39,405 bases of DNA from Caulobacter sp. HMWF025. Lineage in GTDB: Bacteria > Pseudomonadota > Alphaproteobacteria > Caulobacterales > Caulobacteraceae. Below the pieces are notes generated by a model. That model was not told where the DNA came from. It did no database searches and saw only the letters and a program-made list of their open reading frames with translations. This document shows positions 1 to 39,405 of this stretch, piece after piece (the stretch's first letter is position 1; each line of letters begins with the position of its first letter). The translations under genes were made by a program, and so were the position numbers. The DNA is taken from NCBI RefSeq assembly GCF_003060965.1, contig NZ_QAII01000034.1:1-39405 (forward strand). Direction: 5' to 3'.

Positions 1-9
1 CACCCCTGC

Positions 10-32
10 CCCTCCCCCATCAAGGGGGAGGG
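10..32. repeat. C-rich/G-rich dyad repeat, copy 1
   Basis: A perfect 9-bp inverted repeat (CCCTCCCCC, five-base loop, GGGGGAGGG) lies just past the serC stop. A near-identical dyad is at 39373-39392 and a related one at 28433-28457. No T-run follows on the serC strand, so it may be an intergenic hairpin repeat that also ends transcription, rather than a classical terminator. Confidence 0.7.
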
Positions 33-42
33 AAAATGCGCG

Positions 43-1215
43 TTAAGCGGCGACCAGCTCGGCCGAGACGGTAGCGAAGGCCCAGTCCAGCCAGGGGGTC
101 AGGGCTTCGAGATCCGAGGTCTCGACCGTGGCCCCGCACCAGATACGCAGGCCGGCCGGGGCGTCGCGATAGCCGCCGATGTCGAGGGCCGCGCCCTCCT
201 TCTCGAGCAGGCTGGCCAGCTTCTTGGCGAAGTCGGCCTGGGCGTCTTCCGGCAGGGCGGCGATCACGGGATCGACGACCTTGAGGCACACCGAGGTGTT
301 GGAGCGGATATCCGGCGTGGCGGCCAGGAAGTCGACCCAGGGGGTCTTGGCCACCCAGTCAGCGATCACGGCCAGGTTCTGGTCGGCGCGCGACTGCATG
401 CCTTCCAGACCGCCGATGGACGCGGCCCATTTCAGGGCGTCGAGCGCATCTTCGACACACAGCATCGACGGCGTGTTGATGGTCGCGCCCTCGAAGATAT
501 CCAGCGAAACCTTGCCGCCCTTGGTCATGCGGAACAACTTCGGCATCGGCCAGGCGGGGGTGTAGCTCTCGAGACGGGCCACGGCGCGCGGCGACAGGAT
601 CAGCACGCCGTGCGCGCCTTCGCCGCCCAGGGCCTTCTGCCAGGAGAAGGTCACGACATCCAGCTTGGTCCAGTCCAGGTCCTGGGCGAAGGCGGCGCTG
701 GTGGCGTCGCAGATGACGATGCCTTCGCGGTCGGCGCTGATGAAGTCGGCGTTCGGGACGCGGACGCCCGAGGTGGTGCCGTTCCAGGTGAAGACCAGAT
801 CCTTGGCCGGATCGACCTTGGTGGTGTCGGGCAGCTGGCCATAGGGAGCGTCGAGCACCTCGACGTTCGGCAGCTTCAGCTGCTTGGTCACGTCGGTGAC
901 CCAGTCCTTGCCGAACGACTCGAAGGCCATCAGCTGCACGGGCTTGGCGCCCAGCATCGACCACATCGCCATTTCGACGGCACCGGTGTCCGAGCCGGCG
1001 ACGATGCCGATCAGGAAGTCGGCGGGCACTTCCAGCACTTCGCGCGTCTGGTCGATGGCGGCCTTCAGGCGGCCCTTGCCCAGCTTGCTGCGGTGCGAGC
1101 GACCCAGCACCGCATTGCGGAGATTTTCGGGGGTCCAGCCGGGCCTTTTGGCGCACGGGCCGGAAGAGAACTCGGGACGAGCCGGGCGTTGCGCCGGCTT
1201 GGCGAGGGTGGTCAT
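43..1215 (-). CDS. serC: Phosphoserine aminotransferase
   Basis: PLP-dependent class V aminotransferase that converts 3-phosphohydroxypyruvate and glutamate to O-phosphoserine in cytoplasmic serine synthesis; it also acts in the pyridoxal phosphate pathway. The 390-residue protein matches the long alphaproteobacterial SerC form. It has the N-terminal [12 protein letters not shown] segment, the nucleophile-containing [14 protein letters not shown] motif (Schiff-base lysine near K194) and the substrate-binding TWNGTTSG segment around residue 147. The ATG at 1213-1215 is chosen because GGGAG precedes it at good spacing; an in-frame upstream ATG would add 30 residues read from the structured leader. 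serA often follows serC in this group, but the window ends before that can be seen. Confidence 0.95.
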
Positions 1216-1300
1216 AGCGATGTCTCCCATCCTTACAGATGGACAGCGCCCCGTTGGGGGGGCGTGGCCCGCCGGCGAGAAACTCTGTTTCAAACCGAAA
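1216..1300 (-). ncRNA. Candidate serC leader RNA
   Basis: On the minus strand, just upstream of serC, two hairpins stand in tandem. The first pairs 1247-1252 with 1259-1264 (CGCCCC/GGGGCG, six-base loop). The second pairs 1227-1231 with 1238-1242 (CCATC/GATGG, six-base loop). The base of the second stem overlaps the GGGAG Shine-Dalgarno at 1224-1228. A cis-regulatory serC RNA motif is known upstream of serC in Alphaproteobacteria. The position and two-hairpin layout fit that family, but I compared it only from memory, and the ends given are approximate. Confidence 0.45.
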
Positions 1301-1351
1301 AGCAAGGACGGATTTTGTCGCGCCTGCAGGCCAACCCCGCACGCAGCGCAA

Positions 1352-1777
1352 TTATTTTCCGGAGGCGGCCCTGTTGCGGGCCGACATTAGGGCCCCGACG
1401 AGAATGCAGGCCAGAACGCCCAGGGTGTCGATATTGTTGATCGTGGAGTACAGCCGGTCGTGCGCGCGGTCAGCGACCAGGTAATAGGCATGCAGGCTGA
1501 ACTGCACCGCCTGCAGGATCATCGCCCCGCCCAGCCAGACACTGGTGTAGCGCAGGGCCAGAAACAGAAAACCCATGGCCAGCAAGGCCTCGTCGACCAG
1601 CAGCAGAAGGGGTTTCCACTCTTCACTGGCAAAACGGTGGATCGCCATGGCCACGAGCGCGGCGACCAGGACAAAGACAATCCCGAGCCGTTCGGGTCGG
1701 CCGCCCTTGATCCACGCCAGGGCGCAGATTGCGAGAACAAGACCCCAGGCCAGAATCGGGATGATCGACGAATACAT
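1352..1777 (-). CDS. Small multi-pass membrane protein of unknown function
   Basis: A 141-residue hydrophobic protein with about four predicted membrane helices: residues 5-22, 32-46, a pair around 58-95, and a last one near 118-135. The C-terminus is short and basic (RNRAASGK). I recognise no family motif. The first helix begins almost at the start codon, which supports the ATG at 1775-1777. The only plausible Shine-Dalgarno (GAGG) lies inside the 3' arm of the hairpin at 1783-1808, so initiation may be modulated by that structure. It could be cotranscribed by readthrough from the gene upstream at 1835-2179. Confidence 0.75.
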
Positions 1778-1782
1778 GCAAA

Positions 1783-1808
1783 AGGCCTCTAACCGAGATT
1801 AGAGGCCT
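1783..1808 (-). terminator. Intrinsic terminator overlapping a ribosome binding site
   Basis: A perfect 10-bp inverted repeat (AGGCCTCTAA, six-base loop, TTAGAGGCCT) is followed on the minus strand by TTTT. It lies directly after the 1835-2179 gene and ends seven bases before the ATG of the membrane protein. The downstream arm supplies the GAGG that would serve as that gene's Shine-Dalgarno. Confidence 0.75.
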
Positions 1809-1834
1809 CAAGCGTTAAACTATTGCAATGATCG

Positions 1835-2179
1835 TCAGATCGCTTCGCGAACCGAGCGGACTTCAGCAAGACCACGGGTGGTTTCGGGCGGCTTGTCTTC
1901 AATACCGACCATCTTGGTGCGAACACCGATGCGCAGCTTCACGTCGTTAAGCTCGCCGTGCATGTCGACCATGGCCGAACGGGCTTCGCTGAGGGCGGCC
2001 AGGGCCTCGACCAGCTTGGCGCTGGCGCGGTCGCCGACCACGGCCGAAAGGCCGATATCCTTGCGGGCCTTCAGCATGTCGGCCATCAGCTCGGCCGCTT
2101 CCACCATCGCCGCGTCGATAGCGTTCTCCGTTGCGAACAATTTGGTCGCAACCCGCTGTGCTACAAAAACCTTTTCCAC
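1835..2179 (-). CDS. Small helical protein of unknown function
   Basis: About 114 residues, almost entirely predicted helix, with alanine- and methionine-rich amphipathic stretches and no signal peptide or membrane segment. No family is recognised. The GTG at 2177-2179 is preferred because GGAG lies six bases upstream. An ATG at 2183-2185 and a GTG at 2189-2191 are in frame and would add two or four residues, but each has a poorer binding site. It is divergent from the hybrid kinase starting at 2345 and shares a 165-bp AT-richer upstream region with it. It ends in a strong terminator. Size and composition suggest a structural or adaptor protein, but that is only a guess. Confidence 0.75.
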   Translation of the reverse strand: MEKVFVAQRVATKLFATENAIDAAMVEAAELMADMLKARKDIGLSAVVGDRASAKLVEALAALSEARSAMVDMHGELNDVKLRIGVRTKMVGIEDKPPETTRGLAEVRSVREAI

Positions 2180-2344
2180 GCCCATCTCCACTCTGAGGAA
2201 CTCGAGAAGAAGGTAAACAAAGTCTTAACGTAGTCGCAATGGTTAATGCGTCTTAGCGTTGTTTTGTCGCGCTTATGGGTTGCGTGGAAGCGAAGCGTTA
2301 GGAAGATGCTGGCACCGTGACGGCTGGTTTCCCCCGGACGGCCC

Positions 2345-4225
2345 ATGCCTGACCCGCTCCGCAGCTCTGAAACGCCAACGCACGCACCACTCCAGGCGCG
2401 AATCGCGGGCGTTGCGCTTGTCACAACGGTCGTTGCCCTGGTCATGGCCTGCGCCTGCTTCATGCTGCAGCAATGGAGCGTGGCCAGGCAGGAGGCTCGG
2501 GCCAACAATCTGATTCTGACCCAGATGGTGGCGGCCGGCGCGGCTGCGCCCCTCTCAGCCGGCGATCTGAACGGGGTCCGCACCGCCCTAGACGCCGTCG
2601 ACCAGGCCCCGCATGTCGTCGAGGCCCGTATTGTAGGACCTGACGGCCGGCTCGTGGCCCGGGTCGGCAAGACCCCTGCGGCCGACGATCCCGTCCAGTC
2701 CCTGCAGCGGCCCGTGATCCTGGACGGCAGAACCCTCGGCACCCTGGTGCTGACCGCCCATGAGCCGCGGCTGAGCCAGATCCTGGCCCGCAATCTGGCC
2801 CTGACGGGGGCCCTGTTCTTCGGGTCGGCCGGCCTGGCGATCCTGCTGGCCAATGGCCTGGCCCGGCGCATGACCCGGCCGATGCAGCGCCTGACCGAGG
2901 CCATGCAGGCCGTCGCCGCCGACGGCCGCTTCCGCCCCGTCGCCCAGACCAGTGAAGACGACGTCTTCCACAGCCTGACCGACAGCTTCAACCAGCTGGT
3001 GGTCCGGCTCGAGCACAATGACCAGGACCTGCGCGGCGCGATGGCCGAACTGGTCAAGGCCCGCGACGATGCCAATGCCGCCAATGTCCTGAAGTCCCAC
3101 TTCCTGGCCAATATGAGCCACGAGATCCGCACGCCGCTGAACGGCGTCCTGGCCATGGCCGAGGTCATGGCCCTGGACGAGCTGAAGCCCGTGCAGCGCG
3201 ACCGGCTGGCGGTGATCCGCGACTCGGGCGGCCTGCTTCTGGCCGTTCTGAACGACGTGCTCGACCTCTCGAAGATCGAGGCCGGACGCCTCGATCTCGC
3301 GCCCGAGGACTTTGATCTCGCCACCCTGGCCAACAGCCTGCGCGAGACCTTCATGGCCCAGGCCCGCAAGCAGGGGCTGGCCTTCGATGTCGCGGTTGCG
3401 CCGGAGGCCCAGGGCGTCTGGTGCGGCGACGTGGACCGCCTGCGCCAGATCCTCGGCAACCTGGTGTCCAACGCGCTCAAGTTCACGCCGGCCGGCGCGA
3501 TCGGGGTGCGCTTTGCCTCGGCCGAGGACGGCTCGGGCCTGCGCATCGACGTGGCCGATACCGGCATCGGCATTGCCCCGGACATCCAGGCCCGCCTGTT
3601 TGACAAGTTCGTCCAGGCCGACAGTTCGACCACCCGCCGCTTCGGGGGCTCGGGTCTGGGTCTGGCGATCTGCCGCGAACTGGCGGCCATGATGGGCGGC
3701 AGCGTCTCTGTACAAAGCAGTGAGGGCCAGGGCTCGACCTTTACTGTGGTGGTGGGACTGGCCCGGGGCCAGGCGCGGGCGACCGTCGCCGAGCCGCAGA
3801 CCCCGCCAAAAGCCGATGACGCGGAGCCGCGCCTGAAGGTCCTGGCCGCTGACGACAACCGCACCAACCAGCGGGTCATCGAGGCTGTCATGGCTCCGCT
3901 GGGCGCGCAGGTCGACCTCGTGGCCGATGGGGCAGCCTGCGTCGAGGCCTGGACCCACGGCACCCACGATGTGATCCTGATGGACATCCACATGCCCGTC
4001 ATGGACGGGGTGGAAGCCGCCCGGGCCATTCGCGCCCTCGAACGCGCCCAGGGGCGGCGCCGGACCCCGATCATCGCCGTGACCGCCAATGCGCTCGCCC
4101 ATCAGGTCGAGGGCTACCTGGCTGCGGGGATGGACGGCCATGTCGCCAAGCCCATTGAGATCACCAAGCTCTACGCCGCCATTGAGGCCGCGGTGGCCGC
4201 GGCCCGTCTCGCCGACGCGGCCTGA
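2345..4225 (+). CDS. Hybrid sensor histidine kinase/response regulator
   Basis: A 626-residue membrane-bound hybrid kinase. The order is: transmembrane helix (about 20-42), periplasmic sensor region (about 43-150), second helix (about 153-173), HAMP linker (about 173-230), dimerisation and phosphoacceptor domain with H259 in FLANMSHEIRTPLNG, then a HATPase domain with N (NLVSNALKFTP), G1 (DTGIGI) and G2 (GGSGLGL) boxes. The C-terminal receiver starts with AADDNRTNQRV and has phosphoacceptor D547 in ILMDIHMP. No partner response regulator is adjacent, so output must pass to an unlinked phosphotransferase or regulator. The periplasmic region matches no sensor domain I recognise. Start codon chosen as the first ATG before the N-terminal helix. 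Confidence 0.93.
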   Translation: MPDPLRSSETPTHAPLQARIAGVALVTTVVALVMACACFMLQQWSVARQEARANNLILTQMVAAGAAAPLSAGDLNGVRTALDAVDQAPHVVEARIVGPDGRLVARVGKTPAADDPVQSLQRPVILDGRTLGTLVLTAHEPRLSQILARNLALTGALFFGSAGLAILLANGLARRMTRPMQRLTEAMQAVAADGRFRPVAQTSEDDVFHSLTDSFNQLVVRLEHNDQDLRGAMAELVKARDDANAANVLKSHFLANMSHEIRTPLNGVLAMAEVMALDELKPVQRDRLAVIRDSGGLLLAVLNDVLDLSKIEAGRLDLAPEDFDLATLANSLRETFMAQARKQGLAFDVAVAPEAQGVWCGDVDRLRQILGNLVSNALKFTPAGAIGVRFASAEDGSGLRIDVADTGIGIAPDIQARLFDKFVQADSSTTRRFGGSGLGLAICRELAAMMGGSVSVQSSEGQGSTFTVVVGLARGQARATVAEPQTPPKADDAEPRLKVLAADDNRTNQRVIEAVMAPLGAQVDLVADGAACVEAWTHGTHDVILMDIHMPVMDGVEAARAIRALERAQGRRRTPIIAVTANALAHQVEGYLAAGMDGHVAKPIEITKLYAAIEAAVAAARLADAA

Positions 4226-4359
4226 ACCCGCCACTCGGCCCGGATCGCGAACCTGAACGCCAGACAACGAGCGGCTCAGAACCGCTTCAGGCTCGACATG
4301 TTTCCTTAGGTCCAACGTCGCTCAACAGGGCGGCGCAACGTTCATGAGGAACCGAACCG

Positions 4360-4719
4360 ATGAAAAAGATCATCCTGTCGATCACCGCGGTCACGGCCAT
4401 GGCCGCCGCCGCCCTGCCCGCCGTCGCCTCGGCCCAGTCGATCGGCCAGCGCCAGGATCGTCTGGAATGGCGGATCGAGCAGGGTCAGCGCAACGGGGCC
4501 CTGACCCGTCACGAAGCCCGTCACCTGAAGCGCGAACTGCGGGAAACCCTGCGCCTTGAGGACCACTACCGCCGCGACGGCCTCAGCCGCTGGGAACGGG
4601 CCGACCTCGACCGGCGGTTTGACCGGATCAGCGCCCAGATCCGCTACGAGCGCCACGATCGTGACCGCGACTATGGCTATGGCTACGGCCGCGACTACGA
4701 CCGCCCGCATCGCTGGTAG
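4360..4719 (+). CDS. Secreted basic, tyrosine-rich small protein
   Basis: A 119-residue protein with a clear Sec signal peptide (MKKI, a hydrophobic core, and cleavage after ALPAVASA near residue 25). The mature part is a charged helical region rich in Arg, Glu and His, followed by a low-complexity tail in which Asp-Tyr and Gly-Tyr alternate. GAGGA precedes the ATG at good distance. Similar small exported proteins are common in Caulobacteraceae, and no function can be assigned. The Arg/Asp/Tyr composition resembles the repeat region of the larger envelope protein at 26993-28006, which may indicate a shared envelope context. Confidence 0.8.
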   Translation: MKKIILSITAVTAMAAAALPAVASAQSIGQRQDRLEWRIEQGQRNGALTRHEARHLKRELRETLRLEDHYRRDGLSRWERADLDRRFDRISAQIRYERHDRDRDYGYGYGRDYDRPHRW

Positions 4720-4729
4720 GCCCTGAGGG

Positions 4730-5551
4730 TCAGGCCGGCATCAGCCGGAGCCGGGCCTCGATCACCGTTACACCGCGGCCGCGCAACAGAACGCGCGTGC
4801 CGCGGTTTTCGCAGTCCAGGTCACCGCCCCGGCCGGGATAGGCCTGGTGGAAACTCAGGGTCTGCCGCCCCAGCTTTTCAGCGTAGAGCGGCGACAGAAT
4901 GCAGTGGGCCGAGCCGGTCGTCGGGTCTTCGGGAATGCCAAAACCCGGGGCAAAGAAGCGGCTGACCACGGCATAGGGCCGGTCAGGATCGGCCAGGGCG
5001 ACAACCACCGTCTGGCCCGGTCCGCCGGTCGCCTCGCCGGCAATGGTTTTGAGGGCCATCAGGTCAGGGGTCAGGGCCCGGACGGCCGCCTCGCTTTCCA
5101 GCACCGCAACAAGATAGGCCCCGGCCCACATCTCGACGGGCGTCGCGCCCAGGGCCTCGGCAAGGCCCTCGGGGACGGCGGTGCGGCGTGGCGGGTCGGA
5201 CGGGAAGTCCATCTCGAGGCGCTCGCCGTCGCGGCGCACGGTCAGGTCGCCCGACAGGGTCTCGAAGGTCAGCAGCGGGGCATCGATGCCCAGTTCCTCG
5301 AACAGGGCGTGGGCCGCCGCCAGGGTCGCATGGCCGCACAACGGAGCCTCGAGGGTGGGCGTGAACCAGCGCAGGCCGAAGCGGGCCGGATCGGCCGTCT
5401 TGAGCAGGAAGGCCGTTTCGGCCTGGTTGTTCTCGGCCGCCAGGGCCTGCATCCACGCGTCTGAAGGCCACTGGTCGAACGGCTCGACCACGCAGGCGGG
5501 ATTGCCCCGGAACGGGCCGGCGGCGAAGGCGTCGATCGTCCACTGGCGCAT
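4730..5551 (-). CDS. PhzF family isomerase
   Basis: A 273-residue protein with the PhzF/diaminopimelate-epimerase fold, made of two similar halves. The N-terminal FRGNPACVV motif and the catalytic glutamate of NNQAETAFL (E45, the same number as in PhzF) are present, with GHATLAAAH after them and a second-half segment containing [12 protein letters not shown]. In Pseudomonas PhzF isomerises dihydrohydroxyanthranilate in phenazine synthesis. Here no other phenazine genes are present, so the substrate is unknown and the name gives only the family. It ends 10 bp from the convergent secreted-protein gene at 4719. Confidence 0.9.
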
Positions 5552-5636
5552 GGCGCAGGCTCCTCAGGCGGATGACGCCTGACGAGATAGAGCCGGTTGA
5601 TCCATGGATCAAAACTTACATTGTCACAGTGATAAT

Positions 5637-6233
5637 CTAGGCCCCGGCCTCGCCCTCCACCGTGATCTCCGGCCAGCGGGCCTTGGCCGAGGCCGTGGTG
5701 CGCGCCCAGCCACCCGCGCCCTTCAGCCGAAGGGGATTGGGCCGCAGGTGCATGGCGAAAAGATCCTCCAGCCCGAACGGCGCAAAGACGCTGAGGCTGT
5801 CGTCAGCCTCCATCCGCACACCGACGCAGAAGGCCGTGGCCACAAAGCGCTTCAGGGCCGCCGCGCTGGTTTCCAGCGGCGGATAGGGCTCATCGGCCCC
5901 GAACTTCTGCTCGAACCACAGATGCACCCGGGCCTGGTTGCGGACCTCGACCAGGTCGCACAACGGCGGCGCGAAGGCGGCCGCCACGCGCTGGATCACC
6001 ACATCCTCGGCCTCATAGGAGGTGTCGGAATCGTCGTGATAGGCGAGGTCATAGTCCTTGATGCCGTAGTCGGGCGCGCGACCGGTCAGATGGTTCCAGA
6101 CCGGTTGATAGACCGCGCCGGAAAACACCATGGCATCGGGCAAGGCGAGATCCCGGGCGACCCGCAGCACATGCATCGTGGTCGGGACGCCGTGGACGAT
6201 CTCGATCAGACGGGTTTCGAGTGAGCTCGTCAT
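5637..6233 (-). CDS. Nucleotidyltransferase-like protein (PF06042/DUF925 type)
   Basis: A 198-residue cytoplasmic protein. An N-terminal VFSGAVYQPVWNHLTG segment is followed by GIKDYDLAYHDD, which resembles the acidic active-site region of the DUF925 branch of nucleotidyltransferases, and by a conserved LVEVRNQARVHLWFEQKFG segment. Substrate is unknown. Its ATG overlaps the thiD stop in an ATGA arrangement at 6230-6233 on the same strand. With the order of transcription, this gene's 5' end abuts the 3' end of thiD, so the two are probably translationally coupled. Confidence 0.82.
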   Translation of the reverse strand: MTSSLETRLIEIVHGVPTTMHVLRVARDLALPDAMVFSGAVYQPVWNHLTGRAPDYGIKDYDLAYHDDSDTSYEAEDVVIQRVAAAFAPPLCDLVEVRNQARVHLWFEQKFGADEPYPPLETSAAALKRFVATAFCVGVRMEADDSLSVFAPFGLEDLFAMHLRPNPLRLKGAGGWARTTASAKARWPEITVEGEAGA

Positions 6234-7033
6234 TTCCGCAGCGTCCAGCCGTGATCCAGCGGCCCATGCCCCGCCCCGAAGCCCGGAGCCCGCAGCATGG
6301 CCTCATGCACATAGTTCCAGGCGCGGGCGACGGCCTGCTCCAGCGGCAGGCCCTGGGCGAGGCCGGCGGCGCAGGCGCTGGCCAGGGTGCAGCCGGTGCC
6401 GTGGGTGTGGCGGGTATCGATCCGCTCACCCTCAAAGCTGGTTTCGCCGGACGGGGTCATCAGCACATCGACCATCCGGTCGCCTTCAATATGGCCGCCC
6501 TTCATCAGCACGGCCCGCGCGCCCATGGCCAGCAGGGCCTCGCCGGCCCGGCGCAGATCATCGGTGGTCTCAACAGTCAGGCCGGTCAGGGCGGCGGCCT
6601 CGGGGGCGTTCGGGGTGAGAAGCGCCGCGCGCGGGATCATCAAGCTTTTGACCGCCCCGATGGCCGCCTCGGCCAGCAGGCTGGTGCCGCCCTTGGCGAC
6701 CATCACCGGATCGATCACGGCCGGAACGCCCGCCGCATGATCGAGCGCCGCCGCCACGGTCTCGACCACGGCCACATCACCCAGCATCCCGGTCTTGATG
6801 GCATCGGCACCGATGTCATCCAGCACCGCCCGGGCCTGGGCGGCGATGATCTCCAGTGGGATCGGATGCACGCCGGTGACGCCCAGCGTGTTCTGCACGG
6901 TCACCGCCGTGATCGCCGTGGCCGCATAGCCGCCGAGCGCGGTGATGGTCTTGATGTCGGCCTGGATGCCTGCGCCGCCGCCGGAATCCGATCCGGCGAT
7001 GACGAGGACGCGGCCCTGAAAGGCTTGGGTCAT
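6230..7033 (-). CDS. thiD: Hydroxymethylpyrimidine/phosphomethylpyrimidine kinase
   Basis: A ribokinase-family enzyme that phosphorylates HMP and then HMP-P to the diphosphate for thiamine synthesis. The 267-residue protein starts MTQAFQGRVLVIAGSDSGGGAGIQAD, typical of ThiD, and keeps GGYAATAITAVTVQNT, the VIDPVMVAKGG segment and the C-terminal THGTGCTLASA anion-hole motif with the catalytic Asp/Cys-region glycine. The ATG at 7031-7033 is used because family members begin there; upstream in-frame codons give an unlikely 41-residue extension. No TPP-riboswitch-like sequence was noticed upstream. The downstream nucleotidyltransferase-like gene overlaps by four bases. Confidence 0.95.
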   Translation of the reverse strand: MTQAFQGRVLVIAGSDSGGGAGIQADIKTITALGGYAATAITAVTVQNTLGVTGVHPIPLEIIAAQARAVLDDIGADAIKTGMLGDVAVVETVAAALDHAAGVPAVIDPVMVAKGGTSLLAEAAIGAVKSLMIPRAALLTPNAPEAAALTGLTVETTDDLRRAGEALLAMGARAVLMKGGHIEGDRMVDVLMTPSGETSFEGERIDTRHTHGTGCTLASACAAGLAQGLPLEQAVARAWNYVHEAMLRAPGFGAGHGPLDHGWTLRK

Positions 7034-7233
7034 GGCAAGGGTCTTAAGGGGGAATCGGTCGCCACGGGAGGCCCCGCGCACCCAACCTTGCTTTCCGCAG
7101 GCCGCGCGACTAATTTCCGCGCCCAATTCCCCGATCTTTCTTACCGCCGTACGCACTTCCCCCGCCGTCGCCCCCTTCCTCCCCCGGAAAGGCCAGCGCC
7201 GCTGCGCAGGGGGACCTATGAGGATAATCCGCC

Positions 7234-8028
7234 TTGGCCACCCCTTCTGCTCTTCTCAATGTGATGATCGACGCTGCCCGCAAGGCGGCCCGGGGCCTGG
7301 CCCGCGATTTCGGCGAAGTCACCGAGCTGCAGGTGTCCAAGAAGGGCGCGGCCGATTTCGTCAGCAACGCCGACCTCAAGGCCGAGCAGACCCTGTTCGA
7401 GATTCTCGAAAAGGCCCGTCCCGGCTACGGCTTCCTCGGTGAGGAACGCGGCATGATCGAGGGCACCGACAAGACCCACACCTGGATCGTCGACCCGCTG
7501 GACGGCACCACCAACTTCCTGCACGCCATCCCGCACTTTGCGGTCAATATCGCCCTGCAGCGCGAGGGCGAAGTGGTCGCGGCCGTGACCTACAACCCCA
7601 TCACACACGACCTGTTCTGGGCCGAAAAGGGCAAGGGTGCCTTCCTCGGGGCCGAGAAGCGCCTGCGCGTCGCGGCCCGCCGCCATCTGGACGAGTCGGT
7701 CCTGGCCACCGGCGTGCCGTTCCTGGGCAAGCCCGGCCACGCCCAGTTCCTGAAGGAACTGCACCAGGTGAGCCAGAAGGTCGCCGGCGTGCGCCGCTTC
7801 GGCTCGGCCGCCCTCGACCTGGCCTGGGTCGCCGCCGGGCGTTTCGACGCCTACTGGGAACGCAACCTCAACAGCTGGGACGTCGCGGCCGGCGTCCTGA
7901 TCGTCACCGAGGCCGGTGGCAAGGTCACCACGATCGAGGAAGACGGCGACCCGACCCAGGGCGCATCGATCCTGGCCGCCAACCAGGAACTGCACCCGCA
8001 GATCCTGGAGCGCCTGCGGGCGGCCTAA
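7234..8028 (+). CDS. suhB: Inositol monophosphatase family protein
   Basis: A 264-residue Mg-dependent phosphatase of the inositol monophosphatase fold. The metal-binding motifs are visible: GEERG around residue 69, WIVDPLDGTTNF around residues 87-98, and the C-terminal WDVAAGVLIVTEAGG near 205-219. Bacterial SuhB proteins dephosphorylate inositol-1-phosphate and can also act in rRNA transcription complexes; which role applies here is not shown. The start is a TTG at 7234-7236 preceded by AGGA nine bases upstream. An in-frame GTG and ATG at 7261-7266 would trim nine or ten residues. aroC follows after 85 bp. Confidence 0.92.
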   Translation: MATPSALLNVMIDAARKAARGLARDFGEVTELQVSKKGAADFVSNADLKAEQTLFEILEKARPGYGFLGEERGMIEGTDKTHTWIVDPLDGTTNFLHAIPHFAVNIALQREGEVVAAVTYNPITHDLFWAEKGKGAFLGAEKRLRVAARRHLDESVLATGVPFLGKPGHAQFLKELHQVSQKVAGVRRFGSAALDLAWVAAGRFDAYWERNLNSWDVAAGVLIVTEAGGKVTTIEEDGDPTQGASILAANQELHPQILERLRAA

Positions 8029-8113
8029 GGCCCCGTCGCCGGTTCGTCCTTCCTGTGAGGGCGCGCTCCGCTGGGGCGGCGCGTCCTGCCCGCCTTTCGA
8101 GTGAAGCGCCGTC

Positions 8114-9235
8114 ATGTCGCACAACACCTTCGGTCACCTGTTCCGTGTCACCACCTGGGGCGAAAGCCACGGGCCGGCCCTGGGTTGCGTGGTTGACGGC
8201 TGCCCTCCGGGCATCGCCCTGACGGCCGAGATGATCCAGGCCTTCCTCGACAAGCGCCGGCCGGGCCAGGGCAAGTTCGTTACCCAGCGTCAGGAGCCGG
8301 ACGCGGTGCGGATCCTGTCGGGCGTTTTCGAGGACGCCCGCAGCGACGGCCAGCGCACCACCGGCACGCCGATCAGCCTGATGATCGAGAACACCGACCA
8401 GCGCTCCAAGGACTATGGCGAGATCGCCCAGGCCTTCCGGCCCGGCCATGCCGACTATCCCTATTTCGCCAAGTACGGCGTGCGCGACTATCGCGGCGGC
8501 GGGCGCAGCTCGGCCCGCGAGACCGCCGCGCGGGTCGCCGCCGGTGCCATTGCACGGCTGGTCATCCCCGGCGTCACGGTCCGTGCGGCCCTGGTGCAGA
8601 TCGGTCCGCATGCCATCGACCGGGCCAACTGGGACTGGGACCAGTGCGGCCAGAACCCCTACTGGTCGCCGGATGCCGCAATCATCCCGGTCTGGGAAGA
8701 GCATCTGGAAAAGATCCGCAAGGCCGGCTCCTCGACCGGCGCCATTGTCGAGGTGGAAGCCACCGGCGTGCCCGCCGGCTGGGGCGCGCCGCTCTATGGC
8801 AAGCTGGACGCCGAGCTCGCCGCCGCCCTGATGTCGATCAACGCCGCCAAGGGCGTCGAGATCGGCGAAGGCTTTGCCAGCGCCGCCCTGACTGGCGAGG
8901 ACAATGCCGACCAGATGCGGATGGGCAATGACGGACCGGTCTTCCTGAGCAATCACGCCGGCGGCGTGCTCGGGGGGCTGTCCACCGGCCAGCCGGTTGT
9001 GGCCCGCGTCGCGTTCAAGCCGACCTCGTCGATCCTGATCCCGCGCGAGACGGTCAATGAGGCCGGCGAAGAGGTCGAGCTGCGCACCAAGGGCCGTCAT
9101 GACCCCTGTGTCGGCATTCGCGGCGTGCCGGTGGTCGAGGCCATGACCGCCTGCGTGCTGGCCGACGCCTTCCTGCGCCACCGGGCCCAGACGGGCGGTG
9201 GGGCCCATGTCCCCGGGCGCTCCGACCAGGGCTGA
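8114..9235 (+). CDS. aroC: Chorismate synthase
   Basis: FMN-dependent lyase that makes chorismate from EPSP, the last step of the shikimate pathway. The 373-residue protein begins [20 protein letters not shown], includes the conserved [39 protein letters not shown] and GGISTGQP-like ([10 protein letters not shown]) blocks, and has the typical [14 protein letters not shown] segment near the end. Length is usual for the family. It follows suhB on the same strand and probably ends at the dyad at 9239-9263. Confidence 0.97.
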
Positions 9236-9238
9236 ACC

Positions 9239-9263
9239 GCTGCAGGCCAAGGGGGGCCGCAGC
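9239..9263 (+). terminator. Candidate terminator after aroC
   Basis: A GC-rich hairpin (GCTGC-A-GGCC, loop AAGGGG, GGCC-GCAGC) with one bulged A begins four bases after the aroC stop. No clear T-run follows, so termination is inferred from position and stem strength. Confidence 0.45.
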
Positions 9264-9397
9264 CTGCCAGTCGTCTGACAGAGCCCCCGGATCGTCGCGT
9301 TGACCCGTGGTGTCATACGACTGTACAATTACGGACTGCCTCCGGATCCGGGCCGATCATGGGGCAGCGCACTGATTGAACAAAAACAAGAGACCGC

Positions 9398-9901
9398 GTG
9401 CGCTTCGACCTCCTCAACATCCTGCTCGTCGACGACAATCAGCACATGCGCATGCTGCTGACCGAGATGCTGCGCGCCATTGGCGTGCGCAACATCCACG
9501 AAGCGGTGAATGGCGAAGTGGCGCTGCAGATGCTGCGGCAGGTCCCGATCGATATCGTCATTTCCGACCTCAAGATGGGCACCCTGGGCGGGATCGACTT
9601 CGTCAACCTGCTGCGCCGCTCGTCCAGCAGCCCCAATCCGTTCGTGCCGGTGCTGATGGTGACGGGCCACTCGACCATCAAGCGGGTGCAGGCGGCCCGC
9701 GATGCCGGGGTCAACGAGTTCCTGACCAAACCGGTCACCGGCCGCAGCCTGGTGCACCGCCTGACCCTGCTGATCGAGGAACCGCGCCAGTTCATCCGCA
9801 CAGCCGGCTATTTCGGTCCCGACCGTCGGCGCCGAACCGTCGCCAACTATAACGGCCCCTGGCGGCGGCGCGATGACGCGCTGGACATCGACTTCGCCTG
9901 A
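9398..9901 (+). CDS. Single-domain response regulator with C-terminal tail
   Basis: A 167-residue protein made of one receiver domain (about 6-128) and a basic tail. Acidic residues D12-D13, phosphoacceptor D57 in IVISDLKMGTLGG, the switch Thr in MVTGHST and the conserved Lys of FLTKPV are all present, so it should accept phosphate. The tail contains FGPDRRRR, a sequence pattern seen after receiver domains in several alphaproteobacterial stand-alone regulators. There is no output domain and no adjacent kinase. Start is a GTG at 9398-9400 after an AAGAG purine stretch. It may act as a phosphate relay or by protein interaction. Confidence 0.92.
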   Translation: MRFDLLNILLVDDNQHMRMLLTEMLRAIGVRNIHEAVNGEVALQMLRQVPIDIVISDLKMGTLGGIDFVNLLRRSSSSPNPFVPVLMVTGHSTIKRVQAARDAGVNEFLTKPVTGRSLVHRLTLLIEEPRQFIRTAGYFGPDRRRRTVANYNGPWRRRDDALDIDFA

Positions 9902-9962
9902 ACACGGCCTCTTAACGCCTGTTAGCCATCATGCCGCCCTGCCCGTCCGACAGGAGTGTGCC

Positions 9963-10199
9963 ATGTCTCGCAGGATCACCGTTATTGCCGTCGCCCTCGC
10001 CGCCCTAGCCCTGCAGGGCTGCGCCGTGGCCATCGGCACGGTGGCCGGCACCGCCATAGGCGTCACCGGCATGGCCGTCGGCGGCGCGGCCAAGGTCGGC
10101 GGCAAGGTGGTGGTCGCCACCGGCAAGGCCATCATCCCCGGCGAAAGCAAGAAAGACCGCGAGCGCCGCGAGTATGACGAATGGAAGCGGTCGCGGTAG
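9963..10199 (+). CDS. Small lipoprotein
   Basis: A 78-residue protein with a type II signal peptide: basic MSRR start, a hydrophobic core and lipobox LQGC, giving lipidation at C20. The mature part is a glycine- and alanine-rich hydrophobic stretch with glycine spacing like a glycine-zipper segment (about 21-57), then a charged tail (KKDRERREYDEWKRSR). AGGAG lies seven bases before the ATG. It probably associates with the envelope; no specific function is known to me. The gene is 60 bp after the response regulator and 8 bp from the convergent MOSC gene. Confidence 0.82.
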   Translation: MSRRITVIAVALAALALQGCAVAIGTVAGTAIGVTGMAVGGAAKVGGKVVVATGKAIIPGESKKDRERREYDEWKRSR

Positions 10200-10206
10200 G
10201 GCGGCC

Positions 10207-10968
10207 CTAAACCAACCCCACCGCCGCGCCCTCACTCACCCGACCGTCCTCAGTGACGTTCACATAGATCCCGCAGAACATGTGGCCGTAGTGCTCGAAC
10301 AGGGCCTTGACCACGTCGATGTCGCGCTCGGCGGTCACCGGGTCGACATGGGTAGCCGCGCAGCGAACGATGGGCTTGAGGACCTCGGCCTGCGCCTCGC
10401 CCAGGGCCATCGACCGCCCGGTCCAGTCGTTCTCGATCCAGGCCGGCCAGCCCTCGACATAAAGGTTGGCGCGAAAGCGTAGCGGATCGACGGGGCGGCC
10501 CAGCCGGGCCTCCAGGTCGCGCACGCTGGCCAGGTTGACGATCGAGACATAGCCCGACCTGCTGTCCATGAAGCGATGCCCGCCGGGGCCTTCGAGGACA
10601 CGCAGCTCGCCCCGCGCCTCTTCGCCCAGAAAGGCCGCCAGCCAGGCCTCGAGCCCGGCCCGACCCTCTGCGGATCGCAGGTCACCGGCAAAGGGCTCAA
10701 AGCCGTCCGCCGTCGCGGTCAGGACGCCGCTGGTCTCGTCATAGGCCGTGCGGATCGCCGCCACCCGGGCCAGCCGGGCCAGGACCGTAAAACGCATCTT
10801 CGAAATGTGGACCGGGGCATCAGGGTCGAAACCGCTGGGGCCGTCCTCCACCGCATACAGCCGGTCGCAGGGGAAACAGGCCCCGGCCACGAGCTCGGCA
10901 TGGGCGAGCCGCTCGGGCGTGAAACCCTTGACGGGGTGGCGATACAGGGCGGTGATCCGGGCTTGCAT
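10207..10968 (-). CDS. MOSC domain protein
   Basis: A 253-residue protein with an N-terminal MOSC beta-barrel domain (starting ITALYRHPVKGFTPE) and a C-terminal MOSC domain. The MOSC-domain cysteine lies in IVRCAATHVDP, matching the RC..T.VDP pattern of YcbX-type and mARC-type proteins that handle molybdenum cofactor or sulfur. No ferredoxin domain follows, unlike YcbX, so its redox partner is unknown. Start is the ATG at 10966-10968; an in-frame upstream start would add 19 residues with no family resemblance. Confidence 0.87.
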   Translation of the reverse strand: MQARITALYRHPVKGFTPERLAHAELVAGACFPCDRLYAVEDGPSGFDPDAPVHISKMRFTVLARLARVAAIRTAYDETSGVLTATADGFEPFAGDLRSAEGRAGLEAWLAAFLGEEARGELRVLEGPGGHRFMDSRSGYVSIVNLASVRDLEARLGRPVDPLRFRANLYVEGWPAWIENDWTGRSMALGEAQAEVLKPIVRCAATHVDPVTAERDIDVVKALFEHYGHMFCGIYVNVTEDGRVSEGAAVGLV

Positions 10969-11067
10969 GCCTTCAGGGTCAGGCAGGAACGGCACGGATG
11001 CAAGGGCACGGTTGCAGGACGGCACGCGCCGTGGCTAGGTCCGGCTCCCGATGTTCCGGAGCTTCCC

Positions 11068-11586
11068 ATGCTGCTCGTTGTCGCCAAGGACAAGGACCTT
11101 CCCGCCGTCGCCGACCTGGTGAACCTGGCCTATCGCGGTGACGAGGCGGCCAAGGGCTGGACCACCGAGGCGGCCTTCATGGGTGGCAAGCGGACAGACC
11201 CTGACCAGCTGCGCGCCGACCTGGCCGACAAGCCCGGCTCGGTCATCCTGACCTTGCGCGACAATGAATATGACCGGCCGTTCGCCTGCGTCTGGCTGGA
11301 GCCCCAGGCCGACGACGTCTGGATGCTGGGCATGCTGGCCGTCGATCCGAACCGCCAGGACGGCGGCGTCGGCCGGGCCCTGATCGAGACCTCCGAGGCC
11401 TATGTCCGGGCCCGCAGCGGCCGGACCCTGAAGCTGACCGTCATCGATATCCGTGAAACCCTGATCGCCTGGTACGAGCGCCGGGGCTACCGGAGGGCCG
11501 GGCTCGAGCCCTTCCCCTACAATGACCGGCGCATCGGCGACACGAGCGGCGAGTTGCAGTTCGTGGTGATGACCAAGGCCCTCTAG
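11068..11586 (+). CDS. GNAT family N-acetyltransferase
   Basis: A 172-residue protein of the GNAT fold. The acetyl-CoA binding motif A is visible in MLGMLAVDPNRQDGGVGRALIETSEAYVR, with the R/Q-x-x-G-x-G/A pattern as RQDGGVG. The C-terminal part has the usual AWYERRGYRR segment. The substrate cannot be read from the sequence. GGAG lies six bases upstream of the ATG. It is divergent from the MOSC gene and convergent with the small gene ending at 11596. Confidence 0.9.
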   Translation: MLLVVAKDKDLPAVADLVNLAYRGDEAAKGWTTEAAFMGGKRTDPDQLRADLADKPGSVILTLRDNEYDRPFACVWLEPQADDVWMLGMLAVDPNRQDGGVGRALIETSEAYVRARSGRTLKLTVIDIRETLIAWYERRGYRRAGLEPFPYNDRRIGDTSGELQFVVMTKAL

Positions 11587-11595
11587 GGCCAGGCC

Positions 11596-11781
11596 TCAGA
11601 CCCGGACATCCAGAACGCCGCGCAGCAGCGGACGCGGGGCGGGCCGCTGTTCAATACGGTCCGGCGCGGTCACCCGCTGGGCCGTCGGCAGGCTGGCGTG
11701 GGCCGCCGTCTGAACCAGGGTCTGCTGGGCCAGCCGCAGGGGGACCCAGGCGGTGGCCGGACTCTGCCCCCCGATCCTCAT
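11596..11781 (-). CDS. Small hypothetical protein coupled to the TerB-like gene
   Basis: A 61-residue reading frame whose ATG at 11779-11781 overlaps the TGA stop of the TerB-like gene in an ATGA arrangement. It is basic and rich in Pro, Ala, Gln and Arg, with no membrane segment or known motif. Support is the tight coupling and the fact that it fills the space to the convergent GNAT gene. It could still be a chance frame in GC-rich DNA. Confidence 0.5.
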   Translation of the reverse strand: MRIGGQSPATAWVPLRLAQQTLVQTAAHASLPTAQRVTAPDRIEQRPAPRPLLRGVLDVRV

Positions 11782-12236
11782 CGTCGGCTGCCGGCAGCGA
11801 TGAGGTCAAACTGGATCGGGCTGAGGGCCAGCAGGCTGCAAATCCGCAGCAGCACATCGCGCTCCTCGGCATCCAGACCACCGTCCGCGACGGCCACGGC
11901 GCAGGCCGAATTGACCACGAGCCGACCGGCCGCCTCGCGACCGCGCAGTCGCCGGATCGCCGACTCCGCCTCAAACCGGCCGCTGTCAGGGTCCTGCTCG
12001 AACCGCCGGTCGAGGGCCTCAAAGGCCTCCAGCGCGTCATCGATCCCGAAAACAGCCAGGACCGGCAGGCCGCGCATGCGCTCCAGCATCCGGCCACGCT
12101 CCTCGACCGTCACCCAGCCGTCGGCATGGGAGACCAGAACGCAGGCAGCCACCAGGGCGTCCAGCTGGTCCAGCTGGGCCGGGGTCCAGACGTCGGTAAT
12201 GCGCGCACGCTGGGCGTGGATGGGGCTCAAAGACAT
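11778..12236 (-). CDS. TerB-like (tellurite-resistance family) protein
   Basis: A 152-residue helical cytoplasmic protein. It has the paired acidic segments typical of the TerB fold: SHADGWVTVEE in the first half (about residues 32-42) and AVADGGLDAEE in the second (about 115-125). These resemble the metal-binding D-G-x-x-x-x-E-E sites. No other ter genes are nearby, so tellurite resistance should not be assumed. A strong GAGGAGAG lies upstream of the ATG at 12234-12236; longer in-frame starts read through the intergenic region. Confidence 0.85.
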   Translation of the reverse strand: MSLSPIHAQRARITDVWTPAQLDQLDALVAACVLVSHADGWVTVEERGRMLERMRGLPVLAVFGIDDALEAFEALDRRFEQDPDSGRFEAESAIRRLRGREAAGRLVVNSACAVAVADGGLDAEERDVLLRICSLLALSPIQFDLIAAGSRR

Positions 12237-12488
12237 CAGTTTGCTCTCCTCTGTTGGGAGGGCGCACCCGATGCCGGGCTTGACGGGTTCTGAGGGGGGA
12301 ACGACCCACTGGACCCGACATCGAGCGCACCCGATGCGGTCCGACATCACGATCGAGCTGTTCAGCGTCGATTTTCGTCAGAGGGGCCCGGCCCGCTCGA
12401 TACAGATCGGGCAGAAGCCCCAAAGATGCAAGGCCCAGGGAGATTAATCTTGCGCATGACCAAGATGATTTTTTGCAATGACGAGGGT
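12237..12488. other. Gap between the TerB-like and LysR genes
   Basis: About 250 bp with no credible coding frame. It should contain the TerB-like promoter on the minus strand. Near its right end is a weak hairpin (ATCTTG at 12447-12452 paired with CAAGAT at 12461-12466) followed on the plus strand by a six-T run at 12469-12474. On the minus strand this lies downstream of the LysR gene and could end it. Confidence 0.5.
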
Positions 12489-13397
12489 TCAGGCCTGACC
12501 TGTGCCCCTTGGCAGGGGCTCGAGACGCTGGCGGTCCAGGGCCGAGAGGATGTAGTCGGCCAGCCGTTCGGCGGCGGGCGGAGCCGCGCCCCGGGCTTTG
12601 ATCAGCGCGATCTCTGCATCCTCCAGCCGCGGCAGGCCCTCGGTCAGGATGGTCAGGTCATCCGGAGCCATCTCGCGCGGCAGGACACTCAGGCCGAGGC
12701 CACCGCGCAGGGCGGCCAGCTGTCCGGCCAGGGACGGGCTGGTATAGGTCGCGCGCCAGGACCGGCCGTCCCCCTCCAGGGCGGCGATGGCCCGCCTGCG
12801 ATAGACGCAGGGTGAAGGGGCGGCGATCAGGGGCACAGGCCCCTCGCGCTGCGGCAGGTCGCGGTCCAGCCCGACCCAGACCAGCGGTTCGCGCCAGACC
12901 CGGACGCCCAGATCGGGACCGAGCGGCTCGCGCTTGACCAGGGCCATGTCGAGAGCGCCCTCGCGCAGGCGATCCAGCAGATTGAGGGTCAGGTCGCAGG
13001 TGACAGTGAGCGCCACCTTGGGATGGCTGCGGGCAAACGCCCCGAGCACGGTCGGCAGGTGCAGGGTGGCAAAGTCTTCCGGTGCGCCGAGCCGCACCTC
13101 GCCCTCGACGTCATCAGCCGCGAGGCCGGCGAGAATCTCGTCATTAAGGCGCAGGAGACGGCGGGCCTGGGGCAGAAAAGCCTCGCCCTGCTCGGTCAGG
13201 ACGACATGACGTGGGTCCCGCGACAGCAGCGACTGGCCCAGTTGCTCCTCCAGGCGGCGGACCTGCAGGCTGATGGCCGACTGCGAACGGCCGAGCCGCC
13301 CACCGGCCCGAGTGAAGCTGCGTTGTTCGCTTACCACCAGAAAGGTGCGAACCAGATCGAGGTCCAGATTGGTCAGGCGCGGCATCGGCGGCTCCAT
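12489..13397 (-). CDS. LysR-type transcriptional regulator
   Basis: A 302-residue LysR regulator with an N-terminal winged helix-turn-helix (about 7-65; FTRAGGRLGRSQSAISLQVRRLE) and a C-terminal periplasmic-binding-protein-like effector domain (about 92-295). It is divergent from the SbtA-type bicarbonate permease at 13504, with about 106 bp between, which is the classical arrangement for a LysR gene controlling its neighbour. The shared region contains a GATTA-N6-TAATC dyad at 13411-13426. The effector ligand is unknown. An ATG four codons in (13385) is an alternative start. Confidence 0.93.
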   Translation of the reverse strand: MEPPMPRLTNLDLDLVRTFLVVSEQRSFTRAGGRLGRSQSAISLQVRRLEEQLGQSLLSRDPRHVVLTEQGEAFLPQARRLLRLNDEILAGLAADDVEGEVRLGAPEDFATLHLPTVLGAFARSHPKVALTVTCDLTLNLLDRLREGALDMALVKREPLGPDLGVRVWREPLVWVGLDRDLPQREGPVPLIAAPSPCVYRRRAIAALEGDGRSWRATYTSPSLAGQLAALRGGLGLSVLPREMAPDDLTILTEGLPRLEDAEIALIKARGAAPPAAERLADYILSALDRQRLEPLPRGTGQA

Positions 13398-13403
13398 GAT
13401 GAT

Positions 13404-13447
13404 GATTTCCGATTACAGAGATAATCAAAATCAACAATGGAAATCGG
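13404..13447. promoter_or_regulatory. Candidate LysR operator
   Basis: The intergenic space between the LysR and permease genes is unusually AT-rich for this window. It has a 16-bp dyad GATTA-N6-TAATC (13411-13426). Further out, GATTTCC (13404-13410) is inverted as GGAAATC (13439-13445). The spacing is not the exact T-N11-A of the consensus, so this is a candidate only. Confidence 0.45.
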
Positions 13448-13503
13448 GCGACATCCCCTAGATCGACCGCGCGCCTTTGGGGCGCACGAGGGGGACGACG
13501 TTT

Positions 13504-14493
13504 TTGGACATCATCAGTCAGACTCTTGCCGCAGCGTGCGGCAATCTCCTGCAGCCGGCGGTGCTGTTCTTTGCCCTGGGCCTTATCGCGGCGATGGCCC
13601 GATCGGATCTGGCCCTGCCCCGCGACATTGCCAAGACCCTGTCGCTGATCCTGATGCTCTGCATCGGCTTCAAGGGTGGGGTCGAAGCCCGGGCCCATGG
13701 CCTGGATACGACCTTCCTGACCGCGGCGGGGCTGGGCCTGGCCCTCAGCGCCCTGATGCCCCTGCCCGCCTATCTGCTGCTGCGCCGCGCCGGGCTGCCG
13801 GCTCTGACCGCTGCCGCCACGGCCGCACACTATGGCTCGGTTTCCGTCGTGACCTTCGCAGCCGCACAGAGCTATCTGGCCTCGGTCGGACAGGCCCCCG
13901 GCGGCTATATGTCGGCCGTGCTTGCGCTGATGGAAACGCCCGCCCTGCTGACGGCTATCGCCATTGCCGCCTTCGCCGACCGGGGATCCAGTGACCGTGC
14001 CCCCGCCGGCAAGCTGGCCCACGAGGTTCTGCTCAATGCCGCCAGCGTCATCCTGATCGGCAGCTTCCTGATCGGCCTTGCCACCGGACCGTCGGGCGGT
14101 GCGAAACTGGCGACCTTCACCGGCCCGGTGTTCCAGGGCCTGCTCTGCCTGTTCCTGCTGGACCTGGGCGTCAAGGCCGGACGCCAGTTGATCGAGGCCC
14201 GCGGTGTGACCCTGCCGGTCGTTGCCATGGGCTTCATCCTGCCGCTGCTGGGTGCCGCGACGGCTTTGGGCCTTGGACACCTTGCAGGCCTTGCCGGTGG
14301 CGATCTGGCGGCCCTGGCGGTTCTCGCAGGGTCAGCCTCGTACATCGCCGCGCCGGCCGCCATGAGCCTGGCGCTGCCCCGCGCCGACGCCGGGGTCTAT
14401 CTGACCCTGTCGCTGGGAGTGACCTTCCCGTTCAACCTGTGCCTCGGCATTCCGCTCTATGCCCTGGCCGCCACCTGGCTGAGCGGGCTCTAG
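13504..14493 (+). CDS. Sodium-dependent bicarbonate permease, SbtA family
   Basis: A 329-residue inner-membrane protein with about ten helices. It starts MDIISQTLAAACGNLLQPAVLFFALG and has IAKTLSLILMLCIGFKGGVE in the second helix pair, both characteristic of the SbtA/DUF897 family. In cyanobacteria SbtA takes up bicarbonate with sodium; transport of bicarbonate here is inferred from family. The TTG at 13504-13506 is chosen because AGGGGG lies upstream and family members begin at this point; an earlier TTG at 13477 would add nine residues. No SbtB-type PII partner is adjacent. Confidence 0.88.
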   Translation: MDIISQTLAAACGNLLQPAVLFFALGLIAAMARSDLALPRDIAKTLSLILMLCIGFKGGVEARAHGLDTTFLTAAGLGLALSALMPLPAYLLLRRAGLPALTAAATAAHYGSVSVVTFAAAQSYLASVGQAPGGYMSAVLALMETPALLTAIAIAAFADRGSSDRAPAGKLAHEVLLNAASVILIGSFLIGLATGPSGGAKLATFTGPVFQGLLCLFLLDLGVKAGRQLIEARGVTLPVVAMGFILPLLGAATALGLGHLAGLAGGDLAALAVLAGSASYIAAPAAMSLALPRADAGVYLTLSLGVTFPFNLCLGIPLYALAATWLSGL

Positions 14494-14501
14494 GCGCGAG
14501 G

Positions 14502-15641
14502 CTATTCCGCCGCCAGGGTCTCGGCGTCCTTGGCGGCCTTCAGCTCTTCGGCCCGCTTTTCGACCAACGAAACGATGTGGTCGATCATGCCCTCGTTGGA
14601 CTGCTTGTGGTCGGGCTTGCCGGCCATATAGACCATGCCCGAGCCGGCCCCGCCACCGGTGAAGCCGATATCGGTCATCAGGGCTTCGCCGGGGCCATTG
14701 ACCACGCAGCCGATGATCGAGAGCGACATGGGTTGCGAGATGTGCGCCAGCCGCTCCTCCAGAGCCTCGACTGTCTTGATGACGTTGAAGCCCTGCCGCG
14801 CGCAGGACGGGCAGGCGATGATGTTGACGCCGCGATGGCGCAGGCCCAGCGACTTGAGGATGTCGAAGCCGACCTTGACCTCTTCGACCGGATCGGCGGC
14901 GAGGCTGACCCGGATGGTGTCGCCGATGCCGGCCCACAGCATCGCGCCCAGGCCGATCGACGACTTCACCGTGCCGGTGCGCAGGGCCCCTGCCTCGGTG
15001 ACGCCCAGGTGCAGCGGGCAGTCGATGCGCTCGGCCAGCTGGTAATAGGCTGCCACCGTCATGAACGGGTCAGAGGCCTTCACGCTGATCTTGAACTCGT
15101 GGAAATCGTGGTCCTGCAGGATGCGGGCGTGGTTCAGCGCGCTCTCGACCATGGCGTCGGGGCACGGCTCGCCATATTTCTCCAGCAGTTCGCGCTCCAG
15201 CGAGCCGGCATTGACGCCGATACGGATCGAGCAGCCATGGTCCCGGGCGGCGTTGATCACGTCGCGGACCCGGTCGGCGCTGCCGATATTGCCCGGATTG
15301 ATCCGCAGGCAGGCGGCCCCGGCCTGGGCGGCCTCGATGCCGCGCTTGTAGTGGAAATGGATGTCGGCCACGAGCGGCACCCGCGACTCGCGAACGATGG
15401 TCTTGAAGGCCGCCGTGCTTTCAACGTCCGGACAGGAGACGCGGACGATGTCGGCCCCGGCCTCTTCCAGCTGGCGGATCTGCTCCAGCGTCGCGGCGGC
15501 GTCGCTGGTCAGGGTGTTGGTCATCGACTGGACGGTGATGGGCGCATCGCCCCCGACCTCGACGGAACCGACACGGATCTTGCGCGACTTGCGACGCTCG
15601 ATCGCGCGCCAGGGACGGACGTGGGTATGATCTGCGGCCAT
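14502..15641 (-). CDS. ispG: 4-hydroxy-3-methylbut-2-enyl diphosphate synthase
   Basis: Fe-S enzyme of the MEP pathway that converts methylerythritol cyclodiphosphate to HMBPP, a precursor of isoprenoids including the ubiquinone tail. The 379-residue protein has the TIM barrel with [10 protein letters not shown] near the start and the [4Fe-4S] ligands C277 and C280 (CPSC) and C312 with E319 (GCVVNGPGE). The residue spacing equals that of the E. coli enzyme. It follows the RodZ-like gene on the same strand after about 50 bp; the rodZ-ispG order is widely conserved in Proteobacteria. Confidence 0.97.
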
Positions 15642-15690
15642 GGCGTCAATCTAGTGCCTTTACGGGCGGAACCCAAGGCCGGGATTGCGT

Positions 15691-16731
15691 CTAGACAGCC
15701 GGCTTGACCAACTTGGCCAGGGCGGTCTGGGTCGCCGTCAGCCGACCGGTCAGTACGCCGCCGGTATAGACGTCGAACAGGGCCGGATCGGAGACATCCG
15801 CCACCAGACCCGCTGTACGAGGTGCACGGAACGACTCCCCGGCCGCCATCCAGCGGCTGAAATAGATCGATCCGTCAGCCCCGCGCACGGTCAGGGAGGC
15901 CGGTTTGCGGGCCAGCAGGACGACGCCGGAACTGTCGGTGGCCGCTGCGCCGTGGATCACGCCCTTGGCCTTGAACGGGCTGCCGAGAGCGGCGATGTGG
16001 GCGACATCGACAAAGCCGCCGGCCTCGGCCAGAGCGACGGCGCGCGCCTTCGAGGCGGCTGAAGCCGCGTCAGCTGAGCCACCGTTGGCTGCAGCATCGT
16101 CAAGGCCTGGTGTCTTGTAGGGCTCGGGAGTCGTGCTCTCGACCGGAGCCGGCAGGGGGGCACCCAGCGGCACCGAGCCGTCACCGGCCGAACCGCTGAC
16201 TGACGTTATCGGAGCCGGTACCGCCGCTGCGGTGGCCTGGGCGACCTGGGCCCGGGGCTCGTCCTTGGCCATCGCCCGCTGGGCGACGTTCCAGAGACCG
16301 ATGGCCCCGACCACCAGAAGGCCGCAGATCAGGATCAGGCCGAAGCGCGGATCCGCCTCGCGTCGCACGCCGACGGGTGCGCGAAGCGGCTCGCTCTCGT
16401 CCGGCACATCGGCCTTGAAACGGGAGACGGCGGCATCGCCGTCCAGCCCCAGAAGATTGGCATAGGCCCGGACATAACCGATGATGAACGGCCGCGAGGG
16501 CAGGTCGTCGAGGCGGAGGTCCTCGATCCCTTCGATACAGGCCAGTCGGATACGCGTGGCGTCCGCCACGTCCTGGGGGGTCAACCCCCTGAACAGGCGG
16601 GCGGCGCGGAGCGCCGCACCGATGTCGGAGCCCTCGTCGACCGAGGGTTGCCCCACCGCAACGAACCCGTCGTCGCGATCGGCCTCGGAGACCAGATGCA
16701 GATGCCTCACACTGCCAGTATCAAGCGGCAT
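15691..16731 (-). CDS. rodZ: RodZ-like HTH membrane protein
   Basis: A 346-residue protein. A cytoplasmic Xre-type helix-turn-helix (about 35-100; LRAARLFRGLTPQDVADATRIR...) is followed by a basic linker, one transmembrane helix (about 128-147) and a periplasmic Ala/Pro/Ser-rich linker. The C-terminal DUF4115 domain follows (about 260-340). RodZ connects MreB to the cell-wall elongation machinery. Assignment rests on this architecture and on the downstream ispG. The ATG at 16729-16731 is used; a TTG three codons earlier is possible. Confidence 0.87.
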   Translation of the reverse strand: MPLDTGSVRHLHLVSEADRDDGFVAVGQPSVDEGSDIGAALRAARLFRGLTPQDVADATRIRLACIEGIEDLRLDDLPSRPFIIGYVRAYANLLGLDGDAAVSRFKADVPDESEPLRAPVGVRREADPRFGLILICGLLVVGAIGLWNVAQRAMAKDEPRAQVAQATAAAVPAPITSVSGSAGDGSVPLGAPLPAPVESTTPEPYKTPGLDDAAANGGSADAASAASKARAVALAEAGGFVDVAHIAALGSPFKAKGVIHGAAATDSSGVVLLARKPASLTVRGADGSIYFSRWMAAGESFRAPRTAGLVADVSDPALFDVYTGGVLTGRLTATQTALAKLVKPAV

Positions 16732-16797
16732 GGCGGCCAATCACCCCAAAACAGGAACAGGACAAAAGTCCCGCGCCTTCCCCCACTTCGTCTTGCA

Positions 16798-16821
16798 CGA
16801 ACGTGTTAACAATTACGTTCG
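16798..16821. promoter_or_regulatory. Inverted repeat upstream of the RodZ-like gene
   Basis: CGAACGT at 16798-16804 is repeated inverted as ACGTTCG at 16815-16821, with an AT-rich ten-base spacer. It lies in the AT-rich gap between the ptsP stop and the RodZ-like start. It could be an operator for the rodZ-ispG pair or a weak terminator of ptsP; there is no T-run. Confidence 0.4.
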
Positions 16822-16886
16822 AAATACCAGACTAAGTTACGGTATTCAATGCATTTTACAGGCGCACATGGTTAACGGCACCAGAA

Positions 16887-19151
16887 TTAGACGGCCACAT
16901 ACAGCTTTCGCGCCAGGGTTTCGATCTCCCCACGGACCGATCCGCCGGACCCCTTGAGCAGGGCTTCGACATTGCGTCGGGCCGCCTCGCGGTCGCAGGA
17001 CAGGACCATCTGCTTGACCGGACCGATCCCGGCCGGGGGCATGGACAGCCGGTCAAAGCCCAGAGCGATCAGGGCGAAGGCTTCCAGCGGGCGGCCGGCC
17101 ATCTCGCCGCAGACCGAAACCGGCGTGCCGGTATCGGCGCAGCCCTGCTGGATGGTCTTCAGGGCCCGCAGGGCAGCCGGCGACAGCGGGTCATAGCGGT
17201 CGGCCATGCGCGGATTGCCCCGGTCGGCCGCGAACAGATACTGCATCAGGTCGTTGGTACCGACCGAGACGAAATCGGTCATCGGCAGCAGCGCATCCAG
17301 GTGCCACAGCAACGACGGGGCCTCGATCATGGCCCCGACATCGAGGCGGGCCGGCGCGGGTCGGCCCCGCTTCAGGGCCCAGGCCACTTCCTGGTCGACA
17401 AAGGCCCGGGCGGCCCGGAACTCGTCGACGCTGGCGACCAGCGGGAACATGATCCGCAGGGACCGCCCCTGCGCAGCCTTGATCAGGGCCCGGATCTGCA
17501 TGCGCAGCAGGGCAGGCCGGTCCAGACCCATACGGATGGCGCGCCAGCCCAGGGCCGGATTGTCCTCGCGCTCCATCTCCATGTACGGGAGTAACTTGTC
17601 GCCGCCGAGATCGAGGGTGCGGAAGGTCACCGGCATGCCGTTGGCCGCGTCCAGCACCTTGGCGTAGAGCGCCGTCTGGGCTTCCAGCCGGGGCATTTCC
17701 TCGGCGACCATGAACTGGAACTCGGTGCGGAACAGGCCGATACCTTCGGCCCCCGTCTCGCCCAGGATGTCGAGATCAACCGCCAGGCCGGCGTTCATCA
17801 ACAGGGTGATCTTGTCGCCGTCCTTGGTGAAGGCCGGCGTATCGCGCAGACGGGCGAACTCGGCCTTGCGCTGGGCGCGAACCTCCATCCGGGCCTTCAG
17901 GGCCGTGACCACGTCCGGACGGGGCCGCAGCCAGGCTTCGGCGGTCTCGGCATCGACGACCACCGGATCGCCTTCGCTGACCCGATCGCGCAGGCCGGCC
18001 AGGCGGCCGACACAGGGGATGTCGAGGGCCCGGGCCACGATGCCGGCATGGCTCGCAGCCGAGCCCTCTTCCAGCAGGATGCCCTTCAGCTTGGTGCGAT
18101 CATATTCCAGCAAGTCGGCCGGGCCGAGATTGCGGGCGATCAGGATGGCGTTGTCGGGCAGCTTGCGGACCGCGTGGACGTCACCGGACAGGTGGCGCAG
18201 CAGGCGGTCGTTGAGATCTTCCAGATCGTGCAGGCGCTCGCGCAGATAGGGATCGCGAGCCTGACCCAGGCGGGCGCGGTGCTCGGATCGCACCCGCTCC
18301 ACTGCCGCCTCTGCCGTCAGGCCCGAGCGCACGGCCTCTTCCAGCCCCCGGTTCCAGCCCCGGTCATGCGCAAACAGGCGGTAGGTGTCGAGCACCTCGT
18401 AGCTGGCCCCGACCAGCCCGCCCTGCCCTTCGAGCATCTCGTCGATCTGGGTCTGCAGGGCCGCGACGGCGACCTTCAGCCGGACCTCTTCGGCCGCCGA
18501 GTCTTCGGACAGCAGTTGCTCGGGAGCCACGGGCTGCTCATGCAGCACCGCCACGCCATAGGCGAGACCCTCGGCAAAGCGCGCGCCCTTCAGCCGCTCG
18601 GGCTTGTGCGGCGCCAGTTCGACGTCCTTGAGTTCGTCCGCGCCCAGAAGTTCGCTGGAACTGACCATCTCGGCCAGGACCATGGCGATGATCTGGAGGT
18701 CCTCGACCTCCTCCTCGCCATAGATCCGCTCGGTCCGGTTCTGGACGACCAGCACGCCGATGGAGCGCCCGCCGCGCAGCAGCGGCACGGCCATGAAGGC
18801 ATGGTAGGGATCTTCGCCGGTTTCCGGACGATAGGCGAAAGCCGGATGATTGGGCGCGTCTGACAGGTTCAGCGGCCGGCCGAGCCGCATGGTCTCGCCG
18901 ACCAGACCCTCACCGGGCTTCAGACGGGTGACGTGAACGGCTTCGGGGGCCAGACCTTCGGTCGCGAACAGTTCCAGATCACCGGAAGCGCGGCGCAGAT
19001 AGATCGAGCAGACCTCGGCCACCATCGAAATGGCGATGGTCCGCACGACCATGTCGAGCTTGCCCTGGGCGGGGCCGGCTCCGGCCATGGCCTCGCGGAT
19101 CTGCCGAAGCAGACTGCGGGGTCCTCGAACGGCGATGCCGGATGCCGCCAT
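16887..19151 (-). CDS. ptsP: Phosphoenolpyruvate-protein phosphotransferase PtsP (EI-Ntr)
   Basis: A 754-residue enzyme I of the nitrogen phosphotransferase system. The N-terminal GAF domain (about 17-165) is followed by the enzyme-I HPr-binding region and the swivelling phosphohistidine domain with H368 in SAASHAGIVARALDIPC. The C-terminal PEP-binding barrel includes ETGAEGIGLFRTEFQF and GTNDLMQYLFAADR. In Caulobacter crescentus, PtsP responds to glutamine through its GAF domain and controls (p)ppGpp levels via SpoT. The GAF domain here makes a similar role likely. lysC and ptsP are near neighbours in several alphaproteobacteria; here they are about 5.5 kb apart. Confidence 0.96.
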   Translation of the reverse strand: MAASGIAVRGPRSLLRQIREAMAGAGPAQGKLDMVVRTIAISMVAEVCSIYLRRASGDLELFATEGLAPEAVHVTRLKPGEGLVGETMRLGRPLNLSDAPNHPAFAYRPETGEDPYHAFMAVPLLRGGRSIGVLVVQNRTERIYGEEEVEDLQIIAMVLAEMVSSSELLGADELKDVELAPHKPERLKGARFAEGLAYGVAVLHEQPVAPEQLLSEDSAAEEVRLKVAVAALQTQIDEMLEGQGGLVGASYEVLDTYRLFAHDRGWNRGLEEAVRSGLTAEAAVERVRSEHRARLGQARDPYLRERLHDLEDLNDRLLRHLSGDVHAVRKLPDNAILIARNLGPADLLEYDRTKLKGILLEEGSAASHAGIVARALDIPCVGRLAGLRDRVSEGDPVVVDAETAEAWLRPRPDVVTALKARMEVRAQRKAEFARLRDTPAFTKDGDKITLLMNAGLAVDLDILGETGAEGIGLFRTEFQFMVAEEMPRLEAQTALYAKVLDAANGMPVTFRTLDLGGDKLLPYMEMEREDNPALGWRAIRMGLDRPALLRMQIRALIKAAQGRSLRIMFPLVASVDEFRAARAFVDQEVAWALKRGRPAPARLDVGAMIEAPSLLWHLDALLPMTDFVSVGTNDLMQYLFAADRGNPRMADRYDPLSPAALRALKTIQQGCADTGTPVSVCGEMAGRPLEAFALIALGFDRLSMPPAGIGPVKQMVLSCDREAARRNVEALLKGSGGSVRGEIETLARKLYVAV

Positions 19152-19422
19152 GACGTCCTTGCGCTCTCACTATGGATCGAAGCGGATCAACATCGACTCA
19201 AACCCGTCCGGGTTAAGAAGCCGCTTCGCCCCTCAAGGGCGCTATAGCAGATTTCGCGCGACGCACAGCGTCCGGTGCCGCCGGAAGCAAAGATTGTCTC
19301 GCCTGAGACACGAAGAACGACACCGCTTCAATAAGGTGAGCGGTACCGGTCTGCACCGGGATGACCCGGGATCAGAATCTAACGGCGGTTGAAGCGGCCA
19401 TGTCGCGGCTGGGGCTGCGGAA

Positions 19423-20367
19423 TCAGCCCTCCACAGCCACCGCCTTCGGCCGGTGCAGCGAGACCGACCACAGAACCCCCGCCAGCATCAGGGCGATGGC
19501 CAAACCCTCCAGCGGCCGTGGCCAGCGGGCCTCGTGGAGGAAGCCGTAGAGCAGGGCAAACAGGGTCTCGAACACGATCAGCTGGCCCGAAAGACTGAGC
19601 GGCAGCAACCGGCTGGCGGCGTTCCACAGGCCGTTGCCGATCACCGAAGCCCCAAGGGCCACCGCCAGGCTGACGCCCCAGAACAGCCCCCAGGCCGAAA
19701 GGGCGTGGGCGACGCCGGGCAGCAGAAAGGCCGGGATCACCAGCACCAGCGACAGGGCCCCGGTGACCACCCCGGTTAGCAGCGACCATTCGTGGCTGTT
19801 GAAAGTCGTGGTCACCGCCAGTCGCCGGGCGTTCCAGACGGCGTAGAGCGTCCACACCGCCAGGGCCAGCACGGCGCCCAGCACACCCAGCACCAGACGC
19901 GGAACCGGCACGCCGTGGCCGCTGCCGAAGACATCGAGATTGATGCAGACGACGCCGGTCGCCAGCAGGGCCAAAGGGGCCGCCAGCCGGCGTAGCGGTA
20001 CGCCCTGCCCGGACTTTGAACCCACCAGGGTGACCGTGACCGGCAGCAGGCCGATGATCAGGGACGCCGCCGCCACGCCGGCATTCTGCACCGCCACCGC
20101 CAGGCCGACATAGTAGATCAGATTGCCCAGCAGGCTCAGCAAGGCGAGGTCGCGCCAGTCCCGGCCCGTCATCCGCCCGAACACCGCCCGCGCCGTCGGG
20201 GCCAGCAGGACCAATGAAGCAACGCCATAAGCGATGTAGCGCCCGGCCGTCATCTGCAGCGGCGTGAAGGCCTTGAGCAGCAGCGGGGCCAGAAACACCC
20301 CGCCCCAGAACGCCCCGGCGATCAGGCCACACAGCAGGCCAAGGGTGAGGTTACGGGGGCTGGTCAT
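19423..20367 (-). CDS. EamA/DMT family transporter
   Basis: A 314-residue integral membrane protein with about ten helices in two EamA halves (LCGLIAGAFWGGVFLAPLLLK near the start, and a second repeat from about residue 165). Members export amino acids, nucleotide sugars or other metabolites, and the substrate cannot be told here. It is the first gene of the stretch between ptsP and lysC and is divergent from the sia-like cassette. Confidence 0.88.
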   Translation of the reverse strand: MTSPRNLTLGLLCGLIAGAFWGGVFLAPLLLKAFTPLQMTAGRYIAYGVASLVLLAPTARAVFGRMTGRDWRDLALLSLLGNLIYYVGLAVAVQNAGVAAASLIIGLLPVTVTLVGSKSGQGVPLRRLAAPLALLATGVVCINLDVFGSGHGVPVPRLVLGVLGAVLALAVWTLYAVWNARRLAVTTTFNSHEWSLLTGVVTGALSLVLVIPAFLLPGVAHALSAWGLFWGVSLAVALGASVIGNGLWNAASRLLPLSLSGQLIVFETLFALLYGFLHEARWPRPLEGLAIALMLAGVLWSVSLHRPKAVAVEG

Positions 20368-20879
20368 TGTCCTTCCAGGGCGTGGCGGCCAGGTGGAAAC
20401 GGGGCCAATCGCCCCTTACAATCTTTCCGTGGCCTGAGCTCCCCAAAATGAGCATGTTTCAGGCCGGAGCCAAAGGCTGTCTGAACTGCGTCCGCCGGCG
20501 GCAAACCACGCCGCAAATCGGGTCAGCGCCTCGCCTGGGTCGGACGCCAAACCCCCAGCCCAGCAACCGCCGCGCCGGCGCTGCCGCGCGAAAAACGTGC
20601 TCCACTTTCAGTATTTTGAACACAGAATGCACAGAAACGGCGCGCTCGGCCGGAAAACCGTTCGTTTTGAAGAATTAATTCAGATTAAGCGTGACAAATT
20701 GTCGCACACCGGACTCGAATAACAATAGATCAGATCACTGATGAGCATTAAGAAGCAGGTTACCAAGTAACCAGAAGCCATGACTGAATCAAGACATACT
20801 CGATAACTACATTTTCACCGAAAACGGGCCCAACTCCTAGCAACTGATCGCGATCCAGCGGTCGTGATGGAGCCCAACC
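20368..20879. promoter_or_regulatory. AT-rich upstream region of the sia-like cassette
   Basis: A gap of about 510 bp with no convincing coding frame. The right half is strongly AT-rich for this genome and dense in palindromes: GAATTAATTC (20672-20681), GACAAATTGTC (20693-20703) and GGTTAC-CAA-GTAACC (20758-20772). It also holds two GANTC sequences (20712-20716 and 20786-20790), the target of the cell-cycle methyltransferase CcrM in this family. It must contain the promoters of both divergent transcription units; no single promoter can be picked. Confidence 0.55.
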
Positions 20880-22133
20880 ATGAACACCGCTCTCGCCGCC
20901 ACGCTCGAGCAGGCGCGCTTTACCGCCATGCTGGCTGGCGACCTTCGCCTGGGCGGCGCCGTCCTGCCGCCGACCGCGTCGAACGCCGATGTCATGAGTG
21001 TTTTCGAAGCCGACCAGGAGGTCCTCGGCGCGGTGATCGTCGACGGCGACCGGCCGATCGGCCTGATCAACCGCAACACCTTCTACAGCCAGTTCGCCCG
21101 CCCGTTTCATCGTGAACTCTTCCTGCGCCGCAGCTGCCAGGTGTTCATGGACGGCTCGCCGATCATCGTCAGCGCCGACACCACCATTCCGGACGTCGGG
21201 GCCATCGTTGCCGAGATCGGCCCCAAGGGCCTGACCGACGGTGTCATCGTCACCCGCAACGGGGCCTTTGACGGGCTCTGCGACGGCCTGACCCTGCTGC
21301 GGGCCCTGTCGGACCTGCAGGGTGAACAGCACCGCCAGCTGCTCAGCAGCATCGACTATGCCAGCACCATCCAGAACGCCCTGCTCGCCGACAGCCGCGC
21401 CGCCCTGCAGAAGGCCTTCGGGGCCAAGCACACGGTGATCTGGGAGCCCCGCGACACTGTCGGCGGCGACTGCTTCTTCGCCGTGCACGATGACGCGGGC
21501 GTCCTGATGGGCCTGATCGACTGCACCGGCCACGGCGTGCCCGGCGCCCTGCTGACCTCGATCGCCATCTCGGAAGCCAACCGCCTGGCCGCTGATGCCG
21601 ACCTGCGCCGCAACCCGGCCCAGCTGCTGACACGCCTGAACCAGCGTGTGAAGATCGCCCTGCAGCAGACCAGCGAGGACGGTGACAGCACCGCCGACGA
21701 CGGCATGGACGCGGTCTTCATGTGGGTTGACCACAACCGCGACACCGCCCGCGCCGCCAGCGCCCGCCTGCCGATCTTCATCGCCGGGGCCGACGGCACG
21801 ATCGAGACCCTGAAGGGCTGCCGCAAGGGCCTGGGCTATCGGGAAACCCCGCTCGACTACGAATGGGCCGAGCACGTCGTCGACCTGAAGCCCGGCATGC
21901 GGGTGTTCATGGCCACCGACGGGGTCGGCGATCAACTGGGTGAGCAGACCCCGATCGCCTTCGGCTGGAACCGCTTCCGCGAGGCCGTCAGCAGCGCGGC
22001 CCAGGGCGGTGTGCTGGGCCAGACCCATGCCGGGTGGCAGGCTTTTAACACCTGGCAGGGGCGTCAGGCACGCCGCGACGACATCACCATCCTGGGCGCC
22101 GAAATCGGCGTGCCCCTCACGGTCGGAGGTTGA
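20880..22133 (+). CDS. SiaA-like PP2C phosphatase with CBS-like N-terminus
   Basis: A 417-residue protein. Residues about 30-145 look like a CBS-type ligand domain (LGAVIVDGDRPIGLINRNTF; DGVIVTRNGAFDGLCDG). A short helical linker leads to a SpoIIE/PP2C phosphatase domain (about 180-410). The metal ligands are in place: RDTVGGD (D197), GLIDCTGHGVPGALL (D214), MATDGVGDQ (D347) and RRDDITIL (D401). In Pseudomonas SiaA dephosphorylates SiaC but is a membrane protein; this one has no membrane helix, so its input signal probably differs. It is the first gene of a three-gene cassette; GGAGG near its stop serves the next gene. Confidence 0.88.
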   Translation: MNTALAATLEQARFTAMLAGDLRLGGAVLPPTASNADVMSVFEADQEVLGAVIVDGDRPIGLINRNTFYSQFARPFHRELFLRRSCQVFMDGSPIIVSADTTIPDVGAIVAEIGPKGLTDGVIVTRNGAFDGLCDGLTLLRALSDLQGEQHRQLLSSIDYASTIQNALLADSRAALQKAFGAKHTVIWEPRDTVGGDCFFAVHDDAGVLMGLIDCTGHGVPGALLTSIAISEANRLAADADLRRNPAQLLTRLNQRVKIALQQTSEDGDSTADDGMDAVFMWVDHNRDTARAASARLPIFIAGADGTIETLKGCRKGLGYRETPLDYEWAEHVVDLKPGMRVFMATDGVGDQLGEQTPIAFGWNRFREAVSSAAQGGVLGQTHAGWQAFNTWQGRQARRDDITILGAEIGVPLTVGG

Positions 22134-22135
22134 TC

Positions 22136-22687
22136 ATGACCCAGAAGGACTTCGCCGAACTCGCCGCCGAGCACGATGTCTTCTTCTATTACTGCGGCTA
22201 TTTCAGCCAGCCGATCATCGAAGCGTCGGCCGATGCGATCCGCCTGCGCCTGGAGTGCGAGAACCTCGCCTACAAGATCCAGCGCCGCGTGCTGGGGGCC
22301 TTCATCGAAATGGCCCAGAACATCGTGCACTATTCGGCCGAAAGCCTGACCGACCCCAATGCCAAGACCGATGAAGTCCGGTTCGGGACCCTGGCCATCG
22401 CCCAGACCGACCTCGGCATCCGCCTGACCTGTTCCAACCCGGTCGACACCGGCACGGCCCAGCGCCTCGACAGCAAGCTGGCCGTCCTGTCGCAAATGTC
22501 GCTGGAAGAGATCCGCCAGGCCTACCGCACCGCCCTGCGCGCTGAAGAGGGCGAGGCCGGCAGCAAGGGCGGCGGCATCGGCTTGCTGACCATCGCCCGC
22601 GAGTCGAGCGCTCCGATCGAATACCAGATCATGGACGCGCCAAACTCGCCCGACCTAAAGATCTTCCAACTCTCCGTCACCGTGTGA
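22136..22687 (+). CDS. SiaB-like protein kinase (DUF6272, HATPase fold)
   Basis: A 183-residue protein with a divergent GHKL ATPase fold. The N-box is IEMAQNIVHYS (E58, N62), and the glycine-rich ATP lid is SKGGGIGLLTIARES (about 143-157). A CSNPVD segment lies in the middle, as in SiaB proteins. In the Pseudomonas system SiaB phosphorylates SiaC, opposing SiaA. The ATG at 22136-22138 follows the siaA-like stop by two bases, with GGAGG at 22125-22129; a TTG at 22130 is an alternative. Confidence 0.85.
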   Translation: MTQKDFAELAAEHDVFFYYCGYFSQPIIEASADAIRLRLECENLAYKIQRRVLGAFIEMAQNIVHYSAESLTDPNAKTDEVRFGTLAIAQTDLGIRLTCSNPVDTGTAQRLDSKLAVLSQMSLEEIRQAYRTALRAEEGEAGSKGGGIGLLTIARESSAPIEYQIMDAPNSPDLKIFQLSVTV

Positions 22688-22694
22688 GCGCCCC

Positions 22695-23075
22695 ATGTCC
22701 GACATTCACATTCCTGGTACCCGACAAACGCCGACGGTCGATTTCCGGTTTTCGGAAAACCTCCTCAAGCTGAGCGGCGAAGCCTATCCCGAAAATGCCG
22801 TCACCTTCTTTGAACCCCTGAACGCCGCAGTCGAGGCATATCTCGCGGCGAGCTCTGAACCGGTCAACGTCGAGTTCGACCTGCGCTATCTCAACAGCGC
22901 CGCGACCAAGATGATCTTCAAGCTGGGCGGCATCCTCAACAAGGCCGCCGAGCATCGCTTGGTCTCGCTGCGCTTTGTGGTCGTCGAGGATGACGAAATG
23001 GTCCAGGACCTAGGGGCCGACTTCCAGACGGACTACAGCTGGATCAACTTCCAGTTCGTCGAAGTCGCTCTCTGA
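22695..23075 (+). CDS. SiaC-like phospho-switch protein (DUF1987)
   Basis: A 126-residue STAS-like protein. Its N-terminus MSDIHIPGTRQTP is very close to Pseudomonas SiaC as I remember it, and the SGEAYPENAVTFFEPL segment is the family signature. In Pseudomonas SiaB phosphorylates T68 and unphosphorylated SiaC activates the diguanylate cyclase SiaD. The matching position here is S68 in RYLNSAATK, with T71 close by. The gene lies seven bases after the kinase and ends before a strong terminator. No GGDEF gene is adjacent, so its partner is unknown. Confidence 0.85.
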   Translation: MSDIHIPGTRQTPTVDFRFSENLLKLSGEAYPENAVTFFEPLNAAVEAYLAASSEPVNVEFDLRYLNSAATKMIFKLGGILNKAAEHRLVSLRFVVVEDDEMVQDLGADFQTDYSWINFQFVEVAL

Positions 23076-23086
23076 TCCAACCGCCC

Positions 23087-23125
23087 CCGCACGCGTCCCG
23101 GTCGCAACGGCCGGGACGCGTGCGG
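23087..23125 (+). terminator. Strong hairpin ending the sia-like cassette
   Basis: A perfect 15-bp stem (CCGCACGCGTCCCGG paired with CCGGGACGCGTGCGG) with a nine-base loop starts 11 bases after the siaC-like stop. It is followed by a short TGTTT stretch. Position and stem strength indicate a terminator separating the cassette from the esterase. Confidence 0.8.
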
Positions 23126-23190
23126 TGTTTGGAGGTTTACGCGCTCCGTCCACGCACTAGACTCGTTTCGTCGAGGTGGCGGAGCGGATC

Positions 23191-24111
23191 ATGTCTGGAT
23201 TGTCCATGAACCGGTGGGCGCGAGCCCTTTGTGTGATCCCTGCCCTGCTGGGCTGGAGTGCTGTCGCCCAGGCGGCCTGCCCGGTCGGCACGCCGGGCCT
23301 GACCGCGCGGGTCGAGATCGGCCAGACGGGGCGTAGCCTCGAGCTGCACCGTCCTGCCGGAGCAGATCCGGCCGCGCCTGCGCCGCTGCTGATCCTGCTG
23401 CACGGCAGTGGCGGCACCGGGGCCAGGATGCTGGCAGCCTCGAAGCTGGAGGCCACGGCTGACCGCGCGGGCTTCATCCTGGTCGCCCCGGATGCCGGGA
23501 TCCCGGTGGGTTCAGGCTTTGTCTGGAACATTCCCGGCGTGCCGACCGTCACCGGCAAGATCCCCGATGCTTCGGACCCCGACGACGTGGCCTATCTGGC
23601 CAGGGTGGTCGACAGCCTGGTGGCCGACGGCTGCGTCGAGCGGGCGCGGGTCTATGTCACCGGCCTGTCGGGCGGCGGGCGTATGGCCTCGTGGCTGGGA
23701 TGCGTGGAGTCGCACCGCTATGCCGCCATCGCCCCGGTGGTCGGCCTGAGAGCCGGCAATCCGAAGACGGACAATCCGCAGGAGCCCGATGCGGCCACCT
23801 GTCAGCCGGCCCTGCCCGTGCCGGTGATCGCCTTCGCCGGCGACAACGACGCGACCAACCCCACCCAGGGCGGCGGCGCGGGCTACTGGCAGTATACGAT
23901 GCACGCCGCCGAACAGCGCTGGGCCGCCCTGAACGGCTGCCAGACCGCCCCGACCACCGCCTGGGTCACGCCCGGCGTCTATGAGGAGCGCTATGCCGGC
24001 TGCCGGGGCGAGGCCGAGGTCGTGGGCCGGATGACGGTCGGCGGCACCCACACCTGGCTGGCCGACAACGACGCCCTCTGGGCCTTCGTGTCGCGGTACC
24101 GGCGGGAGTAG
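23191..24111 (+). CDS. Secreted polyhydroxybutyrate-depolymerase-family esterase
   Basis: A 306-residue alpha/beta hydrolase with a signal peptide (cleavage near VAQAA). The oxyanion segment ILLHGSGGTG, the nucleophile elbow GLSGGG, the acid in FAGDNDATNP and the histidine in GGTHTWL are all present, matching LpqC/PHB depolymerase-type esterases. Likely substrates are polyester or aromatic esters outside the cell. ATG at 23191 is chosen because GGAG lies six bases before it; a GTG at 23176 and an ATG at 23206 are in frame. It is separated from the sia-like genes by a strong hairpin. Confidence 0.88.
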   Translation: MSGLSMNRWARALCVIPALLGWSAVAQAACPVGTPGLTARVEIGQTGRSLELHRPAGADPAAPAPLLILLHGSGGTGARMLAASKLEATADRAGFILVAPDAGIPVGSGFVWNIPGVPTVTGKIPDASDPDDVAYLARVVDSLVADGCVERARVYVTGLSGGGRMASWLGCVESHRYAAIAPVVGLRAGNPKTDNPQEPDAATCQPALPVPVIAFAGDNDATNPTQGGGAGYWQYTMHAAEQRWAALNGCQTAPTTAWVTPGVYEERYAGCRGEAEVVGRMTVGGTHTWLADNDALWAFVSRYRRE

Positions 24112-24119
24112 GCTTGAGC

Positions 24120-24584
24120 CTACCCGTGCCCCGGCATCGCCAGGGGCTCGTCAGCGTCCTGCACCAGGCGACGGGCCTGTTCGAGGGCGGCGTCGATGTC
24201 GGCCTCGATGAACTCGACCTCAAGGTCGGTCAGCGGGTGCGGCGCGGCGATGGTTTCGCGCAGATAGGCCCGCTTTTCCAGCTCGGTCATGGTCCACCAG
24301 CCGACCGTGTGACCTTCCTCGATCACCGCATCGCCCATGGCCAGCAGGTCATCGGTGTCGAAGATCGGCTGGCCGGGCTTTTCCGGGAACCACTGGCCGT
24401 CGTCGGGCAGGGCCTGGTCGAGCCGCTTCAGCAGGGCCGCCAGCCACGGGCTGACCAGCAGGGGCTTTTCGTAGCCGTCACCGAACTTGGCGCGCAGCAG
24501 CAGGTCGTAGAGCAGCTCCAGACCCTCGTCGCCCTCGAAGGTGACGGTCTTGGCGGCGGGGTCGAACTTGAAGACATCAGGCAT
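24120..24584 (-). CDS. Hypothetical protein
   Basis: A 154-residue acidic cytoplasmic protein with no signal peptide or membrane helix and no family I recognise. It begins MPDVFKFDPAAKTVTFEGD and has a WFPEKPGQPIFDTDDLLAMGDAVIEEGHTVGWW stretch with several Asp and Trp residues. The ATG at 24582-24584 is used because the longer frame reads upstream noncoding sequence. It lies 8 bp from the convergent esterase and about 100 bp downstream of lysC on the same strand. Confidence 0.72.
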   Translation of the reverse strand: MPDVFKFDPAAKTVTFEGDEGLELLYDLLLRAKFGDGYEKPLLVSPWLAALLKRLDQALPDDGQWFPEKPGQPIFDTDDLLAMGDAVIEEGHTVGWWTMTELEKRAYLRETIAAPHPLTDLEVEFIEADIDAALEQARRLVQDADEPLAMPGHG

Positions 24585-24687
24585 GGGAATCTCGCTGGCT
24601 GCCGCCTTCATAACGTCCGAACGCGACGTTTTCTTGCAAGAGGTCGACGCCCCCTCCACCCGCCTCGCAGCGAAGGAGACGTCGGCC

Positions 24688-25935
24688 CTAAAGCTGGTCC
24701 AGCCCGTACACCGCATGCAGGGCGCGGACGGCCAGTTCAGTATAGGCCGCGTCGATCAGGACGCTGATCTTGATCTCCGAGGTCGAGATGACCTGGATGT
24801 TGATGTTCTTCTCGGCCAGGGCCTGGAACATCGACTGGGCGACGCCGGCGTGGCTGCGCATGCCGACCCCGATCACCGAAACCTTGGAGACGTCCTCGTC
24901 GACGGCCACGGCCTCGAAGCCGATCTCGGACTGGGCGGCCTGGACGATCTCGACGGCGCGCTGGGCGTCGCGCTTGCCGACCGTGAACTCCATGTTGGCG
25001 GTGTCGGCGCTGCGGGCGCGCGACTGCACGATCATGTCGACGTTCACATTGGCGTCGGCCAGCCGGCCGAAGATCTGCGAGGACACGCCCGGATGGTCGG
25101 GCAGGCCCAGCAGGGTGATCTTGGCTTCGTCGCGGCTATAGGCGACGCCCGAGACGATGCGCTTTTCCATGATTTCTTCCTCGTCGCAGACGATCGTACC
25201 TTGGCCCGGAGCTTCCCCCGGTTCGACGAAACTCGACAGCACCCGCACCGGGACGCGATGGGCCATGGCCATCTCGACCGAACGGGTCTGCAGAACCTTG
25301 GCCCCCAGCGAGGCCATTTCCAGCATCTCTTCATAAGAGATCCTGGCCAGCCGGCGGGCCTTCTTTTCGATGCGCGGGTCGGTCGTATAGACGCCGTCCA
25401 CGTCGGTATAGATGTCGCAGGCCCCCTTGACGGCGGCGGCGATGGCCACGGCGCTGGTGTCGGAGCCGCCGCGGCCCAGGGTGGTGATGCGGCCACCGGC
25501 CGTTACGCCCTGGAAGCCGGCGATCACGGCGATCTGGCCGGCCTCGAAACAGGCCTCCAGATTGGCCGGGGGGATGTCTTCAATGCGGGCGCGACCGTGG
25601 GCATCGTCAGTCAGGATCGGCACCTGCCAACCCAGGAACGAGCGGGCATTGAGGCCCATATTGCGCAGGGTCATGGCCAGCAGGCCGGCCGTCACCTGCT
25701 CGCCCGAGGCCACGACGGCATCATATTCGTCGTCCGACTCCGGCAGGCCCGCCGCAGCGCGGCCCGCACCGTCGGTCCAGGCGACCAGTTCATTGGTCTT
25801 GCCCGACATGGCCGAGACGACCACCGCCACAGACTTGCCGGTCGCGACCTCGGCGGCGACCAGACGGCCCACCCGCCGGATGCGCTCCAGGTCGGCCACG
25901 GAGGTGCCGCCGAACTTCATCACCAGACGAGACAC
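24688..25935 (-). CDS. lysC: Aspartate kinase
   Basis: First step of the aspartate pathway to lysine, threonine and methionine. The 415-residue single-function kinase starts MSRLVMKFGGTSVADLERI. The amino acid kinase domain (about 1-245) includes FQGVTAGGRITTLGRGGSDTSAVAIA and the DVDGVYTTDPRI loop. Two C-terminal ACT domains (about 265-415) predict allosteric control by lysine and threonine. It is divergent from ubiG, and the lysC-ubiG-DUF1178-nitrilase-grxC-comF neighbourhood is conserved in many alphaproteobacteria. Confidence 0.97.
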   Translation of the reverse strand: MSRLVMKFGGTSVADLERIRRVGRLVAAEVATGKSVAVVVSAMSGKTNELVAWTDGAGRAAAGLPESDDEYDAVVASGEQVTAGLLAMTLRNMGLNARSFLGWQVPILTDDAHGRARIEDIPPANLEACFEAGQIAVIAGFQGVTAGGRITTLGRGGSDTSAVAIAAAVKGACDIYTDVDGVYTTDPRIEKKARRLARISYEEMLEMASLGAKVLQTRSVEMAMAHRVPVRVLSSFVEPGEAPGQGTIVCDEEEIMEKRIVSGVAYSRDEAKITLLGLPDHPGVSSQIFGRLADANVNVDMIVQSRARSADTANMEFTVGKRDAQRAVEIVQAAQSEIGFEAVAVDEDVSKVSVIGVGMRSHAGVAQSMFQALAEKNINIQVISTSEIKISVLIDAAYTELAVRALHAVYGLDQL

Positions 25936-26107
25936 GTCTTCAAACCCTCAAGCGATAGCGGTTTTTTCTTGCGCCCACCCGACCGGATCACTCCCCGCCG
26001 CGCAAGCCCCGGCCTTCTAGCGGCGCAATGGCGCAACGGCAATGTCGTGGCGCTGTCTTTTTTTGCGGGGCGATGTCGCAGGGCTGCGGTCGTGATAGAC
26101 AGAGCCC

Positions 26108-26875
26108 ATGAGCCAAGCCGCCTCGCCTGACACCGCCGCCCCTTCCTGGTCCATCGACCCCGCCGACGTGGCGCGGTTCTCGGCGATCGCCGCCGAGTGG
26201 TGGGACCCCAAGGGCAAGTTCGCGCCGCTGCACGTGTTCAACCCCTGCCGGCTGGCCTTCATCCGCGAGCAGGCGCTGGAGCGTTTCGGTCGTGACACCG
26301 CCCTGCGTGCGCCGTTCGAGGGGCTCTCCCTGCTCGACATCGGCTGTGGAGGCGGCCTGCTGAGCGAGCCGATGGCCCGGCTGGGTTTTGACGTCACCGC
26401 CATCGACGCCTCGGAAAAGAACATCAAGACCGCCGCCACCCATGCGTCCGAACAGGGCCTGACCATCGGCTACCGCCCGGCCACCGCCGAGCAGTTGCTG
26501 GCCGAGGGGGCCGGGCCGTTCGACGTCGTCCTGACCATGGAGGTCATCGAGCACGTCGCCGATCCGGGCGAGTTCCTGCGCACCTGCGCCAAACTGCTGA
26601 AGCCCGGCGGCCTGATGATCGTCGCCACCCTGAACCGCACGCTGAAGGCCCTGGCCCTGGCCAAGATCGGCGCAGAATACGTCCTGCGCTGGGTGCCGGC
26701 GGGAACCCATGACTGGAAGCAGTTTCTGAAGCCCGAAGAGCTGCGCGCCTTCCTGGCCGGCGAGCCGGTGCAGATGCAGGGCCCGTTCGGCGTGACCTAC
26801 AATCCCCTGACCGGCCGCTGGAGCCGCTCCAGTGACAGCGACATCAACTACATGATGACCGTCATGCGGGACTGA
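26108..26875 (+). CDS. ubiG: Ubiquinone O-methyltransferase
   Basis: S-adenosylmethionine-dependent enzyme that carries out both O-methylations in ubiquinone synthesis. The 255-residue protein keeps the UbiG-specific start [30 protein letters not shown] motif [20 protein letters not shown], the acidic motif VTAIDAS and the [20 protein letters not shown] block. Length is usual. The product is membrane-associated in many bacteria but has no transmembrane helix. Confidence 0.97.
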
Positions 26876-26992
26876 CCCCCGCCACGGAACCTGCGCAGAC
26901 CCGGGGGCTTATGCTCCCCACAGGGACCCTGTGCAGGATTGGCGGCCCGTCGGGGCAAGGACGTCGATCCGTTCCACGAACGGAGAGCTTCC

Positions 26993-28006
26993 ATGACCAG
27001 CAAGACCACCGCCATCCTGATGGCCGCCAGCGTCGTCTGCGGTGCCGCCGCGCCCGCCTTCGCCCAGGCTCCCGCTGCCCAGGCCACCTATCAGGACCGG
27101 CTGGAAACCTACCGCGACCAGCGCGCGGCCTATAACGGCCAGGTCGCCGACTACGGGGCCCAGCAACGGGCCTATGAGGCCGACCGCGCCCAGTACGAGC
27201 AGGCCCGCCACGACTATGACCGCCGCTACGGGGCCGGAGCCTATGACCGGCGCTATCCGCAGTATGCGACGCGCTACAGCCAGGGCCCCTATCGCACCGA
27301 GTCCGCCGCTTTCACGCGGGACCGCCTGGCCTATGAGCGCAATCGCCGGATCTATGACCGCCGTCGGGGCGAGGGAGCCTATGACCGGCGCAACCCGCAG
27401 ACCGCCGCCCGCTTCCGGATCGACAGCAACTATGCCGCCAATAGCGCCTACGACGCCCCCCGGGTGCAGTGGGAGCGTGACCGTGCCGACTATGAGCGGG
27501 CCCGGACCGACTACGACCGTCGCTATGGCGGCGGGGCCTATGACCGTCGCAATCCCGACTCGGCCGGTCGTTACGGCGCGCCCTATGGCGGTGGCCTCAA
27601 CAGCGACACGGCCGTCAACAGCAACGAGCCCTGCCGCCAGGATGCCCGCAAGAACGCGGTGATCGGCGGCGTGATCGGGGCCCTGGCCGGCAGTGTGGTC
27701 GGCTCCAATGCGGCCGCACGGAATGCCAGGCCGGAAGGCACGGTGCTGGGGGCCCTCGTCGGGGCAGGCATCGGGGCCGCCATCGGCAACGCCTCCGCCC
27801 AATCGCGATGCGACACGCGCGGCACCTACTGGACCCAGGACGACACCGTGCCCTACCGCGACAGCCGCCCGGACGGACGCAGCTACAGCGTCAGCGAGGA
27901 ACGCTGCCGTCTGGCCCCGGCCCCGACCGAATACAACGGCCGCACCGAGACCCGGTATGTCCGCGTCTGCCCCGATACCGACGGCCGCTTCCGCATCGAG
28001 GACTGA
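26993..28006 (+). CDS. Exported YDRR-repeat protein with glycine-zipper domain
   Basis: A 337-residue protein with a signal peptide (cleavage near AAPAFAQA). A helical Gln/Tyr/Arg-rich region is followed by three imperfect repeats of a YDRR..GxGAYDRR unit, near residues 72, 113 and 180. Then comes a glycine-zipper 2TM domain (about 220-268; two GG..G.GA.. helices) and a Cys-containing tail. The repeats resemble those of surface-exposed low-complexity proteins; the zipper likely sits in or on a membrane. GGAGAG precedes the ATG at 26993. It is followed by a second, shorter glycine-zipper gene. Confidence 0.83.
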   Translation: MTSKTTAILMAASVVCGAAAPAFAQAPAAQATYQDRLETYRDQRAAYNGQVADYGAQQRAYEADRAQYEQARHDYDRRYGAGAYDRRYPQYATRYSQGPYRTESAAFTRDRLAYERNRRIYDRRRGEGAYDRRNPQTAARFRIDSNYAANSAYDAPRVQWERDRADYERARTDYDRRYGGGAYDRRNPDSAGRYGAPYGGGLNSDTAVNSNEPCRQDARKNAVIGGVIGALAGSVVGSNAAARNARPEGTVLGALVGAGIGAAIGNASAQSRCDTRGTYWTQDDTVPYRDSRPDGRSYSVSEERCRLAPAPTEYNGRTETRYVRVCPDTDGRFRIED

Positions 28007-28030
28007 TCGGCCCCGCACTGACTTTGCGAC

Positions 28031-28071
28031 CTGACGCGAACCGACGCCGCTCGCAGGCGTTATCGCGTCAG
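28031..28071 (+). terminator. Nested hairpin between two glycine-zipper genes
   Basis: CTGACGCG (28031-28038) pairs with CGCGTCAG (28064-28071), and within it ACGCC (28044-28048) pairs with GGCGT (28056-28060). It starts 24 bases after the first gene and ends 31 bases before the second. No T-run follows, so it may be an mRNA structure or a weak terminator. Confidence 0.45.
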
Positions 28072-28102
28072 GGACATCCACCATAACCACAAGGAGCTCG
28101 CC

Positions 28103-28417
28103 ATGCGCGCCCGAACCAAAGCCATCCTCGTCGCCCTCGCCCTGGGCTTCACCACCTCGACCGTCGCCGTCACCGCCGCCGAGGCCCAGCACCGCGACCA
28201 CCGGGGCGAGCGCTATCGCGTGAAGATCTGCAAGAAGACCAAGGGCAAGAACGGCACCGTCATCGGCGGCCTGACCGGCGGCACCCTGGGTGCGGCCGTG
28301 GCCGGTGACGGATCACGCACCGAAGGCGCGGTCCTCGGCGGCCTGGTCGGCGCGGTGGCCGGCAACCAGATCGCCAAGAAGAAAGTCTGCCACTATGAAT
28401 ACCGCTATCGCCGCTAG
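28103..28417 (+). CDS. Small glycine-zipper 2TM protein
   Basis: A 104-residue exported protein: signal peptide (cleavage near AAEAQ), short basic segment with a Cys, then GTVIGGLTGGTLGAAVAGD and EGAVLGGLVGAVAGNQIA, two glycine-zipper helices as in the Rickettsia 17-kDa antigen family, and a C-terminal Cys/Tyr/Arg tail. The two helices align with the C-terminal zipper of the gene just upstream (NAVIGGVIGALAGSVVG / EGTVLGALVGAGIGAAIGN), so the two are probably related. AAGGAG lies upstream of the ATG. Confidence 0.83.
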   Translation: MRARTKAILVALALGFTTSTVAVTAAEAQHRDHRGERYRVKICKKTKGKNGTVIGGLTGGTLGAAVAGDGSRTEGAVLGGLVGAVAGNQIAKKKVCHYEYRYRR

Positions 28418-28432
28418 GGTTTGGGCGGAATT

Positions 28433-28457
28433 GCCCTCTCCCCTTTAGGGAGAGGGC
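28433..28457. terminator. Bidirectional dyad between convergent genes
   Basis: GCCCTCTCCC, five-base loop, GGGAGAGGGC: a perfect 10-bp stem between the glycine-zipper gene and the convergent DUF1178 gene. It resembles the C-rich/G-rich dyads near both window ends and probably serves as a terminator for both directions. Confidence 0.6.
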
Positions 28458-28463
28458 AGACGC

Positions 28464-28898
28464 TCAGTTGATCTCCGTCTTCTTCGGCGCGGGCGGCGGC
28501 AGGGGGGCGACCTTGATGCCGTCCTCGATCAGGGCCTTGGCTTCGGCGGGCGTGGCCTCGCCATAGATGCCGCGTTCTTCCGACTTGCCCTCGTGGATGG
28601 CGCGCGCCTCCTTGGCGAAGGCGTCGCCGACATTGTCGAAGTTCTCCTCGACGTGCCGGCGCACCTCGCCCATGGCGCTCATCATCATTTCGCGCATTTT
28701 CGGGTCGACAGCCGGGGCGGTGCCTTGCGCCTTCGTGCCGCGCACGGCCGGGGCCATGATCTGCTTGCTGACGCCGCGCGAGCCGCAGACCGGGCACTCG
28801 ACGAGGCCGCGTGCGCTCTGCTCGTCATAGTCGGACGACGAGCCGAACCAGCCCTCGAACCCATGGGCGGCATCGCACTGGAGCGCGTACTTGATCAT
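28464..28898 (-). CDS. DUF1178 family protein
   Basis: A 144-residue protein starting MIKYALQCDAAHGFEGWFGSSSDYDEQSARGLVECPVCGS, the usual DUF1178 opening with a Cys pair (CPVC) and the upstream C8. The middle contains a helical segment with Met- and Glu-rich residues, the C-terminus is Pro-rich. The four Cys may bind a metal. Function is not known to me. It is the last gene of a likely comF-grxC-nitrilase-DUF1178 operon, 19 bp after the nitrilase. Confidence 0.9.
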   Translation of the reverse strand: MIKYALQCDAAHGFEGWFGSSSDYDEQSARGLVECPVCGSRGVSKQIMAPAVRGTKAQGTAPAVDPKMREMMMSAMGEVRRHVEENFDNVGDAFAKEARAIHEGKSEERGIYGEATPAEAKALIEDGIKVAPLPPPAPKKTEIN

Positions 28899-28917
28899 GT
28901 TCTGAAGATGGGGATCG

Positions 28918-29754
28918 TCAGGGTCCGGTAAAGGGGCGGGCGTTCCTGAGGGCCGGGATGGCCGCACGGGCCCGGGCCGCAGCCTCCAGGTCGAGATTGG
29001 CCAGAAGCACGCCGGGTTCGTCGTGGTCAAGCATGCCGAGGATCTCGCCCCACGGGCCGATGGCGATGGTGTGCCCCCAGGTGCCGCGCCCGTCCTCGTG
29101 GAACCCGCCCTGGGCGGCGGCCAGCACGAACGAGCCGGTCTCGATGGCCCGGGCCCGCAGCAGCACCTCCCAGTGGGCCTCGCCGGTGGGCCGGGTAAAG
29201 GCGGCCGGGGCGGTCAGGATGGTCGCCCCCTTCAGGGCCAGGGCCCGGTGCAGGGCCGGAAAACGCATGTCGTAGCAGATGGTCAGGCCCAGCATCCCGA
29301 AGGGGGTCTCGACCACGACCGCCCGCTCGCCGGGCTCGTAGGCCGCCGATTCCCGCGCTGTCTCTCCGGTGGGCAGGTCGACGTCGAACATGTGCAGCTT
29401 GTCATAGGTGGCGACGATGGTGCCGGTCGGGTCGATCACCGCCTGGCGGTTGGCCGCCTTGCCGCCCGCCTCGCGCGTCACCAGGGCCGAGCCGACATCG
29501 ATCCAGACGCCCAGTTCAACGGCCAGATCGCGCAGGCCCTGCACGACCACATCGTCTTCCAGCGCCGTCAGCGACGGCAGCAGCCTGGCCCGGTCCTTCT
29601 GCACCACATTGGTGCATTCCGGCGTCAGGATCAGCTGCGCCCCGCCGGCGGCCGCTGCGCGCACGAGCGGCACCACATGGTCCAGGGCGGCGGCCTGGGT
29701 GGCCGGGGTGCAGGTCTGGACCAGGCCGACCCGGACGGACGCGGGCTGGCTCAT
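28918..29754 (-). CDS. Carbon-nitrogen hydrolase (Nit family)
   Basis: A 278-residue nitrilase-superfamily amidase. The Glu-Lys-Cys triad is visible as E46 (LTPECTNV), K119 (YDKLHMFDV) and C160 (LTICYDMRFP). The last segment matches the Nit1/deaminated-glutathione-amidase branch, so repair of deaminated glutathione is a reasonable inference; the adjacent grxC fits a glutathione link. Its ATG overlaps the grxC stop by the ATGA at 29751-29754. Confidence 0.93.
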   Translation of the reverse strand: MSQPASVRVGLVQTCTPATQAAALDHVVPLVRAAAAGGAQLILTPECTNVVQKDRARLLPSLTALEDDVVVQGLRDLAVELGVWIDVGSALVTREAGGKAANRQAVIDPTGTIVATYDKLHMFDVDLPTGETARESAAYEPGERAVVVETPFGMLGLTICYDMRFPALHRALALKGATILTAPAAFTRPTGEAHWEVLLRARAIETGSFVLAAAQGGFHEDGRGTWGHTIAIGPWGEILGMLDHDEPGVLLANLDLEAAARARAAIPALRNARPFTGP

Positions 29755-30005
29755 GCGGCGAGGAGACCGTCCAGCTTGCCCTCACGCTCCAGGGCCATCA
29801 TGTCGTCGCAGCCGCCAATGTGCTGATCGCCGATGAAGATCTGCGGGAAGGTGGCGCGGCCCGAGCGGTCCATCATTTCCTGACGCAGCTTGGGGTCCAT
29901 GCCGGCCTCGATCTCGGTGAAATCGGCAGCCTTGTCGCCCAGCAGCTTCAGGGCGCGGGCGCAGTAGCCGCAGAACGGACGGGTGTAGATAGTGACGTGT
30001 GCCAT
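29751..30005 (-). CDS. grxC: Glutaredoxin 3
   Basis: An 84-residue thioltransferase of the glutaredoxin fold. The active site is C12-G-Y-C15 rather than the common CPYC, the cis-proline is in TFPQIFIG, and the glutathione-binding GGCDD follows. It reduces disulfides and glutathionylated proteins with glutathione. The start MAHVTIYT at 30003-30005 is preferred over an in-frame ATG ten codons earlier. It is coupled to the nitrilase downstream and follows comF by 26 bp. Confidence 0.95.
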   Translation of the reverse strand: MAHVTIYTRPFCGYCARALKLLGDKAADFTEIEAGMDPKLRQEMMDRSGRATFPQIFIGDQHIGGCDDMMALEREGKLDGLLAA

Positions 30006-30031
30006 GGCGGTTTGAGTCTCTCCTTCGCCCT

Positions 30032-30826
30032 TCATATAGGACGCGCCTGCCGTTCTGTAACGCGTGCGACGACAGCCAGGGTCACCTGGGCCGCGCCGGC
30101 TGCCTTCAGGGCCCTTGCGCAGCCCTCGGCCGTGGCCCCGGTGGTCAGGACGTCATCGACCAGCACGATCTTTCGCCCGATCACCTGATGGCGGCGGCTC
30201 TCGGGCACCGCAAAGGCGGCGGCGACATTGCGACGGCGGCCGACGGCCGACTTGCCGCCCTGGCTGACCGTGTCGCGCTGGCGGACCAAGGCGTCGGCCA
30301 GGTAGCGGGTGCCGCTCAGCCTCGCCAGTGGCCGGGCGATCTCGGCGGCCTGGTTGTAGCGCCGGCGCAGCAGGCGGCCGGGATGCATGGGCACGGGCAC
30401 CACGGCATCGGCCTCGTCCAGCAGCGGCGCGGCGGCGCGCGACAGCCAGCGGGCGAACAGGCCGGACAGATCCGTGCGGTCGGCGTGCTTCAGCTTCAGG
30501 ATCAGGTCGCGTGAGTGCTCGTCATAGACGCAGGCCGCCCGGGCCCGGACGAAGGCTCGCGGCCGGGCCTGGCACAGGGGGCACAGCTGCACCGCGCCGG
30601 TGTCGAAGGGCTGGGCCGCGCCGCAGCCGTCACAGACCGGATCGTCGAGAAAGCTCACCCGGTTCCAGGCCTCGACCGCCAGGCCGGGGCTCAGGGCCGC
30701 CTCGCCGTCAAAGCTTCGCGGCGGCAGGACCAGCTCCAGCAGCCCCCGGCCGAGGGCGGCCAGCCGCGGGCCGGGCGAAAGCGCCGCTTTCCATCGGCCT
30801 CCGGAATCGCCATGTTCCGCCCACAT
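30032..30826 (-). CDS. ComF family phosphoribosyltransferase-like protein
   Basis: A 264-residue protein with a C-terminal PRPP-binding fold: VVPVPMHPGRLLRRRYNQAAEIARPLA and the VLVDDVLTTGAT motif are typical of ComF. The Zn-finger-like part has CDGCG and CPLC. The first Cys pair usual after LLPPR is replaced by SFDGE. ComF-type proteins take part in DNA uptake in some bacteria; in this gene order the role is unproven. The ATG at 30824-30826 is the only start near the family N-terminus and overlaps the start of the divergent methyltransferase. Confidence 0.88.
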   Translation of the reverse strand: MWAEHGDSGGRWKAALSPGPRLAALGRGLLELVLPPRSFDGEAALSPGLAVEAWNRVSFLDDPVCDGCGAAQPFDTGAVQLCPLCQARPRAFVRARAACVYDEHSRDLILKLKHADRTDLSGLFARWLSRAAAPLLDEADAVVPVPMHPGRLLRRRYNQAAEIARPLARLSGTRYLADALVRQRDTVSQGGKSAVGRRRNVAAAFAVPESRRHQVIGRKIVLVDDVLTTGATAEGCARALKAAGAAQVTLAVVARVTERQARPI

Positions 30827-31736
30827 GACCGCCACGCCCCTGCTCTTCGACCGCGCCCTGCACCGTTCCCGGCTGGACCGCGCCGCGCCCGCCTTCGCCG
30901 CCGCCGACTTCCTCAAGTGCCGTGCGGCCGAGGATGTGGTCATGCGGCTGGAGACGATCCTGCGCCGGTTTCCGGTCGCCGTCGATCTGGGATCGCGCCA
31001 TGGAGCCTTTGCGGCGGCCCTGTCGCAAAGCGATGCCGCCGGCAACATCGATATGCTGTTCGAGACCGATCTTTCGGCCCGCATGCTGGGCAACCGGGCC
31101 GGAGCGCGGGTCGCGGCCGATGAGGAACGCCTGCCGTTCGGCGATGCGACCCTGGATCTCGCGGTCTCGACCCTGGCCCTGCACTGGACCAACGACCTGG
31201 TCGGTGCCCTGATCCAGATCCGCCGCGCGCTGCGGCCCGACGGCCTGTTCATCGGCGCGATCTTCGGCGGGGCCACCCTGACCGAGCTTCGCCAGGTGCT
31301 GCTGCAGGCCGAAGACGAGATCAGCGGCGGGGCCGCCTTCCGGGTCTCGCCGTTTGCCGATGCCATTGATGCCGCGGGCCTGCTGCAGCGGGCCGGCTTT
31401 GCCCTGCCGGTCGCCGACGTCGACCGGGTCAAGGTGCGTTACGCCCATCCCATAGAACTGCTGCGCGACCTGCGGCGCATGGGTGAGACCAGCGTGCTCC
31501 TGGACCGCTCGCGCAAGCCGCTGTCGCGTCGCGTGCTGCTGCGGGCGATGGAGCTCTATGTCGAACGGTTCGCCGAGGCGGACGGTCGTGTGCCGGCGAC
31601 CTTCGAGATCGTCTCGGTCACCGGCTGGGCTCCGCACGAAAGCCAGCAGAAGCCGCTGCGCCCCGGATCAGCGAAGATGCGGCTGGCGGACGCCCTCGGC
31701 GCGGTCGAGCAGTCGGCGGGAGAAAAGCCGCTCTAG
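30825..31736 (+). CDS. NDUFAF5/BioC-like methyltransferase-fold protein
   Basis: A 303-residue class I SAM-binding fold protein. The start LLFDRALHRSRLDRAAPAFAAADFLK is characteristic of the alphaproteobacterial homologues of NDUFAF5, a complex I assembly factor that hydroxylates an arginine. The SAM motif VAVDLGSRHGAFA, the LPFGDATLDLAVSTLALHWTNDL block and the GYAPHESQQKP-like (GWAPHESQQKPLRPGSAK) C-terminus agree. These are often named BioC, but no biotin genes are near. Its stop shares CTAG with the convergent pilin gene. Confidence 0.9.
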   Translation: MTATPLLFDRALHRSRLDRAAPAFAAADFLKCRAAEDVVMRLETILRRFPVAVDLGSRHGAFAAALSQSDAAGNIDMLFETDLSARMLGNRAGARVAADEERLPFGDATLDLAVSTLALHWTNDLVGALIQIRRALRPDGLFIGAIFGGATLTELRQVLLQAEDEISGGAAFRVSPFADAIDAAGLLQRAGFALPVADVDRVKVRYAHPIELLRDLRRMGETSVLLDRSRKPLSRRVLLRAMELYVERFAEADGRVPATFEIVSVTGWAPHESQQKPLRPGSAKMRLADALGAVEQSAGEKPL

Positions 31737-31912
31737 CTGGCGGCGGCCGTCATGGCCGTGCCGGCCTTACTGAAGCTGGTCTTGATGGCGGTGCTCAGCA
31801 CCGAGACCGCGCTGATGATGGCGATGCAGATCAGGGCGACGAGGATCCCGACCTCGACCGCCGTCGCGCCCCGCTCATCACGCCAGAAACCGGTCAGGAA
31901 CGAACGGCTCAG
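31733..31912 (-). CDS. Flp-family type IVb pilin, apparent CTG start
   Basis: A 59-residue frame encoding a Flp prepilin: short basic leader SRSFLTGFWRDERG, cleavage after G15, then ATAVEVGILVALICIAIISAV as the hydrophobic N-terminal helix and a Ser/Ala/Thr tail. Glu at +5 (E20) is kept, but the usual Tyr at +6 is Val. No ATG, GTG or TTG lies near the leader; a CTG at 31910-31912 fits its usual length and overlaps the mutT stop as CTGA. The alternative ATG at 31991-31993 would add a 27-residue extension inside mutT. No cpa/tad genes are present in the window. Confidence 0.75.
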   Translation of the reverse strand: MSRSFLTGFWRDERGATAVEVGILVALICIAIISAVSVLSTAIKTSFSKAGTAMTAAAS

Positions 31913-32313
31913 AGCAGATCGCGCAACCAGGCGACCAGCGGCAGGTCCGCCGGCGGCATCGGATAGTCGGCGAGCTTGTCGGGTTTCACCCATGCCAGGG
32001 CCTCGTGCTCCTTGCGCGCGACCAGACCCTCCCAGCGACGCAGCAGGTACAGTGGCATCAGGAGGTGAAAAGACTCGTAACTGTGCGACGCAAACACGAA
32101 CGGGGCCAGACAGGCCTGGGCGACCTTGATGCCCAGTTCCTCGTCCAGTTCGCGGATCAGGCACTGCTCGGGGGTCTCGCCGGCCTCGACCTTGCCGCCG
32201 GGAAACTCCCACAGCCCCGCCAGAGCCTTGCCCTGCGGCCGCTGGCAGATCAGCACACGGCCGTCGACATCGATCAGGGCGGCGGCGGCGACGAGGACGA
32301 TGGGCTTGGTCAT
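31909..32313 (-). CDS. mutT: 8-oxo-dGTP diphosphatase (MutT)
   Basis: A 134-residue Nudix hydrolase. The Nudix box is complete: GGKVEAGETPEQCLIRELDEELGI. The short start MTKPIVLVAAAALIDVDGRVLICQRPQGK and the EFPGGK segment are characteristic of MutT, which removes oxidised dGTP. The ATG at 32311-32313 is preferred; longer in-frame starts read into the helicase leader region. Its stop codon overlaps the apparent CTG start of the pilin gene. Confidence 0.93.
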   Translation of the reverse strand: MTKPIVLVAAAALIDVDGRVLICQRPQGKALAGLWEFPGGKVEAGETPEQCLIRELDEELGIKVAQACLAPFVFASHSYESFHLLMPLYLLRRWEGLVARKEHEALAWVKPDKLADYPMPPADLPLVAWLRDLL

Positions 32314-32368
32314 GGGGGCGGTTTGGCGCGACAAAAGCGCCCTGGCAAGGGGTGCCGGGCCCCGCCCC

Positions 32369-32397
32369 TTGACTTCGCACCTGCGAAAGCGGATAAG
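32369..32397 (+). promoter_or_regulatory. Candidate promoter of the helicase gene
   Basis: TTGACT at 32369-32374 and GATAAG at 32392-32397 are separated by 17 bases. They would place transcription about 190 bases before the helicase start. The match to sigma-70-type elements is fair; another -10-like sequence (GCTATC near 32417) cannot be excluded. Confidence 0.4.
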
Positions 32398-32404
32398 CCC
32401 GCTG

Positions 32405-32592
32405 CGCCCATAGGCGCTATCGGTGCTCCAGCCGCGTGAGGGTCCATTTACGGACCAGCCTGTCGAGCGCCATGAAGCTTTCCATAAGACCGCCCGGGCC
32501 ACGCGGGGCGCTCCCCAACCGACCCGCCTCATGGGCGAGCCGCGCGAGGACCGCGCGCGCCGTCATGCGGCCCTGTCTGAAAGACACCCGAC
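32405..32592 (+). other. Long leader of the DEAD-box helicase gene
   Basis: About 190 bases between the candidate promoter and the helicase start contain GGTCC-ATTTAC-GGACC and a CGCGCG-AGGAC-CGCGCG hairpin, plus a short upstream reading frame opening with an ATG near 32472. Helicase leaders in bacteria can be autoregulated or cold-responsive; that is only an inference here. Confidence 0.4.
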
Positions 32593-34017
32593 TTGACTCA
32601 ATTTTCCGATCTCGGCCTCGCCAAACCCCTGCTGAAGGCGCTGACCGACAAGGGCTACACCACCCCCACCCCGATCCAGGCCCAGGCCATTCCGACGGTC
32701 ATGACCGGCCGCGACCTGCTGGGCATCGCCCAGACCGGCACCGGCAAGACCGCTGCCTTCGCCCTGCCGATCCTGCATCGCCTGGCCGAGAACAAGAAGG
32801 CGGCCCCGCGTCGCGGCTTCCGCTGCCTGGTCCTGTCGCCGACCCGCGAACTGGCCACCCAGATCGCCGAGAGCTTCCGGGACTACGGCAAGCACATGGG
32901 CCTGTCCGTCGCCACCATCTTCGGCGGCGTGAAGTACGGCCCGCAGATGAAGGCCCTGGCGGCCGGCGTCGACGTGGTCGTGGCCACTCCGGGCCGCCTG
33001 ATGGATCACCTCGGCGAAAAGTCCGCCATCCTGTCCGGCGTCGAGATCTTCGTGCTCGACGAAGCCGACCAGATGCTGGACCTGGGCTTTGTGGTGCCGA
33101 TCCGCAAGATCGCCAGCCAGCTGCCCAAGGAACGCCAGAACCTGTTCTTCTCGGCCACCATGCCCAATGAAATCGGCAAGCTGGCCGGCGAACTGCTGAA
33201 GAACCCGGCCCAGGTCTCGGTCACGCCCTCGGCCACCACGGTCGAGCGCATCGACCAGTCGCTGATCTTCATTGAAGCGCAGCGCAAGCGCCCCCTGCTG
33301 GCCGAACTGCTGGCCGACAAGGCCGTCGAGCGGTCGATCGTCTTCACCCGTACCAAGCGCGGTGCCGACCGGGTGGCCAAGTATCTGGTCGCCAGCGGCA
33401 TCGAAGCCGCCGCGATCCACGGCGACAAGACCCAGGGTCAGCGCGAGCGGGCCCTGGCCGCCTTCAAGGCCGGTGAGGTCAAGGCCCTGATCGCCACCGA
33501 CATCGCCGCGCGCGGCATTGACGTCAACGACGTCAGCCACGTCTTCAACTACGAGCTGCCCAATGTGCCGGAGTCCTATGTCCACCGCATCGGCCGTACG
33601 GCCCGCAAGGGCAAGGACGGCGTGGCCATCAGCTTCTGCGCCGATGACGAACGTCCGCTGCTGAAGGACATCCAGAAGGCGACCCGCCAGACGATCCCGA
33701 CCTTCGACCGCCGCAACGACAAGAGCCTGGCGGCCGCAGCCGCCGTGGCCGACAAGCTGGCTCCGCCGGAGAAGTATGTCGATCCGCGCCGGGCCGACCC
33801 GCGCAACAACGTCCCGAGCGAACTGCGCCGCCAGCGCAACCGTCCGAACAAGGGCGGTGGCCAGGGTCAGGGCCAGGGTCGCAATGGCGGTGGCCGTAGC
33901 GGTGGTGGCCAGAACGCCGCAGCCAAGAGCGGCGGCGGCGACTTCCGGGGCCCCAAGCGCAGCGGTGGCGGCGGTGCGGTGACGGCGGTCGAAACCCGCT
34001 GGACCCCCATCGACTGA
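32593..34017 (+). CDS. rhlE: DEAD-box RNA helicase
   Basis: A 474-residue ATP-dependent RNA helicase. It has the Q-motif region (TPTPIQAQAIP), motif I AQTGTGKT (46-53), Ia PTRELA, motif II DEAD (156-159), motif III SAT, motif V IATDIAARGIDV and motif VI HRIGRTARKG. The C-terminus (about 400-474) is a basic, Gly/Asn/Gln-rich tail, typical of RhlE-like proteins that bind RNA or join the degradosome. The start is a TTG at 32593-32595, with a weak purine stretch upstream; no better start is near. It ends in a clear terminator. Confidence 0.94.
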   Translation: MTQFSDLGLAKPLLKALTDKGYTTPTPIQAQAIPTVMTGRDLLGIAQTGTGKTAAFALPILHRLAENKKAAPRRGFRCLVLSPTRELATQIAESFRDYGKHMGLSVATIFGGVKYGPQMKALAAGVDVVVATPGRLMDHLGEKSAILSGVEIFVLDEADQMLDLGFVVPIRKIASQLPKERQNLFFSATMPNEIGKLAGELLKNPAQVSVTPSATTVERIDQSLIFIEAQRKRPLLAELLADKAVERSIVFTRTKRGADRVAKYLVASGIEAAAIHGDKTQGQRERALAAFKAGEVKALIATDIAARGIDVNDVSHVFNYELPNVPESYVHRIGRTARKGKDGVAISFCADDERPLLKDIQKATRQTIPTFDRRNDKSLAAAAAVADKLAPPEKYVDPRRADPRNNVPSELRRQRNRPNKGGGQGQGQGRNGGGRSGGGQNAAAKSGGGDFRGPKRSGGGGAVTAVETRWTPID

Positions 34018-34075
34018 TCCGCCGCCGGGTGGCCCACGCCACCCGACAGCCTGCTTCAGGCATGTGACTGAATTG

Positions 34076-34115
34076 ACGGCCATTTTCACCCCCGGGGCGA
34101 AAGTGGCCGTTTTTT
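34076..34115 (+). terminator. Intrinsic terminator after the helicase
   Basis: ACGGCCA at 34076-34082 pairs with TGGCCGT at 34104-34110, and inner TTTC pairs with GAAA. It is followed directly by TTTTT. This is the clearest rho-independent terminator in the window. Confidence 0.88.
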
Positions 34116-34227
34116 CGTTCAGGGTCAGTGTGGCAGGGGGGGCCGACGACCCTTGAATCCCCCTCGCCGATAGGGTCAGCTAGACTTTGGGACCGGTCTC
34201 TGGCCGGTTTGGGAGGGGACCTCTGCA

Positions 34228-36498
34228 ATGGCGGACGCGAAGCCGCGCGCCGTACCCACGCTGACGCGACTTGCGGGCGGCGAGATGAGCGTTCGTGTGC
34301 GGACGTTCGACTGGTCGACGACGCCGCTGGGCCCGATCGAGGCCTGGCCCCCCAGCCTCCGACTGGCCGTCGACATGATCCTGGCGACCAATTTCCCGAT
34401 GGCCGTGCGCTGGGGCCCTGAGCTCTGCCTTATCTACAATGACGCCTATGCCCCGGCCCTACATGAGCGGCACCCAACCGCGCTGGGCATGCTGTTCACA
34501 GCCCATTCGCCCGACTTCCAGGCCAGCCTGCGCACGGTGCATGACGACATCCTGTCCGGAGCAAGCGGCGGCTATGCTTTTGAAAAGCTGCCCCTGACTG
34601 TCCTGAGAACCGGCGACACGGCCCCGCGCCTTGCCTCGTTCAGGGTCAGCTACAGCCCCCTGCCCGATGCCACGGCCGCCAACGGGATCGGCGGCGTCCT
34701 GGTCACTGCGGTCGAGATCGCCGAGACGGCCGAGATCGAGAAGGCCCTGCACGAGACCGAACAGCGCTACCGCATGGCCCTGAAGGCTGCCGGCGGCGTT
34801 GGGACCTGGGACTGGGACATCAAGGCCAACCGGGTCTATGCCGATCCCGGCTATGCCCGGTTGCACGGGCTTTCAGAAGACTATGGCCATGCCGGCCTGC
34901 CCGTTCAGAGCTTCACCCGGGCGGTCCACCCCGATGACCGCGACCGGATCCGCGATGTCAGCCTGGCGGCGATGGAAAACGGCGGAGACTTCGCCGACGA
35001 GTACCGGCTGATCCAGGCTGACGGCAGCGTCCGCTGGGTCCATGCCCGCGGCAGTTGCTCACTGGACGCGGACGGCACAGCCGCCCGCAACGGTGGCATC
35101 ATTCTCGACATCACCGACCGCAAGACGGTCGAGGCCGACCTGGTGGCCGCCCGCAGCGAACTGCACCATGCGCTCGAGGCCGCCCGGATGGGGCGCTGGG
35201 ACCACAATCCGTCCACGGGTGCGCGGTTCTGGGATAGCCGGGCCTGCACGATCTTCGGCGTCTCGCCGGCGGCCGCCAATACCCTCGAAGCCTTCGAGCA
35301 ACTGGTCATCCCCGAAGACCTGGATGGCTTGCGTGCCGGCGTCGCCGGGGCCCTGGACCCTAACGGCGACGGCAAGATCAACCTCGAATATCGCATCCGC
35401 CGGCCTGGCGAAGACACCGTCCGCTGGATCGAGACCTTCGGTCAGGCCTATTTCGACCGGGGGGTCTGCACCCGCTTCGTCGGCGTCGTCTCCGATGTCA
35501 GCGAGCGCAAGGCGGCCGAACTGGCCCTGGAGCGCCAGCAGGAAACACTGCGCCTGGCCGTCGACGCCGCCAATGTCGGCATCTGGGACTCCGACCTCGA
35601 AACGGGCCATGTCGCCTGGTCCGACCGCTGCTACGCCATGTTCGGCATTCCGCCCGGCACCCCGATTACAGCGGATGACTTCTTTGCTCACGTCCATCCC
35701 GAAGACCTGAATCACGCCCGCGAGGCGGTGGACCGCTCGCTGGACCCGCAGATCCGCGCCGAACACGCCCTGGAGCTCCGGATCATCGGGCGCGATGACG
35801 GCGTCGAACGCTGGCTGAGTATTCGCGGCGAGGTGATGTTCTCGCCCGAGGGTCAGCCGCAGCGCTTCCTCGGAGCCGTGGTCAACATCACCGATCGCAA
35901 GCGGGCCGAACTGCACCTGCGGCTGCTGGTCAATGAGCTGAACCACCGGGTGAAGAACTCGCTGGCCACCATCCAGGCCATCGCCGCCCAGAGCTTCAAC
36001 GGCTCGCGCTCGCTTCCGGAGGCCCAGGAGGCCTTCACCAACCGCATCGTCGCCCTGTCCGAGGCCCACGACCTGCTGACCCGTGAAAACTGGGAGGGCG
36101 CGGATCTGCACGACATCGCCTCACGCCTCGTGACCCTGCACGGCGGACCGGCGCGGTTCGGCCTGTCCGGACCGGCCATCCGCCTGTCGCCGCGTACGGC
36201 CCTGTCCCTGTCCATGGCCCTGCACGAACTGGCCACCAATGCGGTCAAGTACGGGGCCCTGTCGGTGCCGGAAGGCCGGGTGACCATTGCCTGGGCCCTG
36301 GCTCCCGGCCCTGGCGCGCAACGGCTCGACCTCAGCTGGGCCGAACGCCACGGGCCACCTGTCACGCCGCCGATCCGCCGGGGTTTCGGTTCCCGGCTGA
36401 TCGAACGCGGTCTGGCGGCCGAACTGTCCGGCAAGGCCTCGATCCACTTCGAACCCGAAGGCGTGGTCTGCCAGATCCGGGCCCTGCTGGACGCCTGA
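34228..36498 (+). CDS. Multi-PAS HWE-family sensor histidine kinase
   Basis: A 756-residue cytoplasmic kinase without membrane helices. An N-terminal PAS-like domain (about 25-165; FDWSTTPLGPIEAWPPSL...) is followed by three PAS/PAC modules (about 180-300, 305-430 and 435-560). The HWE kinase core has phosphoacceptor H573 in NELNHRVKNSLATIQAIAAQSF and an N-box LHELATNAVKYGALS. The glycine-rich ATP region is RRGFGSRLIERGLAAELSG. These kinases often respond to light, redox or stress; no LOV cysteine motif was seen. No response regulator is next to it. The stop abuts the stop of the convergent permease gene. Confidence 0.92.
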   Translation: MADAKPRAVPTLTRLAGGEMSVRVRTFDWSTTPLGPIEAWPPSLRLAVDMILATNFPMAVRWGPELCLIYNDAYAPALHERHPTALGMLFTAHSPDFQASLRTVHDDILSGASGGYAFEKLPLTVLRTGDTAPRLASFRVSYSPLPDATAANGIGGVLVTAVEIAETAEIEKALHETEQRYRMALKAAGGVGTWDWDIKANRVYADPGYARLHGLSEDYGHAGLPVQSFTRAVHPDDRDRIRDVSLAAMENGGDFADEYRLIQADGSVRWVHARGSCSLDADGTAARNGGIILDITDRKTVEADLVAARSELHHALEAARMGRWDHNPSTGARFWDSRACTIFGVSPAAANTLEAFEQLVIPEDLDGLRAGVAGALDPNGDGKINLEYRIRRPGEDTVRWIETFGQAYFDRGVCTRFVGVVSDVSERKAAELALERQQETLRLAVDAANVGIWDSDLETGHVAWSDRCYAMFGIPPGTPITADDFFAHVHPEDLNHAREAVDRSLDPQIRAEHALELRIIGRDDGVERWLSIRGEVMFSPEGQPQRFLGAVVNITDRKRAELHLRLLVNELNHRVKNSLATIQAIAAQSFNGSRSLPEAQEAFTNRIVALSEAHDLLTRENWEGADLHDIASRLVTLHGGPARFGLSGPAIRLSPRTALSLSMALHELATNAVKYGALSVPEGRVTIAWALAPGPGAQRLDLSWAERHGPPVTPPIRRGFGSRLIERGLAAELSGKASIHFEPEGVVCQIRALLDA

Positions 36499-38049
36499 TC
36501 AGCCGGCCATCCGCAGGGTCTTCGCGATCTGGTCGTCGGTCCGGCGCAGGGCCATGACCAGGGCTCCGGCCACGATCAGCGGCAGAAGGGCCCAGACCGG
36601 CAGGCCGGCCACCGCCAGGCCCGTCGCGCCGGAAATCAGGGCCGCAACCAGCAGTTCGGCCAGGGCCGAGAACCACGAAGCCCCCCGCCGGCGACGGAAG
36701 TCGGCGCGCTTGCCTGGCTTCTGGTGCCAGACATTGATCTGGGCACAGCAATAGGCCGACAGGCCGGCGCCGATCGCGGTCAGGACGCCGGTCAGGGGCT
36801 GGAACCAGGCGAGCGCCAGGACCGGCCCTGCCAGCATGATGGCGACCGGGATCAGGGCGGCAACCAGCTTGGCACGCCAGAGTACGGACGCCGGCGTCGG
36901 CGAGACGGCCAGTAGGTCGGGGGTATCCTCGGCCGACAGGGTGATCCAGGCGAGACTGCCGGCCACCTGCCCGGCCATGAAGGCCACGATCCCCGCGCCG
37001 CCGGCCAGGGCGGCGGCCTCGACCTTCGAGGCCGAACGGGCCAGCACCAGGGCCAGCGGGATCAGGTACAGAACCCGCAGCAGCACCTGCGACAGCAGGG
37101 CCGCGTCGCGGCCGATCAGCCGCAGTTCCTTGCGGACCGTGGCCCGGAACGCTCCGGCGGCAAAGGCGGCCACCGGCTTGGTCACGCCCCGGGCCCGACG
37201 GGTCGAGGATCCCTGGGCGGCTGCGGCGGCGTCGGAGAAACGCCGGCCAAGGGCATTGGCCGCGAGCCAGAACAGGCCGATCCCGAACGCCAGCAGGCCC
37301 AGCAGCGGCAGGGGCTCGCCGAGCATGGCCCGCAGCGGCAAACCGGCCACCGGCGGCAGCACGAGGCGACCGTCATAGGCCGAGCGGGCGATGCTGGCGA
37401 ACAGGCTCTCGCTGGCCGCCTCGCCCATCAGGTTGCGATACTGGCTGGCCAGGAAGAAGGCCGCGCCGACGATGGCGGCCAGTACCTGGGCGACCGTGCG
37501 GGTCCGGCGCGGGCCGATCAGGGCGAACAGGGCCATGGCCAGAAACAGGCCCAGCGCCGTGGCGATCAGGGCCAGCGCGATCAGCACGCCGAACAGGCCC
37601 GCCCAGGCCGGATGACCGTACAGGACCGACGGCAGCAGCAGCGGCGTGACGAAGACGAGGAACAGCAGGGCGACGCCGGCGGCGATCCCCAGCGCCCGCA
37701 CCAGCAGCACCCGGCGCGGCTCCAGCGGCGAAGAGAACAGCAGGTCCAGATCGCCGCGCTCGTAGAGGGCTTCAGCCGAGGCGCTGAGGGTCTGGGACAG
37801 CATCAGGGTCAGGACAACCAGGCTGACCAGCCCGGCGATGGCGACCGACAGCGGATTGACCGGAATGTCGTGGTCGTGAACCGCGAGCGCGATCATAACC
37901 CCGCCCAGACAGGCAAAGCCGAACAGGATGGCGAGGCCGATCAGGGCCCCGGGGCCCTTGCCGGCCCGGCCGGCGCGGAAGCCGCGCCAGGCCAGACGGA
38001 TCTCGTGGGCCAGCAGCCACAGCGTGCCGGCAGGCTTGAACAGGCTCAC
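36499..38049 (-). CDS. ABC transporter permease
   Basis: A 516-residue integral membrane protein with about twelve hydrophobic segments, including a basic loop with Arg/Pro-rich residues after the fourth. It begins MSLFKPAGTLWLLAHEIRLAWRGFRAG, typical of ABC-2-like export permeases. The start is a GTG at 38047-38049 that overlaps the ATPase stop as GTGA, so the two genes are coupled. The substrate is unknown. The shape of the pair suggests export. Confidence 0.88.
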   Translation of the reverse strand: MSLFKPAGTLWLLAHEIRLAWRGFRAGRAGKGPGALIGLAILFGFACLGGVMIALAVHDHDIPVNPLSVAIAGLVSLVVLTLMLSQTLSASAEALYERGDLDLLFSSPLEPRRVLLVRALGIAAGVALLFLVFVTPLLLPSVLYGHPAWAGLFGVLIALALIATALGLFLAMALFALIGPRRTRTVAQVLAAIVGAAFFLASQYRNLMGEAASESLFASIARSAYDGRLVLPPVAGLPLRAMLGEPLPLLGLLAFGIGLFWLAANALGRRFSDAAAAAQGSSTRRARGVTKPVAAFAAGAFRATVRKELRLIGRDAALLSQVLLRVLYLIPLALVLARSASKVEAAALAGGAGIVAFMAGQVAGSLAWITLSAEDTPDLLAVSPTPASVLWRAKLVAALIPVAIMLAGPVLALAWFQPLTGVLTAIGAGLSAYCCAQINVWHQKPGKRADFRRRRGASWFSALAELLVAALISGATGLAVAGLPVWALLPLIVAGALVMALRRTDDQIAKTLRMAG

Positions 38050-38819
38050 GCGGGCGCGCCCTCTGCGGTCAGTTGCAGGAAGACGTCTTCCAGGGTTCCG
38101 GTGCCGTCACCGGCCCGGGCCCGCAGTTCGTCCAGCCGGCCTTCGGCCAGCAGGCGTCCACCGGCGATGATGCCGATCCGGTCGGCCATGCGCTCGGCCA
38201 CCTCGAGGATGTGGGTGGTCAGGATCACCGTGCAGCCGGCCTCGACCCGCGCCTGCAGCATGTCCTTGACCAGCCGCGCCGCCGCGGCGTCGAGGCCGGT
38301 CAGGGGCTCATCCAGGATCAACAGCTTCGGGTCATGGATCAGGGCCCCGGCCAGGGCGACCTTCTGCTTCATGCCGCGCGAAAAGCCCTCGCAGCGCCGC
38401 CGCGCTTCATCGGCCAGGCCCAGCTGGGCCAGCAGCGCCTCGGCCCGCGTCCGGGCCACGGCCGGATCGACACTCCACAGCCCGGCCACGAATTCGAGAT
38501 ACTCCAGCGGCGTCAGGCGGTCATAGATCATCGCCTCGTCGGGCGCCCAGGCGATCAGGCCCTTGGCCCCGGCCGGGTCCTGGCGGGCATCGATGCCGAA
38601 CACGCTGATCTCGCCCGCATCCGGCTTGGTCAGGCCGGCGACCATTCGCAGGGTCGTGGTCTTGCCCGCCCCGTTGGGGCCCAGCAGGGCATAGAGCTCG
38701 CCCGCATGAACGGTCAGGTCCAGATCGGACACAGCCGGCTTGGCGAAGGTCTTGTTCAGACCCCGCACGATCAAGGCTTCGGTCAAAGGTCTTGTTCCCC
38801 ACGCAACTTGCGGCGACAT
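38046..38819 (-). CDS. ABC transporter ATP-binding protein
   Basis: A 257-residue ATPase with Walker A GPNGAGKTT, signature FSRGMKQKVALA (in place of LSGGQ, as in ABC-2 exporters), Walker B LLILDEPLTGLD and H-loop TTHILE. It pairs with the permease just downstream. The ATG at 38817-38819 is used; a TTG at 38786 with GGGGAA upstream would remove eleven residues that do not resemble the family and may be the real start. Confidence 0.93.
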   Translation of the reverse strand: MSPQVAWGTRPLTEALIVRGLNKTFAKPAVSDLDLTVHAGELYALLGPNGAGKTTTLRMVAGLTKPDAGEISVFGIDARQDPAGAKGLIAWAPDEAMIYDRLTPLEYLEFVAGLWSVDPAVARTRAEALLAQLGLADEARRRCEGFSRGMKQKVALAGALIHDPKLLILDEPLTGLDAAAARLVKDMLQARVEAGCTVILTTHILEVAERMADRIGIIAGGRLLAEGRLDELRARAGDGTGTLEDVFLQLTAEGAPA

Positions 38820-38871
38820 GAGAACGTGATTGCGGGGCCCTGTTCAAGCGACGATGCGCCGCGAGCCGTGG

Positions 38872-39348
38872 CTAGTTCGGCGGACTGACCGCTTCCAGCT
38901 CAAAGGCGGCATCCAGGCCGGCGTCATCGGCGATCATGCCGGTCAGGGCAGCAGACAGGACAGGATCCAGCGAGCTCCAGACGAAGGCCAGTTGCTCCAG
39001 CACGGCGGGCAGGCGGTCGGGCTCGAAGCCGGGATAGAGATCTTCCACCAGCCACAGCCCGGTCAGCACATCGAAGCCGAACCGGCAGCCGATCAGACGG
39101 AACTGGGCGCGGGCGACCGTCTCGAACAGGGCCGTCAGGTCGCGGGCCTGATCGAGGTCTTCGCTGTCGAGAACCTGGCAGCGCACCTGCAGCCAGCCGT
39201 TCTGCGGAAACAGATAGAAGGCCCCGCCGTCCTCGGCCCCGGACACCTCCAGCCCGTTGTCGATCTCGCTGACGACATAGCCGGCCTCGCGGCAGGCCTC
39301 GGCGACTTCGGCGAGGTTGAGGGGAAGGGCGTGCGGTTGGTCGGTCAT
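38872..39348 (-). CDS. YbjN-like domain protein
   Basis: A 158-residue acidic protein with the alpha/beta pattern of YbjN/type III chaperone-like folds. It opens with a helix followed by YVVSEIDNGLEVSG and FYLFPQNGWLQVRCQV strands, then a helix, GFDVLTGLWLVEDLY and a C-terminal helical part with many Asp and Leu. No signal peptide or motif for a catalytic role. The family assignment is tentative. It lies 50 bp from the ABC ATPase on the same strand. Confidence 0.72.
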   Translation of the reverse strand: MTDQPHALPLNLAEVAEACREAGYVVSEIDNGLEVSGAEDGGAFYLFPQNGWLQVRCQVLDSEDLDQARDLTALFETVARAQFRLIGCRFGFDVLTGLWLVEDLYPGFEPDRLPAVLEQLAFVWSSLDPVLSAALTGMIADDAGLDAAFELEAVSPPN

Positions 39349-39372
39349 GACGCTCAGGGTCCCTGGTCAAAT

Positions 39373-39392
39373 CCTCCCCCTGATGGGGGAGG
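39373..39392. repeat. C-rich/G-rich dyad repeat, copy 2
   Basis: CCTCCCCC, TGAT, GGGGGAGG: an 8-bp perfect dyad that differs from the copy at 10-32 mainly in the loop. It lies upstream of the YbjN-like gene. Confidence 0.7.
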
Positions 39393-39405
39393 TGTCGCCG
39401 TCAGG

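Follow-up and report, generated by a model that had tools for sequence, protein, structure and literature searches.

Known Sia systems and the question addressed

The closest described relative of the locus reported here is the SiaABCD system of Pseudomonas aeruginosa, in which a PP2C phosphatase (SiaA), a SiaB-family kinase and the switch protein SiaC are encoded in the order siaA-siaB-siaC. In the literature covered, SiaC figures so far as an activator of a single diguanylate cyclase. According to the part of PMC8457831 available to us, the helical stalk preceding the GGDEF domain of SiaD is the docking site of SiaC, and SiaC residues N67, T68 and S69 touch that stalk. The same part reports that a triple alanine change at N67, T68 and S69 abolishes binding and function, and that single changes at any of these positions, as well as the T68A/S69A double change, still restore biofilm. 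On neighbours in general, it goes as far as suggesting that DUF1987 proteins modulate adjacent proteins (PMC8457831, in the part available).

We analysed a 39,405-nucleotide stretch of DNA from Caulobacter sp. HMWF025 (hereafter the window), in which a sequence-only reading had reported a phosphatase, a kinase and a SiaC-like (DUF1987) gene in tandem with no cyclase linked to them. The order of the genes, the PP2C phosphatase, the SiaB-family kinase and a phosphorylatable residue at position 68 of SiaC are shared with P. aeruginosa. The locus differs from that system in that no siaD was found, linked or elsewhere, in that SiaA carries a CBS pair and no predicted membrane part, and in that SiaC has Ser68 followed by Ala69.

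A three-gene cassette of the Sia family

Family profiles and solved relatives confirm the three-gene cassette, and the profile searches placed all three proteins in Sia families above curated cut-offs (Table 1). The phosphatase domain of SiaA has a PP2C fold like that of 6k4e with the metal-site aspartate motifs present, and all three reading frames are intact with their catalytic motifs. None of the proteins reaches the Pseudomonas equivalog models for SiaA, SiaB and SiaC (NF038263, 183.5 of 700 bits; NF038264, 74.4 of 225; NF038265, 72.6 of 150), and all three fall far under these cut-offs. The earlier description of the third protein as close to Pseudomonas SiaC is thus right as to family and loose as to closeness.

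Table 1. Features of the siaABC locus in the window.
Feature	Position	Strand	Size	Evidence or remark
Stretch absent from same-genus genome G077	20368..23264	.		blastn blocks end at 20367 and resume at 23265
siaA, CBS-pair PP2C (SpoIIE-type) phosphatase	20880..22133	+	417 aa	SpoIIE phosphatase profile 68.6 bits (cut-off 25); solved relative 6k4e, E 2.4e-39
CBS-pair sensor part of SiaA (predicted), about residues 17-135	20928..21284	+		predicted model, Foldseek, profile A5
siaB, SiaB-family (DUF6272) protein kinase	22136..22687	+	183 aa	DUF6272 114 bits (cut-off 26.6); NCBIfam SiaB-family kinase NF038262 161.7 bits (cut-off 85); solved relative 6kko chain A, E 1.9e-11; EMxQN box kept
siaC, SiaC-family switch protein	22695..23075	+	126 aa	PF09345 102.3 bits (cut-off 24.5); solved relative 6kko chain C, E 8.3e-16
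Codons of SiaC Ser68 (predicted phosphorylation site; Thr in P. aeruginosa) and Ala69 (Ser in P. aeruginosa)	22896..22901	+		alignment to P. aeruginosa SiaC, residue counts
18-pair hairpin downstream of siaC; may be a terminator, lacks a U tract	23087..23125	+		z -5.1

The genes are separated by gaps of 2 and 7 bases. The siaB start is taken as the ATG that lies behind a GGAGG, 2 bases past the siaA stop, and the 183 residues are counted from there; the ORF listing opens this gene two codons earlier, at a TTG. siaC begins 7 bases past the siaB stop. No GGDEF gene lies downstream of siaC, and the next gene, on the same strand at 23176-24111, is an esterase (Pfam 23.1 bits against a cut-off of 23), both as the sequence-only reading had stated from the open reading frames. 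Its 'strong terminator' behind the cassette proved half right: the hairpin is strong, with none of 200 shuffles as stable, but it is trailed only by GTGTTTGG, so that a U tract is missing, and the terminator scan called no site on the + strand there.

The N-terminus of SiaA is predicted to adopt a CBS-pair fold. Since the structural matches listed for a model of whole SiaA were PP2C chains and left the N-terminus unprobed, residues 1-157 were modelled alone (pLDDT 88.6), and the top Foldseek rows were CBS-pair proteins; the model contains two beta-alpha-beta-beta-alpha units with the CBS fold. A profile of this part (A5) likewise matches CBS proteins. By Pfam, the CBS score of this SiaA is below the cut-off (17.1 against 24) and that of a relative (P0153) is above it. 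Judging by this fold, SiaA would respond to some ligand in the cytosol, possibly an adenine nucleotide. A sequence related to the CBS part is also present elsewhere in this genome, on contig C107 (L003, 435-2588, - strand), as the N-terminus of a PAS-GGDEF-EAL protein (34% identical, E 6.2e-12).

A SpoIIE-type phosphatase, a kinase and a small phosphate acceptor are also the layout of sigma-factor switches, so SiaB or SiaC could be an anti-sigma or anti-anti-sigma factor, as in SpoIIAB/SpoIIAA and RsbW/RsbV. In the part of PMC7647112 available, the nearest structural relative of SiaC is given as an anti-sigma factor antagonist. No sigma or anti-sigma gene was seen beside the cassette, however, and SiaB belongs to the DUF6272/SiaB family, which is not an anti-sigma family; we regard a switch of this type as very unlikely.

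Search for a SiaD-type partner in the genome

The sequence-only reading had held that a SiaD-type cyclase encoded elsewhere, and shown to bind this SiaC, would make the cassette an ordinary Sia system. The assembly (99.95% complete) has one SiaC and 13 GGDEF places. With a stalk profile built from 58 linked SiaDs, the ORFs of 100 aa or more in the 13 GGDEF loci scored 2.3 bits at best. Two further stalk alignments, A2 (21 rows) and the broader A3 (23 rows, including stalks of kinases and adenylate cyclases), were run against the whole genome. A3 returned nothing at E≤1, and A2 a single match at E 0.33, on contig C16, which was rejected as a hidden stalk because it runs antisense to an ORF that we take to be tatB-like. 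By these profiles and the GGDEF census, no SiaD-type protein, linked or unlinked, was detected in this genome.

Several controls bear on the sensitivity of the profiles. A2 recovered the stalk in five of five linked genomes outside its own rows, all close kin of those rows, and found the siaDs of L047, L055 and L058. A true stalk can nevertheless be missed, as A2 missed the cyclase of L062; A3 was built with L062 and hence detects it. A profile of beta- and gammaproteobacterial SiaDs found a stalk protein directly downstream of siaC in all 10 alphaproteobacterial siaC loci fetched, from 12 full-length places besides the window.

Such misses leave room for an ordinary Sia system, in which one of the 13 GGDEF proteins would have a stalk so diverged that the profiles overlook it, and SiaC would activate the protein through that stalk. 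An example is a short 237-aa cyclase on contig C13, which is SiaD-sized and has a short N-terminus of about 80 residues followed by GGDEF; the variation among stalks that hid L062 from A2 speaks for this account, as does the function kept by the P. aeruginosa T68A/S69A protein (PMC8457831, in the part available). Yet the N-terminus of the C13 cyclase lacks an SDR-type motif and reaches 1.0 bit against the stalk profile. Among solved structures DosC matches this cyclase best, with SiaD (7e6g) twelfth by bit score over residues 63-233, and A3, which detects stalks of four output classes, found none in this genome. We consider an ordinary system unlikely.

The sequence-only reading had taken the missing GGDEF neighbour to mean that the switch must control something elsewhere. 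The failure to detect a SiaD-type protein, linked or unlinked, agrees with that view; the missing neighbour by itself turned out to be a poor argument for it, as the survey below indicates.

Effectors beside siaC in other genomes

Among the best 80 of 455 relatives, siaD lies directly downstream of the cassette in 58, upstream in three (L055, L058 and L062) and downstream with one in-frame stop in L047, and none was found in 18. The interrupted siaD of L047, from Candidatus Symbiopectobacterium, looks decayed. The linked loci include siaABCD cassettes with a CBS-SiaA from Beta- and Gammaproteobacteria (among them Pectobacterium, Paraburkholderia and Janthinobacterium), which match the SiaA of the window over its full length, N-terminus included, and have SiaB and SiaC in tandem. 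They differ from the window in the SDR-stalk siaD directly downstream in those 58 loci and in residue 69 of SiaC, which is Ser in 61 of the 62 linked loci.

A wider view came from the phylum sample, with 83 siaC places listed and 76 fetched (the window, three places already fetched and three partial matches were left out). When these loci were searched with A3, 56 of them contained a stalk ORF (one per locus, out of 1884 ORFs in all) and the other 20 contained none. In 47 cases the stalk ORF immediately follows siaC in the same orientation. By profiles made here, their outputs are HD-GYP (22), GGDEF (21), adenylate cyclase (9), histidine kinase (2) and other (2), the last pair being a protein with kinase domains by Pfam and a GAF protein truncated where its contig stops. 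Pfam agreed for the stalk proteins tested, with HD_5 and GAF in 4/4, an adenylate/guanylate cyclase domain in 3/3 and HATPase_c in 5/5.

A linked cyclase is therefore not the rule for siaC loci, and since 35 of the 56 stalk proteins near siaC have outputs other than GGDEF, a missing GGDEF neighbour is not odd in itself. What is odd about the cassette in the window is the lack of any detectable stalk protein in the genome together with Ala69 in SiaC.

The alphaproteobacterial siaB-siaC loci (L121-L130) share class and SiaC family with the window and differ from it in having a stalk effector directly downstream in 10/10, of three output types, with residue 69 being Ser (8) or Gly (2). Taken with L228-L303, these loci show the SiaC-docking stalk as a modular element, fused to GGDEF, GAF-HD-GYP, a class III adenylate cyclase or a histidine kinase. 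A modular stalk is possibly a general rule for SiaC targets. Among the matches listed in open-licence papers, no description of varied stalk outputs beside siaC was found.

Residue 69 of SiaC

Position 68 is phosphorylatable throughout the phylum sample (Ser in 69 of 76, Thr in 7). In 129 stalk-linked SiaCs, position 69 is Ser (105), Thr (21), Gly (2) or Ala (1), and Ala occurs in 16 of the 39 SiaCs without a detected stalk, namely the window, 14 of the 18 SiaD-less genomes and 1 of the 20 phylum loci; the set behind these counts is partly biased, its sequences are related by descent and some fetched stretches stop at contig ends. The single stalk-linked exception is L062, which has Ala69 and a stalk GGDEF upstream. 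Ala69 is further found in 21 of 23 metagenome relatives of this SiaC.

These counts are not to be read as independent observations. One of the two search patterns behind the set of 80 loci was fixed for Ala69, so that this residue is enriched in that set (against 1 of 76 in the phylum sample), and on the tree it takes just 7 parsimony steps, which points to few independent events. Nor are stalk absence and Ala69 tightly tied, as Ser69 is kept in 4 of the 18 SiaD-less genomes, and of the 20 phylum loci whose fetched stretch contains no stalk, 18 have Ser (14) or Thr (4), beside one Val and one Ala. Given that single changes and T68A/S69A keep function in P. aeruginosa, Ala69 alone need not break stalk binding.

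In the phylum sample Ala69 is confined to locus L303, where SiaA is of the CBS type and no stalk lies nearby. The genome of this locus (G1127) encodes a second SiaC, L272, with Ser69 and beside a stalk GGDEF.

Stalk-less relatives and their neighbours

In the 18 SiaD-less genomes, no A2 match reached E≤0.01; no A3 match was stronger than E 0.0036, and 12 of the 18 gave weak A3 matches at E≤1. Many of these genomes are MAGs, for none of which a completeness figure is given. Cassettes without a detected siaD occur in Ferrovum and other Betaproteobacteria. Two uncultured Ferrovum MAGs (L086 and L089) hold the nearest cassettes among the best 80 of 455 relatives, all 80 from named records (SiaA 47-48%, SiaB 53%), and form the sister group of the window in both trees; like the window they have Ala69, and no SiaD stalk was found in their genomes. 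They differ in class, in site (a greB-like ORF lies upstream, judged by eye) and in a SiaC that is only 35% identical.

No neighbour common to the 18 SiaD-less cassettes was found, and the genes beside them vary between loci. MotB lies upstream in L016 and L039 (Pfam) and as a fragment in L024 (by eye), MCP genes are near L032 and L040 and at a distance from L067, and an HD-domain gene is near L019 (Pfam) and L020 (by eye). A gene for an EAL-CBS-GGDEF protein is nearby in 4 of the 18 SiaD-less loci by Pfam (L015, L032, L044 and L091) and in a fifth, L040, by blast only, as against 1 of 62 linked loci. As a weak hint, these neighbours point to motility and c-di-GMP. A further weak hint to the putative target is the PAS-GGDEF-EAL protein of this genome with its CBS-related N-terminus.

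The EAL-CBS-GGDEF genes with the CBS-type domain of SiaA lie at 1961-3259 in L015, 2522-4381 in L032, 8459-10366 in L044, 6910-8712 in L062 and 8425-10353 in L091. In L258, where no stalk protein was detected, CheB- and CheW-like ORFs are seen by eye near siaABC.

Distribution and origin of the cassette

The sequence-only reading had presented the cassette as a branch of the Caulobacteraceae and had proposed a look at its co-occurrence in related genomes. The survey does not support such a branch. SiaC is found in 1 of 390 family genomes (1 of 249 in another search) and in 1 of 200 genomes of the order sample, and co-occurrence within the family is useless for finding a partner when a single genome of 390 has the cassette. 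It becomes more frequent in the class sample (14 of 385, counting the genome of the window and one sub-cut-off fragment) and in the phylum sample (67 of 398). The site is empty in the same-genus genome G077, in which the flanking blocks are 195 bases apart as against 2897 in the window. The flanking genes lysC, eamA and ptsP occur in order in 9 of 16 same-genus regions (one of them only 529 bases), and siaABC in 0 of 16.

Contamination or mis-binning was rejected, the flanks being collinear with same-genus genomes. The rarity in the family and the empty site in a relative make it most likely that this lineage gained the cassette, probably by lateral transfer. The lysC-ptsP interval (16887-25935 of the window) is itself variable in the genus, with eamA and the esterase present in some relatives and absent in others.

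As to carriers, nothing pointed to phages (the 16 pattern matches on viral contigs included no relative), and SiaB relatives were found on 13 of 72,556 plasmid records, the best at 44.7%. The closest proteins are metagenome sequences (SiaC 79-86%, SiaB 72-79%, SiaA 79%, near-identical entries left out). A SiaC/SiaB pair at 83/79% and a SiaC/SiaB/SiaA trio at 79/72/79% are listed on contigs of 1338 and 7143 bases, respectively; going by the equal contig sizes, the members of each would share a contig, and the cassette would hold together in metagenomes. Elsewhere in the family it is not entirely lacking, as a MAG named Caulobacteraceae at NCBI has relatives of SiaA (P0074, 56%) and SiaB (P0168, 52%), both on 37480-base contigs.

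A gene set so acquired might be an idle newcomer, gained laterally without its effector and with no target in the host. Its presence in a single family genome of 390, the empty site in a relative and the missing stalk protein would all fit. The three intact frames with their catalytic motifs argue against idleness, as do the related cassettes of Ferrovum and other Betaproteobacteria, in which no siaD was detected either, and the retention of the unit on metagenome contigs at 72-83%, and we think it quite unlikely.

Proposed mechanism

The account that we favour, with moderate confidence, is that SiaA and SiaB set the phosphorylation of SiaC at Ser68, and that unphosphorylated SiaC acts on a putative unlinked protein without a SiaD-type stalk. 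By analogy with the biochemistry of P. aeruginosa, SiaB would phosphorylate SiaC, here at Ser68, and SiaA would remove the phosphate, with its CBS pair reading a cytosolic ligand, perhaps an adenine nucleotide. Unphosphorylated SiaC would then act on another, unlinked protein; we infer this re-targeting from the missing stalk and from residue 69. The leading guess for the putative target is the resident c-di-GMP or motility machinery, in itself a doubtful one.

More tentatively, and at somewhat less than an even chance, the cassette may belong to a stalk-less Sia branch, marked by an Ala69 SiaC and a CBS-SiaA, that gave up the helical-stalk enzymes otherwise gated by SiaC (diguanylate cyclases, HD-GYP phosphodiesterases, adenylate cyclases and histidine kinases), turned to proteins of another class and reached this Caulobacteraceae genome by lateral spread. 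Neither such a branch nor a Sia system in Caulobacter was found among the matches listed in the open-licence literature, nor in the available parts of PMC7647112, PMC12834913 and PMC10413115.

If a stalk-less branch exists, SiaC would serve more generally as a phospho-gated adaptor, having at least one target of another kind. Because this strain has one SiaC and no detectable stalk protein, it offers a clean test, in that a protein bound by its SiaC would be a new target. The modularity of the stalk is possibly of more interest than the cassette itself. With four kinds of output domain on stalks beside siaC, many unnamed proteins of c-di-GMP, cAMP and two-component signalling could be tested as enzymes gated by SiaC.
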